DNA of 54,829 nucleotides, from the NCBI GenBank assembly GCA_943353835.1, contig CALRBA010000005.1, positions 1 to 54,829 of the forward strand. Reading direction: 5' to 3'. The first letter of the stretch is position 1. Every line of letters begins with the position of its first letter. The notes below the pieces were generated by a model. It made no database searches, was not told the origin of the DNA, and saw only the letters and a program-made list of their open reading frames with translations. The position numbers and the translations under genes are program-made. This document shows positions 1-54,829 of this stretch, in pieces. This stretch comes from Candidatus Nomurabacteria bacterium. GTDB lineage: Bacteria; Patescibacteriota; Minisyncoccia; Phycocordibacterales; Phycocordibacteraceae.

Positions 1-206
1 CGGTGGAGAAAAATTCTTGGACGCACGCGCTTTTGTTCGGTGCGTTGTTTGGTTTGGTTTGTTATGCAACGTATGACCTTACTAACCTTGCAGTCGCTAA
101 AGATTGGCCATTGCTCGTAACTATCGTTGATTTAGCGTGGGGTGCAGTATTGGCGGCTTCCGTATCTACCGCGACATACTTCATCGCAAGCAAGATCGGT
201 CTATGA
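1..206 (+). CDS. DUF2177 family membrane protein, 3' part only
   Basis: The 5' end lies outside the window. The visible 67 residues have two hydrophobic stretches and carry YATYDLTNLA and VTIVDLAWG, which I recognise as the C-terminal half of DUF2177 (small integral membrane proteins of about 130 aa, function unknown). A GTG at position 3 is probably internal, since the frame is open to the window edge. The stop overlaps the next start as ATGA at 203-206, so the two genes are probably translationally coupled. Confidence 0.8.
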   Translation, partial: VEKNSWTHALLFGALFGLVCYATYDLTNLAVAKDWPLLVTIVDLAWGAVLAASVSTATYFIASKIGL

Positions 207-967
207 GTTATTTTATAACGTTAATTTTAATATTGTTTGCATACATGAGCCTGTGGTTTGTGGTCTCTTTGCTCAAAAAAAGAAATGACTTAGCTGATGT
301 GGCGTGGGGGTTGGGGTTTGTACTCATGACATGGATATCTTTTTTTCTTTCGGATGATTCGGGAGCAAGAGGACTGTTGGTGGGTATCTTGGTAACTGTG
401 TGGGGCTTGCGTTTGGCGTGGCATATTCATGCACGAAACAAGGGCAAGGCGGAGGATTATCGATATCTCGCATGGAGGAAAGAATGGGGTAAGTATTTTT
501 ATATTCGTTCATATTTTCAAGTGTATCTTTTACAGGGTGCTTTCTTGTTTCTCATCGTCCTGCCAGTACTGCTTATCAACAAGAACGAAGGCGGAGATAT
601 CGGCTTACTCGACTTTTTAGGCGTAGCCGTTTGGCTTTTTGGTTTTTATTATGAAGCTGTCGGTGATGCACAACTCGCCCGATTTATTAAAAATCCTGCG
701 AACAAAGGTAAGCTACTGCAAAGCGGTCTATGGGCATATACTCGACATCCAAATTATTTTGGTGAAGTAATGCAGTGGTGGGGCATTTGGCTTATCGCGC
801 TCTCTGTTTCGGGTGGCTGGCTTGGTATAATCGGGCCTATAACTATAACCTTTTTGATTTTGAAAGTTTCTGGTATTCCTATGCTCGAAAAGAAGATGGA
901 AGAAAATCCAGATTTTGCAGAGTATAAGCGGAAGACAAGCATATTTATCCCATTGCCAAGAAAATAA
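203..967 (+). CDS. DUF1295 / steroid 5-alpha-reductase-like membrane protein
   Basis: A 254-aa protein with about six hydrophobic segments. The C-terminal third has the isoprenylcysteine-methyltransferase/5-alpha-reductase-like signature: LLQSGLWAYTRHPNYFGEV followed by a conserved tryptophan-rich segment and LEKKMEENPDFAEYKRKTSIFIP. Proteins of this DUF1295 family are membrane oxidoreductases or methyltransferases of uncertain substrate. The ATG at 203 is chosen because it overlaps the upstream stop (ATGA) and precedes the first membrane helix. An in-frame start at 137 would lie deep inside the upstream gene. It often accompanies DUF2177 proteins, as here; a lipid-modifying role is inference. 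Confidence 0.85.
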   Translation: MSYFITLILILFAYMSLWFVVSLLKKRNDLADVAWGLGFVLMTWISFFLSDDSGARGLLVGILVTVWGLRLAWHIHARNKGKAEDYRYLAWRKEWGKYFYIRSYFQVYLLQGAFLFLIVLPVLLINKNEGGDIGLLDFLGVAVWLFGFYYEAVGDAQLARFIKNPANKGKLLQSGLWAYTRHPNYFGEVMQWWGIWLIALSVSGGWLGIIGPITITFLILKVSGIPMLEKKMEENPDFAEYKRKTSIFIPLPRK

Positions 968-973
968 CGTAGT

Positions 974-1411
974 ATGCAGAATTCTGATCCTCGCTTTAAA
1001 CCAGACCTCACTCCAAAAGAAATGCTTCGTCTTGGAGTTTTTGGCGGATTATATTTTTCTGATAAGCCAAAGGAATTTCCAAAAGATTGGTGGAGGAGTG
1101 CAAAATTATCACCAGATGGAAAACGGCACAAAGAACTGAATTATTTTGGCGTGAATGCCAGTCAGCCGCTTTCAGTGTGGCTTGCGAAGGGTTGGATAAA
1201 TCCACAAGATCCACGGGGATGGTTTCAGTGGTATTGCAGATACTATATGGGTCGTAGAACAGCCGATGACGAGCGACAAATTAAAAGATGGCTCGCTATG
1301 CGACGACATATAATGCAAATTAAAAATAATTGCAGAGCTGAAGATATTTTTTGTCGGCCTCGCCAAAGACAAGCGGTATTGCATTGGGCCTATGATTCGA
1401 GAAAGATGTGA
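974..1411 (+). CDS. Conserved hypothetical protein, Trp/Arg rich
   Basis: A 145-aa soluble protein starting 7 bases after the DUF1295 gene, so probably in the same transcript. It is rich in aromatic and basic residues: DWWRSAKLSPDGKRHKELNY in the middle, and WFQWYCRYYMGRRTADDERQ in the C-terminal half. There is no signal peptide or membrane segment. I do not recognise an enzyme motif. The strong composition and uninterrupted frame support a real gene. Function unknown. Confidence 0.7.
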   Translation: MQNSDPRFKPDLTPKEMLRLGVFGGLYFSDKPKEFPKDWWRSAKLSPDGKRHKELNYFGVNASQPLSVWLAKGWINPQDPRGWFQWYCRYYMGRRTADDERQIKRWLAMRRHIMQIKNNCRAEDIFCRPRQRQAVLHWAYDSRKM

Positions 1412-1663
1412 TCTGGGGAGCAATCCCCGCCGTTTTATAATGTTTCCTAAAAACGGCGAGGATTGTTGTGCGCGCATTGGGTTCGCATCGCCACGCAATC
1501 GGAGCCCTAAAGGATTGCTGTTTGTATTCAATCGCTTCGCTCTTGAACAAACAGGGAACGTACGAGGCAGTTTCAAGCCACCACGCGCTCCTCGCGTGCG
1601 ATTAGTCAGCATCAGGATTATCAACAAAATACATTCGAACTTTGTTTAATACACACCGCATCA
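1412..1663. other. Intergenic region with three hairpins
   Basis: No convincing gene. It holds three inverted repeats: 1421-1465 (16-bp arms with one mismatch, containing CGCCGTTTT/AAAACGGCG), 1518-1554 (CTGTTTGT..TTCAA against TTGAACAAACAG, two-base bulge) and 1582-1598 (CACGCG/CGCGTG). None is followed by a clear T-tract, so they are not typical terminators. GGGGA at 1415-1419 could compete for the first stem's 5' arm. Confidence 0.5.
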
Positions 1664-2134
1664 ATGACACGAAATTTTTATATAGGACTTTTGGTGATTG
1701 TGATGGTAGGAGTAGGTGCAGTGTTTTTCTATAGGACACCAGTCCCGCCCTTTCTCCAAGAAAGAGCGGGAGAGTTTGGCGGAGTGTCCTTAAGAATTGA
1801 GTATGCGACAACGCCAGAGGCCAGAGAACGTGGACTCGGAGATCGGACTGAAATACAGAAAGACTACGGAATATTGTTTGTGTTTCCAAAAGATGATTAT
1901 TATGGCTTCTGGATGAAGAATATGCTCGTGCCGATTGATATCTTCTGGCTAAACGCTCAAGGACAGGTCGTCTATATCGCGAGCGATGTCGCGACGTCTA
2001 CCTATCCGAATGTCTTTTATCCGACCACTCCAGCGCGATATGTCCTTGAAACAGTCGCCGGCTTCGTGAGCGAGCATGATATTAAAGTTGGTTCGGAACT
2101 AATATTGAAAAAATTTCCAACTGTTTCGCAATAA
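1664..2134 (+). CDS. DUF192 family exported protein
   Basis: A 156-aa protein with one N-terminal membrane anchor (about residues 5-23) followed by a DUF192 domain: RIEYATTPEARERGLGDRTE, GILFVFPKDDYYGFWMKNM, VPIDIFWLNAQGQVVYI. The conserved FWMKNM and DIFW motifs are diagnostic. DUF192 proteins are small beta-rich extracytoplasmic proteins of unknown activity. The linker between the anchor and the domain (PPFLQERAG) is encoded by a 29-nt palindrome at 1743-1771 that also occurs inside rnpB, so the linker is probably repeat-derived. Confidence 0.9.
   Translation: MTRNFYIGLLVIVMVGVGAVFFYRTPVPPFLQERAGEFGGVSLRIEYATTPEARERGLGDRTEIQKDYGILFVFPKDDYYGFWMKNMLVPIDIFWLNAQGQVVYIASDVATSTYPNVFYPTTPARYVLETVAGFVSEHDIKVGSELILKKFPTVSQ
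1743..1771. repeat. 29-nt palindromic element inside the DUF192 gene
   Basis: Arms TCCCGCCCTTTCT and AGAAAGAGCGGGA around a CCA centre, with one mismatch. It matches the reverse complement of the 29-nt palindrome at 4799-4827 at 23 of 29 positions. Two arm differences are paired (C-G for T-A and T-A for G-C), which suggests the hairpin itself is conserved. It adds an in-frame linker to the protein. Confidence 0.65.
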
Positions 2135-2220
2135 CGCTGTCCACAGGGTGTTTTCTATATACAGGAGTAAACTTAATCTAAACGAATAACATTATTAATT
2201 TTCAAACACATCAACATACC

Positions 2221-4608
2221 ATGTCTAAGATTGCTAAAGCCCCAGTACGTTCAAAAGCGGTTGTTGCGCAAGTTCAGAAGGTTACGGAGCCTCCTATTTC
2301 TAAAGAAACTCGCAGATATCGCGAGATGATTCCTCAAGTAGAGAAGCGCGACGGACGACTCGTTGCATTTGATTTTGATAAAATTGCAACCGCTATTTGG
2401 AAGGCAATGGCAGTGGCGGAAGAGGGTAGCCAAGAAGATGCAGTGCTTGTGGCGCATCAAGTGGCGGGCGAGCTTGGACGATTCGCGAAGAAGTATAAGA
2501 GTTTCCTCCCGACTGTTGAAGGCCAGCAGGACTCTGTGGAGAAATATCTTATTTTGAACGACTATGTGAAGACAGCGAAAGCATATATTCTCTATCGCGA
2601 CAAGCGTGCACAGATGCGTGCGTCACACGTGGAGATTCCCGAGAGTGTAAAAAAACTTGCGAATGAGAGTAAAAAATATTTTGACGGCAACGCGCTCGGT
2701 GAATTCGTCTATCTGCGTACATATGCGAAATGGATTCCCGAAGAAAGGCGTCGTGAGACATGGGTAGAGACTGTTGATAGATATATGAGCTTCATGCATG
2801 AGAACCTCGGCGATAAGCTCACGAAAAAAGAGTATGCGGAAGTTCGTATGGGCATATTGAAACAGGAAGTGATGCCATCTATGCGTCTTATGCAGTTCTC
2901 TGGAGACGCGGCGCGCAGATGCAACGCATGTGGCTACAATTGTACCTTTACCGCGCCTGTTAAGCTGGAGGATTTCGCGGAAATTATGTATCTCTCTATG
3001 CAAGGGTGTGGTGTTGGTTTCGCCGTAGAGAGTCAAAATGTAGAACAGCTCCCGCAGATTATGAAACAGTTGGGTAAGATGTCACCGACATATGTTATTC
3101 CTGATTCAAAGGAAGGTTGGTGCGACGCTCTAACTCTCGGACTCACAACCTGGTATGCAGGGAAAGATATTACGTTTGATTTTTCAGAGATTCGTCCGGC
3201 CGGCGCGCGCTTGAAAATTATGGGAGGCAAGGCTTCGGGCCCAGAACCTCTGCAATCGCTTCTCGCCTTCACGCGCCAGAAAGTTCTCTCGCGACAAGGC
3301 CGTCGTCTGCGCGCAATTGATGTCCACGACATCACCTGCAAAATAGGCGAATGCGTAGTCGCCGGCGGCGTGCGTCGCACAGCGATGATATCGCTCTCTG
3401 ACCTTGACGACGTTGAGATGCGTGACGCCAAGAAAGGTCAATTCTTTATGACCGACCCACATCGTTCAGTAGCGAACAATTCTTCGGTGTATGAAACCAA
3501 GCCGACCAACACGGAGCTTATGGATGAATGGGTCGCCCTTATGAAGAGCGGGAGCGGAGAGAGAGGAATCTTCAATCGCGGGTCGCTCGCCGTCACTCTT
3601 CCATCACGGCGTGTTGAATATTTCAAAAAACTCGGATTCATCAGTGAAGATGGCGTGACGCAGGGTTCCATTGGGACTAATCCGTGTGCAGAGATAATCC
3701 TGCAGTCCAAACAGTTCTGCAATCTTTCAGAAGTTATTGCGCGCGCGAATGACACAGAAGCGTCGCTTCTGAAGAAGGCGCGTCTCGCTTCAATTCTCGG
3801 CACGTATCAATCAACTCTAACTAAGTTCGGTTATATATCTAAAGAGTGGACAGACCATTGCTCGGCGGAAAGACTTCTTGGAGTATCAATCACCGGACAG
3901 TGGGATTCTCCGGTCGCCCGCCTTGCAGAAGTGATGCGAAAGATTCGCGATGTTGCAGTTAAGACGAATATCACTTATGCAAAACGTTTCGGAGTTGAAC
4001 AATCTATGGCAGTGACGGCGGTAAAGCCATCAGGCACTGTCTCGCAGACATTCAACTGCGCTTCAGGTATCCACCCTCGTCACTCACCGTACTACATCCG
4101 CCGTGTGCGTATCAGCGCGACCGACTCTCTCTTTAAGATGATGCGCGACCAGGGAGTGCCGTATTATCCGGAAGTGGGGCAGTCTATGGAGGAGGCGAAT
4201 ACCTATGTTCTGGAATTTCCGGTGAAGGCCCCAGACCATTCTAAAGAAGCGCGTTTCAAGGATAATCTCTCGGCGTTGGAACAACTTGAATATTGGAAGA
4301 AGGTGAAATTGAATTTCACTGAACATAATCCGTCTGCGACCATCTCGGTAAGCGAGAACGAATGGATCGGAGTCGTAGATTGGATACAGAAGAACTGGGA
4401 TATCATAGGCGGGTTATCATTCCTGCCTAGAAGCAGTCATGTATATCGCCTCGCCCCATATGAAGAAATTACAAAAGAGGAATATGAGGACCGTATTGCT
4501 CGCTTCCCTAAAGTGGATTATTCCAAGCTATATGTCTATGAGCGACAGGACGAAACGGAGATGAAAAAGGAGCTAGCTTGCGCCGGAGGGACTTGTGAAA
4601 TAGAATAG
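2221..4608 (+). CDS. nrdJ: Adenosylcobalamin-dependent (class II) ribonucleoside-triphosphate reductase
   Basis: A 795-aa class II RNR of the monomeric RTPR type, making deoxyribonucleotides with B12. Residues about 38-135 form an ATP-cone-like regulatory region (VEKRDGRLVAFDFDKI). ACGYNCTFT and MQGCGVGFAVE mark the start of the catalytic barrel. NPCAEI (C489) and FCNLSEV (C500) are 11 residues apart, exactly like thiyl Cys408 and redox Cys419 of the Lactobacillus enzyme. The C-terminal pair C787/C792 (CAGGTC) matches its Cys731/Cys736 shuttle. All key cysteines are present. A glutaredoxin-like protein at 13.0 kb could re-reduce it (inference). The 86-nt upstream gap shows no riboswitch large enough for cobalamin binding. 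Confidence 0.97.
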   Translation: MSKIAKAPVRSKAVVAQVQKVTEPPISKETRRYREMIPQVEKRDGRLVAFDFDKIATAIWKAMAVAEEGSQEDAVLVAHQVAGELGRFAKKYKSFLPTVEGQQDSVEKYLILNDYVKTAKAYILYRDKRAQMRASHVEIPESVKKLANESKKYFDGNALGEFVYLRTYAKWIPEERRRETWVETVDRYMSFMHENLGDKLTKKEYAEVRMGILKQEVMPSMRLMQFSGDAARRCNACGYNCTFTAPVKLEDFAEIMYLSMQGCGVGFAVESQNVEQLPQIMKQLGKMSPTYVIPDSKEGWCDALTLGLTTWYAGKDITFDFSEIRPAGARLKIMGGKASGPEPLQSLLAFTRQKVLSRQGRRLRAIDVHDITCKIGECVVAGGVRRTAMISLSDLDDVEMRDAKKGQFFMTDPHRSVANNSSVYETKPTNTELMDEWVALMKSGSGERGIFNRGSLAVTLPSRRVEYFKKLGFISEDGVTQGSIGTNPCAEIILQSKQFCNLSEVIARANDTEASLLKKARLASILGTYQSTLTKFGYISKEWTDHCSAERLLGVSITGQWDSPVARLAEVMRKIRDVAVKTNITYAKRFGVEQSMAVTAVKPSGTVSQTFNCASGIHPRHSPYYIRRVRISATDSLFKMMRDQGVPYYPEVGQSMEEANTYVLEFPVKAPDHSKEARFKDNLSALEQLEYWKKVKLNFTEHNPSATISVSENEWIGVVDWIQKNWDIIGGLSFLPRSSHVYRLAPYEEITKEEYEDRIARFPKVDYSKLYVYERQDETEMKKELACAGGTCEIE

Positions 4609-4678
4609 ATTCACAAGTCTTATGCACCCCTTGGGGTACGACGAAGCGTCGCCTGCGAGATTGAATAAATACATAAAT

Positions 4679-4718
4679 GCGAAAACCTGCGCAGGAGCGC
4701 AGGTTTTCGCATCTTTTT
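4679..4718 (+). terminator. Intrinsic terminator after nrdJ
   Basis: A perfect 13-bp stem, GCGAAAACCTGCG / CGCAGGTTTTCGC, with a 6-nt loop and then ATCTTTTT. It ends just before the 3' end of the opposing rnpB gene, so it may also stop rnpB transcription from the other side. Confidence 0.9.
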
Positions 4719-5052
4719 GGACCCGGCCGATAAGCCGAATTCTGTCGTGGGTGATCATTTATCTGGGACGTTGGTTGCCCAACGCCTCGAGCGGCACTTC
4801 CCGCCTGTTCTTGTAGAACAGGCGGGACACGGCCTTGCACGGAGGTAAGGATTTAACCGTTTCATCTCGAGAGTTACCTCTCGACTCATCCAGTCAACGA
4901 CCGGATGCTTGTACACTTTCGCATCCAAGCGTCTCTGTTCGCACCTCGCGCCTTACGGCGTGTGGGAATTACCCACTACCATTCTGCCACATCGGCCCGT
5001 GTTCGGACTTTCCTCCCCATCACAGTGACAGAGCGATCGCCTAGCTAGGTCC
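4719..5052 (-). ncRNA. rnpB: RNase P RNA (class A)
   Basis: The catalytic RNA of RNase P, which matures tRNA 5' ends. Read on the minus strand it has the universal GAGGAAAGTCCGAACACGG near its 5' end, GGTAAATCC-like P10/11 sequence (GAAACGGTTAAATCC), and the 3' end GACAGAATTCGGCTTATCGG, all conserved bacterial RNase P landmarks. About 334 nt, normal for type A. The 5' end is set by a strong -10 box seven bases upstream. A variable helix is formed by a palindrome at 4799-4827 shared with the DUF192 gene. Confidence 0.95.
4799..4827. repeat. 29-nt palindrome forming a helix of RNase P RNA
   Basis: Perfect arms TCCCGCCTGTTC / GAACAGGCGGGA with a 5-nt loop. Its reverse complement aligns without gaps to the palindrome inside the DUF192 gene (1743-1771), 23 of 29 identical. 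It lies in a length-variable helix of the RNA, a tolerated site for extra sequence. Confidence 0.65.
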
Positions 5053-5058
5053 ATAAGA

Positions 5059-5064
5059 ATTATA
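5059..5064 (-). promoter_or_regulatory. rnpB promoter -10
   Basis: On the minus strand, TGGTATAAT (extended -10, perfect TATAAT), then TTCTTAT and the RNA start GGACC. Confidence 0.8.
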
Positions 5065-5091
5065 CCACACTTGAAAGTGGAATGCGTCACA

Positions 5092-5766
5092 TTATGGAAT
5101 GTCTGAATTAGCGCAGTACTGACGCGCTTCTCGTAGCATTTTCTGTATTGTAACCGTACGCGCTACGGAAAGTATTTCCGCGTCCAAGATAGCTCTGGTC
5201 GGAGTATGTGCGCCGGCATGGGTACTCAAGCTTGAATACGGATATGCAGCTATGCGTTCTCCTAAGAACTGAGGGTCCACAACGTGGCTGACTTTCCATT
5301 TAGGCTCATAGAGCATTATGGGATTGCAGTGCACGTAGCTAATAAGATTTTGGAGGTAATTGTCTGCTGTAGACACATGGCGAGATTGGAATGGTTTGAG
5401 GAAAAGATTACCAACTCGCGCGTGTCGTGAGTTAAAGTATAGCGCGTACGCCGTTCCTATCTTTCGCATAAATGAAGTAATTCCTCCCTCCGAAACCTCT
5501 TTCAATACCAAATGGAAATGATTTGGCATCAGACAGAACGCACCGATGGCAACTAGTTTTTTACCACGAGGAATATTCATCACCTCTTCAAATTTGCGTA
5601 TGCCTATATCGTCACGCCTGAGAGGTAACTTGTCATTTGCCAAGTATAGAAGTTCCAAGAAGCGATGGTAATCTCTAGTATCTTCAAATGCGATGCGCTT
5701 CTCAATGCTACGATTATAGCAATGGTACCACTCACCTACGGTAAACGGAACTTTTCTATTTGTCAT
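5092..5766 (-). CDS. REP-associated tyrosine transposase (RAYT, Y1/HUH family)
   Basis: A 224-aa single-strand transposase related to IS200/IS605 TnpA. It has the N-terminal YHCYNRSIEKR motif typical of RAYTs, the HUH metal site MPNHFHLVL, and NYLQNLISYVHCNP, which holds the catalytic tyrosine. Such enzymes are domesticated or mobile and act on REP palindromes. Two inverted copies of a 16-nt palindrome lie 12 and 52 bp upstream of its start. It sits between the rnpB promoter and an unrelated membrane-protein gene. It differs from the second RAYT at 36.4 kb, so the two represent separate lineages. Full length and intact. Confidence 0.92.
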   Translation of the reverse strand: MTNRKVPFTVGEWYHCYNRSIEKRIAFEDTRDYHRFLELLYLANDKLPLRRDDIGIRKFEEVMNIPRGKKLVAIGAFCLMPNHFHLVLKEVSEGGITSFMRKIGTAYALYFNSRHARVGNLFLKPFQSRHVSTADNYLQNLISYVHCNPIMLYEPKWKVSHVVDPQFLGERIAAYPYSSLSTHAGAHTPTRAILDAEILSVARTVTIQKMLREARQYCANSDIP

Positions 5767-5777
5767 ATCATCAATTA

Positions 5778-5834
5778 TAAGGTGTCACCTTACGGAGTCA
5801 AGTAAATTATAAAAATAGTAAGGTGACACCTTAC
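5778..5834. repeat. Inverted doublet of TAAGGTG(T/A)CACCTTA palindromes
   Basis: Copy one TAAGGTGTCACCTTAC at 5778-5793; copy two GTAAGGTGACACCTTAC at 5818-5834 is its exact reverse complement. The 24-nt spacer is AT-rich. The REPIN-like arrangement next to a RAYT suggests these are that enzyme's target palindromes. No further copies were seen in this window. Confidence 0.8.
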
Positions 5835-5900
5835 GAAAAAGTGTGGATAAGCACTTTCTGAATACACAGACAGAGTATACTGGCCAGTATTACCATCAAA

Positions 5901-5906
5901 TATAAT
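5901..5906 (+). promoter_or_regulatory. Promoter -10 for the O-antigen-ligase-like gene
   Basis: A perfect TATAAT 14 nt before the ATG at 5921, leaving a leader of only about 7 nt and no Shine-Dalgarno site. Confidence 0.55.
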
Positions 5907-5920
5907 AAACAAAATTCACC

Positions 5921-8296
5921 ATGCCTCCGCAACAGACGATAAGTACCACGCGACCTTCTCTAGACACTATAAGCATAGTAGCCCTACTCGCATCGCTCGT
6001 TGTTTCTTTATTCATTTTTATTCCGTCCACGGCTATTCCGTTCGGAGCAACAAAGACATTTCTTCTCGCTTCAGGCGCGCTCATCACACTTGCTCTCTAC
6101 ATTCTCGCGCGTCTCTCGCGCGGTAATGTAATATTCCCTCCGTCTATTCTTGTCGGTGCGCTTTGGTTGCCCGTGATCGCGTACGCTTTATCATCCGCAT
6201 TTTCAGGAATCTCGTTCGGTAGCGCCCTATGGGGTACTTCTCTTGAACCGGACACGCTCGGGTTTATGCTCGTCGTTGCGGTTCTCGGCACTCTGACGGC
6301 GTTCGTTCTGCGTCGTGCAGAACATTATCGTTTATATCTGTCGGTAAGCGCATATGCGTTCTGCGTCGTTGTCGCTCTACAATTGGTTATTCTAATAGTC
6401 GGACAATTCGCTCCAAGCACTATTTCACCGTCATTTTCAATTGTAGGTTCTTATGACGACCTAGCTCTGCTTCTCGGTCTCGGAGTTGTAAGCATTCTGA
6501 TGACACTACGCTTCATGGAACTTTCTAAGCGAGCGCATAAGGCGCTTCTTCTAGGCGGAATGGGCGCGATGGTTCTACTCGCAGTGACGAACTCCTCTCT
6601 CGTCTGGGTGCTTCTCGCTCTCGTATCGCTTGGTCTCTTCGTTGAGTCCGTAATGAAGCGTTCGCATGGCGCTTCTGATTCAGACTTAGACGATGTCGGT
6701 AGCAGTATGGATTACGAACCGACAGGAACGGATGAAGGCAGTCATTCACTTATTCTCCCGCTCGCAGTGCTTGCAGTATCACTCTTCTTTCTTATCGGTG
6801 GGACGCTCGGCGGAGCACTGGCGAATTCTTTGAACATGAACGTTTTGTCAATTCGTCCGTCGTGGCAATCAACGATTGCAATTGCACAAAATACGTACGG
6901 TACGTCCCCGATCTTCGGTTCTGGTCCAGGAACGTTCGGTGTACAGTGGCTCAAGTACCGTGACGCATCGCTCAATTCAACAGTGTTCTGGAATGTTGAT
7001 TTTTCTTCCGGAATCGGCTTCGTCCCGACGTCGTTTGTTACGACAGGCGTTCTCGGAGTGCTCGCGTGGCTTGGATTCTTAGGTCTCTTTATCGTGTTCG
7101 GTATCAGAATGCTTATCAGGCGCGCGTCCAACGATCCGTTTATAAGCTATGTTGCGATACTTTCGTTCGTCGCATCGCTCTATCTGTTCACTACGGCAGT
7201 CTTCGGTTTACCTAACTCCGTTATTCTCGCTCTGGCGTTCGTGTTCGCTGGTCTCTTCATATCCACCACGCGTTTCGCAGAAGGAAGTAAACAATGGGGA
7301 ATTATCTTCTCTCGGAGTCCGCGAATCGGCTTCGTTATAGTATTCTCGCTTACCATTCTACTTCTGGCATCGGTCGTTGCCGCATACACTCTCGTAGGGC
7401 ACTACATCGCCACGTCTAAGATTACGAGCGCCGGTAATGCGTTCTCTGCAGGAGACCTTGATTATGCAGATAGGGAATCGCAGAATTCAATCTCGTTCGC
7501 TCCGAGCGCTGCCGCCTATCAGATTCAGGCAAGCGTCGCGAGCGCTAGACTTAATCAGATAGTCGCATCCTCAACGATGTCGGTATCTTCGGCGCAACAG
7601 GCATTCCAGACCGCGCTCTCCACCGGCATCAATGCAGCCATGACCGCGACGCGTCTCGCTCCATCTGATTATCAGAGTTGGATTGCGCTTGGGAATCTGT
7701 ATTCACAGGCCGTCCCTCTCGGAGTAGAGAGTGCCTATGACAGCGCCAAGACTGCATATGAAAAGGCGCAGTCATTGAATCCTACAAATCCGCAAATTCA
7801 ATATATTCTCGCTCAATTGAATATAGCGAATAAGAACAACAAAGCCGCTGAAGAAAATCTTAAAGCAGCTATAGCTCTGAAACAGGATTACACCGCCGCA
7901 ATATTCCTCCTCTCGCAACTTCAGGTTAAGGACGGCAATGTGAAGGACGCTCTCGCTTCCGCACTAGCCGCCGCGTACTTCCAGCCGAACGACCAGAACA
8001 TCCTCTTCCAAGTCGGCATTCTGTATGCGGCGCAAAACAATCTCACAAATGCCGCTGCCGCACTCTCTGCCGCAGTGGATGCGAACCCTTCGTTCGCGAA
8101 CGCACGCTACTTCCTCTCTGCTGTCTACGCGAAGCAGGGCGATTTAGGAAAAGCACTCATACAAATGCAAGCGATATCAGCGATGTCAGAGGAAAATGCG
8201 AAGGCAGTCGCCATCCAACTTGATGCGCTTAAATCAAGTAAGAATCCGTTCCCCGCGAATCTTCTTACCATCACTCCAGCTCAGGTGAAGCAGTAG
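5921..8296 (+). CDS. O-antigen-ligase-like polytopic membrane protein with C-terminal TPR repeats
   Basis: A 791-aa protein. Residues about 15-490 contain a dozen or more hydrophobic helices with a loop GSGPGTFGVQWLKYRD that resembles the periplasmic loop of Wzy_C/O-antigen-ligase proteins. Residues about 500-780 are soluble and contain tetratricopeptide-like repeats (LGNLYSQAVPLGVESAYDSA, AYEKAQSLNPTNPQIQYILA, FQVGILYAAQNNLTNAAAAL). In this family the membrane part joins sugar polymers to acceptors and TPRs mediate protein contacts. The substrate is unknown; a role in surface glycan or glycoprotein assembly is likely. A two-hairpin terminator follows. Confidence 0.8.
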   Translation: MPPQQTISTTRPSLDTISIVALLASLVVSLFIFIPSTAIPFGATKTFLLASGALITLALYILARLSRGNVIFPPSILVGALWLPVIAYALSSAFSGISFGSALWGTSLEPDTLGFMLVVAVLGTLTAFVLRRAEHYRLYLSVSAYAFCVVVALQLVILIVGQFAPSTISPSFSIVGSYDDLALLLGLGVVSILMTLRFMELSKRAHKALLLGGMGAMVLLAVTNSSLVWVLLALVSLGLFVESVMKRSHGASDSDLDDVGSSMDYEPTGTDEGSHSLILPLAVLAVSLFFLIGGTLGGALANSLNMNVLSIRPSWQSTIAIAQNTYGTSPIFGSGPGTFGVQWLKYRDASLNSTVFWNVDFSSGIGFVPTSFVTTGVLGVLAWLGFLGLFIVFGIRMLIRRASNDPFISYVAILSFVASLYLFTTAVFGLPNSVILALAFVFAGLFISTTRFAEGSKQWGIIFSRSPRIGFVIVFSLTILLLASVVAAYTLVGHYIATSKITSAGNAFSAGDLDYADRESQNSISFAPSAAAYQIQASVASARLNQIVASSTMSVSSAQQAFQTALSTGINAAMTATRLAPSDYQSWIALGNLYSQAVPLGVESAYDSAKTAYEKAQSLNPTNPQIQYILAQLNIANKNNKAAEENLKAAIALKQDYTAAIFLLSQLQVKDGNVKDALASALAAAYFQPNDQNILFQVGILYAAQNNLTNAAAALSAAVDANPSFANARYFLSAVYAKQGDLGKALIQMQAISAMSEENAKAVAIQLDALKSSKNPFPANLLTITPAQVKQ

Positions 8297-8349
8297 CAAG
8301 GCGATGCCTTGCTACAAAAACAGCGCGGCCGTAGGCCACGCTGTTTTGT
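8295..8349 (+). terminator. Tandem hairpins / terminator
   Basis: First hairpin AGCAAGGC-GAT-GCCTTGCT (8296-8313), then a stem AAAACAGCG / CGCTGTTTT enclosing GGCC-GTA-GGCC (8317-8347) ending in TTTTGT. Confidence 0.8.
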
Positions 8350-8381
8350 AATTGTCATAGTAATTATTATTGTCAAATTAG

Positions 8382-10085
8382 ATGAGCATAGAGTATGATG
8401 CGTTTATGCGAGAGATTTTTGAGCGCATCACGGCACCGATACGCGGCCTGCATCAGGTCGCGTACTTGCTCGCTGGGCTTACTCTAGCCTCGCAGTTACT
8501 CGCCCTTCTTCGCGACAGAACGTTTGCGCACACATTCGGTGCGGGCGAAGTACTGGACCTCTATTATGCGGCATTTCGCGTGCCTGACCTCGTCTTCGCT
8601 CTCGTCGCTTCACTCGTGAGTGCGTACGTGCTCATTCCTCGTATTACGGGAATGGATAGGGAATCAACGCGAAGGCTCCTTTCAGAATCCGCAACGTTCC
8701 TATTCGGTTTCGGCGGACTCATCTGTATTGTGCTCGCCGTCTTTATGCCGTCTTTCTTGTCATTCCTGTATCCGAGCTTCGTAAACTCTGTTCATCAGGA
8801 CGAGTTCGTCTTACTCTCGCGCATACTACTTATACAGCCGATACTTCTCGGCCTCTCGGGCGTGCTCGGTAGCGTAACGCAGGTGCACCGGCGCTTCACA
8901 CTCTTCGCGCTTTCTCCTGTGCTTTATAACATCGGCATAATCGCAGGCACGGTCTTTTTATATCCGACATTCGGTCTCATAGGAATCGGCTTCGGAGTTA
9001 TTATCGGAGCAGTCGCGTATCTAGCGGTGAATATTCCTGTTGTTATCGGAGAGGGAGTCATGCCGAACTTCCGTATACCCACGCTCTCTCTGATGTCATC
9101 AGTAATGCGCGACTCCGTTCCGCGCTCGCTCGCGCTCGGAGTTGGCTCAATTACTGCGCTCGCTTTGACGGCAATCGCGTCAAGGCTCGGCACTGGATCC
9201 GTTTCAGTATTCACATTCGCCATCAATCTTGAAGCCGTACCTCTCGCACTCATAGGCTCTTCTTATGCTATTGCCGCATTTCCTGCTCTGTCAGAGGCGT
9301 CTGCGCCGGAGAAGAGAGATGACTTCACGCGCATTCTCTCTTCAAGCGCACGACACATTATTCTCTGGTCAGTCGTCGCGCTCGGGCTCATAATCGTCCT
9401 GCGTGCGCATATTGTCCGCGTAGTTCTTGGTACCGGAGCGTTTGATTGGAACGCGACTCGCCTTACTGCCGCAATGCTCGCCGTTCTCGCCGTCGGTCTC
9501 GCCGCGCAAGGACTGGTTATTCTTTTTTCAAGAGCGCTGTATGCTGCACGACAGTCTTGGCGACCTCTTTTCTATCAGCTCGCCGGATGCGCTCTTACGA
9601 TAATTCTGGCTCTTATCTTACTTCCTATCGGCAAAGAAGGAGTTCCATCGCCGCTTGCCGTTTTTCTGCGAGTCGGAGACGTCACCGGCACCGGAATTCT
9701 GTTTCTCGCTCTCGCGGCGACGTTCGGCCAAATCTTTCTTGCGATACTGTCGCTCTTTGCTCTACGCAATATCGCTCCTGGGCTTGCCGGAATGCTGAAG
9801 CGTCCGCTTATTGACGGATGCTTTGCCGCAGTAGCAGGCGGTGCCGCTACCTATGCCGTTCTATTGGTTGAAGGAGGAATCGCTCCTCTCACGACATTGA
9901 TGTCAGTTTTCACTCAAGGGCTCGTCGCCGGTATTGTAGGCCTCGCTGTCGCAGGACTCGCGCTGTTCGTTGTTGAAAATGAAGAATTTCGCATTGTGAC
10001 TGGCGCGCTCGCAAGACTTCTACGAGTACCGAACGAACGTTCCGAAGTCCTAACTCCTTCTGCAGAAGAACTTCCAAAGCCATGA
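8382..10085 (+). CDS. murJ: Lipid II flippase MurJ (MviN family)
   Basis: A 567-aa polytopic MOP-superfamily protein that moves lipid II across the membrane for peptidoglycan synthesis. About 14 hydrophobic helices. The start matches MurJ: LLALLRDRTFAHTFGAGEVLDLYYAAFRVPDL (read in pieces), with LVSAYVLIPRI after it. The region SVFTFAINLEAVPLALIG corresponds to the conserved middle segment. The length is slightly above the usual 510-520 aa. The stop overlaps the lepA start (ATGA at 10082-10085), so the two are probably co-translated. Confidence 0.93.
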   Translation: MSIEYDAFMREIFERITAPIRGLHQVAYLLAGLTLASQLLALLRDRTFAHTFGAGEVLDLYYAAFRVPDLVFALVASLVSAYVLIPRITGMDRESTRRLLSESATFLFGFGGLICIVLAVFMPSFLSFLYPSFVNSVHQDEFVLLSRILLIQPILLGLSGVLGSVTQVHRRFTLFALSPVLYNIGIIAGTVFLYPTFGLIGIGFGVIIGAVAYLAVNIPVVIGEGVMPNFRIPTLSLMSSVMRDSVPRSLALGVGSITALALTAIASRLGTGSVSVFTFAINLEAVPLALIGSSYAIAAFPALSEASAPEKRDDFTRILSSSARHIILWSVVALGLIIVLRAHIVRVVLGTGAFDWNATRLTAAMLAVLAVGLAAQGLVILFSRALYAARQSWRPLFYQLAGCALTIILALILLPIGKEGVPSPLAVFLRVGDVTGTGILFLALAATFGQIFLAILSLFALRNIAPGLAGMLKRPLIDGCFAAVAGGAATYAVLLVEGGIAPLTTLMSVFTQGLVAGIVGLAVAGLALFVVENEEFRIVTGALARLLRVPNERSEVLTPSAEELPKP

Positions 10086-11893
10086 ATTCGGAACACATTC
10101 GTAATTTCTCTATCGTCGCTCACGTTGACCACGGGAAGTCTACTCTCGCCGACCGTCTGCTTGAACGAACAGGCACAATTCCGGAACGTCTTATGCGTGA
10201 CCAATTTTTGGACCGTATGGAACTTGAGCGCGAACGCGGTATCACAATAAAGATGCAACCTGTCAGAATGTCTTACACCTTGAACCTTACACCTTACATC
10301 TTGAATCTCATTGATACTCCAGGGCATATAGATTTCTCATATGAAGTTTCGCGGGCGCTCCACGCGGTAGAGGGAGTTTTACTTCTCGTGGACTCTACAC
10401 AAGGAATACAGGCACAGACACTGACGACGCTCTCGGCAGCACAGGCACAGGGATGCGTGATTATACCGATTGTTTCTAAAATTGATTCTCCCGCAGCCAG
10501 AGTAAGTGAAGTAAGTTCAGAACTCGCGAAACTTCTTAACATATCACCGGATGAAGTACTAGCAGTATCTGGAAAGACAGGAGAGGGCGTGGACGAACTT
10601 CTTAAGGAGATCGTTAAACGAGTCCCTCCTCCGTCCGCCGGAGCACGGACTACGGCGGGCGAAGCAAGAGGCCTTATATTTGATTTTTCATATTCTACGC
10701 ACAGAGGCATCGCAGTATATCTGCGTGTCTTTGACGGTACGTTTAAAAAAGGTCAGTCACTCCGATTTCATGCGGCAGGGAAGGATTTTATCGCGCTTGA
10801 AACCGGTATCTTCACGCCTGAAGAGAAGTCTGCGGAGTCGCTCTCTGCCGGCGAAATCGGCTATATAGTTACCGGTATTAAGGAGGCAGGTGTTGTCGCC
10901 GTAGGCGACACTATAGGCGTTGTACGAGGCTCTCTACCGGCATTAGAGGGATACAGCCGTCCACGGCCGGTCGTCTGGGCTTCTGTATATCCGGAGGACC
11001 AGAACGACCTTCCTCTTCTGCGAAAATCGCTTGAAAGATTGCGTCTCTCGGATTCATCACTCTCGTTTGAAGAGGAGTCCTCTGGTGTGCTCGGAAGGGG
11101 ATTCCGTTGTGGGTTCCTTGGACTCCTTCATTTAGAAATCGTCACCGAACGTCTGAAGCGCGAATTCAATCTATCGCTCATTGTCACTATCCCGACTATC
11201 TCGTATGTAGTAACAAAGATGAACGGTTCGCGCGAAGTTATCTATACACCCGCTAAATTTCCGGAGCATGGCGATATATTGAAAATAGAAGAACCGTGGG
11301 CGAAGGTTATTATCATCACTCCGAAGGACTATTTAAATACTCTCATCCAATTGCTCTACGAGCATGAAGCGAATACTCTCGCGACCGAGACCTATCATGA
11401 CGGACGCATTGAGATGTCCGTGGAGATGCCTCTTCGCGAGCTTATGCGCGGATTCTTTGATAAATTAAAAAATATTTCTTCCGGATATGCTTCACTCTCG
11501 TACGAGATTCTCCCGGAGAGACAAGCAGATGTCGTACGGCTGGATATTTTAGTCGCCGAGGAGCCGGTGCCGGCCTTCGCACGTGTGGTCGCCTCTCGGC
11601 GCGTAACTGAGGAGGCGGAGAAGATGGTGGAGAAGCTTCATTCAATTTTACCAAAACAACTCTTCAACACAAAGATTCAGGCGAAAGTAGAAGGTCGCAT
11701 TGTGTCGTCAAGAACACTCTCGGCAATGAGAAAAGATGTTACAGGATACCTCTACGGCGGTGACGTCTCGCGCAAGAATAAACTTCTGGATAAGCAGAAA
11801 CGCGGGAAAAAGAAAATGCTTGAGAGGGGCACCGGTAAGGTCAATATTCCAGAAGAAGTCTTTATGAAAATGGTGCAGTCTTCCGCCGAGTAA
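10082..11893 (+). CDS. lepA: Elongation factor 4 (LepA)
   Basis: A 603-aa translational GTPase that back-translocates ribosomes. G1 is HVDHGKSTLADRL, G2 region ERGITIK, G3 DTPGHIDF, and G4 is SKIDSP instead of the usual NKID. The LepA-specific C-terminal domain is present (SAMRKDVTGYLYGGDVSRKNK LLDKQKRGKKK). Full length. The linker after the G domain (PPSAGARTTAGEARG) looks expanded and is encoded by a GC-rich imperfect inverted repeat at about 10629-10660. The stop codon is embedded in a 49-bp REP doublet that also acts as terminator. Confidence 0.97.
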   Translation: MNSEHIRNFSIVAHVDHGKSTLADRLLERTGTIPERLMRDQFLDRMELERERGITIKMQPVRMSYTLNLTPYILNLIDTPGHIDFSYEVSRALHAVEGVLLLVDSTQGIQAQTLTTLSAAQAQGCVIIPIVSKIDSPAARVSEVSSELAKLLNISPDEVLAVSGKTGEGVDELLKEIVKRVPPPSAGARTTAGEARGLIFDFSYSTHRGIAVYLRVFDGTFKKGQSLRFHAAGKDFIALETGIFTPEEKSAESLSAGEIGYIVTGIKEAGVVAVGDTIGVVRGSLPALEGYSRPRPVVWASVYPEDQNDLPLLRKSLERLRLSDSSLSFEEESSGVLGRGFRCGFLGLLHLEIVTERLKREFNLSLIVTIPTISYVVTKMNGSREVIYTPAKFPEHGDILKIEEPWAKVIIITPKDYLNTLIQLLYEHEANTLATETYHDGRIEMSVEMPLRELMRGFFDKLKNISSGYASLSYEILPERQADVVRLDILVAEEPVPAFARVVASRRVTEEAEKMVEKLHSILPKQLFNTKIQAKVEGRIVSSRTLSAMRKDVTGYLYGGDVSRKNKLLDKQKRGKKKMLERGTGKVNIPEEVFMKMVQSSAE

Positions 11894-11940
11894 AACAAGG
11901 TTTAACCTTGGGAATCTGAATTAAGGTTAAACCTTGTTTT
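11892..11940. repeat. 49-bp REP doublet (REPIN-like), also a terminator for lepA
   Basis: Two inverted copies of the ACAAGGTTTAACCTT palindrome around GGGAATCTGAATT. The whole element folds into one long hairpin ending in TTTT. It is 46 of 49 identical to the reverse complement of the element at 14832-14880. Two of the three differences are a paired T-A to C-G change between the arms. Confidence 0.9.
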
Positions 11941-11944
11941 ACGT

Positions 11945-11950
11945 TATACT
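11945..11950 (+). promoter_or_regulatory. -10 box of a leaderless gene
   Basis: TATACT six nucleotides before the ATG at 11957, directly after the REP doublet. Confidence 0.65.
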
Positions 11951-11956
11951 GAAGCA

Positions 11957-12298
11957 ATGCGCGCGAAACAGTGGCGACAGGGGTTACTTATAGGATTCTT
12001 AATGCTCGTCACGTTCTGGCTCATTTCTCTTATTGTTAGTCTCTCGGGGAAGGCGCAGATAGCGGTTGACGAAGCTCATAAAGCACAACGACAGTATCAG
12101 GCTCTTGAAGAAAGAAAGATAGCTCTGGAGGCGAGTCTGGCTGCTCTAGAGACAGCGCGCGGGAGGGACTCTGCTATTCGTACCGCATTCGGAGTTGCGC
12201 GCCCCGGAGAAGAAGTTATCGTGGTGGTACCGCCAAAACCTGCGACTACGACGCCAACTCTCTCTTGGTGGGAGAAGATATTAATTTGGTTCAAATGA
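11957..12298 (+). CDS. FtsB/DivIC-like septum formation initiator protein
   Basis: A 113-aa bitopic protein with a membrane segment at about residues 8-30, then a coiled coil (VDEAHKAQRQYQALEERKIA) and the FtsB/DivIC-type segment LETARGRDSAIRTAFGVARP GEEVIVVV. This family scaffolds the divisome with FtsL and FtsQ. The C-terminal tail WWEKILIWFK is an amphipathic aromatic helix. It starts with a probable leaderless mRNA and is followed at once by tRNA-Gly. Confidence 0.82.
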   Translation: MRAKQWRQGLLIGFLMLVTFWLISLIVSLSGKAQIAVDEAHKAQRQYQALEERKIALEASLAALETARGRDSAIRTAFGVARPGEEVIVVVPPKPATTTPTLSWWEKILIWFK

Positions 12299-12301
12299 AA
12301 A

Positions 12302-12375
12302 GCGGGTATGGTTCAGTGGTAGAACGCGACCTTCCCAAGGTTGAGACGCGAGTCCGATTCTCGCTACCCGCACCA
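12302..12375 (+). tRNA. tRNA-Gly (CCC)
   Basis: Cloverleaf with acceptor GCGGGTA/TACCCGC, anticodon loop TTCCCAA, T-loop TCCGATTC, and an encoded CCA end. Confidence 0.95.
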
Positions 12376-12387
12376 CATTTTTTGTGC

Positions 12388-12418
12388 TATAATTTCCTTA
12401 GATCGTAACGTGAGGAGA
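12388..12418 (+). promoter_or_regulatory. Extended -10 and Shine-Dalgarno site
   Basis: TGCTATAAT (-10 at 12388-12393), then GAGGAGA at 12412-12418, six bases before a GTG start at 12425. This is one of the few genes here with a clear ribosome binding site. Confidence 0.7.
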
Positions 12419-12424
12419 TAGCCA

Positions 12425-12961
12425 GTGAAGATAGAACACGAAATGAAGTCCGTACGAATAGTACGACATCGCACCATCGCCGATGCGCTCATGGTAGGTT
12501 TGAGTAAGCATCCACTTGATGGACTTTCGAACCGCATTTTTAGCGCGTTGCACTTGAATAAACCGACCGTCGCGGAGCAGGAACTTGCTGAAATGCTGTA
12601 CCAACCGCTGTGGAGAGAATACGAAGGTGAAACAGTATATGAAAGAACTCTTGCGCTCATCTCTCTCGATATGGAAATTGGAGTGCATGAGTTTTATCAG
12701 GAGCTCGTCAAGAATGACTGTTACCCAGCGAGTTTTAGTGAAGGGATGTCCTACTTACCGGTTCTTGTGGCGAGCGATGTGATGATTGATGCTGTTCTTC
12801 ATCTTGGCACGTCTCTCCGCGATGAAAAATGGATGGAGTATCGGCTTCTCACTAGAGAGAAAGGAAATGTTGAACTTATCCATTTTTATCCTGCGATGAA
12901 ACTAAAATCTTACTACAGAACCATCGTGGTAAAAGAAGAAAAGAAGCAGGTAAAAAATTGA
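12425..12961 (+). CDS. Hypothetical soluble protein
   Basis: A 178-aa protein without signal or membrane segments. The GTG start is chosen because of the GAGGAGA site just upstream. The protein is mixed alpha/beta in appearance, with acidic helices (AEQELAEMLYQPLWREYEGE) and a basic C-terminus. I do not recognise its family. It lies between tRNA-Gly and the glutaredoxin gene and ends in a strong terminator, so it is a single-gene unit. Confidence 0.7.
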   Translation: MKIEHEMKSVRIVRHRTIADALMVGLSKHPLDGLSNRIFSALHLNKPTVAEQELAEMLYQPLWREYEGETVYERTLALISLDMEIGVHEFYQELVKNDCYPASFSEGMSYLPVLVASDVMIDAVLHLGTSLRDEKWMEYRLLTREKGNVELIHFYPAMKLKSYYRTIVVKEEKKQVKN

Positions 12962-12997
12962 CCCGCAGTCGTTGATGACAATCGACTGCGGGTTTAT
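12961..12997 (+). terminator. Intrinsic terminator
   Basis: Perfect 11-bp stem ACCCGCAGTCG / CGACTGCGGGT, 11-nt loop, followed by TTTATG. The stop codon of the hypothetical gene overlaps its start. Confidence 0.85.
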
Positions 12998-12999
12998 GC

Positions 13000-13005
13000 T
13001 ATACT
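13000..13005 (+). promoter_or_regulatory. Extended -10 for the glutaredoxin gene
   Basis: TGCTATACT ending 20 nt before the ATG at 13026; the predicted leader is about 13 nt. Confidence 0.6.
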
Positions 13006-13025
13006 TGTCGAATAATCAAACAAAC

Positions 13026-13268
13026 ATGGATAAAAACATCACCATTTACAGCACGCCGACCTGCCACTTCTGCCAGATGACCAAGGATTTTCTTAAAGAA
13101 AAGGGTATAAGCTATACGGAGTTTAATGTCGCGAGCGACTTGGAGAAGCGCCAAGAGATGATTCAGAAGTCCGGTCAGATGGGCGTTCCCGTTATCTTCG
13201 TGGGAGAGGAAATGATTATCGGTTTTGACAAGGAGAGGCTAGCTTCTCTTCTTAGCATTACCGTGTAA
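13026..13268 (+). CDS. Glutaredoxin/NrdH-like thiol-disulfide protein
   Basis: An 80-aa thioredoxin-fold protein. It has the dithiol motif CHFC at residues 13-16 after YSTPT, the cis-proline motif GVPVIFVG, and a GFDKERL C-terminal helix, matching the short glutaredoxin-like family. It would carry electrons to RNR or other disulfide enzymes, reduced perhaps by TrxB (inference). The start at 13026 is preferred over an upstream ATG at 12972, which lies in the terminator and promoter. Confidence 0.92.
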   Translation: MDKNITIYSTPTCHFCQMTKDFLKEKGISYTEFNVASDLEKRQEMIQKSGQMGVPVIFVGEEMIIGFDKERLASLLSITV

Positions 13269-13274
13269 CTTTCA

Positions 13275-13346
13275 GCCCCTGTAGTTCAATGGATAGAACG
13301 GAGGGTTCCTAATCCTCTGATCCATGTTCGACTCATGGCAGGGGCA
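13275..13346 (+). tRNA. tRNA-Arg (CCT)
   Basis: Acceptor GCCCCTG/CAGGGGC, anticodon loop TTCCTAA, T-arm CATGTTCGACTCATG. No CCA is encoded, unlike the neighbouring tRNA genes. Confidence 0.93.
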
Positions 13347-13355
13347 CTAAGCTGG

Positions 13356-13361
13356 TATACT
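13356..13361 (+). promoter_or_regulatory. -10 box of a leaderless gene
   Basis: Extended -10 TGGTATACT ends eight nucleotides before the ATG at 13370. Confidence 0.6.
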
Positions 13362-13369
13362 AGAAACAT

Positions 13370-13654
13370 ATGGACCCGGAGATAAAACGACAGCTGGAGG
13401 AGATACACGCGCTCGCGAAAGATAATCATCAGATGCTCCGCGCCGTACGGCGTCATCAATGGTACGGCATCATCGGGACAATCGTTTTTTGGGCAGTTCT
13501 GCTCATCACTCCGTTTTATCTCTATCAACAATATCTCCAGCCTCTCGTAGCTAAATTCCAAGCGACGACAGGTTCGCCAACGTCCGGCCCTTTCGGTTTA
13601 CCGACTACCGCCGACCTGCAAAAGCTGATAAACTCCTTTAAAGCGGGGCAGTAG
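13370..13654 (+). CDS. Small membrane-anchored hypothetical protein
   Basis: A 94-aa protein with an N-terminal charged helix (EIKRQLEEIHALAKDNHQML), one membrane segment at about residues 32-50 (IIGTIVFWAVLLITPFYLY) and a short Gly/Pro/Thr-rich tail. It lies between two tRNA genes with its own leaderless promoter. Function unknown. Confidence 0.7.
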   Translation: MDPEIKRQLEEIHALAKDNHQMLRAVRRHQWYGIIGTIVFWAVLLITPFYLYQQYLQPLVAKFQATTGSPTSGPFGLPTTADLQKLINSFKAGQ

Positions 13655-13666
13655 AGCCCGCAGAAG

Positions 13667-13742
13667 GCTTGGATAGCTCAGTTGGTAGAGCACTTCCCTG
13701 AAGAGGAAGGGGTCCCCGGTTCGAGCCCGGGTCCAAGCACCA
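13667..13742 (+). tRNA. tRNA-Phe (GAA)
   Basis: Acceptor GCTTGGA/TCCAAGC, D-arm AGCTCAGTTGGTAGAGC, anticodon loop CTGAAGA, T-loop GTTCGAGCC, encoded CCA. Confidence 0.96.
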
Positions 13743-13744
13743 AT

Positions 13745-14830
13745 ATGTATCAAAAGCTCTTCGCGTGGATTAAGAAATACGAACGACATTTATCCGCGTT
13801 CGCGATGCTTGCTGGATTTATCTTTGACAATCTCTTCTTTGAGCGCATTGACCTCTGGCAGACGCAGGCGGTCTTTGCTTTTTACACGGCGATTTGCTTC
13901 ATAACGATTCCACTTTTGCATCGGATTGAGACACGCGTAACTCGCGGTATATCGGCACCGAGATGGAGTTCTATTCTCCCGATAGCGACGCAGTTTGCAC
14001 TCGGCGGTTTCTGGAGCGGATTCGTTATTTTCTACGGGCGCTCGGCGGTATTCGGCGTATCGTGGCCGTTTCTACTTTTTCTTTTTCTCGTGTTTATCGG
14101 GAACGAATACTTTAGACGTTATCATTCAAGACTTGTTTTCACCAGCGCTCTATTCTTCTTCGCACTCTACTCATACGCCATCTTCGCTATTCCGATTTAT
14201 ATTGGAACCATAGGGATGCTGACCTTTATCCTGAGCGGAGTGGTGGCAATATTCGTTTTCGCATTATTCACTATTCTTCTACGTTTTGTCGGCAGAGAGC
14301 GTTTTATCGCCGATGTGTGGCGAATCCGTGTTTGGGCGTTTCTGATATTCGTCGCGATTAACGTTTCTTACTTCACCAACATACTCCCGCCGTTACCGTT
14401 ATCGGCAGTTGCTGGAGGTATTTATCACCAAGTATGGAATGTTCCAGGCAATTATTTTGCAAAGAACGAGGATCAATCATGGCAAGTGCGATATCTCGGC
14501 TTCCCTCCGATTCTGCACGTAATTAGAGGTGAGTCTCTGTACGCATATAGTTCAGTCTTTGCACCAACATCTCTCAAGACAAATATTGTGCATGAGTGGC
14601 AGAGATATGATTCACAAAATAAAAAATGGATAATTACAGCCACTGTTTCGTATCCGATAGTTGGCGGTCGCGATGGCGGTTATCGCGGTTATTCAAATGC
14701 ATTTGTACCTACGACAGGTAAGTGGCGCGTGAATATAGAAACGACTGACGGACGTCTTATCGCGAGGTTGCCATTTACCGTTGAGTTAACTACTGCTTCT
14801 CCGATTGTGGAAACGATCACTCTTAAGTGA
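13745..14830 (+). CDS. DUF2914 domain membrane protein
   Basis: A 361-aa protein that starts two bases after tRNA-Phe, so it is probably read through from it. Residues about 15-230 hold six or seven membrane helices. The C-terminal ~120 residues form a DUF2914 domain: AYSSVFAPTSLKTNIVHEWQ, GGYRGYSNAFVPTTGKWRVN, TTDGRLIARLPFTVE. DUF2914 is an extracytoplasmic beta-domain of unknown function. Ends at a REP doublet shared with the convergent Hsp20 gene. Confidence 0.85.
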   Translation: MYQKLFAWIKKYERHLSAFAMLAGFIFDNLFFERIDLWQTQAVFAFYTAICFITIPLLHRIETRVTRGISAPRWSSILPIATQFALGGFWSGFVIFYGRSAVFGVSWPFLLFLFLVFIGNEYFRRYHSRLVFTSALFFFALYSYAIFAIPIYIGTIGMLTFILSGVVAIFVFALFTILLRFVGRERFIADVWRIRVWAFLIFVAINVSYFTNILPPLPLSAVAGGIYHQVWNVPGNYFAKNEDQSWQVRYLGFPPILHVIRGESLYAYSSVFAPTSLKTNIVHEWQRYDSQNKKWIITATVSYPIVGGRDGGYRGYSNAFVPTTGKWRVNIETTDGRLIARLPFTVELTTASPIVETITLK

Positions 14831-14831
14831 C

Positions 14832-14880
14832 AAAACAAGGTTCAACCTTAACTCAGATTCCCAAGGTTGAACCTTGTTTT
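14832..14880. repeat. 49-bp REP doublet (REPIN-like), bidirectional terminator
   Basis: Arms AAAACAAGGTTCAACCTT and AAGGTTGAACCTTGTTTT around a 13-nt centre. Reverse-complement partner of 11892-11940 with only three differences, two of them compensatory. It lies between convergent genes; the Hsp20 stop codon touches its edge. Confidence 0.9.
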
Positions 14881-15389
14881 TAACCAGCTTTTACGCGTAG
14901 CTTAGTTTGCTTAGCCTTATCCAATTTAGGAAGAATGATAGTGAGTAGACCGTCCTTTGCGCTCGCAGAAGAAGACTCAACATCCACCTCTTGCGGGAGC
15001 ATTATGGTTCGCGAGAACGAGCCCCAGAAGAGCTCGCGCGTGAAATAATCCGTACCGGCGACTTGTTCGCGTTCCATTCTGGAACCCTCTATCTCCACCA
15101 TATCTCGGCTTATAGAAATGCTTAACTCATCAGGGCGTACTCCTGCAACAAATGCGCGAATTATTATGTCGCCGGGAGTCTGATGCACATCTACCGGCAG
15201 TTGACCCTCGTTTCCCGGCATATCGTCGTCAAGCGGTGCCGGGCGAGATGCGTTTTCATTTCCGCGCGCGCGCGGTTTCTCGCGAATAGGAAGAGTTGTC
15301 GTCGGTAGCTCTTCGTCAAACGCGTCTCCGGAAGACGCACTGCCGGAGAGACGCTCAAAGAACGATGGCTTTTTATTCATAATCATCAT
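14880..15389 (-). CDS. Hsp20 / alpha-crystallin small heat-shock protein
   Basis: A 169-aa ATP-independent holdase. Residues about 65-165 form the alpha-crystallin domain (VDVHQTPGDIIIRAFVAGVR at its start, SFSRTIMLPQEVD and DGLLTIILPK at its end). The N-terminal 60 residues are polar and low complexity. The start is fixed by an ATGA overlap with the upstream PrsW gene (15386-15389), which indicates translational coupling. Confidence 0.93.
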   Translation of the reverse strand: MMIMNKKPSFFERLSGSASSGDAFDEELPTTTLPIREKPRARGNENASRPAPLDDDMPGNEGQLPVDVHQTPGDIIIRAFVAGVRPDELSISISRDMVEIEGSRMEREQVAGTDYFTRELFWGSFSRTIMLPQEVDVESSSASAKDGLLTIILPKLDKAKQTKLRVKAG

Positions 15390-16087
15390 ATGTTGTTAGA
15401 AAAATTTCGGTACTGAAAATATTTTAGCACCTCAAACGTCGCGAAGAAAATAACGGCGACTACCCAGACTAAGAAGAACGCGACAAGTGCAGTAGAGGCA
15501 CCTTGGTTTATAATAAGCATGTTAAAGGCAGTGTGCAATGCGATGGCGAGGATAAGTCCGAGCGCAGCCGCGCTAACACGACCTTGCGGGCTGTATTTCG
15601 TAGAAAAGGCGAGTGCGAAACCTATGGCAGCTGATGCTACAACATGCAGAAGCGTAGAGCCTAAGAAACGCACATTACCGGTAAATAAACCCGTGGCGAA
15701 GTTTCCGTCCGAGATTGGAGTAATGAGAAAAAGCATATTCTCCGCCGCTGCAAAGCCGAGCGCAACGGTAATCATATAAATGACATAATCCGGCGTCTCG
15801 TCTACCGCACGGCGCCAGAGAATGAATATGGCCACCATTAAATATTTAAGAACTTCTTCTATAAGAGCACATGCGGTGATAACAGAGAGACTCCCGTTCA
15901 AATGTTCCTTAGCGTAGTATTCAAGAGGGAACGCGAGCGGTACCGCAATCATTCCTGCGACGAATGTAAGTGCGATAAGAGAACGAGGTTCAGGATGACT
16001 TGCATCCTCTTTCAATAGGAAATAGAGCCAGATAAAGGAAGGCAGGAGCCCACCGAGAAATGCGTAGCCTATTGTTGTGAAAGTCAC
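15386..16087 (-). CDS. PrsW-family glutamic intramembrane protease
   Basis: A 233-aa polytopic protein with seven or eight helices. The family signature is present: CALIEEVLKYLMVA (paired glutamates), FAAAENMLFL, and histidines HVVASA and ALHTAFN in later helices. PrsW cleaves anti-sigma factors in Bacillus; the target here is unknown. A GTG start is used, with a TAGAAT box six bases upstream (leaderless). Coupled to Hsp20 downstream, which suggests an envelope-stress link (inference). Confidence 0.9.
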   Translation of the reverse strand: MTFTTIGYAFLGGLLPSFIWLYFLLKEDASHPEPRSLIALTFVAGMIAVPLAFPLEYYAKEHLNGSLSVITACALIEEVLKYLMVAIFILWRRAVDETPDYVIYMITVALGFAAAENMLFLITPISDGNFATGLFTGNVRFLGSTLLHVVASAAIGFALAFSTKYSPQGRVSAAALGLILAIALHTAFNMLIINQGASTALVAFFLVWVVAVIFFATFEVLKYFQYRNFSNNI

Positions 16088-16093
16088 TTTTCT

Positions 16094-16099
16094 ATTCTA
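16094..16099 (-). promoter_or_regulatory. -10 box of the PrsW-Hsp20 operon
   Basis: TAGAAT six nucleotides upstream of the GTG start at 16087; no Shine-Dalgarno site. Confidence 0.55.
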
Positions 16100-16105
16100 C
16101 CGCAC

Positions 16106-18220
16106 TTAAGAAGGCCACTTCGCGACCATCAGGTATTCAGCGTCTTTTGTCGGCATAGACTGATAGATTTCTTCAGTGATGAAAGGCATAAATGGGTGTA
16201 GAAGTTTCAGAATGCGAGTGAGCAGGAGCAGAAGCAGGGTAGCGCGGGACTGCCTTGCATCCTCATCAGTTCCAGCGAATATCGGCTTTGATTCTTCCAA
16301 AATCTTGTCTGCGAACTCGTGCCAAGAGTAGTGGTAGATTTTTTCCGCCGCCATGTATATTCTAAATTCTTCTATGTCTATCGTTATATCTTTTGTTAGT
16401 GCATTTACTTGAGCCAATAATTCTGCGTCCTTCTGCGTCAGTTCTGCGTTGTTCTGCGCAAGATTTGTATTTTCAAATACAAATCTTGAAATGTTCCACA
16501 GCTTGTTTGCGAAGTGCTTGTAGCCCTTCACTTTATCTTCACTGAGTGATAGGTCGGTTCCAGGTGTGTTACCGACGACGAGCGCCATACGAAGAGCGTC
16601 TGTTCCGTACTTATCTGTAAGATTAAGAGGATTCACTACATTACCTTTGCTCTTACTCATCTTTTTACCATGAGCATCATTCACAAGTCCGTGGAGATAG
16701 ACGGTATGAAATGGTGCTTTCTTTGCAAGGTAGAGGCCGAAAATCACCATGCGTGGAATCCACTTGAAAATTAAGTCGTGACCTGTTTCCATCACATCTG
16801 TCGGATAATAAGTTGTGTAATCTTTTCCATTTGGAAATCCGGTAACGATAAGTGGCCACTGTCCGCTTGAGAACCACGTATCAAAAGTATCAGTATCAGC
16901 ATCCCATCCTTCTCCGTCAGGTTTTTCACGGGAGATAATTATTTCTTCGTTCCCACTTTCGCGATTCTTAAACCATGCTGGAATCGGGATACCCCATACT
17001 ATTTGTCTAGAAATGTTCCAATCCAGAGCGTTTTCCATCCAGTACCTGAATATTTTTTCGTAGTTATCAGGTACGAACTTTACTTCGCCACGGTTTACTG
17101 ACTCAAGAGCCATCTTGGCGAGTGGAGCCATCTTCACGAACCACTGTTCCTTCGTCTGCGGTTCAATCATGGTGTTACATTTGTAACAGCGTTTCGTTAT
17201 GTGCGTGTAATTGTCGTCGGTTTTTATAAGAAGACCTTTGGAGGCTAGTTTCTCAACTATTTTCGGTCGTGCTTCGGCAATCTTCATTCCGGTGAATTCT
17301 TCAGCAATCGGGAGAAGTTTTCCGTGCCAGTCTATAATTTGTTCTACATCAAGCCCGTGACGTTTCGCTATCTCAAAGTCAATCTGCGAGTGCCACGGAG
17401 TTATTGTCATAACTCCCGTGCCGAATTCCATGTCAACGGCAATGTCTTTGATGACCGTTGCCATAATAGGACCGTTAATCCACTCAACTTCAAGCCTCTG
17501 TCCATGCTCCCAGTCTTTATATCTAGGATCATCCGGGTGCATTACGACATATTTATCACCAAACTTTGTTTCAGGGCGTACGGTGCCTATTTCAAATGGA
17601 CCATATTTAAAATAATAGAACGGTGATTTTTCTTCAGTATTTTCAGTCTCAACATCCGAAAGGGACGTCTGATGTTTTGAGCACCAGTTGACAGTGCGCT
17701 TACCGCGGTAGACGAGACCGTCTATGAACATCTTTTCAAACGTCTTCTGAACTTCCTTGACCACGTCTGGGTCAAGTGTAAATTTCTCCCGCGACCAATC
17801 GCATGAAGCCCCAAGTTCTCTAACCTGTTGTTCCATGTGTTTTTTGCTTTCTAGAGTAAAGGCAAAAATTTCGTTGTAGAGTTGTTTCGGGTCCATACTG
17901 AACCTAGAACGGCCTTCCTTCTCCAATTTTTTTTCATACACGACCTGGGTTTCAAATCCTGCATGGTCTGCTCCAGGAATCCAGAGCGCTTTGTAACCCT
18001 GCATTCGTTTAAAGCGTATAAGAATATCTTCGAGCGTAATGAAAAGTGCATGACCAGCGTGGAGGTCCCCGTTTGCATTCGGCGGAGGCATAACGATAGT
18101 GTAAGGCTTCCCGTCGCCAGTCAAGTTATCAGGATTAAAGAGCCCACTCTTCTCCCACTTCGCATATATTCGCGACTCGGTTGCAGACGGGTCGTATGGC
18201 TTTAAAAACTTGTCAGGCAT
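16106..18220 (-). CDS. valS: Valyl-tRNA synthetase
   Basis: A 704-aa class I synthetase that charges tRNA-Val and edits threonine. PPPNANGDLHAGHA (HIGH motif) near residue 50, editing domain around residues 180-330, KMSKS at about residue 520, then an anticodon-binding helical domain. It is shorter than the 860-950 aa of most bacteria because the C-terminal coiled coil is absent, as is common in CPR. In the region after NISRFVFEN the DNA contains a 30-nt palindrome (16459-16488) and four tandem copies of TTCTGCG on the plus strand, encoding an Ala/Gln/Asn/Glu-rich stretch. Confidence 0.97.
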   Translation of the reverse strand: MPDKFLKPYDPSATESRIYAKWEKSGLFNPDNLTGDGKPYTIVMPPPNANGDLHAGHALFITLEDILIRFKRMQGYKALWIPGADHAGFETQVVYEKKLEKEGRSRFSMDPKQLYNEIFAFTLESKKHMEQQVRELGASCDWSREKFTLDPDVVKEVQKTFEKMFIDGLVYRGKRTVNWCSKHQTSLSDVETENTEEKSPFYYFKYGPFEIGTVRPETKFGDKYVVMHPDDPRYKDWEHGQRLEVEWINGPIMATVIKDIAVDMEFGTGVMTITPWHSQIDFEIAKRHGLDVEQIIDWHGKLLPIAEEFTGMKIAEARPKIVEKLASKGLLIKTDDNYTHITKRCYKCNTMIEPQTKEQWFVKMAPLAKMALESVNRGEVKFVPDNYEKIFRYWMENALDWNISRQIVWGIPIPAWFKNRESGNEEIIISREKPDGEGWDADTDTFDTWFSSGQWPLIVTGFPNGKDYTTYYPTDVMETGHDLIFKWIPRMVIFGLYLAKKAPFHTVYLHGLVNDAHGKKMSKSKGNVVNPLNLTDKYGTDALRMALVVGNTPGTDLSLSEDKVKGYKHFANKLWNISRFVFENTNLAQNNAELTQKDAELLAQVNALTKDITIDIEEFRIYMAAEKIYHYSWHEFADKILEESKPIFAGTDEDARQSRATLLLLLLTRILKLLHPFMPFITEEIYQSMPTKDAEYLMVAKWPS
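16421..16488. repeat. Tandem repeat plus palindrome inside valS
   Basis: TTCTGCG recurs at 16421, 16431, 16442 and 16452 (10-11 nt period), next to a palindrome at 16459-16488 with 13-bp arms CAAGATTTGTATT / AATACAAATCTTG. Confidence 0.7.
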
Positions 18221-18227
18221 TGTCTAA

Positions 18228-18233
18228 AATATA
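18228..18233 (-). promoter_or_regulatory. -10 box of leaderless valS
   Basis: Extended -10 TGCTATATT, seven nucleotides before the ATG at 18220. Confidence 0.6.
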
Positions 18234-18238
18234 GCAAA

Positions 18239-19516
18239 TTAAGGCTTTTTGGCGAGAGAGAGATTACCGTTAGCAATAAAATCAGTTGATCCTCCAGCTG
18301 GCTGACTTTGCCGCGAGGCGCGGTAGAAGCCGGCAAGGGCAATCATAATTGCGTTGTCGGTAGTGAGCTCGGCGGATGGTATATTGAGCGAAACGTCGGG
18401 AAATTCGCGAGAAATGTTTTCTTTGAACACGCGACGAATGTGCGTATTTGCCGAAACGCCACCTCCGATAACCAATGTTTTTGCGCCTGTTTCTTTGAGC
18501 GCTTGTGCAGTTTTTTTCCACAGCACGTCAGTAACTGCGTTTTCAAATTCGTGCGCGATATGCTGTTTTTCTTTTTCATTTATATCGGGAATCTTTTTTA
18601 AGAGATACAACACAGCAGTTTTCAATCCGGCAAATGAGAAATCGCATGTCATTGAATCAATCATTGGCCGCGGAAGAATAATCGCAGAGCCGTGCTCCTC
18701 CTCGGCTCCCTCGGACACGGTCCCCAGTCGCCTGCGGGAAGCACGGTTCTGCTCAGCGAGACGCGAAATTTCTGGACCGCCAGGGTAGGGCAGACCGAGC
18801 ATACGCGCTACCTTGTCAAAGGCCTCGCCGACCGCGTCGTCGCGCGTCTGCCCAATAAGCTCATATTCAAGCCACTCTTTCATTAGCACCAGCTCTGTGT
18901 GTCCACCGGAGATAAGGAGCGCAAGCACCGGCAACTCCACACCATTTATAACAAGGTTTAACCTTGTCCCAAACGGTGGCGTATTTGTTGACTCTTTAGC
19001 GAGGGCGGCAAGTATGTGCCCTTCCATATGGTTCACGGCGACAAGCTGTTTATTCCAGATGAGTGCAAGCGCTTTAGCGAAATTTATACCGACCCAGAGT
19101 GCCGGTTCAAGCCCGGGACCTGACGTAACGGCAATGGCATCTATGTCTGGCGTCTCGCACTCGGAGACGAATTCAAAAAACGCTTCAGTGAGTCCGGGTT
19201 CACGCGCCAAAATTTCAGAAACTGTCGCGCGTACTTCTTCTGGTATCGCCTGCGTATCTTCATGTAAAAGCTCCGCCTCCTCCAACACCGCCTCCAGAAT
19301 CGGTACGAGATTCTTCGCGTGTTCGCGCTTCGCGAGCGCGGGGAAGACCCCGCCGTACTCTTTATGAATCTCTATCTGCGAGAGTAATGCATTCCCGAGC
19401 ACGGTAAACGTGGCGTTTCGTTCACCTGCCCCAAGGGTACTCGAGGGGTCGCCCTCGCACTTAAGTATCGCTATCGCCGTCTCGTCGCAGCTCGTTTCAA
19501 TGGCGAGAATTTTCAT
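18239..19516 (-). CDS. tsaD: tRNA N6-threonylcarbamoyladenosine transferase TsaD
   Basis: A 425-aa ASKHA-fold enzyme that installs t6A37 in tRNA. MKILAIETSCDETAIAIL starts it; HMEGH and SGGHTELV are the metal and substrate motifs, and VIGGGVSANTHIRR lies near the end. It is about 80 residues longer than usual. Extra segments are EGDPSSTLGAGER near residue 20, about 45 residues before DIDAIAVTSGPGLEPA, a REP-encoded TRLNLVIN before the SGGHT motif, and NRASRRRLGTVSEGAEEEHG before ILPRPM. Start at 19516 preferred over 19528. The start overlaps the end of the DHH gene by 20 bp. Confidence 0.95.
   Translation of the reverse strand: MKILAIETSCDETAIAILKCEGDPSSTLGAGERNATFTVLGNALLSQIEIHKEYGGVFPALAKREHAKNLVPILEAVLEEAELLHEDTQAIPEEVRATVSEILAREPGLTEAFFEFVSECETPDIDAIAVTSGPGLEPALWVGINFAKALALIWNKQLVAVNHMEGHILAALAKESTNTPPFGTRLNLVINGVELPVLALLISGGHTELVLMKEWLEYELIGQTRDDAVGEAFDKVARMLGLPYPGGPEISRLAEQNRASRRRLGTVSEGAEEEHGSAIILPRPMIDSMTCDFSFAGLKTAVLYLLKKIPDINEKEKQHIAHEFENAVTDVLWKKTAQALKETGAKTLVIGGGVSANTHIRRVFKENISREFPDVSLNIPSAELTTDNAIMIALAGFYRASRQSQPAGGSTDFIANGNLSLAKKP
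18951..18967. repeat. REP palindrome ACAAGGTTTAACCTTGT inside tsaD
   Basis: It is identical over 24 nt (18949-18972) to the copy just upstream of the second RAYT (36319-36342). It is read in frame as TRLNLV in TsaD, at a position where other TsaD proteins have no residues. Confidence 0.9.
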
Positions 19517-20387
19517 CTTTTTTCTCAATCAGTTTCCATGGAATAAGATTCCCAAACGGAATTTCAAATCCAGAGGCAGCCGGATGGCCGTTTCCACCAT
19601 ATTTTTGTGCAATGGATGCAACATTGACGCTTCCATCGCTACGCAACGATACACGAAGACCTTCTGCATCCGCAGAAACAATAATTGCAATAGGTGGTTT
19701 AAGACGCGCAAGTCTATTTCCGGTATCACTGGTAAATTCACCGGAAGCACCGGTTAAATAACATTCGTATCCTTCAAAACTAACGATTTCAGCATGATGA
19801 ATGCCATGCAGAACAACATGCTCATGATGTTGAGAGAACAGTCTACCAGTTTCTACTATGCGCTTAAGTTCAATCGGGTCTTCTAGTTCCACAATAAATG
19901 TATTCCATTTCTCCACATTTTTTATATCAAAAGATGCGAAAGAATCCGTAAGCGTGTATACGTATGCAAGAACTTCCCGTGAGTTCTGTAAATTAAAGCG
20001 ATATAAATCGCCGTCCTCCACATATTTCAAAAGCATTGGAACTGGAGTATCAGGATTAAAATAACTCCATGCAATGGTTGCTCCGGAACGACTCGTATCA
20101 AAAACTCCAGGGAATTTTGTTGCGATTTCGCGCACACCATCGTGATGGTCAAGTACGGTAACGGATCTTGCTGATTCCACCAGCTGATCCATAATCGATT
20201 GCGTATAACAAAAATCAATCAAAAACAAATCTTTACCTTCAAGATGTTCAGGCGCAGGTTTACCGTGCTTTAGCGGAATGTATTCCGCCGTGTTACCAAA
20301 TTTTTTCCATGCGGCGTAGGCGCCACCGAAGCCGTCCGGACATCCTCCGTGATAGAGGATGGCTATGTCTTTATGATGTTGGTGCAT
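19497..20387 (-). CDS. DHH/DHHA1-family phosphoesterase
   Basis: A 296-aa protein with the DHH-superfamily motifs: HGGCPDGFGGAYAAWK near the N-terminus (D of motif I), LIDFCY, VLDHHDG (the DHH-like motif III) and GGNGHPAASGF of the DHHA1 domain. Relatives degrade oligoribonucleotides or cyclic dinucleotides; the substrate here cannot be told. It has its own leaderless promoter and runs into tsaD. Confidence 0.88.
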   Translation of the reverse strand: MHQHHKDIAILYHGGCPDGFGGAYAAWKKFGNTAEYIPLKHGKPAPEHLEGKDLFLIDFCYTQSIMDQLVESARSVTVLDHHDGVREIATKFPGVFDTSRSGATIAWSYFNPDTPVPMLLKYVEDGDLYRFNLQNSREVLAYVYTLTDSFASFDIKNVEKWNTFIVELEDPIELKRIVETGRLFSQHHEHVVLHGIHHAEIVSFEGYECYLTGASGEFTSDTGNRLARLKPPIAIIVSADAEGLRVSLRSDGSVNVASIAQKYGGNGHPAASGFEIPFGNLIPWKLIEKKDENSRH

Positions 20388-20394
20388 AAGTCCA

Positions 20395-20400
20395 AGTGTA
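20395..20400 (-). promoter_or_regulatory. -10 box of the leaderless DHH gene
   Basis: TACACT seven nucleotides before the ATG at 20387. Confidence 0.5.
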
Positions 20401-20405
20401 CTCGC

Positions 20406-21359
20406 TTAACGCGTAAAACGCACTGAGACACCGGCGGGGATGACGCGCTCTGAAGAAGATTCTTTAATGTAGAGTTCGCCAGACTCGCCGTTTATCTCGC
20501 CAAAAGCGCTCTCTATCGCCTGAGCGAAGGAACGCGGGGCGTAGCCAGCCGCGTAGCCGTTCACAAGTAAGAAGGAACCAGTCGCGTCTGAAAAAATCTC
20601 TTTTAGCGACTCAAGAAGAACTGGGAAGTCTTCTTCAATCTTCCACACCTCACCCTTCGCTCCGCGACCGAATGCGGGCGGGTCAAGAATTATTCCATCA
20701 TATTTGGCACCTCTACGGGCTTCGCGTTTTACGAAGGCGAGTGCGTCGTCCAGTATCCAGCGGATTCTATCTTCGTTAATGTCCGAAAGTCGCGCATTCT
20801 CGTGCGCCCAATCCAGCGATTGCTTTGATGCATCAACGTGCGTGACGAACGCTCCCGCTTGTGCGGCGACAAGCGAGGCGATGCCTGTGTAGCCGAACAA
20901 ATTTAGGATACTCACTCCAGTAGCTTGCTGTGAAAAAGTCCTCGGGTCTCCTACCTCCGGTCGGCCAGACTGTTTTATCGCAAGCCCCTGTCGTTCGTTG
21001 AGTGCCTTGACGCAGTCTTTTATCCAAACCCAATTTGGAGCTTGTTCTGGAAAGATACCGGTGTGCTTGAATCCTGTGAGTCGTGCGAGGAATCGTGCGT
21101 CATGCCAAGAAATCTGCCACGATTCCGGTACTGGTTTATTCATTTTCCATTCGCCTTTTTTATCATGGAATGCGAATTCAGCATGTGCAGTTTCCCAAAG
21201 TTCTGGTTTTTGTTTTTTCCACAATGCTTGAGTCTCGGGACGCACGACGATAATCTCACCAAAACGTTCCAGCTTCATATTGTCGCCGGAATCAATAAGT
21301 TCATAGTCATCCCACGGTAGGGAGACGAGATGTTGGTCACAATTTATTTTTTTTGTCAT
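20406..21359 (-). CDS. Class I SAM-dependent methyltransferase (RlmI/RlmK-like)
   Basis: A 317-aa Rossmann methyltransferase. Motif I is VSILNLFGYTGIASLVAAQA, motif II VTHVDASKQSLDWA, motif IV GIILDPPAFGRG (DPPxF, typical of the RlmI/RsmL-like rRNA cytosine methyltransferases), then GSFLLVNGYAAGY. The N-terminus lacks a PUA domain and instead has a beta-rich region of about 120 residues. Likely a 23S rRNA m5C-type enzyme; exact target unsure. It follows rlmB by nine bases with a possible own -10 (TATAAA, 21368-21373). Confidence 0.85.
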   Translation of the reverse strand: MTKKINCDQHLVSLPWDDYELIDSGDNMKLERFGEIIVVRPETQALWKKQKPELWETAHAEFAFHDKKGEWKMNKPVPESWQISWHDARFLARLTGFKHTGIFPEQAPNWVWIKDCVKALNERQGLAIKQSGRPEVGDPRTFSQQATGVSILNLFGYTGIASLVAAQAGAFVTHVDASKQSLDWAHENARLSDINEDRIRWILDDALAFVKREARRGAKYDGIILDPPAFGRGAKGEVWKIEEDFPVLLESLKEIFSDATGSFLLVNGYAAGYAPRSFAQAIESAFGEINGESGELYIKESSSERVIPAGVSVRFTR

Positions 21360-21368
21360 AACGTCTTT

Positions 21369-22157
21369 TTATAAAGCTTCGGGATGTTTACGTGACCATT
21401 CGTAGAACACAACTGCTGCGGATACCGCTGCGTTCAGCGATTCGGTCCGCGAATGCATTGGTATTTTTAAAATAACGTCGCAGGTGTCAAGCGTTTTCTC
21501 GCGTATCCCCGCGCCTTCGTTGCCGATAACGAATGCGCTCGGAGCATCAAAAACATCAGTGCCGAGAGATGTTTTTCCGTCCATCGCTAAACCATAAATC
21601 CAAAAGCCTTTCTCTTTAAGCACATTTAGTGTGTTGTTCACATTACCTATGGAGACGAGTGGAATGCGGAATACCATGCCCGCAGATGTTTTCACCACCG
21701 CGCCAGTGATGCCGGCCTGATTATGTTCTGGGATAAGTACAGCCGAGAGTCCGAAGGCTGCCGCCGAGCGGATTATGGCGCCGACATTATGTGGGTCCTG
21801 CACCTCACCCAAGACAGCGACCGCAGGATTTGTTTTTACGTCTAATGTCTTCAAAAAATCATCAAGCGATATGAGCAGAGCAGACGGGTCCATCGTCGCG
21901 ATGACGCCCTGATGCACCGTATCTCGCCCGACGAGATCCTTACCAGAGTCCTTTGTGAGTGTAGATGTCGGAATATTATTTTTCTCCAATAAAATTCGCA
22001 GTTCAGTATCACGCAGATCGGGCGCCAGAAATACCTTACGAATAACCCTAGGAGTATTACGAAGCGCCTCCATAAGCGCGTGCTTACCGTAGATGTAAAT
22101 CTTGCCTCTGGCATCTTTTTTCTGGATATATTTTTTATTGTATTGTTTTGGTCGCAT
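21369..22157 (-). CDS. rlmB: 23S rRNA/tRNA 2'-O-ribose methyltransferase, SpoU/TrmH family
   Basis: A 262-aa SPOUT enzyme. The N-terminal substrate-binding domain starts IYGKHALMEALRN. The catalytic knot has the three motifs LGEVQDPHNVGAIIRSAAAF, FVIGNEGAGI and ILKIPMHSRTESLNAAVSAA. It fits RlmB (Gm2251) best. The ATG at 22157 is chosen because an earlier in-frame start at 22193 lies inside tRNA-Val. Its position right after tRNA-Val suggests shared transcription from the tRNA promoter. Confidence 0.92.
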   Translation of the reverse strand: MRPKQYNKKYIQKKDARGKIYIYGKHALMEALRNTPRVIRKVFLAPDLRDTELRILLEKNNIPTSTLTKDSGKDLVGRDTVHQGVIATMDPSALLISLDDFLKTLDVKTNPAVAVLGEVQDPHNVGAIIRSAAAFGLSAVLIPEHNQAGITGAVVKTSAGMVFRIPLVSIGNVNNTLNVLKEKGFWIYGLAMDGKTSLGTDVFDAPSAFVIGNEGAGIREKTLDTCDVILKIPMHSRTESLNAAVSAAVVFYEWSRKHPEAL

Positions 22158-22163
22158 AACGAG

Positions 22164-22236
22164 TGCGCGGTGAGGGATTCGAACCCCCGACATCTACAAC
22201 GTCAATGTAGCGCTCTACCAACTGAGCTAACCGCGC
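22164..22236 (-). tRNA. tRNA-Val (GAC)
   Basis: Acceptor GCGCGGT/ACCGCGC, D-arm TAGCTCAGTTGGTAGAGC, anticodon loop TTGACGT, T-loop GGTTCGAATCC. CCA not encoded. Confidence 0.95.
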
Positions 22237-22270
22237 GTACAAAAACTATAACACAAAATCCAAAAACCGA

Positions 22271-22342
22271 TGACCCTACCGGGAGTCGAACCCGGGTTTA
22301 GAGCTTGAAAAGCTCTCGTCCTAACCGTTAGACGATAGGGCC
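22271..22342 (-). tRNA. tRNA-Glu (TTC)
   Basis: Acceptor GGCCCTA/TAGGGTC, anticodon loop TTTTCAA, T-loop GGTTCGACTCC. A TAGAAT box on the minus strand at about 22357-22362 is a plausible promoter. Confidence 0.95.
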
Positions 22343-22432
22343 GTCTACACCCAGTAGGTCATTCTACTGAATGAGGTGCACATATTAAAGTGATGTGCCC
22401 GTCTTTAAAACTTATCATTTCCGCGCCAAAAT

Positions 22433-22438
22433 GCTAGG
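22433..22438 (+). promoter_or_regulatory. tRNA-Ser promoter -10
   Basis: Extended -10 TGCTAGGAT, 11 nt before the tRNA-Ser 5' end. Confidence 0.55.
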
Positions 22439-22449
22439 ATTGCGAGCAC

Positions 22450-22539
22450 GGAGGCGTGGCAGAGTGGTCGAATGCGCCAGTTTCGAAAACTGGTATGTGG
22501 GAAACCGCATCGGAGGTTCGAATCCTCCCGCCTCCGCCA
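22450..22539 (+). tRNA. tRNA-Ser (CGA)
   Basis: A class II tRNA with a long variable arm: acceptor GGAGGCG/CGCCTCC, anticodon loop TTCGAAA, T-loop GGTTCGAATCC, encoded CCA. Confidence 0.95.
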
Positions 22540-22547
22540 GAGCATAG

Positions 22548-22553
22548 TATACT
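22548..22553 (+). promoter_or_regulatory. -10 box of leaderless DedA gene
   Basis: TATACT seven nucleotides before the ATG at 22561, directly after tRNA-Ser. Confidence 0.6.
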
Positions 22554-22560
22554 GACAAAA

Positions 22561-23196
22561 ATGTCACCGGATATAATAATGGAACTTATTCTCCAGTACA
22601 GATACTGGATACTTATCCCGTTGTCCTTCATAGAAGGACCGGCGGTTGCATTCATCGCCGGCACGCTCGCTTCGGTGGGCATATTCAATATGTATTTTCT
22701 CGCAGTGCTGTTCTTCGTCCGCGATGTAGGACTGGATATAGTGTATTACGCGATTGGTCACTACGGAGGCCGTACAGCTTTCGCGAAGCGCATGTTGGCA
22801 AAGATTGGTGTGACAGAGGACCATCTGGAAGATGTGCGCGTTTTATGGGAGAGACGCCCTGGCTGGACGATGTTTATCGGAAAACTTTCATACGGCATCG
22901 CGTCTGCGTTTATTGTCGTTGCAGGAATGGTAAAGATGCCTTTCTCATTGTTCATAAAATACGGAATACTCGTAGCCGTTCTTCAATACGGAATTCTACT
23001 ATTAGCCGGATACTTCCTGGGAGAAAGCTTTGGTGGGAGCATCGTGCAAATCATCAGCAATGTACAGTATGTTATTCTTTTTGCCGCAATAATTATTTCC
23101 GGATACTATATTTTCACCTGGTACATGCGCCAGAAACTTCTTAAAGCAGACAAAAAGATTGAGGAGAAACTGGCTGACAAGAATCATCCGGTATGA
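22561..23196 (+). CDS. DedA family (VTT domain) membrane protein
   Basis: A 211-aa protein with five or six hydrophobic segments. The family pattern is clear: IPLSFIEGPAVAFIAGTLAS (re-entrant loop with E and P), then DVGLDIVYYAIGHYGGR and an arginine-bearing FIGKLSYGIASAFIVVAGM. DedA proteins include undecaprenyl-phosphate and phospholipid flippases. The start is set by the leaderless promoter; an upstream frame reading through tRNA-Ser is spurious. It overlaps the glycosyltransferase by ATGA, which suggests a joint role in lipid-linked glycan assembly (inference). Confidence 0.9.
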   Translation: MSPDIIMELILQYRYWILIPLSFIEGPAVAFIAGTLASVGIFNMYFLAVLFFVRDVGLDIVYYAIGHYGGRTAFAKRMLAKIGVTEDHLEDVRVLWERRPGWTMFIGKLSYGIASAFIVVAGMVKMPFSLFIKYGILVAVLQYGILLLAGYFLGESFGGSIVQIISNVQYVILFAAIIISGYYIFTWYMRQKLLKADKKIEEKLADKNHPV

Positions 23197-24200
23197 GGAA
23201 AATACTGTTGGTGACCGACGCTTGGGCACCGCAGGTCAACGGTGTTACGCGCGTATTGAATGCTCATATTGACGGCCTTAAGGAACGCGGTTATGAAGTT
23301 TCTGTAATAGAACCAGGCCAATTCAGAACTATGCCGTTGCCTATGTATCCGGAGATTCGTCTCGCACTATTCGCGCGCCGCAGAATTGCTACGATAATTG
23401 ACAAAATTAAACCGGACGCCATACACATAGTTACCGAAGGACCACTTGGATGGGCGGCTCGTTCCGTATGTCTAAAACATAGAATACCATTTACGACGTG
23501 GTATCACACCAAGTTTCAACTATATGTTGACGTTCGTCTTCACGGACTTCTTGGTCCGATTCATTGGCTCATGCGCCGATTCCATTCAAAAGCAGTTCGC
23601 ACCATGGTTTCAACCGAAAGTCTCAAATGCGAACTGGAGGTGGACGGATTTAAAAATGTAGTCGTAGTACCGCTCGGTGTTGATATAATTCAATTTATCC
23701 GCAATTCGTCTCCGCCACTTCCGCCATTGCCGAAGCCCGTCTTCGTATACTTTAGCCGTATCGCACCGGAAAAAAGTCCGGAGGAATTTTTAAAATTGAA
23801 ACTATCCGGTACGAAGCTCGTCATAGGGGACGGACCAGATAGAGCGAAGCTAGAAAAGAAGTATGGGAAAGAAAACAAGTTTGTCGGATATAAGCGCGGA
23901 CAGGAGTTGGTGGATTGGCTCTCGCTCGCTGATGTATTCATCTTTCCTTCTCGCACAGAAACGTTCGGACTTGTTGTTCTAGAAGCGCTCGCCTGTGGGA
24001 TACCGGTCGCCGCGCACTCATGTGTGGGACCGCGCGACATAATAACGGAAGGGAAGGACGGTTACTTAAGCGAAGATTTGGCCCTTGCCGCGCTCAAATG
24101 TCTCGTGCTTTCGCGCGACGATTGCCGCGCAACAGCCGAAAAATATTCTTGGGAACATTCATCCGAAACGTTCATAAAAAACCTCTTCTTCATTCGTTAG
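23193..24200 (+). CDS. Glycosyltransferase family 4-type (GT-B)
   Basis: A 335-aa GT-B enzyme. The N-terminal domain begins ILLVTDAWAPQVNGVTRVL and matches the GT4 glycosyltransferase start; the C-terminal nucleotide-binding domain has FVYFSRIAPEKSPEEFL, then DVFIFPSRTETFGLVVLEAL (EX7E motif) and GIPVAAHSCVGPRDII. Close to the diacylglycerol glucosyltransferase/PimB-like group. The start overlaps the DedA stop. Likely adds sugars to membrane lipids; donor and acceptor unknown. Confidence 0.9.
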   Translation: MRKILLVTDAWAPQVNGVTRVLNAHIDGLKERGYEVSVIEPGQFRTMPLPMYPEIRLALFARRRIATIIDKIKPDAIHIVTEGPLGWAARSVCLKHRIPFTTWYHTKFQLYVDVRLHGLLGPIHWLMRRFHSKAVRTMVSTESLKCELEVDGFKNVVVVPLGVDIIQFIRNSSPPLPPLPKPVFVYFSRIAPEKSPEEFLKLKLSGTKLVIGDGPDRAKLEKKYGKENKFVGYKRGQELVDWLSLADVFIFPSRTETFGLVVLEALACGIPVAAHSCVGPRDIITEGKDGYLSEDLALAALKCLVLSRDDCRATAEKYSWEHSSETFIKNLFFIR

Positions 24201-24203
24201 AGT

Positions 24204-24938
24204 CTAGCGCACGACAGTCCACTCTTTGTAGGCGGCATGACCGCGCAGAGCGACCGAGAAGCCGTTCTTAATCCAAATGAAATAGGTGCGGAGCCAGCCG
24301 AGTTTATGCTGGCGACGAAGCGAGTGGCGAACACAGAGTTTTGAGTACGACATCGTTTGACCGAGCGTGGCGAGCTGGCGGAAGAGTTCATTGTCTTCGC
24401 CGGCGACCAAGTGCTCGCCGAACCCTCCGATTTTCCTAAACGCATCTCTACGCACCATCTGGAATTCGCCTGAGGAATTGCCCGAATGAAAAATATTATT
24501 GGAGATGATGTAGAACCAGTTAAGCGGAGCGCTGAAAACTTTGTCTACGATAGATTTATTTTCAAGTAACGGTTTTAGCGGAACAGTAGTGGCAACCAGT
24601 TTATTGTTCTCAAATATTTTTAATATTTCTTCAAAAAATTTCTGCGGTTCTGGAATTATTACATCCGCATCTATGAACACTAGAAATTTTCCAGTAGTGA
24701 GCATAGCTCCAGCATTCTTTGCTTCACCAAAGGTTTGTCGTCTTTGTTGATTCCACACTACTATTTTGTCGGTGTATCTGCGTGCGATATCCAGCGTCTC
24801 ATCAGTACTCCCGCCGTCGGTGATGATGAGTTCGTGAGGTATCTGTAGACTTTCAAAATTTTTCAGCGTACGTTCCAAGAATGGTCCTTCGCGAAGCGTT
24901 GGGATTATTATAGAAATAAGCGGAGAATGTGAATTCAT
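24204..24938 (-). CDS. Glycosyltransferase family 2
   Basis: A 244-aa GT-A enzyme. LISIIIPTLREGPFLERTL begins the domain; ITDGGSTDETLDIARR, EAKNAGAMLTTGKFLVFIDA with the metal-binding DAD, and EFQMVRRDAFRKIGGFGE follow. The C-terminus has a short aromatic segment that may touch the membrane. It is convergent with the GT4 gene three bases away and overlaps the trxB stop by ATGA, so it is in the trxB operon. Confidence 0.9.
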   Translation of the reverse strand: MNSHSPLISIIIPTLREGPFLERTLKNFESLQIPHELIITDGGSTDETLDIARRYTDKIVVWNQQRRQTFGEAKNAGAMLTTGKFLVFIDADVIIPEPQKFFEEILKIFENNKLVATTVPLKPLLENKSIVDKVFSAPLNWFYIISNNIFHSGNSSGEFQMVRRDAFRKIGGFGEHLVAGEDNELFRQLATLGQTMSYSKLCVRHSLRRQHKLGWLRTYFIWIKNGFSVALRGHAAYKEWTVVR

Positions 24939-25858
24939 TGTTTTTTAACCCAGAGATAGATGTCCTCCAACGCCTTCACTCCGTCGCCAGCGGCAATGTT
25001 GTTCTGGTGGTAGAGCTCGTCGGTACAGTCGCCGGCGGCCCACACGCCGTCAACATCTGTTCTCTGGTTGCGAGCATCAACTTTTATGCGTTTTATCTGG
25101 TCAAGCTTGACCAGACCCTCGGCGAATCCTGTACTCGGAATGACTCCCACTTCGGCAAAGATGCCGGAAACAGCGAGTTCTTTTATTTCTCCGGAATCTT
25201 TATCCGTATATTTCAAACCTGTTACGAACTGCTCTCCAGTAATTTCAGTCGGTTCGGAGTAAGCGATTATGCGCATATTCTGGTGCGCGCGAGCTTTTTC
25301 AACCGTTATCTGGTCGGCTTTGAAGTCTTTGTGGCGATGAATAAGTGTGACGGACTTCGCATATGCGAGTAGTTGTAGCGCTGTTTCAAAACCCGCATTC
25401 CCGCCACCTATTACTGCGACGTCCATGCCGGAGAAAAGAGGCCCGTCGCAGGAGGCGCAGTAGGTGACACCTTTGTTTTCAAATTTATCAGCGCCCTTAA
25501 TGTCTAATTTTCTGCGCCCAGCACCCGTAGCTATTAAAACTGCTTTCGAACGATATCCAGAGCCGTCTTTCGTAGTTGCTTTAAAAGCTCCCTCAATCTT
25601 CGTAAGCGCAGTTACGCGTGCGCCGAGCTCAAGCGTTACGATGTCTCCCTTCACTGCATCAATGTGTACAGAAAATGTTTTCGCTAGTTCGGCACCGCTC
25701 ATCTTCGGCGTGCCGATCCAATTCTCAATGCCTTCAGAGACGATGGACTGCCCGCCAATTTCTTCTGTTATGAGAACAGTCTTGAGGCGCTTACGCGCCG
25801 CGTAGACCCCTGCTGCAACTCCCGCTGGCCCACCACCGATAATAATGAGGTCATACAT
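24935..25858 (-). CDS. trxB: Thioredoxin-disulfide reductase
   Basis: A 307-aa FAD/NADPH enzyme. MYDLIIIGGGPAG is the FAD-binding motif, CASC (C134, C137) the redox centre in GVTYCASCDG, VIGGGNAGFETA the NADPH site, and GVWAAGDCTD the C-terminal FAD motif. It would reduce thioredoxin or the glutaredoxin-like protein at 13.0 kb. An in-frame start 33 codons earlier lies beyond the promoter; the ATG at 25858 has a perfect extended -10 seven bases upstream. Confidence 0.95.
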   Translation of the reverse strand: MYDLIIIGGGPAGVAAGVYAARKRLKTVLITEEIGGQSIVSEGIENWIGTPKMSGAELAKTFSVHIDAVKGDIVTLELGARVTALTKIEGAFKATTKDGSGYRSKAVLIATGAGRRKLDIKGADKFENKGVTYCASCDGPLFSGMDVAVIGGGNAGFETALQLLAYAKSVTLIHRHKDFKADQITVEKARAHQNMRIIAYSEPTEITGEQFVTGLKYTDKDSGEIKELAVSGIFAEVGVIPSTGFAEGLVKLDQIKRIKVDARNQRTDVDGVWAAGDCTDELYHQNNIAAGDGVKALEDIYLWVKKQ

Positions 25859-25865
25859 AAACCTC

Positions 25866-25871
25866 ATTATA
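25866..25871 (-). promoter_or_regulatory. -10 box of leaderless trxB
   Basis: TGTTATAAT ends seven nucleotides before the ATG. GAGG within the gap could alternatively be a weak ribosome binding site. Confidence 0.65.
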
Positions 25872-25877
25872 ACATTA

Positions 25878-27128
25878 TTATTTCTTATGACGACGTAAAA
25901 ATGCCGGAATCGCGCCCCATGTCTCGTCGTCCTCCGGAGCAGACGGAGTTTCTTCACGCTTGTGAGGCGTCGCCGTCACATTCGGTTCTTCTTTTCCACC
26001 TGAGGCGGACCCGCCTTCGGCTGGAGCAACTTTTTCTGATTTACCCTCAACGGTTTTTTCTTCACGTTTTAGAATTTCGTGATAAATACGTCCGCGTTCC
26101 TCCTCGCGTTTTTCTGTAGGAATTGAGAAAAGGGAACGCTCAATACCTGAATGTGAAGAGTGTATTGCACTCTCAGGAAAACCAGTCGCGATTACGATGA
26201 TTCGCAGTTGTCCCTTCTTAAGCTTCTCGTCCTTCATCACACCCCAGATAATCTTGGCATTCTTATCAACCGATTCGCTGATTATTTTAGACGCTTCATG
26301 CACCTCCATAATGCCGAGGTCGTCAGAGTGAGCGACAACCCAGAGAATGCCTTTTGCACCAGAAATTGAGATATCCAGAAGTGGAGAATTAACGGCTCGT
26401 TTTGCAGCCTCCCCAGCTCGTTCATCGCCATCTGCAATACCAATACCCATAAGCGTCGGGCCAGCACCCTCCATAACCGCCTTGATATCGTTGAAGTCGG
26501 TATTGATGTCACCGGGAGTGCGAATAATATCTGAGACTCCTTCAACCGCTTCGCGCAGCACCTCATCACAGAGAGCGAACGCCTGTTTTAGAGAAAGCAT
26601 TTTTTCAGCGACCGTAAGCAATTTATCATTTGGAATGACAATAAATGCATCAACCTCTTTTTTAAGTTCGGAGAGACCGCGTTCGGCAATGTCTTTTCGT
26701 TGTGCCCCTTCAAATGAGAACGGCTTTGTGACAATGGCGATAACGAGCGCACCGACCTCTTTTGCAATCTTGGCGACAACTGCAGAAGCTCCTGTTCCTG
26801 TCCCGCCCCCCATACCGCAGGTGATAAACACCATATCTGAACCCTGCAGAGCTTCCTGTATCTGTTGGCGCGTTTCTTCAGCAGCACGTTTGCCGAGCTC
26901 CGGGTTCATACCTGTGCCGAGTCCTCGCGTCAGATTCTTGCCGATATGTATCTTGCGTTTAGCGAGAGACCTGTGAAGGTCCTGCGCATCTGAGTTCACA
27001 GCGAGGAATTCAACCCCGCGCACCTTGGAGGTAATCATATGGTTTATCGCATTCCCGCCGGAACCGCCGACTCCTACGACACGAATTCGCGCGAATGTCT
27101 CAATCTCTGGTTCAACGCGTTTGGACAT
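25878..27128 (-). CDS. ftsZ: Cell division GTPase FtsZ
   Basis: A 416-aa tubulin homologue that forms the Z-ring. The tubulin signature GGGTGTG is at residues 107-113. Conserved N-terminus VVGVGGSGGNAINHM and the NDKLL and DFNDIKAVM segments are present. The long acidic/proline linker (about residues 330-400) ends in the partner-binding tail WGAIPAFLRRHKK. Leader of about 35 nt with TATGAT at about 27162-27167. It lies downstream of ftsA in the conserved order. Confidence 0.97.
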   Translation of the reverse strand: MSKRVEPEIETFARIRVVGVGGSGGNAINHMITSKVRGVEFLAVNSDAQDLHRSLAKRKIHIGKNLTRGLGTGMNPELGKRAAEETRQQIQEALQGSDMVFITCGMGGGTGTGASAVVAKIAKEVGALVIAIVTKPFSFEGAQRKDIAERGLSELKKEVDAFIVIPNDKLLTVAEKMLSLKQAFALCDEVLREAVEGVSDIIRTPGDINTDFNDIKAVMEGAGPTLMGIGIADGDERAGEAAKRAVNSPLLDISISGAKGILWVVAHSDDLGIMEVHEASKIISESVDKNAKIIWGVMKDEKLKKGQLRIIVIATGFPESAIHSSHSGIERSLFSIPTEKREEERGRIYHEILKREEKTVEGKSEKVAPAEGGSASGGKEEPNVTATPHKREETPSAPEDDETWGAIPAFLRRHKK

Positions 27129-27220
27129 AGTTAAAAATTATGTGAAAAGTTACGTGTTTGCTATCATACCAGACGCAGACAATATGCAAATATTGACAAA
27201 TTATTGATACGGCTCGTTAT

Positions 27221-28378
27221 TTAAGGCAAAAATTGTTTGAAAAACTTACTGATTGAAACCAACGGACCAGGTTTTGACACATTTGTATCGCCGGTGAGGC
27301 CCCAGATAGCGAGACCGTATGCGACCGCCCAAGTCGCATCGCGTATTTTAGTATCCGACGATAAGCGGAACTCCGCGAGACGCGCTGGGAGCTTCAGAGA
27401 CCCGCGAGCAATGTCGCTGATGCTTCCAACGCCGGCGCCACCGCCGGAGATGATAATACCGGCTGGGAGCGGTCCGCGCCTACCGAGCGACTTCAGGTGT
27501 TTATCAATTAAGGCGAACATCGTCACGAGACGGCTCTCTATCAGAGAATCAACTTTCTTTCTTGGATACATTGCTCCGGATAGTCTGCCTATCTTCACAC
27601 GCTCCGCTTCTTCAAGAGAAACGCGTAGTCCAAGAGCAATATCGTCGGTGATGTGACTGGAGCCCATCGGGAACACTTTTACGGAGACTGGAATGCCTTC
27701 ATCATAAACTACGATAGAAATTGTTTCAGCGCCGATATTCGCGAGCACGCACCCTTTCATTTTTTGGTCGCCTTCCAGTAGAACATATGAGCCTGCGAGT
27801 GGAGACGCCATCCGGTCAATAACTTCAATATCAGCATCTTCAACCGCCTTACTAAGTGTGTCCTCGTGTTGGGCTAGACAGGTGACGAATAAGTAGTCAA
27901 CCTCCAGCCGTACGCCCTTCATACCGAGCGGGTCGCCGAGCACCTTCGCGCCGTCAATGCGATACTCCAGCGGGATGCTGTGGAGGACGTGTCGATTAAG
28001 GAATCCTGGCGCTGCTGCCTCGCGAGCCGATTTACCTGCCTTGTCTATATCAAGCGCCGTTATCTCCTGGTCGGCGCGAGAAATTATTGTGGAGCCGGTT
28101 GAACGCGCTTCATCCAGCGAAATACCTCCAACAGCGAGGAAGCCGGCGCGCAGTGGAATGCGCGCCGATGATTCGGCTTCTTGCTTCGCTTTCAAAATGC
28201 TTGCAGATACTTCTTCTTTATTGACGATGTAGCCGTGCCGTAGACCCTTAGACTCGGCGAGACCCGTGCCGAGGATGCGCAATTGTCTCCCGCCTTTTTT
28301 ATCGTAGAGCTCCTCTACGACGACCATTTTTACCTGGTACGTGCCGATGTCTATTCCTGTGGCTATTCGTCGCTTCAT
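27221..28378 (-). CDS. ftsA: Cell division protein FtsA
   Basis: A 385-aa actin-like ATPase that tethers FtsZ to the membrane. IATGIDIGTYQVKMVVVE is phosphate-1, LANIGAETISIVVYDEG phosphate-2, and IIISGGGAGVGSI the adenosine motif; the C-terminal SISKFFKQFLP is a plausible amphipathic membrane-targeting helix. Its first 80 bp overlap the ybeY reading frame. Confidence 0.95.
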   Translation of the reverse strand: MKRRIATGIDIGTYQVKMVVVEELYDKKGGRQLRILGTGLAESKGLRHGYIVNKEEVSASILKAKQEAESSARIPLRAGFLAVGGISLDEARSTGSTIISRADQEITALDIDKAGKSAREAAAPGFLNRHVLHSIPLEYRIDGAKVLGDPLGMKGVRLEVDYLFVTCLAQHEDTLSKAVEDADIEVIDRMASPLAGSYVLLEGDQKMKGCVLANIGAETISIVVYDEGIPVSVKVFPMGSSHITDDIALGLRVSLEEAERVKIGRLSGAMYPRKKVDSLIESRLVTMFALIDKHLKSLGRRGPLPAGIIISGGGAGVGSISDIARGSLKLPARLAEFRLSSDTKIRDATWAVAYGLAIWGLTGDTNVSKPGPLVSISKFFKQFLP

Positions 28379-28748
28379 AGCGCTTCAAGAGTTTTTGTTC
28401 GCATTTGTCCATAGTAGCACCATGCACCCGTCCTTTTATATGCAGTACGGCGTGGATAAATAACATGAGCAGGAAGCTGGATACAGAAAGCAGGAAGTCA
28501 GGAGCTTGCTTTCTCGCTTCAGAAAGACAAATAATAATTTCGCCGCTTTTCTTGCCGACAACATACGAAAGAACGTTTGGTACATAATTTTTCCCGCGAA
28601 GTTTTTTATTCAATTCAAGTGCTTTTTCAGAACCAATGAATACGAGCGAAATTTCCCAATCTGGCAAAATTTCTTTTGCAATTTTAGAAAATACAGCACG
28701 CGACGCCGTACGGCGTCGCGTGAGATTCTGTATTGAAACACCCTCCAT
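28299..28748 (-). CDS. ybeY: rRNA maturation RNase YbeY
   Basis: A 149-aa zinc-dependent RNase. The metal site HAVLHIKGRVH keeps the H-x3-H-x5-H spacing of YbeY. The start at 28748 follows the rpsU stop by four bases and begins MEGVSIQNLTRRR. Near the N-terminus TRRRTASR is encoded by a perfect 26-bp palindrome. The C-terminus is a basic, unusual extension of about 26 residues that overlaps ftsA; homologues end soon after the metal site, so the end may have drifted or a stop been lost. Confidence 0.85.
   Translation of the reverse strand: MEGVSIQNLTRRRTASRAVFSKIAKEILPDWEISLVFIGSEKALELNKKLRGKNYVPNVLSYVVGKKSGEIIICLSEARKQAPDFLLSVSSFLLMLFIHAVLHIKGRVHGATMDKCEQKLLKRYEATNSHRNRHRHVPGKNGRRRGALR
28697..28722. 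repeat. Perfect 26-bp palindrome inside ybeY
   Basis: Arms CACGCGACGCCGT and ACGGCGTCGCGTG with no loop. It encodes TRRRTASR in frame near the YbeY N-terminus. Confidence 0.8.
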
Positions 28749-28752
28749 TCGT

Positions 28753-29019
28753 TTAACGCTTACCGCCCTTGCGTACCTTCTTTGCAGCATGGTCAATTTT
28801 ACCGAGCTTCACGAGCTCGTTATACTTCTCGCGACGAACTTTAGAGATGAGCGCGCGTTTAAGTCCTACGTTTTTAGACTTCGTACGTTTAAAGTAGCGA
28901 CGGTCGCGCATCTCTCTCACGAGGCCGAGCCCCTGCGCTCTGCGAGTAAATCGGCGAATGAGCGCGGTTGAACTCTCGTTCTTCCCACGCTTCACTTCTA
29001 CTCTTGTTCCTGCTGTCAT
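28753..29019 (-). CDS. rpsU: Ribosomal protein bS21
   Basis: An 88-aa basic protein. VEVKRGKNESSTALIRRFTR then LVREMRDRRYFKRTKSKNV matches S21 (start VxVxxGE, core RRFKRxxxxxGILxExRxRRYYEKP). It is 15-20 residues longer at the C-terminus than E. coli S21, with a lysine-rich tail. First gene of rpsU-ybeY-ftsA-ftsZ. Confidence 0.85.
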   Translation of the reverse strand: MTAGTRVEVKRGKNESSTALIRRFTRRAQGLGLVREMRDRRYFKRTKSKNVGLKRALISKVRREKYNELVKLGKIDHAAKKVRKGGKR

Positions 29020-29087
29020 AGTGAAAAGACTCTAACACATCGCGTGTGTAATTGCACACCACCACTACTGGTAAGACGAAACATCGC

Positions 29088-30233
29088 CTACGCGAACGAT
29101 TTCAGACGCTCGGCGAGACCTAGAAGAGGAAGTACGGTTTCTTCTTGAGTAGCACAGTTGCGCAGGATGGCAGAGCCCTCTAGAGCCTCTTTGCGTCCCA
29201 TGATGAGGAGGTATGGACTATTCCTTCTCTCTGCCAGATGGATCTGTTCAGTAAGCGATTCAACACCTATATCCTGCGCCAGAGATACTCGTGCTTTACG
29301 GAAATCTTCGGCTAGCCGAATGGAGATACGCTTCGCCTCGTCACCAATGTGGACGAATGAGAAACGCAGTCGCGCGGGATCCGCTTTCTTTATCACACTG
29401 CCTTCACTAGCTATATGTATAACTGCGCCAATCGCGCTAAACGGAGCACCTGGAAAGAAATGGCGCGCGAGGTCGTTATAGCGCGAACCCCACGCGACTC
29501 TGCGCTCGCCAACTAAGATTTCAAAACATGTATCATTCCACACCGAGCCTCGACTTAGAAGCGTGCGTGCGAGCTCATATGGCGTCTCGGTCATTTCCAA
29601 ATATTCAAGCAAATCTTCAAAGCGTTTCCTGCTCGCGTCCGAGAGATGTTCCGTCGGGGCTGGCAGGTCATCGGCGGCATCAAGAAGAATGGCGAGCTCG
29701 GCGGCGAGAAATACATTCTGCTTAGAGAGCGTAACGCATTCTTCAGGGAGCATACCGGAACGTTTCTTGAAAAAGTTGGACAATTCGCGCGCGTAACGCG
29801 CGCGCGTCTCCTTATCTCCCATTGAATTAATGCGAACGGTCGGTTCTTCGTGGAATAGGTCGCGCACGAGAGCGAGAAGTGCGCGTATTACTACTGCGTC
29901 CGCGATAGCACGGTCAGAGCCGAGCGCATGAAATTGTATAGTCGCCTTTTTCTGCGCCGAACGACCTGGAGCGATGTTCGTATGCCAGATAAAGAGTGGC
30001 TGTCTCTGGTTCGGCGTACACGCCGCGTTCTGGCACTGCCTTAAGAAGCTTGCTACCGTCTCTGCGACTGAATCAAGCGCGAGCGCTGTAACCGCGTCCG
30101 GATAACCGGTCTTTGCACGCGCGCTCCAGCGCGCTCTCGTAGTGAGAGAAGTCAACGGAGTGAATCCGTAGTACTGTCCAACCGCACGAGCTTTATTCAA
30201 AAGTTCTTCGGCAGGAATTGTGTCCCGTATCAT
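29088..30233 (-). CDS. Divergent histidyl-tRNA-synthetase-like (HisRS/HisZ-like) protein
   Basis: A 381-aa class II synthetase relative. It keeps the fold landmarks: AVGQYYGFTPLTSL at motif 1, QFHALGSDRAIADAVVI at the motif 2 return strand, LLSRGSVWNDTCFEILVG at the HisA region and a C-terminal anticodon-binding domain (RLRFSFVHIGDEAKRISIRL). The motif 2 FR.E arginine site is replaced by WHTNIAPGRSAQ and the motif 3 arginine is missing (FSAIGAVIHI). Catalytic activity as HisRS is doubtful; a regulatory paralogue is an alternative. Coupled by ATGA to lepB. Confidence 0.75.
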   Translation of the reverse strand: MIRDTIPAEELLNKARAVGQYYGFTPLTSLTTRARWSARAKTGYPDAVTALALDSVAETVASFLRQCQNAACTPNQRQPLFIWHTNIAPGRSAQKKATIQFHALGSDRAIADAVVIRALLALVRDLFHEEPTVRINSMGDKETRARYARELSNFFKKRSGMLPEECVTLSKQNVFLAAELAILLDAADDLPAPTEHLSDASRKRFEDLLEYLEMTETPYELARTLLSRGSVWNDTCFEILVGERRVAWGSRYNDLARHFFPGAPFSAIGAVIHIASEGSVIKKADPARLRFSFVHIGDEAKRISIRLAEDFRKARVSLAQDIGVESLTEQIHLAERRNSPYLLIMGRKEALEGSAILRNCATQEETVLPLLGLAERLKSFA

Positions 30234-30784
30234 GGTGAATAGGTTGCCGTACCCGGGAAAAATGCGCTCTTTGAGAGAGGCAGTAAACGCAGGTCAACCC
30301 TGCCGACGATGTCCTTCCTAGGCAGAGGCCCCCAGACTCTGCTGTCGGAACTGTTCGGGCGATTGTCGCCCATGACGAAATATTCTTCAGGATTGAGTAA
30401 GATATTCTTAGTATATGTCGCATCCTCGTTCACGATGTATGGTTCTGTCAGAGTCAGCTTTTCTCCGTCAGCGGTTGTTACGGTGACCGAGCCGCGACTA
30501 ATAGAGACGGTTTCATTCGGCAGGCCGATAATGCGCTTGATATAGAAGATTGACGGGTTACCAGGATAACGGAAGACGATGACATCTCCACGCGAAGGAG
30601 TTTTAAAGTTGTATATGAATTCATCTATTATAAGATAGTCCAAGTTTTTAAAGGTTGGATGCATAGAATCGCCGTCAACAATAAATGGCGAAGCGATGAA
30701 AACACGAATCGGTATTACAACAACGACAACAAGGAACGCTAATGTGAAAAGATCCTTCAACAGACCCTTCCAAGTGTCAGACAT
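30230..30784 (-). CDS. lepB: Signal peptidase I
   Basis: A 184-aa membrane serine protease. One N-terminal helix (residues 10-30), catalytic Ser40 in DGDSMHPTF, Lys83 in IFYIKRIIGLPNE, and box E GDNRPNSSDSR. It removes signal peptides, presumably including those of the pilin-like and other exported proteins here. The start at 30784 is chosen over 30871 because a TACAAT box lies six nucleotides upstream. Confidence 0.95.
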   Translation of the reverse strand: MSDTWKGLLKDLFTLAFLVVVVVIPIRVFIASPFIVDGDSMHPTFKNLDYLIIDEFIYNFKTPSRGDVIVFRYPGNPSIFYIKRIIGLPNETVSISRGSVTVTTADGEKLTLTEPYIVNEDATYTKNILLNPEEYFVMGDNRPNSSDSRVWGPLPRKDIVGRVDLRLLPLSKSAFFPGTATYSP

Positions 30785-30790
30785 GCGCGC

Positions 30791-30796
30791 ATTGTA
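30791..30796 (-). promoter_or_regulatory. -10 box of leaderless lepB
   Basis: TACAAT six nucleotides before the ATG at 30784. Confidence 0.55.
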
Positions 30797-30920
30797 CTTG
30801 TCCTGCAAACTGATGCAAGTTTTCACAAGCAGGTGCGACAAAAATGGGCGCGCTCCGGGTCGCTCGGCCAAGTCTTACACCCATTTTTTCCGCACCCGCT
30901 CGCTCAATAGAACAGTGTGA

Positions 30921-30926
30921 TAGGAT
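30921..30926 (+). promoter_or_regulatory. -10 box of leaderless pth
   Basis: Extended -10 TGATAGGAT, six nucleotides before the ATG at 30933. Confidence 0.55.
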
Positions 30927-30932
30927 TCTCGC

Positions 30933-31529
30933 ATGGCACTCATCATTGTTGGGCTCGGGAACCCGGGAAAGGAGTATGAAAAGACGCGGCACAACGCTGG
31001 GTGGAGCGCGGTAGAGCTAGTATCCAAGAATGAAGGATTTGACGACTTTGTTTTTAATAAAAAAGCGAATGCGTTGGTAGCAAAAGGAGTTGTTGGAAGC
31101 GACAATGCAACTCTTGTTTTACCTGAGACGATGATGAATCTCTCCGGGAAGGCTGTCAGCGCATTTATAAAAAGTCCGAAGGCGGCAAAAAATCTGCTTG
31201 TCATTCACGATGACCTAGACTTACCGCTCGGCACGCTCAAGATGGTGTTCGCGCGCGGGAGCGGCGGGCACAAAGGCGTGGAGAGCGTGATGCGCGCGAT
31301 TAAAACAGACGCATTTGCGCGCATCCGCATCGGCATTTCAGCGGTAGGTAAAAAAAACCAGGCGAAAAAAGTTCACGGTGATGAAAAAGTAATTAAGCAA
31401 GTGATAGGAAAGTGGAAACCACCTGAAGAAGCGACTGTCAAAAAAGTCCTAAAAAAAGTCGCCGAAGCTGTCCGTCTCTATGCCACCTCCGGCCTCGACT
31501 CCGCCACTCAGTTCGCCAACACTCGTTAA
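30933..31529 (+). CDS. pth: Peptidyl-tRNA hydrolase
   Basis: A 198-aa enzyme that frees tRNA from stalled peptidyl-tRNA. IIVGLGNPGKEYEKTRHNAG holds catalytic His20 and Asn10; LPETMMNLSGKAV, VIHDDLDLP and GSGGHKGVESV are the other conserved segments. Normal length. Convergent with the S1 gene, four bases apart. Confidence 0.96.
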   Translation: MALIIVGLGNPGKEYEKTRHNAGWSAVELVSKNEGFDDFVFNKKANALVAKGVVGSDNATLVLPETMMNLSGKAVSAFIKSPKAAKNLLVIHDDLDLPLGTLKMVFARGSGGHKGVESVMRAIKTDAFARIRIGISAVGKKNQAKKVHGDEKVIKQVIGKWKPPEEATVKKVLKKVAEAVRLYATSGLDSATQFANTR

Positions 31530-31532
31530 CTT

Positions 31533-32654
31533 TTATTTCTTCTTGCCTGCGAAGGTGAGCGTCATGCGCTGTTCCTTCGGTTCAAAGAGAGCGATGGTGA
31601 ATGGATACGTTTTTCCGAGTTCCAGCGTTTCGCGGAGTTCGGCAGGCGTGGCGAATTCAGAGACGTGCACGAGACCGGCCACACCCTCTTCAATAGAGGC
31701 GAGCGCGCCGTGCTTGTTGTACTTGATAACTACGCCCGGAACTTCCATGTCCTTCGCGTAACGCTCCGAGGCCGTGTGCCACGGGTTTTCTTTCAATGCT
31801 TTGATTGAGAGAGAAATCTTTCCGTCTTTTATTTCTATCACCTTGACGCGTACCTTGTCGCCGACGGCACAGAACATATGCGGGTCCTCCACGAGGCCCC
31901 AATCAAGCTCGCTGATATGAACGAGGCCTTCCAGCCCCTGTTCTATCTTCACGAATACGCCGAAGTCTACGATGCCGGTTACCTCGCCGAGAGTGGTGTC
32001 GCCGACTTGATACTTATCAATTAAAGATGCCTTCTCCTCGGCCTCAGAGCCTGTGCGTTCCGAGAAGATTAACTTACCTTCCTTCGCATCAGCGGTGATG
32101 ATACGCACCGACAGAGGATGTCCGACGAGATTCATAAGCTCGCTGAAAATCTTATCTTTATCGCCTTCCGGTACTCGCGGGTAATGTTCCTTAGAAAGCT
32201 GTGAGGCTGGTAAAAATCCTTTGATGCCCTGCCACGATAGAATGAGACCGCCCTTGTTCGCTTCTTCAACAATTAGAGAGTAAGGAGTTTGAGAAAGTAT
32301 TGCTGTTTCTGCCTCGCCCCAGATGGCTGCCTGACGCGCCTCCTTCAGCGAGAGTTCAATATATCCATCACGGCCGGCTGGGTCTACGATCTTGGCGCTT
32401 ATGACGTCGCCCTGGTTCGCCTTGCGCAATACATCAGCGGCGTTGAGGTATTCACGACCGTAGATAAGGCCGGTGCCGAAGGGGTGAAGGTCTATATAGA
32501 CACGGCCTCTGCTTATAGCGATAATTGCACCATCTACTAAGTCGCCGACAGACGGTGGCGTCGGTATAGAATCAATAAGTCCTGCCATCGGATGGCCTTC
32601 TGGTAGATGTATGGTCGGAATTGGAACAGAAGTTTTTTTAACCTCGTCAGACAT
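31533..32654 (-). CDS. rpsA: 30S ribosomal protein S1 (four S1 domains)
   Basis: A 373-aa protein with four S1 RNA-binding domains starting near residues 30, 115, 205 and 290; the last two are most typical (GEVTGIVDFGVFVKIEQGLE, GVVIKYNKHGALASIEEGVA). Shorter than the six-domain E. coli protein, as in many small genomes. The start MSDEVKK at 32654 is preferred over an upstream frame beginning at 32801, which would cross the promoter and the MBL gene start. The leader of about 90 nt contains an 18-bp palindrome. Confidence 0.92.
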   Translation of the reverse strand: MSDEVKKTSVPIPTIHLPEGHPMAGLIDSIPTPPSVGDLVDGAIIAISRGRVYIDLHPFGTGLIYGREYLNAADVLRKANQGDVISAKIVDPAGRDGYIELSLKEARQAAIWGEAETAILSQTPYSLIVEEANKGGLILSWQGIKGFLPASQLSKEHYPRVPEGDKDKIFSELMNLVGHPLSVRIITADAKEGKLIFSERTGSEAEEKASLIDKYQVGDTTLGEVTGIVDFGVFVKIEQGLEGLVHISELDWGLVEDPHMFCAVGDKVRVKVIEIKDGKISLSIKALKENPWHTASERYAKDMEVPGVVIKYNKHGALASIEEGVAGLVHVSEFATPAELRETLELGKTYPFTIALFEPKEQRMTLTFAGKKK

Positions 32655-32690
32655 ATATATAAAGACGCGCGGATTTTCGAGAAAGGTACT

Positions 32691-32708
32691 GTCCCGCCAT
32701 GGCGGGAC
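32691..32708. repeat. 18-bp perfect palindrome in the S1 leader
   Basis: GTCCCGCCATGGCGGGAC. In the S1 mRNA it would fold 37 nt upstream of the start codon. Its arms resemble the outer arms of the TCCCGCC palindromes at 1743 and 4799. Confidence 0.7.
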
Positions 32709-32750
32709 TAGTGTTAGCCACTTCCTACTTCTCCAGCACGCAACGAGAAT

Positions 32751-32756
32751 ACTATA
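32751..32756 (-). promoter_or_regulatory. S1 gene promoter -10
   Basis: Extended -10 TGCTATAGT on the minus strand; predicted leader about 90 nt, one of the longest in this window. Confidence 0.6.
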
Positions 32757-32777
32757 GCAAATAGCATCAAAAAATGC

Positions 32778-32783
32778 TACAAT
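32778..32783 (+). promoter_or_regulatory. -10 box of the leaderless MBL gene
   Basis: Extended -10 TGCTACAAT, seven nucleotides before the ATG at 32791; divergent from the S1 promoter. Confidence 0.65.
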
Positions 32784-32790
32784 ACGAGCA

Positions 32791-33459
32791 ATGGTCATCA
32801 CGCATCATGGCGGGCAATGCTTCAAGGTTACGTTCGGCGATTTGACGCTCGTTTTTGACCCAATCAGTAAGAATGCGACCCTACCCGCGGTGCGTTTCGG
32901 CGCGGATATCGCGCTCGTCTCGCGCGACCATCCAGACATGAATGGAATAGAAGAAGTGACCTACGGCGAAAAAAAACCGTTCGCTATTACCGGTCCAGGT
33001 GAATATGAGCGACAAGGTGTGGTGATTCATGGGTTTCTTTCTAAAAGCAAATACGGGTTGGGGAAGGGCGAGGAAGAGGCCGTGAATACTATATATAGCG
33101 TCCAGTTAGAGGATATGACGCTGGTGCACCTCGGCGCGCTCGCTGATAATGAGCTATCACACGAAGCGCGCGAGAGCATTGATGAAATAGATGTGCTCTT
33201 CGTGCCGATCGGTGGCGACGGTGTTCTATCTCCGGCGAAGGCGCACGAGCTAGCAGTATCGCTTGAGCCGAAGATTATCGTCCCGATGCACTGGTCCCGC
33301 ATCGGGATGTCCGAAGGGACGCAAGGTATCGGTGTGCCGAAGTCGCTTGAAGCATTTCTAAAAGAAGCCGGGAATGGGAATGAAAAAGTTGATAAGCTCA
33401 CTCTGAAGAAAAAAGATTTAGTTGGCCGAGATGGTAGTATAATAGTAGTAACACAATGA
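32791..33459 (+). CDS. Metallo-beta-lactamase-fold hydrolase (UlaG-like)
   Basis: A 222-aa MBL-fold protein. It begins VITHHGGQCFKVTFGDLTLV FDP, as in UlaG-like lactonases, and has SRDHPDMNG, GPGEYERQGVVIHG, the DVLFVPIGGDG strand and a late histidine in IIVPMHW. The usual HxHxDH is reduced to SRDHPD, so the metal site differs from classic members. Substrate unknown; this subgroup is common in CPR genomes. ATGA overlap with the next gene. Confidence 0.85.
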   Translation: MVITHHGGQCFKVTFGDLTLVFDPISKNATLPAVRFGADIALVSRDHPDMNGIEEVTYGEKKPFAITGPGEYERQGVVIHGFLSKSKYGLGKGEEEAVNTIYSVQLEDMTLVHLGALADNELSHEARESIDEIDVLFVPIGGDGVLSPAKAHELAVSLEPKIIVPMHWSRIGMSEGTQGIGVPKSLEAFLKEAGNGNEKVDKLTLKKKDLVGRDGSIIVVTQ

Positions 33460-33806
33460 AAACTATTTTTGAACATATTGAACACGTAAAAGGGAAGCCA
33501 CATCATATCCGTAAGCGTGTCGCATTTGGCGCGGCCACTATCGGGACGGCGGTTATCGCGCTCGCGTGGCTCGCAGGCTCTCTAGGCACGGGCGCATTCG
33601 CACTAAAGCCAAGCTCATTTGCAGACAACACAGAAGGAGAAATGACTCCTATCGTATCCGAAAGCAGTGATTCTAAAGGTCTTGTCGGCGTCGCAGCGGT
33701 GATCCAGAGCGCGCCGACACAGACGCCGGCGCGCATAGAGATTGTTGATTCGGCCAAGTCAGAGTTATCTACGAAGAAGGCGGAGCAGACGATAATTCCT
33801 TTTTAG
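33456..33806 (+). CDS. Small membrane-anchored hypothetical protein
   Basis: A 116-aa protein with a basic N-terminus (HVKGKPHHIRKR), one membrane helix at about residues 26-47 and a polar Ser/Thr/Pro-rich extracytoplasmic tail. Overlaps the MBL gene by ATGA and ends 26 bases before gyrA. Small proteins with the same HIEHVKGKPHHIRK start are, as I recall, widespread in Parcubacteria; function unknown. Confidence 0.75.
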   Translation: MKTIFEHIEHVKGKPHHIRKRVAFGAATIGTAVIALAWLAGSLGTGAFALKPSSFADNTEGEMTPIVSESSDSKGLVGVAAVIQSAPTQTPARIEIVDSAKSELSTKKAEQTIIPF

Positions 33807-33832
33807 TTCGACCTGGCTCACTATAAATAAAA

Positions 33833-36307
33833 ATGACTTCTAAAGAAACAAAGCGCGATGCGTCAGTAGTGGCAAATATAATAAATCAACCGATTGTCGC
33901 GGAGATGCGCCAGTCCTACATTGACTACGCGATGACCGTCATCACCGCGCGCGCTCTACCGGACGTGCGCGACGGGCTGAAGCCCGTGCATCGCCGTATT
34001 CTATATGCGATGAAGGAACTCGGGCTCTTGCCAGGCGCTAAGTTCCGCAAGTCGGCGCTCGTCGTTGGCGACGTGCTCGGCAAGTATCATCCGCACGGCG
34101 ACATCGCCGTCTATGACTCTATGACCAAGATGGCTCAGGAATTTTCATATCGGTATCCGCTTGTTCTCGGACAAGGAAACTTCGGCTCAATAGACGGCGA
34201 TTCACCGGCGGCGATGCGTTATACCGAGGCGAAGATTTCTAGAATCGCCGATGCTCTCCTCACCGATTTAGATAAAGATACAGTCGTATGGATACCCAAC
34301 TACGACGCGACACGCGATGAGCCGAGAGTCCTTCCAGCGGCGCTACCGAACTTGCTCTTGAACGGCACACTTGGCATCGCGGTGGGCATGGCGACCAACA
34401 TTCCTCCGCACAACCTGCGAGAGGTTGTCTCTGCGACCGTTCATCTTATTGATAATCCTGATGCGACGACGAACGACCTTTTGGAATTCGTGAAGGGTCC
34501 AGATTTTCCGCTCGGCGGTGTTGCGTTCAGTCAAGCGGACATTAAACACGCATACGGGAGCGGGAAGGGGCCGGTCGTGGTGCGCGGAGAAGCAGAGATT
34601 GTTGACGACGGCAAGAAGGATACAAAAATTATCATTACCTCAATCCCGTATCGCGTGAACAAGAGCGAACTCATCTCGCGCATCGCCGATTTAGTACAAG
34701 AGAAGAAGATTGAAGGCATCCGCGATCTGCGTGACGAGTCCACCTCGGATATTCGTGTCGTGGTAGAGCTGAAGGGCACGGCGCATCCGCAGGCAGTTTT
34801 GAATAATCTCTATAAATATACTGAACTTGAGAGCACTTTTCATTACAATATGCTCGCGCTCGTGAACGGCGTGCCGGAGATGCTCTCGCTCTCGGGCATG
34901 TTGGAGCACTTCGTAGCACATCGCCGAGAAGTGGTGAAGCTCCGCACTGAATACGACTTGCGACAAGCAGAAGCGCGCGAACACATTCTTCTCGGACTCT
35001 CCATAGCTCTTGACCACATTGACGAAGTCATCGCGATTATCAAGAAGTCTGTTGACATTCCTTCTGCAAGTCTCGCGCTTCAAAAGAAGTTCAAATTTTC
35101 CGTATTGCAGGCGACGGCGATTCTGGAAATGCGTCTCTCCAAGCTCGCTGGGCTGGAGAGAAAGAAGATTGAAGACGAACTTTCAGAGATACAGGCGCTT
35201 ATCAAGACGTTAAAAACAATTCTTTCGTCGGCTAAAAATATCCTTGTCGTTGTTAAAAAAGAGTTAATAGAACTTGGCGAGAAATACGGCGACGATAGAC
35301 GTACAAGAATCGTGAAAGGCGGTGTGCAGAATATTTCTGCAGAAGACCTCGTACCGGACGAGGATTCAATGCTTGTGTTGACCCAGGGCGGATACGTGAA
35401 GCGAACGAATCCATCTGAATACAAGGTACAGAAGCGCGGAGGAGTCGGCGTTGTGGACATCGCGACTAAAGAAGAGGATATCGTAACACATTTCTTGGTA
35501 GCGAATGCTCACAGCGACCTTCTATTCTTTACAAACTTCGGTAAAGTGTACAAACTTAAGATGTTTGAGATACCGGAAGGGAAGCGCGCGACCAAGGGTA
35601 AAAGCATTATGAATTTCCTCCCGCTCTCGGGCGAAGAGTCTGTAACAAGCGTTCTGGAGGTGCCCAAAACTGATAAAGAGCGCGCCACGCGGAATGCATC
35701 ATCCGTAGTATTCGTGACGGAGGCTGGAGCGGTAAAGAGGGTATCAGCAAGGAGTTTTGCCGACGTGCGCCGTTCAGGAATCATCGCGATTAATTTGAAG
35801 AAAAGCGACACTCTCGTCTCCGCGCACCTCGCCGGCGATGGCGACACGGTATCTATAGTCACCGCGAAAGGGCAGAGTATCCGTTTTGAAACAGAAGATG
35901 TCCGTGAGATGGGCCGCACAGCCGGCGGGGTGCGTGGAATGAGCGTGAAAAAAGGCGACCGCGTCGTCTCGGCTGAAGTCATCCCCGCGTCGGCAAAGGA
36001 TGCCTCGCTTCTGGTGATTATGAGCAAGGGCTACGGCAAGCGCACAAAACTTTCTGAATACAAGGTACAAGGTCGCGGAGGCTCCGGTATTAAGACAGCC
36101 GCCGTGACACCGAAGACCGGTGAGGTCATCGGCGCGCGGGTGGTATTCGGTAATGTTGAAGGCGAGGAGCTTGTCGTAGTTTCTAAAAAGGGTCAGGTGA
36201 TACGCACCTCGGTCGCTTCAATATCGCTTCTTTCTCGCGCGACACAGGGCGTCCGTGTGATGAAGCTCTACCCCGGCGACTCTATAGCAAGCATGGTAGC
36301 GTTGTAA
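33833..36307 (+). CDS. gyrA: DNA gyrase subunit A
   Basis: An 824-aa type II topoisomerase subunit. Catalytic Tyr130 is in [23 protein letters not shown] and [14 protein letters not shown] are the quinolone-region motifs. The C-terminal six-bladed pinwheel runs from about residue 510. The GyrA box is QKRGGVG, with V where K or R is usual. The protein ends [14 protein letters not shown]; a second copy of this tail lies beyond the RAYT at 37054-37098, and the original terminator is now beyond that copy. Confidence 0.97.
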
Positions 36308-36320
36308 AGTACTATTGTTA

Positions 36321-36337
36321 ACAAGGTTTAACCTTGT
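36321..36337. repeat. REP palindrome ACAAGGTTTAACCTTGT upstream of the RAYT
   Basis: One of two copies bracketing the RAYT gene; identical over 24 nt to the copy inside tsaD. Confidence 0.9.
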
Positions 36338-36346
36338 CCCAATTTG

Positions 36347-36363
36347 GCCTTATAATATAAGGC
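36347..36363 (+). promoter_or_regulatory. RAYT promoter within a 17-bp palindrome
   Basis: Perfect palindrome GCCTTATAATATAAGGC with TATAAT (36351-36356) at its centre, ten bases before the RAYT ATG. It could be an operator for self-control or a structured recognition site. Confidence 0.6.
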
Positions 36364-36366
36364 GGT

Positions 36367-37044
36367 ATGACACGCTCAATAATTATTGCTCCAGACGAGT
36401 TCTACCACGTCTATAACCGCGGTGTTGAAAAACGAAAGGTGTTTTTATCGCGCACGGATTACGACCGCTTTGTAGCACTTCTGTATCTTGCAAATCAGAC
36501 TGAGCCCGCCGATCTTAAATACCAAGGAAAATCATTTTCTGAAATCACAGAAAACCGAGCAGGTGAACCACTCGTTGCGATTGTTGCTTATTGCATGATG
36601 CCGAACCACTTTCATTTGTTGTTGCGCGAAGTGATTGATGGTGGGGTAGCTCGCTTTATGCAGAAGCTCACAACCGGCTACACGATGTATTTCAACAAGC
36701 GTAATGAACGAAGAGGCGCACTATTCGAGGGAACCTATAAGGCCAAGCACGCTGAGGAAGATCGGTATTTACGTTATTTGATTTCATATATTCATCTTAA
36801 TCCAGTAAAACTTTTGGACCGCGAATGGAAGACGAATGGAATACGAGATCGCGACGGCGCAGAGCGTTTCCTTGAGAAGTATGAATATTCTAGCTATCTC
36901 GATTATTTCTATTTCGACAAGATTCGACCGCAGAAGAAAATAATCGAACAAGAAATAGGACTCGAACTTTTTGAATCATCGGGAGATTTTAAGCAATGCA
37001 CCACAGAATGGCTTACTTACAGCACAGAACAGAACAAGGTTTAA
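36367..37044 (+). CDS. REP-associated tyrosine transposase (RAYT), second lineage
   Basis: A 225-aa Y1/HUH transposase. YHVYNRGVEKRKVFLS at the N-terminus, MPNHFHLLL metal site, LRYLISYIHLNPVKL with the catalytic tyrosine region. The last codons and stop (QNKV-stop) are made by the right-hand REP palindrome, so the gene and REPs behave as one unit. It is inserted between gyrA and a displaced gyrA tail. Five copies of its REP type occur in the window. Intact and probably active or recently active. Confidence 0.93.
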   Translation: MTRSIIIAPDEFYHVYNRGVEKRKVFLSRTDYDRFVALLYLANQTEPADLKYQGKSFSEITENRAGEPLVAIVAYCMMPNHFHLLLREVIDGGVARFMQKLTTGYTMYFNKRNERRGALFEGTYKAKHAEEDRYLRYLISYIHLNPVKLLDREWKTNGIRDRDGAERFLEKYEYSSYLDYFYFDKIRPQKKIIEQEIGLELFESSGDFKQCTTEWLTYSTEQNKV

Positions 37045-37050
37045 CCTTGT
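37034..37050. repeat. REP palindrome ACAAGGTTTAACCTTGT at the RAYT 3' end
   Basis: Supplies the stop codon of the RAYT; same 17-nt core as the left-hand copy. Confidence 0.9.
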
Positions 37051-37053
37051 TTA

Positions 37054-37098
37054 AAAAACTACCAAGGCGACTCCATCGCAAGCATGGTCGCACTATAA
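37054..37098 (+). pseudogene. Displaced duplicate of the gyrA 3' end
   Basis: Reads [14 protein letters not shown]-stop, against [14 protein letters not shown]-stop in gyrA: 12 of 14 residues the same. Differences within [10 protein letters not shown] are all synonymous (TCT/TCC, ATA/ATC, GTA/GTC, GCG/GCA, TTG/CTA). No start; a relic of a target duplication or tail replacement when the RAYT unit arrived. Confidence 0.85.
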
Positions 37099-37112
37099 AT
37101 AGTGTTGATTGC

Positions 37113-37140
37113 GCGGTCGCCAGAGGCGACCGCATGTTAT
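37113..37140 (+). terminator. Terminator, probably the ancestral gyrA one
   Basis: Perfect stem GCGGTCGCC-AGA-GGCGACCGC followed by ATGTTATTTT. Confidence 0.75.
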
Positions 37141-37149
37141 TTTATAGGT

Positions 37150-37686
37150 ATGACTGCGCATTTCAGTTCTCCGCATGAGAATGTCCTCCAACTCGGCCTG
37201 CGAGAGGGAATGAAGGTCGGCGACTTCGGCGCAGGTTCGGGACACTACACGCGCGTTGCAGCTGCTATTGTAGGACACGGTGGAAAGGCGTATGCGATAG
37301 ATGTGCAGGAAGATATTCTAAAACATCTGAAGCTTAATTCGCACGAACATCATCAGAGAATTATTGAAGCAATCTGGGGCGATATTGAGAAACTTGGAGG
37401 GACGCACCTGCGTGAAGCGTCTCTAGACGCCGTAATTCTAGCCAACACCATCTTCCAGATTAACAACAGAGACGGACTTATAGGAGAGATAAAACGAGTT
37501 CTTAAGCCGGGAGGGAAATTTATGCTTATTGATTGGGCCGGCAGTTACGGAGGCATGGGCCCGACTCCGGAGAGAGTCGTTACCGAACACGACGCTGAAG
37601 CCCTTTTTATTAACAACGGTTTCCATAAGGTTAAGTCGTTCCGCGCTGGTCCGCACCATTACGGCGTTATATTTACCTCGCCATGA
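37150..37686 (+). CDS. Class I SAM-dependent methyltransferase
   Basis: A 178-aa Rossmann methyltransferase of the UbiE/Methyltransf_11 type: motif I KVGDFGAGSGHYTRVAAAIV, acidic loop AYAIDVQE, motif IV LDAVILANTIFQI, and VLKPGGKFMLIDW. The start at 37150 follows the gyrA terminator; an earlier in-frame ATG at 37102 lies in the hairpin. Overlaps the next gene by ATGA. Substrate unknown. Confidence 0.87.
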   Translation: MTAHFSSPHENVLQLGLREGMKVGDFGAGSGHYTRVAAAIVGHGGKAYAIDVQEDILKHLKLNSHEHHQRIIEAIWGDIEKLGGTHLREASLDAVILANTIFQINNRDGLIGEIKRVLKPGGKFMLIDWAGSYGGMGPTPERVVTEHDAEALFINNGFHKVKSFRAGPHHYGVIFTSP

Positions 37687-38981
37687 AAATGTCACTCTTT
37701 CAGGTAATTTTAATCGGCGTTTTCGGTTTTGGCGCATTAATAGGTTTATTCGTTTTCGCAACGTATACCGGCAGTGGCGGAAAAGAAGAAATCGGTTCGG
37801 TCGTTATCTGGGGCATCCTGTCAGAGGATGATATGCGGGTGACGATTACAACTATCGGACAAACGAATACCAACTTAAAGAGCGTTTCGTATGTGCAAAA
37901 AAATCCGGCAACTCTCGCATCCGATTTAGCATCAGCGATAGCGACAGGAGCGTCGCCTGACCTAATACTCGCCTCGCAGGAAGACATATTAACTCTCGCG
38001 AAATTCATAACTCCAATATCATTTGGCACTCTATCCATCAATACGTTCACGAACACATTTATAGAAGGAGCAGGAGCCTTCTCCTCACAGGGCGGATATT
38101 ACGGAGTACCGTTTCTGGTTGACCCGCTTGTACTCTTTTATAATCGTTCAATTCTTTCAAGTAACGGAATCGCGAAGCCTCCTGCAACGTGGGAAGAGTT
38201 AACTGGCCTTGTTTCGAGTGTCGCGATTCTCACGCCGACACGGCAGATTAAACAAGGATTAATTGCTCTCGGCACATACAACAATGTCAATAATGCCAGA
38301 GGAATATTGTCGTCTCTTTTCTTTCAGACTGGCGTACCCATATCGTCTTATTCTTCAAACGGATTATTGTCCGCCAATCTCGGGTCTACGGCAGACGGCG
38401 GTGTGCCGGCGGGAGAGGCTGTGCTCGGCTTCTATATGCAATTCGCCGACCCGTCAAAGGTCTCGTATACGTGGAATGCGTCACTGCCGAATTCCAGACA
38501 AATGTTCCTCGTCGGTGATCTCGCGCTCTATCTTGGGTACGCGTCAGAGGCGCGCTATCTACGCGCCGCCAATCCAAATCTTAATTTCAATGTCGCATTA
38601 CTGCCACAGAGAGCGACCGCACAAGTGAAGAATGTGTACGGGCACATTTATTCGTTTATGATTCCGCGCGGAGCAAAGAATGGTACAGGAGCATACCAAG
38701 TTGCCGTTATTCTCTCCAATTCTGCCGAGCAATCTATCGCCGCCGGCGCGACAGGACTCGCGCCGGTCAACCTGAATGTGCTCGCGACTACTCCGATAGA
38801 CCCTGTCGCCACAGTCGCGTATTCAGAAGCTCTTTATACTCGCGGATGGCTGTCCCCAGCTTCTGGCGACACGGACGTTATCTTCTCTAGTATGATTAAT
38901 AATGTGATAAGCGGAAGATTGACGTTGGAAAACGCGCTCGGCTCCGCCGAGCGCGCCCTAACCGCACTCCTCCAACAATAA
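37683..38981 (+). CDS. Extracellular solute-binding protein (family 1-like)
   Basis: A 432-aa exported protein with an N-terminal membrane anchor (residues 8-28), no lipobox cysteine, and a periplasmic-binding-protein fold: VVIWGILSEDDM, ATGASPDLILASQEDIL, YYGVPFLVDPLVLFYNRSIL, PPATWEELTGLVS. It resembles maltose-type binding proteins. No ABC permease or ATPase is next to it; instead the pilin-like array follows two bases later, so it may act with that system (inference). Confidence 0.87.
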   Translation: MKMSLFQVILIGVFGFGALIGLFVFATYTGSGGKEEIGSVVIWGILSEDDMRVTITTIGQTNTNLKSVSYVQKNPATLASDLASAIATGASPDLILASQEDILTLAKFITPISFGTLSINTFTNTFIEGAGAFSSQGGYYGVPFLVDPLVLFYNRSILSSNGIAKPPATWEELTGLVSSVAILTPTRQIKQGLIALGTYNNVNNARGILSSLFFQTGVPISSYSSNGLLSANLGSTADGGVPAGEAVLGFYMQFADPSKVSYTWNASLPNSRQMFLVGDLALYLGYASEARYLRAANPNLNFNVALLPQRATAQVKNVYGHIYSFMIPRGAKNGTGAYQVAVILSNSAEQSIAAGATGLAPVNLNVLATTPIDPVATVAYSEALYTRGWLSPASGDTDVIFSSMINNVISGRLTLENALGSAERALTALLQQ

Positions 38982-38982
38982 T

Positions 38983-39606
38983 ATGCGCACTTTTGTCATC
39001 GCCACGCTCTTCTTCGTATCCATCTCCCTCGCGCCTGCGGCGCTCGCTGCGCCCTTAATAACTTGTGCAACCTTGCAAACAGGGGCTAACTGCACCACAG
39101 CCGCAGGGGCAACTGGCATCTGCGATGCATCTAGCGTCTGTCAACAAAATGTAAATGGCGGCGTCACTTGTGCCTTATATGGTCAAGGGGCGGTGTGTAG
39201 GAATGCCGGAGTGAGTGGCACATGCAATGCGAATAATATCTGTCAGCCTGCCACACAAGGCGGAACGCAACAAGGTACTGGAGAGATCAATCAGGTACAA
39301 ACCGGTTCCAGAAGTACTAATACCGGTCCCATCACTCTTATCAACCCGCTCAAGGGCGGTGGGAATCTACAAAGCTTCCTTCTTAATATTCTGGATTTCG
39401 TAATACAAATCGGCGGTGTTATCGTCGTTCTGATGCTCATCTTCGTCGGCTACAAGTTCGTCGCGGCCCAGGGCGAGCCTGCGAAGATTACCGAAGCGCG
39501 TTCCGCGCTCCTCTGGACTGTCGTCGGCGCCCTCATACTTCTAGGCTCCAAGGCGATAGCCATCGGTATAGAAGCTACGGTGAAGGCATTATCAGTCGGC
39601 GGTTGA
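38983..39606 (+). CDS. Pilin-like (VirB2/TrbC-type) membrane protein 1 with two Cys modules
   Basis: A 207-aa protein. Signal peptide about residues 1-23 (PAALAAP). The ectodomain has two repeated four-cysteine modules: C28-C37-C47-C53 and C63-C72-C81-C87, with nearly the same spacing. After a Gly/Thr-rich linker come two helices (about 135-162 and 174-198) separated by a short charged loop, the VirB2/TrbC layout. First of six related genes; follows the solute-binding gene by one base. Probably an exported surface or pilus subunit. Confidence 0.75.
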   Translation: MRTFVIATLFFVSISLAPAALAAPLITCATLQTGANCTTAAGATGICDASSVCQQNVNGGVTCALYGQGAVCRNAGVSGTCNANNICQPATQGGTQQGTGEINQVQTGSRSTNTGPITLINPLKGGGNLQSFLLNILDFVIQIGGVIVVLMLIFVGYKFVAAQGEPAKITEARSALLWTVVGALILLGSKAIAIGIEATVKALSVGG

Positions 39607-39607
39607 T

Positions 39608-39871
39608 ATGACGTTCAAACAATTTATCGGCACCGGCGATACCGGCATCATCGGTATAATAAATACTGTCATTGTGCCGGTAATCTTCGCACTCGCATTC
39701 CTCGTATTTATTTGGGGCGTATTTAAGTTTGTCGCGAACGCCGGAGACGAGACGAAACGTGCTGAAGGACGCCAGTTTATTCTCTGGGGTCTACTCGGTA
39801 TAGTGGTACTCTTCTCGGTCTGGGGGTTCGTGAACCTGTTGTTATCCACTCTCGGCATAATGCCTTCTTAA
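39608..39871 (+). CDS. Pilin-like membrane protein 2
   Basis: An 87-aa two-helix protein: VPVIFALAFLVFIWGVFKFV, loop NAGDETKRAEGRQFILWG, second helix LLGIVVLFSVWGFVNLLLS. No signal peptide or ectodomain, so it is the minimal form of the family. One base after gene 1. Confidence 0.78.
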   Translation: MTFKQFIGTGDTGIIGIINTVIVPVIFALAFLVFIWGVFKFVANAGDETKRAEGRQFILWGLLGIVVLFSVWGFVNLLLSTLGIMPS

Positions 39872-39879
39872 TGATGTGT

Positions 39880-39885
39880 CATACT
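39880..39885 (+). promoter_or_regulatory. -10 box of pilin-like gene 3
   Basis: Extended -10 TGTCATACT, eight nucleotides before the ATG at 39894. Confidence 0.5.
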
Positions 39886-39893
39886 TACCATAT

Positions 39894-40361
39894 ATGAAAA
39901 TTTTCACACGCTTCGCTGTCGTTCTAGCAACTTCAATAATGCTCATCGCTCCGTCCATAGCGTTCGCACAGACTCAAATATATTCCGACTCAAGAGGCAA
40001 CTTTCAGTACAACAGTCCCAACTTCTCCATCGGCTTCGGGAGCGGGGCCGGTATGGGAGGACAGTTCGCCTGCGGAGCGAGCAATATCTGCAGAGTTGCG
40101 TCCACCATTCTCTACATTATCAATAATGTCCTCGTACCGGTCCTCTTCGCGCTAGCCTTCATCGTCTTCCTTTACGGCATTGTCTCCAAATATATCTTCT
40201 CTCACGGCGATGAAACGAAGGTGGCGGAGGGGCACAAACTAATCCTGTGGGGCATCGTTGCTTTCGTGGTGATGATATCGCTCTGGGGACTCGTAAACGT
40301 CGTCGCGAACACACTCGGTCTCTACGGCATCGGGGCGCCGCCGACCCCGCGCTCATATTAA
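39894..40361 (+). CDS. Pilin-like membrane protein 3
   Basis: A 155-aa protein. Signal peptide ending IAFAQ (about residue 26), a short glycine-rich ectodomain with ACGASNIC, then helices VLVPVLFALAFIVFLYG and ILWGIVAFVVMISLWGLVNV joined by the loop SHGDETKVAEGHK. The start at 39894 is preferred to 39876 because of the signal peptide and the -10 box. Confidence 0.78.
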   Translation: MKIFTRFAVVLATSIMLIAPSIAFAQTQIYSDSRGNFQYNSPNFSIGFGSGAGMGGQFACGASNICRVASTILYIINNVLVPVLFALAFIVFLYGIVSKYIFSHGDETKVAEGHKLILWGIVAFVVMISLWGLVNVVANTLGLYGIGAPPTPRSY

Positions 40362-40407
40362 GTCGCACTTTAATAGACAATTGCACGACATAATTTTGCT
40401 AAATCAT
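40362..40407 (+). promoter_or_regulatory. Shared promoter region, copy 1 (pilin-like gene 4)
   Basis: This 46-nt stretch ends at the ATG and aligns without gaps to 41041-41086 (35 of 46 identical). It contains GACATAAT (-10 CATAAT at 40388-40393) and starts with GTCGC. Confidence 0.6.
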
Positions 40408-40926
40408 ATGAAAAAATTCTCTCGATACGGAGCACTCCTCATTTTGCTTGCATCTTTTAGCGCACCAATACTCGCGAGCGCCCAGAATAGTGACGGATGT
40501 AGTTCAACGGGCCCTTCCTGCACGAACAGTGGCGGATACAGAGGGAGCTGTGCAGAAAGTCCAGACACCGGATATTTTTATTGCAAGCCAGACATTCTCA
40601 GACCTCAAACATCTGGTTCAAGCGGTGGAAGTGGGGGCATCAACATTAATGTCATCAAGCCATATTCAGACAGCATCATAGGCATCATCAACAGCATCTT
40701 CGTGCCTGTTTTAATGGCCATCGCCTTTATTGTCTTCCTCTGGGGCGTCTTCAAGTACTTCATTTGGAACAAAGAGAGCGAGTCTGAGAAGATGGAAGGC
40801 CGTAAGTTCGCCATGTGGGGCATCATCGGCTTTGTTATCATCTTATCAGTGTGGGGACTGGTAAATATCCTGATGGGTGCGTTAAATCTGCAGGGCGGTA
40901 AACCACCTCCTTTTCCAAAGATATAA
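40408..40926 (+). CDS. Pilin-like membrane protein 4 with one Cys module
   Basis: A 172-aa protein with a signal peptide ending ASAQ (about residue 26), one four-cysteine module (C31, C38, C48, C59) like those of member 1, a Gly/Ser linker, and the two-helix domain: SIFVPVLMAIAFIVFLWGVF, loop KESESEKMEGRKFAMWG, helix IIGFVIILSVWGLVNILMG. It has a promoter similar to that of gene 5. Confidence 0.78.
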   Translation: MKKFSRYGALLILLASFSAPILASAQNSDGCSSTGPSCTNSGGYRGSCAESPDTGYFYCKPDILRPQTSGSSGGSGGININVIKPYSDSIIGIINSIFVPVLMAIAFIVFLWGVFKYFIWNKESESEKMEGRKFAMWGIIGFVIILSVWGLVNILMGALNLQGGKPPPFPKI

Positions 40927-41040
40927 TCCGTCCTTCCCTTATGAAGTCCCGATGCGGGATATCCACACATTTTTCGCAGGGCGCGTTGACTAGCCGAGCA
41001 GAGAAGCTATAATTAACCCATTATCCACTTAATAAATTCG

Positions 41041-41086
41041 GTCGCGTTTCAATGGACATTTACGCGACATGATTTTGTAAAATCAC
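41041..41086 (+). promoter_or_regulatory. Shared promoter region, copy 2 (pilin-like gene 5)
   Basis: Matches 40362-40407 at 35 of 46 positions. It also holds the inverted repeat GTCGCGT / ACGCGAC (41041-41047, 41062-41068), a possible operator. A further TATAAT lies at about 41010-41015. Confidence 0.6.
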
Positions 41087-41464
41087 ATGAAAAAAGCACT
41101 CGCAATCACCGCAGGGACACTTACGGCATTCGCTCTGCCACTTGTCTCGTTCGCTCAGACGATCACCAACGTTCAGTCTGCTGGCTCGCTCATTATCAAT
41201 ACAATCAATAACGTGCTCGTGCCTGTCCTCTTCGCAGTAGCCTTCATCGTCTTCCTCTGGGGCGCGTTCAAGACATTTATTCTCGGTCAAGGTTCTGATG
41301 AATCAAAGGAAGCTGGTAAGAGCCTGATGCTCTGGGGCATCATTGGCTTCTTCGTGATGGTCTCTATCTGGGGCCTCGTGAACATCCTCACAGGTACGGT
41401 TAACTTCGGCAACAACGCCGGACCTACGGGCGGTACTCCTGGAGCAGGCGTTCAAATAAGATAA
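41087..41464 (+). CDS. Pilin-like membrane protein 5
   Basis: A 125-aa protein with a signal peptide ending VSFAQ (about residue 23), no cysteines, helices VLVPVLFAVAFIVFLWGAFK and MLWGIIGFFVMVSIWGLVNI joined by GQGSDESKEAGKS, and a Gly/Thr-rich tail. The stop abuts the ATG of gene 6. Confidence 0.78.
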   Translation: MKKALAITAGTLTAFALPLVSFAQTITNVQSAGSLIINTINNVLVPVLFAVAFIVFLWGAFKTFILGQGSDESKEAGKSLMLWGIIGFFVMVSIWGLVNILTGTVNFGNNAGPTGGTPGAGVQIR

Positions 41465-41740
41465 ATGCCCGTTCTTAATGAATTTTTAAAAAAAGTTGTC
41501 ACTGAGATAGTCAATCCGATTATCCTGCTTCTCTCTGCGGCGGCGTTCGTCCTATTCCTCTGGGGCGTGTTTGATTTCGTCGCTCACGCTGGAGACGAGA
41601 CTAAACGCACAGATGGTAAAAAGGCAATCATGTGGGGCATCATAGGTCTCGTCATCATCTTCGGCGCGTACGGCATCATTAATGTCGCGCTCGGAACCTT
41701 CGGTATAGACAAGCTGGTCCCCGGAGCCTTAAGCAGGTAA
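41465..41740 (+). CDS. Pilin-like membrane protein 6
   Basis: A 91-aa minimal member: ILLLSAAAFVLFLWGVFDFV, loop HAGDETKRTDGKKAIMWG, helix IIGLVIIFGAYGIINVALG. The loop is almost the same as in member 2. Followed by a strong terminator. Confidence 0.78.
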   Translation: MPVLNEFLKKVVTEIVNPIILLLSAAAFVLFLWGVFDFVAHAGDETKRTDGKKAIMWGIIGLVIIFGAYGIINVALGTFGIDKLVPGALSR

Positions 41741-41760
41741 AGAAGTAAGTGAAAAAGAAA

Positions 41761-41788
41761 AAAGGCCGCACATTTCTGTGCGGCCTTT
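41761..41788. terminator. Bidirectional terminator
   Basis: Perfect 12-bp stem AAAGGCCGCACA / TGTGCGGCCTTT with a TTTC loop, A-rich before and T-ended after, between convergent transcription units. Confidence 0.9.
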
Positions 41789-41812
41789 GTGTTGGACATC
41801 CAACAAAGAACT

Positions 41813-42568
41813 TCAATCAGGAACGTAGGCGTAGGAGATTATGTTTTCTTTTTCCGACAAGTTTCGTGCGTAGGCTCCAAGCGAACCTTCCGGACAGGTC
41901 TTTAAGAAAGAGCATTCGCTACTCTCGAAGACGTTAAATCCTTCAAAGTTTTTTCCAGCCATACTAATCTTCATACCGGATGGACGTGGTACGAATTGTG
42001 ACTTACCGCCTGACGGAATAACCAACTTCGGCCATTCCGACTGAGGAGAGCTCGCGAGCGGAATTTCCGAACGCGAAATCTTAGGCGAGGATGAACTCTC
42101 GCCCCAGATTCCGTGCACGATCATGGCGCCAACGAGAGTGACCGCAACGATACTCACCATCCCCTGAACAGCTTTCGCCCAGGGTTTGGCGATGCCGCCG
42201 AACACGAAGAACAAAAAGGCGAGGCCTATGATGGTCCAGAACCAGTAGTTCTTCGTGAACTCCCACACGCCACTTGGTGTCGGCGACCATCCAGTACCAG
42301 GTGCCGAAGAAGCACTTGGCGTGGCTGGTGGTGCACTAGATGACGTGCTCCACCACCACACACCTAGTCCGGCGAGCACAATCAAGATCAGGATAACCCA
42401 CCAATACTTTGTGAACCATCCTTGTTCGCCATTACCACCTAGGGGATCGTCAGGACCTTCCTTGCTTTCTTGGCCACTTCTTTTTTTGTGAATGACTGCT
42501 AACTTGAGAGCCGTAGCAATCATAACAAGGACTACAAGCACAACGACTAATGTATCCGTCATCGTCAT
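41813..42568 (-). CDS. Hypothetical polytopic membrane protein downstream of SPFH
   Basis: A 251-aa protein with helices at about residues 6-24, 54-72, 104-124 and 133-153, a Pro/Ser-rich linker between helices 2 and 3, and a C-terminal soluble domain (LVIPSGGKSQFVPRPSGMKI). The start at 42568 is fixed by AAGGAGG six bases upstream. Directly follows the SPFH gene, so it is probably its partner, much as NfeD proteins pair with flotillins, though it is not recognisably NfeD. Confidence 0.75.
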   Translation of the reverse strand: MTMTDTLVVVLVVLVMIATALKLAVIHKKRSGQESKEGPDDPLGGNGEQGWFTKYWWVILILIVLAGLGVWWWSTSSSAPPATPSASSAPGTGWSPTPSGVWEFTKNYWFWTIIGLAFLFFVFGGIAKPWAKAVQGMVSIVAVTLVGAMIVHGIWGESSSSPKISRSEIPLASSPQSEWPKLVIPSGGKSQFVPRPSGMKISMAGKNFEGFNVFESSECSFLKTCPEGSLGAYARNLSEKENIISYAYVPD

Positions 42569-42578
42569 GGCCGCCTCC

Positions 42579-43925
42579 TTATTTAGTTGAAGTTGGTGAT
42601 GAAGCGGCAACCATTACTGAAGCCGAAGCTCCTCCCTCGACGTAGGTCACGATTTTACTGTCTTTGCCACCGATGTTTTCTGTCCGAAGCTGCGTTTGCA
42701 CAACTCCAGCCGCTACATCAGGAGTCACCCCTTTATTGACTAGGGCAGTTACAAGCCGCTCATAACGACTTGATTCTGCCTTCGCTACTGCCTCGATGGC
42801 ATCTCTTTTGCCTTCCGCTTCTTTTCGGACTACTTCTGCCGTGTGCGCTTGGGTTTCTTTTGCCATGAGTGCCTTGGCTAGATCCTTGCTATCCTTGTGT
42901 GGCTCCCATTCGACAAGTCTAATGCTTATCAGCGCGAATCCGAACCGCTTGATAATGCCGCCCGGGGCGATTTTAAGCTCTTCAGGTGTGGCTTCTTTAG
43001 CCAGCTCATTGTGAGTTATTTTGTCGAGGTAATCGACCAGCTCACTATTTGTAGGCAAGTTCTTATTGGCCACCACATTCTTCGAATGCAACTCCTCCAG
43101 CTCCTTCCGGTACGACTTGTTTGCATTTATTGTCCGAAGATACGGTTCAAATAACGATTCGCCACCACTTTTGGCGAGTTTGAGCCAATGGTAGAAGGTA
43201 AGCGGAATCTTTTTCTCAGTCTCATCATCCTGTTTCTCATGGACGATATGAGTGGCAAGGCAGTCCATCACCGCTGTTTCCACAGAGGCGTCAAGTAGAG
43301 GAAAGAACTCCCCCATCAGGTTGAATACCGGCAATGACGGTATCACTTGTTGGAATACCGGGAGAAGCACGAGATTCACTTTTGAGTCGCCCCCTCCAAG
43401 TTCTACCCCTTCCATATACATCGGCCGTGGCACAATGAAGCGCAGTGAGTTAACAACGGAGCCTTCTTTTTTGGAAAGGGGAGAGTCAATAACCCGCTCG
43501 CTAAGTGGCATTGACTTACCTCGCGCTGCGAGTCTATGCCTTCCGTCCTTTCCGATGTCGAACTTATGGACACGAGTCTGCGGCCAATACGGACTTATGA
43601 ACTTCACGCCAAACCTCTTCCACAGCCACTTCTGGAACCCGGCGGTCCCAGACATGGAGTTACGAAAGAGCGCGGCGATCCGATCATCTTCACTTTTTGC
43701 AGAGATGAGCCAGTATTGACCCTCTGGATCTACCCCTTCCGACATTTTGTGTCCGTCCACGTTCGGCAGGATTTCCACCGGGGTTTTGCCAGCGATGATA
43801 AATGTGGTGGTTCCCTTGTCCAGCTCGACAAAGTAAGCGCCGAGACTATTCAGTAGCAACATTATGACAATTGCCAATACTGCAATTCCAACAACTAGGC
43901 CGACGATTATCAGTAACTCAAACAT
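42579..43925 (-). CDS. SPFH/band-7 (flotillin-like) membrane protein
   Basis: A 448-aa protein: N-terminal helix (residues 4-27), an SPFH-like beta domain through about residue 350 (GFALISIRLVEWEPH is the typical closing strand), then an Ala/Glu-rich coiled coil (AHTAEVVRKEAEGKRDAIEA) and a C-terminal tail. Such proteins form large membrane-bound cages and organise membrane proteases. It has a sigma70-type promoter and AGGAGA five bases before the ATG, unlike most genes here. Confidence 0.82.
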   Translation of the reverse strand: MFELLIIVGLVVGIAVLAIVIMLLLNSLGAYFVELDKGTTTFIIAGKTPVEILPNVDGHKMSEGVDPEGQYWLISAKSEDDRIAALFRNSMSGTAGFQKWLWKRFGVKFISPYWPQTRVHKFDIGKDGRHRLAARGKSMPLSERVIDSPLSKKEGSVVNSLRFIVPRPMYMEGVELGGGDSKVNLVLLPVFQQVIPSLPVFNLMGEFFPLLDASVETAVMDCLATHIVHEKQDDETEKKIPLTFYHWLKLAKSGGESLFEPYLRTINANKSYRKELEELHSKNVVANKNLPTNSELVDYLDKITHNELAKEATPEELKIAPGGIIKRFGFALISIRLVEWEPHKDSKDLAKALMAKETQAHTAEVVRKEAEGKRDAIEAVAKAESSRYERLVTALVNKGVTPDVAAGVVQTQLRTENIGGKDSKIVTYVEGGASASVMVAASSPTSTK

Positions 43926-43970
43926 GACGTTCTCCTATGTAAGACGGCAAAGAGCCGCTTTCTGTTATAC

Positions 43971-43998
43971 AGAATACAGGAAACTATGAGAAAGTCAA
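43971..43998 (-). promoter_or_regulatory. Sigma70-type promoter of the SPFH operon
   Basis: On the minus strand TTGACT (43993-43998), 16-nt spacer, TATTCT (43971-43976), then a leader of about 40 nt ending in AGGAGA. The -35 touches the 3' end of tRNA-Lys. Confidence 0.6.
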
Positions 43999-43999
43999 G

Positions 44000-44072
44000 T
44001 GCGCCTACCTGGGCTCGAACCAGGGACCTTATCCTTAAGAGGGATCTGCTCTACCAACTGAGCTATAGGCGC
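44000..44072 (-). tRNA. tRNA-Lys (CTT)
   Basis: Acceptor GCGCCTA/TAGGCGC, D-arm TAGCTCAGTTGGTAGAGC, anticodon loop CTCTTAA, T-loop GGTTCGAGCCC. CCA not encoded; the first anticodon-stem pair is G-A. Confidence 0.94.
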
Positions 44073-44112
44073 GTGAGTAAAATATAGCAAATCATAGTAT
44101 GCTTTGAAAGTG
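44073..44112. promoter_or_regulatory. Divergent overlapping tRNA promoters
   Basis: Forty bases between tRNA-Lys and tRNA-Leu. Minus strand: TGCTATATT 10 nt before tRNA-Lys. Plus strand: TAGTAT 11 nt before tRNA-Leu. Confidence 0.6.
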
Positions 44113-44195
44113 GCTGGGGTGGCGAAATTGGTAGACGCATCAGCCTTAGGAGCTGACGGGGCAACCCATTGGAGGTTCGAGTCCTCTCCCCAGCA
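44113..44195 (+). tRNA. tRNA-Leu (TAG)
   Basis: Class II tRNA: acceptor GCTGGGG/CCCCAGC, anticodon loop CTTAGGA, long variable arm, T-loop GGTTCGAGTCC. CCA not encoded. Confidence 0.95.
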
Positions 44196-44199
44196 CAAA

Positions 44200-45018
44200 T
44201 TATACAAGAATAGCTTTTTTGACCTCTATTGGTCGGCCGAAGATCTTACTCCCTAGAATTTTGAAACTGTCCGTACCGTCCGTTGAGTAAAAGTGAATAA
44301 TTGATTTCTTGCGTAAAGTCTTTTCAAGTTCAGAATGCTTTTCAAAATATATTTTCAGTTTTTTCGGCACGACCCTCGCTTCGGAGATTATCGCGATATC
44401 TGGTCCTATAATTTTGCGAATTTTATTTTCTAATATCCCATAATGCGTACAGCCTAGAATAAGCGTGTCTATTTTTTTATGGAGCAAAGGAGCTAGATAT
44501 TTTTTGAGAATAGTCTCAGTCTCTCTAGAATTATGTTCTCCCTCTTCTATGAGCGGTACGAGAAGCGGACACTCCTGTTGAAATACGCTGATATCCGGAT
44601 CGAGCTTCGCGAGTTCTCTAATGAATTTATTGGATGCGACAGTGCTCGTAGTGGCGATAATGCCGACACGCTTGTTCTTACTCTTTTGCACTGCCTCCTC
44701 TGCCGCGGGGATCAGAACGCCGAGAATCTTTTGCTTCGCACCAAACTTTTCTTGAAGTGCCCGCAGAGCCTCGCTCGATGCCGTGTTGCAGGCGAGGATG
44801 ACCATCCCGCAACCGGCTGAGAAAAGGAAGTCCATCGCCTGTTTTGTATATTCATATATCGTCTCCTGTGACCTGTGTCCGTAAGGCGCGCGAGCCGTAT
44901 CGCCGAGATACACATAGTCATACTGCGGGATCGTGCGCACTATAGAGCGCAGGATATGTAGCCCGCCAAGTCCAGAATCAAAAACCCCTATACACATGTT
45001 TCTACATTTCTTTTGCAT
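44200..45018 (-). CDS. murI: Glutamate racemase
   Basis: A 272-aa enzyme making D-glutamate for peptidoglycan. CIGVFDSGLGGLHIL is the N-terminal motif; catalytic cysteines lie in LACNTASS and LGCTHYG; YLGDTARAPYG is the substrate loop. The start is 45018 (MQKK) or 44997 (MCIG); an earlier in-frame start at 45057 lies within tRNA-Leu. It lies 14 bases after that tRNA and is probably co-transcribed with it. Confidence 0.92.
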   Translation of the reverse strand: MQKKCRNMCIGVFDSGLGGLHILRSIVRTIPQYDYVYLGDTARAPYGHRSQETIYEYTKQAMDFLFSAGCGMVILACNTASSEALRALQEKFGAKQKILGVLIPAAEEAVQKSKNKRVGIIATTSTVASNKFIRELAKLDPDISVFQQECPLLVPLIEEGEHNSRETETILKKYLAPLLHKKIDTLILGCTHYGILENKIRKIIGPDIAIISEARVVPKKLKIYFEKHSELEKTLRKKSIIHFYSTDGTDSFKILGSKIFGRPIEVKKAILV

Positions 45019-45032
45019 TTCTATATTGCCAG

Positions 45033-45122
45033 TGCCGGGGGTGGGAATCGAACCCACATGAGGTTTTTAAGCCCTCGCAGGATTTTAAGTCCTGTGCGTC
45101 TAACCAATTTCGCCACCCCGGC
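45033..45122 (-). tRNA. tRNA-Leu (TAA)
   Basis: Class II tRNA: acceptor GCCGGGG/CCCCGGC, anticodon loop CTTAAAA, long variable arm, T-loop GGTTCGATTCC. Confidence 0.95.
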
Positions 45123-45151
45123 ATTTTAATATATTACATCATTTACGATTG

Positions 45152-45223
45152 AGGCCCGGGAGGGATTCGCACCCTCGCATAACGGTTTTGCAGACCGTCG
45201 CGTTGCTTCTTCGCCACCGGGCC
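45152..45223 (-). tRNA. tRNA-Cys (GCA)
   Basis: Acceptor GGCCCGG/CCGGGCC, anticodon loop CTGCAAA. The D-arm is atypical (GGCGAAGAAGCAACGC) and the T-loop reads GTGCGAATC. Confidence 0.9.
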
Positions 45224-45237
45224 GTTTCTTGATGATA

Positions 45238-45573
45238 CTACCGAGTAGCTTTATCTGGAAGCGACGATTCTCCGTTATCAAGCATGAAGTCTATACGCGG
45301 TAAGCGCATGCGCGCATGTGTCTTTAAATAGTCGGAGAATTCCTCTCGCTTACGTTCCAGATATGCGAGCGCCGAACGAGCCTTTTCTATTGGGAAGACG
45401 CTGACGAAGATCATTATGCGTTCCCCGTGCGAGACACTTTGCGCGCGGATGACTGTGATGAGCGACTCGCTTCCTGCCTCGCGTGAAATAAATAGAGCTG
45501 CTTCGCGTGCGACTATCTCGGTGGCGCGGTCGGCTTGTTTGCGTGGACTGCGACTTCTGGTGTCCGGATTCAT
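45238..45573 (-). CDS. rbfA: Ribosome-binding factor A
   Basis: A 111-aa KH-fold protein for 30S maturation: ATEIVAREAALFISREAG, LITVIRAQSVSHGERIMIFV and the end THARMRLPRIDFMLDNGE, which is the conserved RbfA C-terminal strand. Overlaps infB by four bases in the conserved infB-rbfA order. Confidence 0.88.
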   Translation of the reverse strand: MNPDTRSRSPRKQADRATEIVAREAALFISREAGSESLITVIRAQSVSHGERIMIFVSVFPIEKARSALAYLERKREEFSDYLKTHARMRLPRIDFMLDNGESSLPDKATR

Positions 45574-47039
45574 GATTCTATAACGGCGAACGCGACAAGC
45601 TCGTCGCCGTATATTGTGTTCTCCCTCGCTTCTATTTCTATGCCGAAGTCGCCCTCCGTGTGAATTTCTTTCACATCAGCACGCGCTTGTTGTAGATTCT
45701 TAATGCTCCCACGCGAAATTTCAACATCTTTTCTGATTATCTTTACGCGATCCCCGACCGTGAACGCGCCTGAGATATGACGTGCTCCCAACACCTGTTT
45801 CTTCGCTCCCGAAGAAAATGTTTTAAGCACAAGGGCGCGTCCAAGCTCTTTTTCTATCGCGACAGTAGATATACATGCTTCCAAAAGTTCTTTCACCTTT
45901 GCAGATAATTCATAAATAATTGAGAAAGAAAATATTGAAATATTTTCGCGTTCGGCTAGATCGCGCGCAATGGTATCGGTCCCCACATTGAACGCTATGA
46001 TAACTCCGTTTGAAGCGTGAGCGGTCTTAACATCAGTTTCAGAGATGCTCCCGACTCCTGAAGAAACGGTGCGGATGGATGCGCGTTCGTGAGTAATCTT
46101 CGCGAGCTCGTGGACGATAGCGTCCACCGAGCCAGCAACATCCGCCTTCACGATAATAGGTAGTTCGGCTATGCCTTCAATCGCCGCGTCTCGTTCCGGC
46201 AATGCAGAAAATGACTTTGCATTTTCATTCGCCAAAGCCTCTGCATCTTTCTTATTCTTCGTAATGCTGAAAAGAGTCCCGGCAGTCGGCAGTTTATTGA
46301 ATCCTGAAATACGTACTGGTTCCGATGGTCCGGCTTGTTGGACGCGCTTACCGCGGAAATCTTCAATAAATCGTACTGGAGCGTATGCATCGCCAGCGAC
46401 GACGAAACACTTCAAAGAGAGTGTGCCGTCCTTAATTATAAGTGTTGCTGAGGCTCCGCGTTTCGGGTCTTGAGTTGATTCAAGAACAAATCCAGTCGCA
46501 TCCGCTTCTGTATCGGCTGTTATTTCGGTCAGATCCGCAGAGAGAAGAACGAGATCCAAAAGTTCCGATATTCCCTCGCCGGTTTTAGAAGATATTTGCG
46601 CATACGAGATATCTCCGCCGAGACCCTCAATAAATATTTGATGTTCAAGAAGCGAATTTTTTGTGTGCTCAATGTCGGCGTTGTTCTTATCAATCTTTGT
46701 AATGGCTATGATGAAAGGAATACCAGCATCTTTAATTGCCGTTAGTGCGTCAAGCGTCTGTGGCATTACACCCTCGTCTGCCGCGACGACGAGGATGGCG
46801 ATGTCTGCGGCAGCCGCTCCGCGCGTGCGGAGCGCTTTGAACGCCTCGTGTCCGGGCGTATCCAAGAAAGTAACGAAGCGTCCGTTATGTTCGGCTATAT
46901 ACGCGGCGACGTGTTGGGTAATCCCGCCAGCTTCGCCCGCGACAATATTCGCCTTCCGTATGTAATCCAGAAGAGAGGACTTTCCGTGGTCTATGTGGCC
47001 CATCACCGCGATGACGGGCGGTCTATGAGTCCGCGCCAT
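45570..47039 (-). CDS. infB: Translation initiation factor IF-2, short form
   Basis: A 489-aa GTPase that brings initiator tRNA to the ribosome. [17 protein letters not shown] (G1), [10 protein letters not shown] (G2), DTPGHEAF (G3), TKIDK (G4), followed by domains II, III and the fMet-tRNA-binding C-terminal domain. The N-terminal domain is absent; the G1 motif begins at residue 14. This is common in reduced genomes. Confidence 0.96.
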
Positions 47040-47086
47040 AATGGCTCTATTTCATCACAAAAATAGCCTGAATGCAATTTTTTGTG

Positions 47087-47092
47087 TAGAAT
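47087..47092 (+). promoter_or_regulatory. -10 box of the leaderless cysteine desulfurase gene
   Basis: TAGAAT six nucleotides before the ATG at 47099. Confidence 0.55.
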
Positions 47093-47098
47093 TGAAAA

Positions 47099-48250
47099 AT
47101 GTTTTGGAAGAAGAAAAGAACGTATTTAGATTATTCCGCTGGGGCTGGCGGGAATGTGTCGTCGCCCCACGCAGAGGGAAGAGGATCGAAGAAGATGTTG
47201 GAAGACGCACGGACAGATATTGCGAGACTTCTTGAAGTACAGTCAGATGATGTGATTTTCACAAGCGGAGCTACAGAGGCGAATGCACTCGCGATTCTCG
47301 GCATCGCCACAGCCGGTGACCACGTGTTCTATCTGCCGAGCTCGCATGCATCTATCGTTGAGAATATGAAACTATTAAAAGAACGAAGAGTTGAAGTGGA
47401 AGAACTGCCGATAAAAGACTGTCGAGTTGATTGTGAGAAGTTGAAGAAGTTGTTACGATCGCAGACAAAATTAGTTGTTATGGACGCAGTCTGCGGAGAG
47501 ACGGGAGTCGTGTGGAATACACGCGAAGTTGCTGAGGTTTTGAGGAAGTTTCGCACGGGCGCACCAGAAAAAGAAAGCGCTCAGGCCGCTAGGCCGATTC
47601 AACATTCTTTTTCTGGTGCGCCCGTGCTCCACGTTGATGCGAGTCAGGCGCCGCTCACAGAGAAGATAACGAGAGCGCATTTCGGCGCTGATATGCTCAC
47701 TCTGGACGCTTCAAAAGTCGGTAATGTTCGCGGTATAGGAGTGCTTATCGCGCATAGAACGATTCCGCTTAAACCGTTGTATCGCGGTGGTGGGCAGGAA
47801 AGGGGATTACGAAGCGGAAGCGAGGCGCCGGAGCTCGCGAGAGAATTCGTGGCCTGCCTCCGTCAGTCCGCGTTTAATCGCGAAGAATTTCGCGCGCGCG
47901 CCGCGCGTGCGCGGGTCAATCTTATTGAAGCGATAACTAGCGTCATTACAAATGTATTTGTTAACGAAAGTCGCGCTCAAGCCCCGCACATTCTCAATCT
48001 CTCACTCCCCAATCGCGACACTGATTACCTTGTAGCACTCCTTGATGAATCAGGATTCGCAATATCCACACGAAGCGCGTGCGAGACAGATTCTGAAGAA
48101 GGCTCGCGAGCCGTTCTGGCTCTTACTGGCGATAGAGAGCGAGCGAAAGCGACACTGCGCATATCGTGGGGACATAACATTCTGGAACGCGAACTTACGC
48201 ATTTTGTTAAAGCTCTTGTGCGAGCAGTATCATTTATTGACAACGAGTGA
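47099..48250 (+). CDS. Cysteine desulfurase (NifS/IscS-like aminotransferase class V)
   Basis: A 383-aa PLP enzyme that moves sulfur from cysteine. FTSGATEANALAI binds the cofactor phosphate, HVDASQAP has the PLP aspartate, K206 in LDASKVGNVRGIGV is the Schiff-base lysine, and C328 in STRSACET is the catalytic cysteine. Just before HVDASQ it has about 22 extra residues (TGAPEKESAQAARPIQHSFS GAP) encoded by a 73-bp inverted repeat. Partner scaffold genes are not adjacent; it may serve tRNA thiolation. Confidence 0.92.
   Translation: MFWKKKRTYLDYSAGAGGNVSSPHAEGRGSKKMLEDARTDIARLLEVQSDDVIFTSGATEANALAILGIATAGDHVFYLPSSHASIVENMKLLKERRVEVEELPIKDCRVDCEKLKKLLRSQTKLVVMDAVCGETGVVWNTREVAEVLRKFRTGAPEKESAQAARPIQHSFSGAPVLHVDASQAPLTEKITRAHFGADMLTLDASKVGNVRGIGVLIAHRTIPLKPLYRGGGQERGLRSGSEAPELAREFVACLRQSAFNREEFRARAARARVNLIEAITSVITNVFVNESRAQAPHILNLSLPNRDTDYLVALLDESGFAISTRSACETDSEEGSRAVLALTGDRERAKATLRISWGHNILERELTHFVKALVRAVSFIDNE
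47554..47626. repeat. 73-bp inverted repeat inside the cysteine desulfurase gene
   Basis: Perfect 22-bp arms starting CACGGGCGCACCAGAAAA at 47554-47575 and mirrored at 47605-47626, with a 29-nt GC-rich loop that has AGGCCGCTAGGCCG inside. Read in frame without a stop. Confidence 0.92.
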
Positions 48251-48271
48251 GAGTGGTAGCATTATAGAGTT

Positions 48272-49039
48272 ATGAACATAGAGGAACTCTCCAAGTCTCA
48301 GCTTATATTGCTCACGATTCTTGTGAACTTCGTTACCTCCGTAGCGACCGGCATTTTAACCGTTTCTCTTCTTGATAAAGCACCTCCGTTCGTTACGCAG
48401 ACGATTAATCGCGTCGTTGAGAGAACAATAGAAACCGTAGCGCAGGTGGCGCCGGCGGCGATTATTCAGGCGCCCGCGCCGTCTAATCAGGACCTCGTTA
48501 CATCCGCTATAGGTGCTGTGGCGACTCGTGCAGTTGTTATTTATTCTGCAGAAACAGGAACATCAACTCCAGCTATTTCAGTCGGAACATACATTCCTAA
48601 AGCGCGCGCTGTGGCGACAGCCGAGCAGGATTCTCTGCCTAAAGAGGCTCTTATAGAATTCCCAGGCGGAATTTATATTCAGGCATCACTAACTCACGAA
48701 GGAGGTGGAATCACGATATACGGTTTCGCAGACAGTGCCACATTGCCAAAAGTCAATTCCACGACTCTTATAGCCTCTGGCGACCTGAGGCTTGGTGAGA
48801 CGGTTCTTGCAGTAGGGTCTGACGGTTCGGCGTCTACTGGAATCGTCGCGCGCGTTAGTGCGAAGAACATATATACGACCCTTCCGGACATCGGTACCGG
48901 AAGCGCCGCGGTTAACCTGTCAGGCAATCTTATCGGTATCGGCGCTGGAGGGACACCAGGGATTCTTATTCCAACAAATAAAATAACGGCGCTTCTGATA
49001 GCCACGACAACTACGGCAACCTCAACGAAGCCGCGTTAA
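48272..49039 (+). CDS. Membrane-anchored trypsin/HtrA-like domain protein lacking the catalytic serine
   Basis: A 255-aa protein with an N-terminal helix (residues 9-36), a Pro/Ala linker and a beta-rich domain. LRLGETVLAVGSDGSASTGI VARVS and the later SAAVNLSGNLIGIGAG follow the pattern of HtrA/DegP proteases, but GNSGGP is replaced by GTGSAAVN and no His/Asp triad stands out. It is therefore probably an inactive protease used for binding. Upstream of clpB by 11 bases; both may handle damaged proteins. Confidence 0.65.
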   Translation: MNIEELSKSQLILLTILVNFVTSVATGILTVSLLDKAPPFVTQTINRVVERTIETVAQVAPAAIIQAPAPSNQDLVTSAIGAVATRAVVIYSAETGTSTPAISVGTYIPKARAVATAEQDSLPKEALIEFPGGIYIQASLTHEGGGITIYGFADSATLPKVNSTTLIASGDLRLGETVLAVGSDGSASTGIVARVSAKNIYTTLPDIGTGSAAVNLSGNLIGIGAGGTPGILIPTNKITALLIATTTTATSTKPR

Positions 49040-49050
49040 AAATCATCAAA

Positions 49051-51759
49051 ATGCCACCATTCAACAATTTTACTACTAAAGCCAAAGAAGCAGTGCGTCG
49101 CGCGCACGAGCTCGCCATAGAGCGTGGTCAGAATCATGTTTCTCCAATGCATTTGTTAGCAGCTCTAGTTTTACAGGAAGAATCTCTTGTATTTTCAATG
49201 TTAGACCGCATGGAAGTTGATACGATAATGTTGGCTGATGCGGTATTGGAGCATTTGGAAATGCCGGAGAACTCAACTGTTCTGTCACCTTCGTATCAGA
49301 TTTATCTCACTCCGGACCTCGCACAGGCGCTTGAGGCGTCCGGTAAGATTGCCGCTAGGATGAATGATGCATTCGTCGGGACGGAACATTTATTCCTTGC
49401 AGTTATTGAACACCCGGGTTCAGCCTCGGAGATCTTCTCGCGTTTCAATATCGGACGCGATGCCGCACTCTCTATACTCAAAGAACTTAAAACATCTAAA
49501 GACGGGCAGATTACGGAGCCGAAGCGTTTTCGCGCTCTCGCTAAATATTCGCGGAACCTGACAAAACTCGCTTCAGAGAATAAGCTTGACCCAGTCATTG
49601 GCCGCGATTTGGAGATTAGCCGTGTTATCCAGATTCTCGCGCGCCGTACCAAGAATAATCCAGTCCTAATCGGCGAGGCCGGAGTAGGTAAGACTGCGAT
49701 TGCCGAAGGACTCGCCGCACGTATGGCGACAGGAGAAGTCCCACAGTCTTTGAAAGGCAAAGAACTTCTTTCATTGGATCTTGGATTAATGATTGCGGGG
49801 ACCAAGTATCGTGGAGAATTTGAAGAACGTATGAAAAATGTGATGAAGGAAGTTCAGAGGGCAGAAGGGAAGGTTATTCTCTTCGTTGACGAGCTCCACA
49901 CGCTGGTCGGCGCCGGAGGCGCCGAGGGCTCTCTTGACGCATCAAACATGTTGAAACCCGCGCTCTCGCGCGGTGAGATACGCGTTATCGGCGCGACCAC
50001 TCTGAAGGAGTATCAGAAGTACATTGAGAAAGATGCTGCGCTCACGCGTCGATTCCAATCGGTGTTTGTACAAGAGCCGTCGATAGAAGACGGTATCGCC
50101 ATCTTGCGCGGACTGCGCGACAAGTATGAACTATTCCACGGAGTGCGCATCACTGACGGTGCTATTGTCGCTGCCGTTGAACTCTCTGCCAGATATATCA
50201 GCGACCGATTCTTGCCGGACAAAGCGATTGACCTCATTGACGAAGCAGCTTCAGGCCTCCGCATTGCGCTGGAGAACAAACCACCTCTCCTTGAAGAGGC
50301 TGACCGTAAAATTCGCAGATTAGAAATAGAGAAGCAGGCGCTTCAGAAAGACTTAGAAGGCGAACGTGCAAAAGAAATTAAAGACCGAGTTAAAGAGATT
50401 GATTCAGAGGTTGCTGACCTGAAAGAGAAGACGAGTGAGCTGGAACTCAAGTGGAAAAATGAAAAAGAAGTTTTGGAAGGCATTCGTGCGAATAAGACAG
50501 AATTGGAAAAGTTGAAGATACAGGCTGACAATGCAGAAATGACTGCAGACCTAGGCACGGTCGCAGAAATTCGCTACGGTAAAATCCCGCACCTTCAAAA
50601 AGATTTGGAAATAAAATTGAAGCGTTTGAAAATGCTTCAGAAGTCGCGTCGAGTATTGAATGAAGAAGTGGCAGAACAGGATATCGCCTCCGTTGTCAGT
50701 AGATGGACAGGTATTCCGGTAGCAAGAATGCTTGAAGAAGAGGCGACGAAGCTCTCGCGTATGGAAGAGTGGTTGAAGAACGCCATTATCGGTCAAGATA
50801 CGGCTGTTAAGAAAGTGACGGATGCGGTGAAGCGTTCGCGTGTAGGAATCTCTGACCCGAATCGCCCTATAGGCTCATTTCTCTTTCTCGGACCAACCGG
50901 CGTGGGGAAGACGGAACTATCAAAGAAGCTCGCCGAGTTTATGTTCAACGACACTGACTCGCTCGTGCGTGTAGATATGAGCGAATTTATGGAGAAACAC
51001 TCTGTGGCGAAGCTTATCGGCGCTCCTCCCGGCTACGTCGGTTACGAAGAGGCAGGGTCGCTCACCGAGCGGATACGGCATCGCCCGTATGCGGTCGTGC
51101 TCTTTGATGAAATAGAAAAGGCGCATCCGGAAGTGTTCAACATTCTTCTTCAGGTTTTGGACTCCGGCCACCTCACCGACGGCAAGGGACGCAAGGTTAA
51201 TTTCAAAAATACAATCATCGTACTCACGAGCAACATAGGCGGAGAATTTATAGACCGTCTAGCTCACATCGGCTTCGGTAATGCCGGAGCGACCGATGCG
51301 ACTCGCTATGAAGAGACGAAAGGGAAGGTGATGGACGCGCTCAAGGAGCACTTCCGCCCCGAATTTCTCAATCGTTTGGACGATATCATCATCTTTGACG
51401 TACTCGCGATGTCAGCGCTCGCTAAAATTGTGGACACGCAGATTGAAGAAGTTATGAAGCGACTAACCCATAAGCGCATCGCACTCGTCATAGAACCCTT
51501 GGTGAAGACATGGCTCGCAGATAAAGGATACAACCCGCAGTATGGAGCGCGCCCGCTCCGCAGAACGATTCAAGACAAGATACTCACGCCACTTGCGTCA
51601 ATGATGGTCGCTCAAGGTCTTCTTGAAGGAGGCACAGTTACGGTATCAATTAAGAATAACGAGCCAAGTTTTGATGTGAAGAAGAAAAGAACGGCCAAGA
51701 ATGACGTCAAGAAATCCCTCGCTTTGGCTCGAGACGGCGTTGTTGTGCCGGTTGCCTAA
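49051..51759 (+). CDS. clpB: AAA+ disaggregase ClpB (Clp ATPase)
   Basis: A 902-aa Hsp100. Clp N domain at residues 1-145, first AAA+ with GEAGVGKT (208-215) and a DELHTL Walker B, a coiled-coil M domain at about 405-530 of the ClpB length, second AAA+ with GPTGVGKT (614-621) and VVLFDEIEKAHPE, and a D2-small domain (YNPQYGARPLRRTIQDKI). No obvious ClpP-binding IGF loop, and YGKIPHLQKDLE in the M domain favours ClpB over ClpC. Partner of Hsp20 in disaggregation. Confidence 0.92.
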   Translation: MPPFNNFTTKAKEAVRRAHELAIERGQNHVSPMHLLAALVLQEESLVFSMLDRMEVDTIMLADAVLEHLEMPENSTVLSPSYQIYLTPDLAQALEASGKIAARMNDAFVGTEHLFLAVIEHPGSASEIFSRFNIGRDAALSILKELKTSKDGQITEPKRFRALAKYSRNLTKLASENKLDPVIGRDLEISRVIQILARRTKNNPVLIGEAGVGKTAIAEGLAARMATGEVPQSLKGKELLSLDLGLMIAGTKYRGEFEERMKNVMKEVQRAEGKVILFVDELHTLVGAGGAEGSLDASNMLKPALSRGEIRVIGATTLKEYQKYIEKDAALTRRFQSVFVQEPSIEDGIAILRGLRDKYELFHGVRITDGAIVAAVELSARYISDRFLPDKAIDLIDEAASGLRIALENKPPLLEEADRKIRRLEIEKQALQKDLEGERAKEIKDRVKEIDSEVADLKEKTSELELKWKNEKEVLEGIRANKTELEKLKIQADNAEMTADLGTVAEIRYGKIPHLQKDLEIKLKRLKMLQKSRRVLNEEVAEQDIASVVSRWTGIPVARMLEEEATKLSRMEEWLKNAIIGQDTAVKKVTDAVKRSRVGISDPNRPIGSFLFLGPTGVGKTELSKKLAEFMFNDTDSLVRVDMSEFMEKHSVAKLIGAPPGYVGYEEAGSLTERIRHRPYAVVLFDEIEKAHPEVFNILLQVLDSGHLTDGKGRKVNFKNTIIVLTSNIGGEFIDRLAHIGFGNAGATDATRYEETKGKVMDALKEHFRPEFLNRLDDIIIFDVLAMSALAKIVDTQIEEVMKRLTHKRIALVIEPLVKTWLADKGYNPQYGARPLRRTIQDKILTPLASMMVAQGLLEGGTVTVSIKNNEPSFDVKKKRTAKNDVKKSLALARDGVVVPVA

Positions 51760-51786
51760 ATCAAGCATTTTTGTTAAGGTATTCAT

Positions 51787-51942
51787 ATGTCACAAGACCG
51801 CCTCCTTCGGCTTAAGTCCACGAAGTCCAATCACGTCATCTGGACTCGTAAGAATAGAAAAACAACTGAACGTAAGATTGAACTTATGAAGTTCGACCCA
51901 ACTCTGCGTAAGAACGTTCTTTTTAAAGAAACGAAGAAGTAA
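51787..51942 (+). CDS. rpmG: Ribosomal protein bL33 (cysteine-free)
   Basis: A 51-aa protein: MSQDRLLRLKSTKSNHVIWT, then KNRKTTERKIELMKFDPTLR and KNVLFKETKK. The KFDP..RK.V.(F/Y)KE.K ending is diagnostic for L33. It lacks the zinc cysteines (C-minus form). It begins 27 bases after clpB. Confidence 0.93.
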   Translation: MSQDRLLRLKSTKSNHVIWTRKNRKTTERKIELMKFDPTLRKNVLFKETKK

Positions 51943-51950
51943 AACAAAGG

Positions 51951-52454
51951 CTAATCATCGCATCGAAGATCTCCCAAAAAGGGATACTTTTCTTCCGCGT
52001 ATACGAAGTAAATCGTCGTTGTGGCCATTTTTGCTTGTTCAGAAAAGTCAGACCACCAGTAGCCGAGCGGGTAATTCAATGGCCATGTCCCCGGCTCATC
52101 AGGGAATAATATTTGAACAGGAATTTTCTTGAGTCCATACACCGATCGTATGGTGGAAGTTGCATATCTTTGTTTTAGTCCAGCTTTCGATAAAGGAGAG
52201 GATCGGAACTCCCCAGCCGCGTACACACAAGTTTGAGAACCGTGATCATCAGGACCGCCGAAATAGGATTTAGATGCGAGGAGTGTTGAATCTTTTGGGT
52301 GGGGCAGTGAGGTGGTCCGATAACGTTGGTTAAATATCCAATGATTAAAATCGTGTATTGGGTTATATAAGAAAAGACCCATATAAGCGAGGACGAGTAG
52401 AATTATTAGGATTCCAAGAAAACGGTAAAAGTTTGTCACAATCCTTGAAGCCAT
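51951..52454 (-). CDS. Membrane-anchored hypothetical protein
   Basis: A 167-aa protein with one N-terminal helix (about residues 9-28) and an extracytoplasmic domain with cysteines at SQTCVYAAG and near the C-terminus (DLRCDD), which might pair. Its start overlaps the end of the upstream lysozyme-like gene by 19 bases, so it is in the same operon. Family not recognised. Confidence 0.7.
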   Translation of the reverse strand: MASRIVTNFYRFLGILIILLVLAYMGLFLYNPIHDFNHWIFNQRYRTTSLPHPKDSTLLASKSYFGGPDDHGSQTCVYAAGEFRSSPLSKAGLKQRYATSTIRSVYGLKKIPVQILFPDEPGTWPLNYPLGYWWSDFSEQAKMATTTIYFVYAEEKYPFLGDLRCDD

Positions 52455-53326
52455 TGTTTCGCCAGCTGATAGAATTCTCCGGCAATTTGGCTTCCGCGCT
52501 CATCTGGAGCAGGATCGCTGTGTGGAACTACATGTTCGCGGTGATACAAAGTCGCAATAATTTCCGGTTTTTTGGCTAGGTCAATTTTTTTGCGCCACTC
52601 GTCTACGAGCGATCGAATGAACGCAGCTGAAAAGAAAATATTGTGTCTCGGTTGGGCTACGTATCTGTATAGATAAATTCGTGCGCCATCATTAAGCGTC
52701 TTGAATGGCAGTGCTTTATCGTCTGGGTTTGGGTTATAGAGACCTTTTTTGATGAGGTTGTTTGCGGTAGCTAACTTTACTTGTGCAATACCCACTGAAG
52801 CATCTCTGCCGACGAATCCTCCTTTAATAGCGTCAATAATTGGTTCGAATGGGAGCAAACGCGCAGTCTCGTCCACCATTATCGCGCCAAGGAGGTATGG
52901 ATCTATACTAAACCGGCGAGCAGCGTCAAGGATATCTTCACGTCGATGAACTATTCTATTTTTTACATCTGCTGTCAATATAGATAACGCATACCCAACA
53001 GGTCTGATGATTACCTGTCCTTTTTGAAGCGAAGATGCGTATGCTTCGACGTATCTGCTTAGTGGCTGGGAATCAACCGCAACACCTTGTGCATACAAAA
53101 GAAGATTCTTGAAGGGGGTGGCGATTTTCTCGAATTGCTCCAATTTTGGTACGCTCGCTTTGGTACGAATATACGCTCCTGTTTTCCTTTCAACTACATA
53201 CGTACCCGCAACATCCCCTCGGCGTACGGCTTTAATAGCTTCTGCAAGCGACAGAGTTTGCAATTCTTTCGAGACAAATGCCAGATTTTTACCACGAGTA
53301 TCCGTTACTACGAGTACAAATTTCAT
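52436..53326 (-). CDS. DUF3892 domain fused to a lysozyme/transglycosylase-like domain
   Basis: A 296-aa protein with no signal peptide. Residues 1-60 look like DUF3892 (AEAIKAVRRGDVAGTYVVER, TGAYIRTKAS). Residues about 125-280 resemble lysozyme-fold transglycosylases: RFSIDPYLLGAIMVDETARL with a candidate catalytic glutamate, DASVGIAQVKLATANNLI, and FFSAAFIRSLVDEWRKKI. Whether it acts on peptidoglycan from inside the cell, or is released another way, is unknown. First gene of a two-gene operon. Confidence 0.65.
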   Translation of the reverse strand: MKFVLVVTDTRGKNLAFVSKELQTLSLAEAIKAVRRGDVAGTYVVERKTGAYIRTKASVPKLEQFEKIATPFKNLLLYAQGVAVDSQPLSRYVEAYASSLQKGQVIIRPVGYALSILTADVKNRIVHRREDILDAARRFSIDPYLLGAIMVDETARLLPFEPIIDAIKGGFVGRDASVGIAQVKLATANNLIKKGLYNPNPDDKALPFKTLNDGARIYLYRYVAQPRHNIFFSAAFIRSLVDEWRKKIDLAKKPEIIATLYHREHVVPHSDPAPDERGSQIAGEFYQLAKQWLQGL

Positions 53327-53370
53327 GCCATGAGCATACCATGCAAAAAATCTTGATTTGCGGGCCTACA

Positions 53371-53430
53371 AAGCCTGGGATGGAACACCATTGAGGGGAC
53401 CATCCTGAAGTAGAAGGGAGTGTTTGGAAT
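53371..53430 (+). repeat. 60-nt promoter-upstream repeat, copy 1
   Basis: Starts AAGCCTGGGATGGAACAC and ends GTGTTTGGAAT. Matches 54055-54114 at 55 of 60 positions without gaps. It ends 26 nt before the NYN gene start, at the expected -35 position. Confidence 0.9.
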
Positions 53431-53444
53431 GCATAACTGAGTGT

Positions 53445-53450
53445 TATGAT
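53445..53450 (+). promoter_or_regulatory. -10 box of the leaderless NYN gene
   Basis: TATGAT six nucleotides before the ATG at 53457. Confidence 0.65.
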
Positions 53451-53456
53451 TTGACC

Positions 53457-53954
53457 ATGGTACATCAAGGAAGTAATGTCGCGTACATTGACGGCGCGAA
53501 TCTCCATAATGGGGTCAAAAGTCTTTCGTGGGGTTTCGATTATAAACGATTTCGTGTATGGCTTCGGGAGAAATACGCGGTGGAACAGGCGTATCTATTT
53601 ATTGGGATGATGCCAAAGTATGCAGAACTCTATACGAGATTGCAAGAACAAGGCTACACGCTCGTATTCAAAGATGTTATCTATGACGGCAATGGGAAAG
53701 CGAAAGGGAATTGCGATGCAGACCTTGTCGTTGCCGCTATGCAAGATGCGTACGAAAATAAGTTTGATAGTGCAGTGCTTGTTTCGAGCGATGGCGATTA
53801 TGCTCCACTGGTGAAGTTTCTAATTGCGAAAGAAAAGATGCTGGCGGTCGTCTCGCCATACGAAACACAAAAATGTTCAGTTCTGTTGAAACGATCGGGA
53901 GTGAAGATTGCTTATATCGCGGACCAGAAGAATATTCTGAAGGTTATAAAATGA
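53457..53954 (+). CDS. NYN-domain (LabA/DUF88-like) putative RNase
   Basis: A 165-aa PIN-like protein. The acidic metal-site residues are present: VAYIDGANLHNG, NCDADLVVAAMQDA and VLVSSDGDYAPLV. NYN proteins of this length act as RNases or regulatory proteins. It is a single-gene unit ending in a terminator, and its promoter carries a 60-nt element shared with the next small gene, so both are probably under the same control. Confidence 0.88.
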   Translation: MVHQGSNVAYIDGANLHNGVKSLSWGFDYKRFRVWLREKYAVEQAYLFIGMMPKYAELYTRLQEQGYTLVFKDVIYDGNGKAKGNCDADLVVAAMQDAYENKFDSAVLVSSDGDYAPLVKFLIAKEKMLAVVSPYETQKCSVLLKRSGVKIAYIADQKNILKVIK

Positions 53955-53957
53955 AAA

Positions 53958-53992
53958 GCCCCCAATGAGGACGAGCCTCATCAGGGTCTTTC
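53958..53992 (+). terminator. Intrinsic terminator after the NYN gene
   Basis: Hairpin CCCAATGAGG-ACGAG-CCTCATCAGGG with a small internal loop, followed by TCTTT. Confidence 0.7.
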
Positions 53993-54054
53993 CGTAGGGA
54001 TGCATATACTATACACCATAGCGACGGCTCGGCAAGGTTGTCCACAGGCGTGCG

Positions 54055-54114
54055 AAGCCTGGGATGGAACACGATTGAGAGGACTATTCTGAAGTGGAAG
54101 GGAGTGTTTGGAAT
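54055..54114 (+). repeat. 60-nt promoter-upstream repeat, copy 2
   Basis: Second copy of the element at 53371-53430, five differences; ends 24 nt before the ATG at 54139. Confidence 0.9.
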
Positions 54115-54126
54115 TTTCCAGACTGC

Positions 54127-54132
54127 TATAAT
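54127..54132 (+). promoter_or_regulatory. -10 box of the leaderless small gene
   Basis: Extended -10 TGCTATAAT, six nucleotides before the ATG at 54139. Confidence 0.7.
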
Positions 54133-54138
54133 TGCATC

Positions 54139-54414
54139 ATGGAAAGAATCCCAGTATCGAAGGAAGCAGGTATATCTTCCAAGGAATTACGCGAAAAAGC
54201 CGCGATTCTCGAAAGTATTAATTGTTGGGTCGTGCCCAAAGCCGAATTAATCCTCGTTCTTGCTGGATTGAAGCCTGTAACCGACCTCCATCTATTTAAA
54301 AATAACGAAGATTCAGAATCTGTTAAAAAGAAAATCACTGACGCTGGGCTTGTGTACAAAGAGTTCGACTCCGCTTGGACGGATGTGAAAAATAACTCAG
54401 TAAACACAAGCTAG
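54139..54414 (+). CDS. Small hypothetical protein
   Basis: A 91-aa soluble protein: MERIPVSKEAGISSKELREK, then INCWVVPKAELILVLAGLKP and a C-terminal helical part. No known motif. The start is set by the promoter geometry rather than the earlier in-frame ATG at 54094, which lies in the repeat. It shares its upstream element with the NYN gene, suggesting co-regulation. Confidence 0.65.
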   Translation: MERIPVSKEAGISSKELREKAAILESINCWVVPKAELILVLAGLKPVTDLHLFKNNEDSESVKKKITDAGLVYKEFDSAWTDVKNNSVNTS

Positions 54415-54603
54415 AAAAAATCGGTGGCCCACCAGGACCGCGATTACGCTTATCGAAGCTTACAGCTTCAGTACACCTTGCGGGCATTTTGCTTCAGGAA
54501 ATCTCAAAATGCGCTCGCAAGGTTTCCGATTCCTGGACGCACGTCTCTCAGACGTGCTTGGGCCCGCAGCGCAAAACCGCTCTTGCGAGCGGCTTTGCTT
54601 ATG
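54415..54603. other. Non-coding stretch with hairpins
   Basis: No credible gene. Inverted repeats include CCTTGCG..GGCATTTTG against CAAAATGCGCTCGCAAGG (about 54475-54524) and ACGTCTCTCAGACGT (54540-54554). GGCCCACCAGGA at 54426-54437 repeats the tRNA-Trp 3' portion. Confidence 0.5.
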
Positions 54604-54674
54604 CGGGCCCACCAGGAATCGGACCTGGACTGTCGCTTTTGGAGAGCGATGTACTACCACTATACGATGGACCC
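54604..54674 (-). tRNA. tRNA-Trp (CCA)
   Basis: Acceptor GGGTCCA/TGGGCCC, anticodon loop CTCCAAA, T-arm CCAGGTCCGATTCCTGG, discriminator G. Confidence 0.93.
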
Positions 54675-54737
54675 GTGTAGACAGCGTAGCAGATATGAGA
54701 GAGGTGGAAAAGCCGACACAAATAGAGCAGAGGGCGG

Positions 54738-54743
54738 TATGAT
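54738..54743 (+). promoter_or_regulatory. -10 box of a leaderless gene
   Basis: TATGAT six nucleotides before the ATG at 54750. Confidence 0.55.
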
Positions 54744-54749
54744 ATAGAT

Positions 54750-54829
54750 ATGCGTTCTCGTATATCTCTATTCGCGCTTCTACTCGTGGTGAGTTCGTTC
54801 GTGTTGCCTCTCGTCGCTCACGCTGGCAT
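54750..54829 (+). CDS. Exported protein, N-terminal signal peptide only
   Basis: The frame runs off the window end. The 26 visible residues, MRSRISLFALLLVVSSFVLP then LVAHAG, are a classic signal peptide with an A-x-A cleavage site. Nothing can be said about the mature protein. Confidence 0.7.
   Translation, partial: MRSRISLFALLLVVSSFVLPLVAHAG

Follow-up and report, generated by a model that had tools for sequence, protein, structure and literature searches.

A probable palindromic repeat family shared by RNase P RNA helices and protein-coding genes in a Patescibacterium and its Candidatus Kaiserbacteria relatives

The window, which is the whole stretch of 54,829 nucleotides analysed here, belongs to a Patescibacterium with a genome of 534 kb in 13 contigs (G000), and it was compared with relatives assigned to Candidatus Kaiserbacteria, all of the genomes compared being drafts or MAGs. 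A gene at 1664..2134 on the + strand encodes a membrane-anchored DUF192 (COG1430) protein (Pfam PF02643, E 8e-28). The class A RNase P RNA gene, rnpB, occupies 4715..5052 on the - strand (RF00010, 143.7 bits), and next to it, at 5092..5766 and also on the - strand, lies a gene for a RAYT-like Y1 transposase (PF01797, E 7e-6), which adjoins rnpB in a number of relatives as well. Two short palindromes to which no strand is assigned, TAAGGTGTCACCTTA at 5778..5792 and TAAGGTGACACCTTA at 5819..5833, are located upstream of the transposase gene and are kept upstream of its orthologs; the former, with only two copies in the genome, is probably the own site of the RAYT.

A sequence-only reading of this DNA had reported two related palindromes, and both were found at the places that it gave, namely 1743..1771 within the DUF192 gene (copy A) and 4799..4827 within rnpB (copy B). 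Copy A, TCCCGCCCTTTCTCCAAGAAAGAGCGGGA, read on the coding + strand of the DUF192 linker, encodes VPPFLQERAG and is imperfect, with 12 of 13 pairs around a loop of 3 nt; the mismatched pair is C.A on the coding strand and G.U (G.T as DNA) on the opposite one. Copy B, TCCCGCCTGTTCTTGTAGAACAGGCGGGA, lies on the - strand and pairs at 13/13 positions, and the RF00010 alignment identifies it as a perfect 13-bp hairpin, P16 atop P15 of the RNase P RNA, the RNA strand of which folds perfectly at -23.5 kcal/mol (z -7.4). As had been proposed, the two copies match at 23/29 positions in inverse orientation (21/29 in the same orientation), the arm changes at positions 8 and 9 have their mirror-image counterparts on the partner side, and the translations are PPFLQERAG for copy A and PPVLQEQAG for copy B read on the rnpB strand. 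A match of at least 23/29 to copy A is reached by 9e-6 of random 13-bp palindromes.

Copy A is situated between the TM segment and the domain of the DUF192 protein. Given that the linker in G000 is as long as the linkers of the relatives, the element replaced variable linker sequence in this gene rather than simply lengthening it. Copies A and B are without target-site duplication and without a clean empty site, the flanks being too diverged (the closest relatives are about 60-66% identical in DUF192). DUF192 linkers were also considered as a general hot spot for palindromes and this was set aside, as palindromes scoring at least 9 occur in 4 of 40 genomes (G000 included) versus 72 of 2520 random windows, which is suggestive only.

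Searching the whole genome for similar palindromes, the check that the sequence-only reading had itself put forward, yielded four family copies (A-D), and a shorter one in secA came to light when further stretches were read. Copy C, CCCCGCCCCTTCTCCAAGAAAGGGCGGGG, which was found by the whole-genome pattern search, comes directly after a pilC-like gene, on the 3' side of its stop codon, and a pilin gene has copy D on its 3' side. In a set of 99 hairpins taken from 175 kb of G000, the copies A, B, C and D form one cluster, with 4 pairs scoring at least 9 versus about 0.08 expected from column-shuffled hairpins. The shorter relative, CCCGCCCCTTTTACAAAAGGGGCGGG, lies close to the C-terminus of a SecA-like protein, in a linker; the protein is so named from its N-terminal sequence. 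This relative is translated as EPAPFVKGAG in the same frame as the PVPPFLQERAG of DUF192; these two linkers are the in-frame copies of the family in proteins. A DNA-uptake signal or other short-word signal was discarded because TCCCGCC is not over-represented in the genome (33 seen, 30 expected).

A second palindrome of 27 nt, ATGTCGGGACGTAGTACGTCCCGACAT, occurs in frame in trmD, ligA, dnaX, murD and one more ORF of G000, as counted in a census that covers about 59% of the genome, and it is always translated as MSG[R/S]ST[S/F]RH. It falls at alignment gaps, adding about 15 residues in comparison with MurD of the PDB and with DnaX of G064, and the TrmD and LigA proteins that carry it are a few residues longer than their homologs. 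Since this second family is found in five ORFs, in-frame palindromes are a pattern in G000 and copy A is no lone oddity.

Copy B constitutes the P16/P17 arm of rnpB, where it stands as P16 atop P15 with a variable sequence, as is expected of P16. A hairpin of 4-39 bp is present at this site in nearly all rnpB genes of relatives with a matchable P15, and its sequence is mostly unrelated to that of copy B. Had this held for all of them, the similarity between the two copies would have been a simple coincidence, and most relatives taken alone point that way. However, the P16 of G109, ACCCGCCCTTTCTTCAAGAAAGAGCGGGT, is identical to copy A at 26/29 positions and has the same mismatched pair, so that the DUF192 sequence does occur as an rnpB helix and the mobile-palindrome reading survives. 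In the same rnpB gene, P3 and the hairpin at the P5/P7 site both have the B version (CCCGCCTGTTCT..AGAACAGGCGGG), in identical copies; in G063 the A version forms P3 and the P5/P7 site has a B-like version, and G015 has the A version at the P5/P7 site. The A and B versions thus represent one family that has occupied three rnpB helices and a protein gene.

Helices of the same rnpB gene share sequence well beyond this family, and in several species two or three of them have one hairpin in common. In a comparison of 78 rnpB genes, 11 of 234 same-gene pairs of P3, P5/P7 and P16 scored at least 12, versus 24 of 18018 pairs from different genes, a 37-fold difference (Fisher p 4e-13, a value that ignores kinship). 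G064 has one palindrome of 29-30 nt in all three helices (P3, P5/P7 and P16), and in G076 an element of 98 nt is found in P3 and P16 (90% identical) with its end at the P5/P7 site. Neither element was found at other loci in the sampled DNA (73 kb of G064 and 160 kb of G076), which indicates that exchange within rnpB and dispersal elsewhere may be separate processes. Short GC hairpins of the TCCC..GGGA type are moreover native to rnpB helices (e.g., TCCCGCC GCAA GGCGGGA in G103), and the likeness within rnpB could therefore be partly convergent.

In a scan of 93 genomes of the genus, the pattern CCCGCCCTTTCTNCAAGAAAGRGCGGG was recovered with at most 3 mismatches at 12 places, which are distributed over 7 genomes, and the reversed pattern used as control was recovered at none. 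In G000 these are the 3' end of pilC and DUF192, and the matches in rnpB belong to G015 and G109. Other copies lie in the pre-23S spacers of G097 and G063, 68-156 nt upstream of 23S at differing positions, in spacers near tRNA-Ile of G066 and G097 at the same position, upstream of rplC and rplJ in G109, inside a 350-nt insertion in the 23S of G073 and, at a second site of G073, at a terminator tip (AAAAACAGC|P|GCTGTTTTT, with P for the palindrome). When the two places that supplied the pattern are left out, 6 of the remaining 10 belong to rnpB or to the rRNA operon (p ~6e-5, which allows these loci 8.5% of the non-coding DNA, a share that we estimated). The alignment of 14 family members has 18/29 invariant columns. 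The carriers are scattered, with 7 label changes for 7 carriers (6-7 in bootstraps) on a poorly resolved RNR tree of 42 rows, and the number of family copies is low, at about 4-6 per genome.

Given these observations, we consider it quite probable that A and B are copies of a small (27-29 bp), low-copy and non-autonomous palindromic repeat family that is spread in the Kaiserbacteria genus. The family is dispersed at low copy number, prefers structured or tolerant sites and has in-frame copies; the proposal of a mobile palindrome is borne out insofar as copies lie at unrelated loci in at least 7 of the 93 genomes, in rnpB helices as well as in frame in protein. Active mobility of the palindrome is presumed from this distribution, the searches having returned no clean empty site, target duplication or moving enzyme, and the palindrome in P16 would presumably work equally well as an RNA helix. 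The element would be copied as a hairpin through single-stranded DNA, and possibly also by template switching from one hairpin to another, ending up at sites that tolerate an additional hairpin. In rnpB it would turn into P3, the P5/P7 hairpin or P16, and in protein genes it would survive only with an open reading frame, in phase with the gene and placed in a loop or linker; DUF192 (VPPFLQERAG) and the shorter relative in secA (EPAPFVKGAG) are the examples. As mover, a Y1 transposase of the RAYT type that acts in trans is a candidate.

Copying from stem to stem might instead proceed without a transposase, with TCCC/GGGA microhomology as the point of template switching or of short gene conversion events, mostly inside rnpB and with an occasional escape to other loci. 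The 37-fold excess of sequence sharing among helices of one gene speaks for this, as do the G064 hairpin and the G076 98-nt element, each present in three helices and at no other place in the DNA sampled. Template switching at TCCC/GGGA hairpin bases accounts well for the exchange within rnpB. It does not, however, explain unlinked spread, since the CCCGCC family occupies unlinked loci (rRNA spacer, rplJ leader, secA and DUF192) with no visible flanking homology, and as a full account we regard it as a serious contender that is nevertheless somewhat improbable. It can be speculated, with somewhat less expectation of being right, that the rnpB of Kaiserbacteria serves as a nursery in which hairpins are also exchanged. 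Palindromes would be copied among P3, P5/P7 and P16, so that these non-homologous helices evolve in concert, and would from there reach rRNA loci, leaders and protein genes through an undescribed hairpin-copying mechanism.

The RAYT gene beside rnpB suggests a REP/RAYT system, in which this enzyme would move the palindrome as single-stranded DNA. Orthologs with at least 57% identity are present in 5 of 7 carriers versus 12 of 86 other genomes (Fisher p 0.002, again ignoring kinship), and a RAYT adjoins the invaded rnpB in both G000 and G109. Against this, the RAYT is flanked by its own pair of AAGGTGWCACCTT palindromes, distinct from the CCCGCC family, and was therefore rejected as its obvious partner; in the 15 copies whose flanks were compared, the element ends bear no GTAG or CGTC tag, and the carriers G015 and G097 have distant RAYTs only. 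We judge this arrangement to be unlikely. A shared functional hairpin, such as a terminator, an mRNA stabiliser or a protein-binding site, which would have arisen or been retained locus by locus because of what it does, is very improbable. Some copies are indeed located at the 3' ends of genes or inside a terminator (pilC and pilin in G000, and G073), but no common role fits copies in coding linkers as well as in rRNA spacers and the helices of rnpB, the copies per genome are few and occupancy is patchy across the genus. As for intrinsic terminators in particular, this reading was dropped because none of A, B and C is followed by a U run; one is present after the terminator copy of G073 and after a look-alike in G017. 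That an ordinary variable P16 helix and a chance palindrome in DUF192 merely look alike, GC-rich stem bases and AT-rich tips being common, is hardly credible, for although most P16 helices of relatives are unrelated and TCCCGCC alone is as frequent as expected, this reading is contradicted by the genus scan with its empty control, and the rarity of the A-B match among random palindromes, the near-identity of the G109 P16 to copy A and the cross-helix matches within rnpB all argue against it.

The closest known kind of element is the Rickettsia palindromic elements (RPEs), which occur within protein genes in frame, between genes, and in tmRNA and RNase P (M1) RNA (PMC2229807). As with RPEs, the repeated palindrome occurs at several loci of one genome (G000), in frame in protein genes (DUF192, secA and, for the second family, its own ORFs) and in RNA genes including that of the M1 RNA (P16 here; P3, P5/P7 and P16 in relatives). 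RPEs are, however, 105-146 bp in length, i.e., four to five times longer than the 27-29 bp elements of Kaiserbacteria, which belong to another phylum and for which we claim no sequence kinship; the present elements also occupy three separate helices of rnpB and are often located in rRNA spacers. In size the elements are closer to REPs, imperfect palindromes of 20-40 bp often located 3' of genes and at times within genes (PMC3733652), and one copy has a RAYT beside it as in REP/REPIN systems, so that the behaviour resembles that of RPEs at the size of REPs. REPs nevertheless have a high copy number, lie mainly in intergenic regions and bear a GTAG or CGTC tag at the end of the stem-loop, and the same palindrome flanks their RAYT, none of which applies to the present family. 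Double-hairpin elements of fungal mitochondria are small hairpins in intergenic DNA and rRNA genes (PMC10085805), whereas the present element is a single short hairpin in bacteria that is also found in frame in proteins and in three rnpB helices. Compared with the P3 and P16 helices of class A RNase P RNAs, copy B lies at the expected place of P16, but its sequence is that of a dispersed repeat common to other loci and is not locus-specific. In the literature searched, which was that outside subscription papers, we found no description of such elements in Patescibacteria, nor of one hairpin common to several rnpB helices.

Protein-coding palindromes have so far been seen as largely a peculiarity of Rickettsia, and here they are encountered in Patescibacteria with ultra-small genomes, at 27-29 bp, as two families in one genome, and in essential genes (trmD, ligA, dnaX, murD and secA) as well as in the catalytic RNase P RNA. 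One hairpin reused in two or three helices of a single ribozyme offers a testable case for the origin of RNA expansion helices. Also, variable helices of rnpB or of rRNA spacers are poor phylogenetic markers in the Kaiserbacteria group, where they should be used with caution.

Carriage by viruses was considered and rejected, as neither the A nor the B version was found in viral contigs. Regarding the G076 rnpB element, a 17-mer from it matched viral contigs, in an unrelated context and with only about 19 bases matching.

The genome of the window (G000) also holds a second palindrome family, ATGTCGGGACGTAGTACGTCCCGACAT; five of its protein genes carry an in-frame copy, namely trmD (stretch L097:13104-13130), ligA (L096:4846-4872), dnaX (L095:7775-7803), murD (L301:5322-5348) and a fifth gene (L302:11136-11162). 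All five copies are translated as MSG[R/S]ST[S/F]RH, and, where a comparison with homologs was possible, they come with 3-15 additional residues. Other palindromes were also observed in this genome, including a 50-nt perfect palindrome, CGCAAAACAAGGTTCAATCCCGCTATAGCGGGATTGAACCTTGTTTTGCG, at L095:6762-6811, with the dnaX start shortly downstream, and ACAAGGTT/AACCTTGT palindromes that recur at window 37033 and L096:16327. At window 32691-32708, the short perfect palindrome GTCCCGCCATGGCGGGAC has the same outer arms as the CCCGCC family.

The Y1-type transposase gene (RAYT) beside rnpB, on the minus strand at window 5092-5766, is preceded by a conserved pair of AAGGTGWCACCTT palindromes within window 5778-5833, and these palindromes were found nowhere else in the genome. 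This RAYT may be a resident, non-proliferating one. The rnpB-RAYT synteny is retained in a number of relatives.

Among the relatives' rnpB genes, one hairpin, or a longer palindromic element, can be repeated in two or three helices (P3, the P5/P7 site and P16) of a single RNase P RNA, as in stretches L261 (genome G064), L252 (G076), L127 (G109), L135 (G111), L034 (G007), L191 (G066) and L245 (G094). Different rnpB helices in different species also repeatedly contain a longer element whose ends resemble CCCAGCCCC[AC]...[GT]GGGGCTGGG, namely P16 of L139 (G100), P5/P7 of L133 (G110) and P3 of L032 and L247 (G022, G002), and also in L245 (G094).

In G038, which belongs to the same order, several contigs together hold six copies of a TCCCGCC..GGCGGGA-type palindrome 32 nt long; this is another small palindrome family with outer arms as in the CCCGCC family. 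In three relatives, the DUF192 genes of L064 (G014), L065 (G008) and L072 (G005) have different, unrelated palindromes of 11-13 bp in this same linker.
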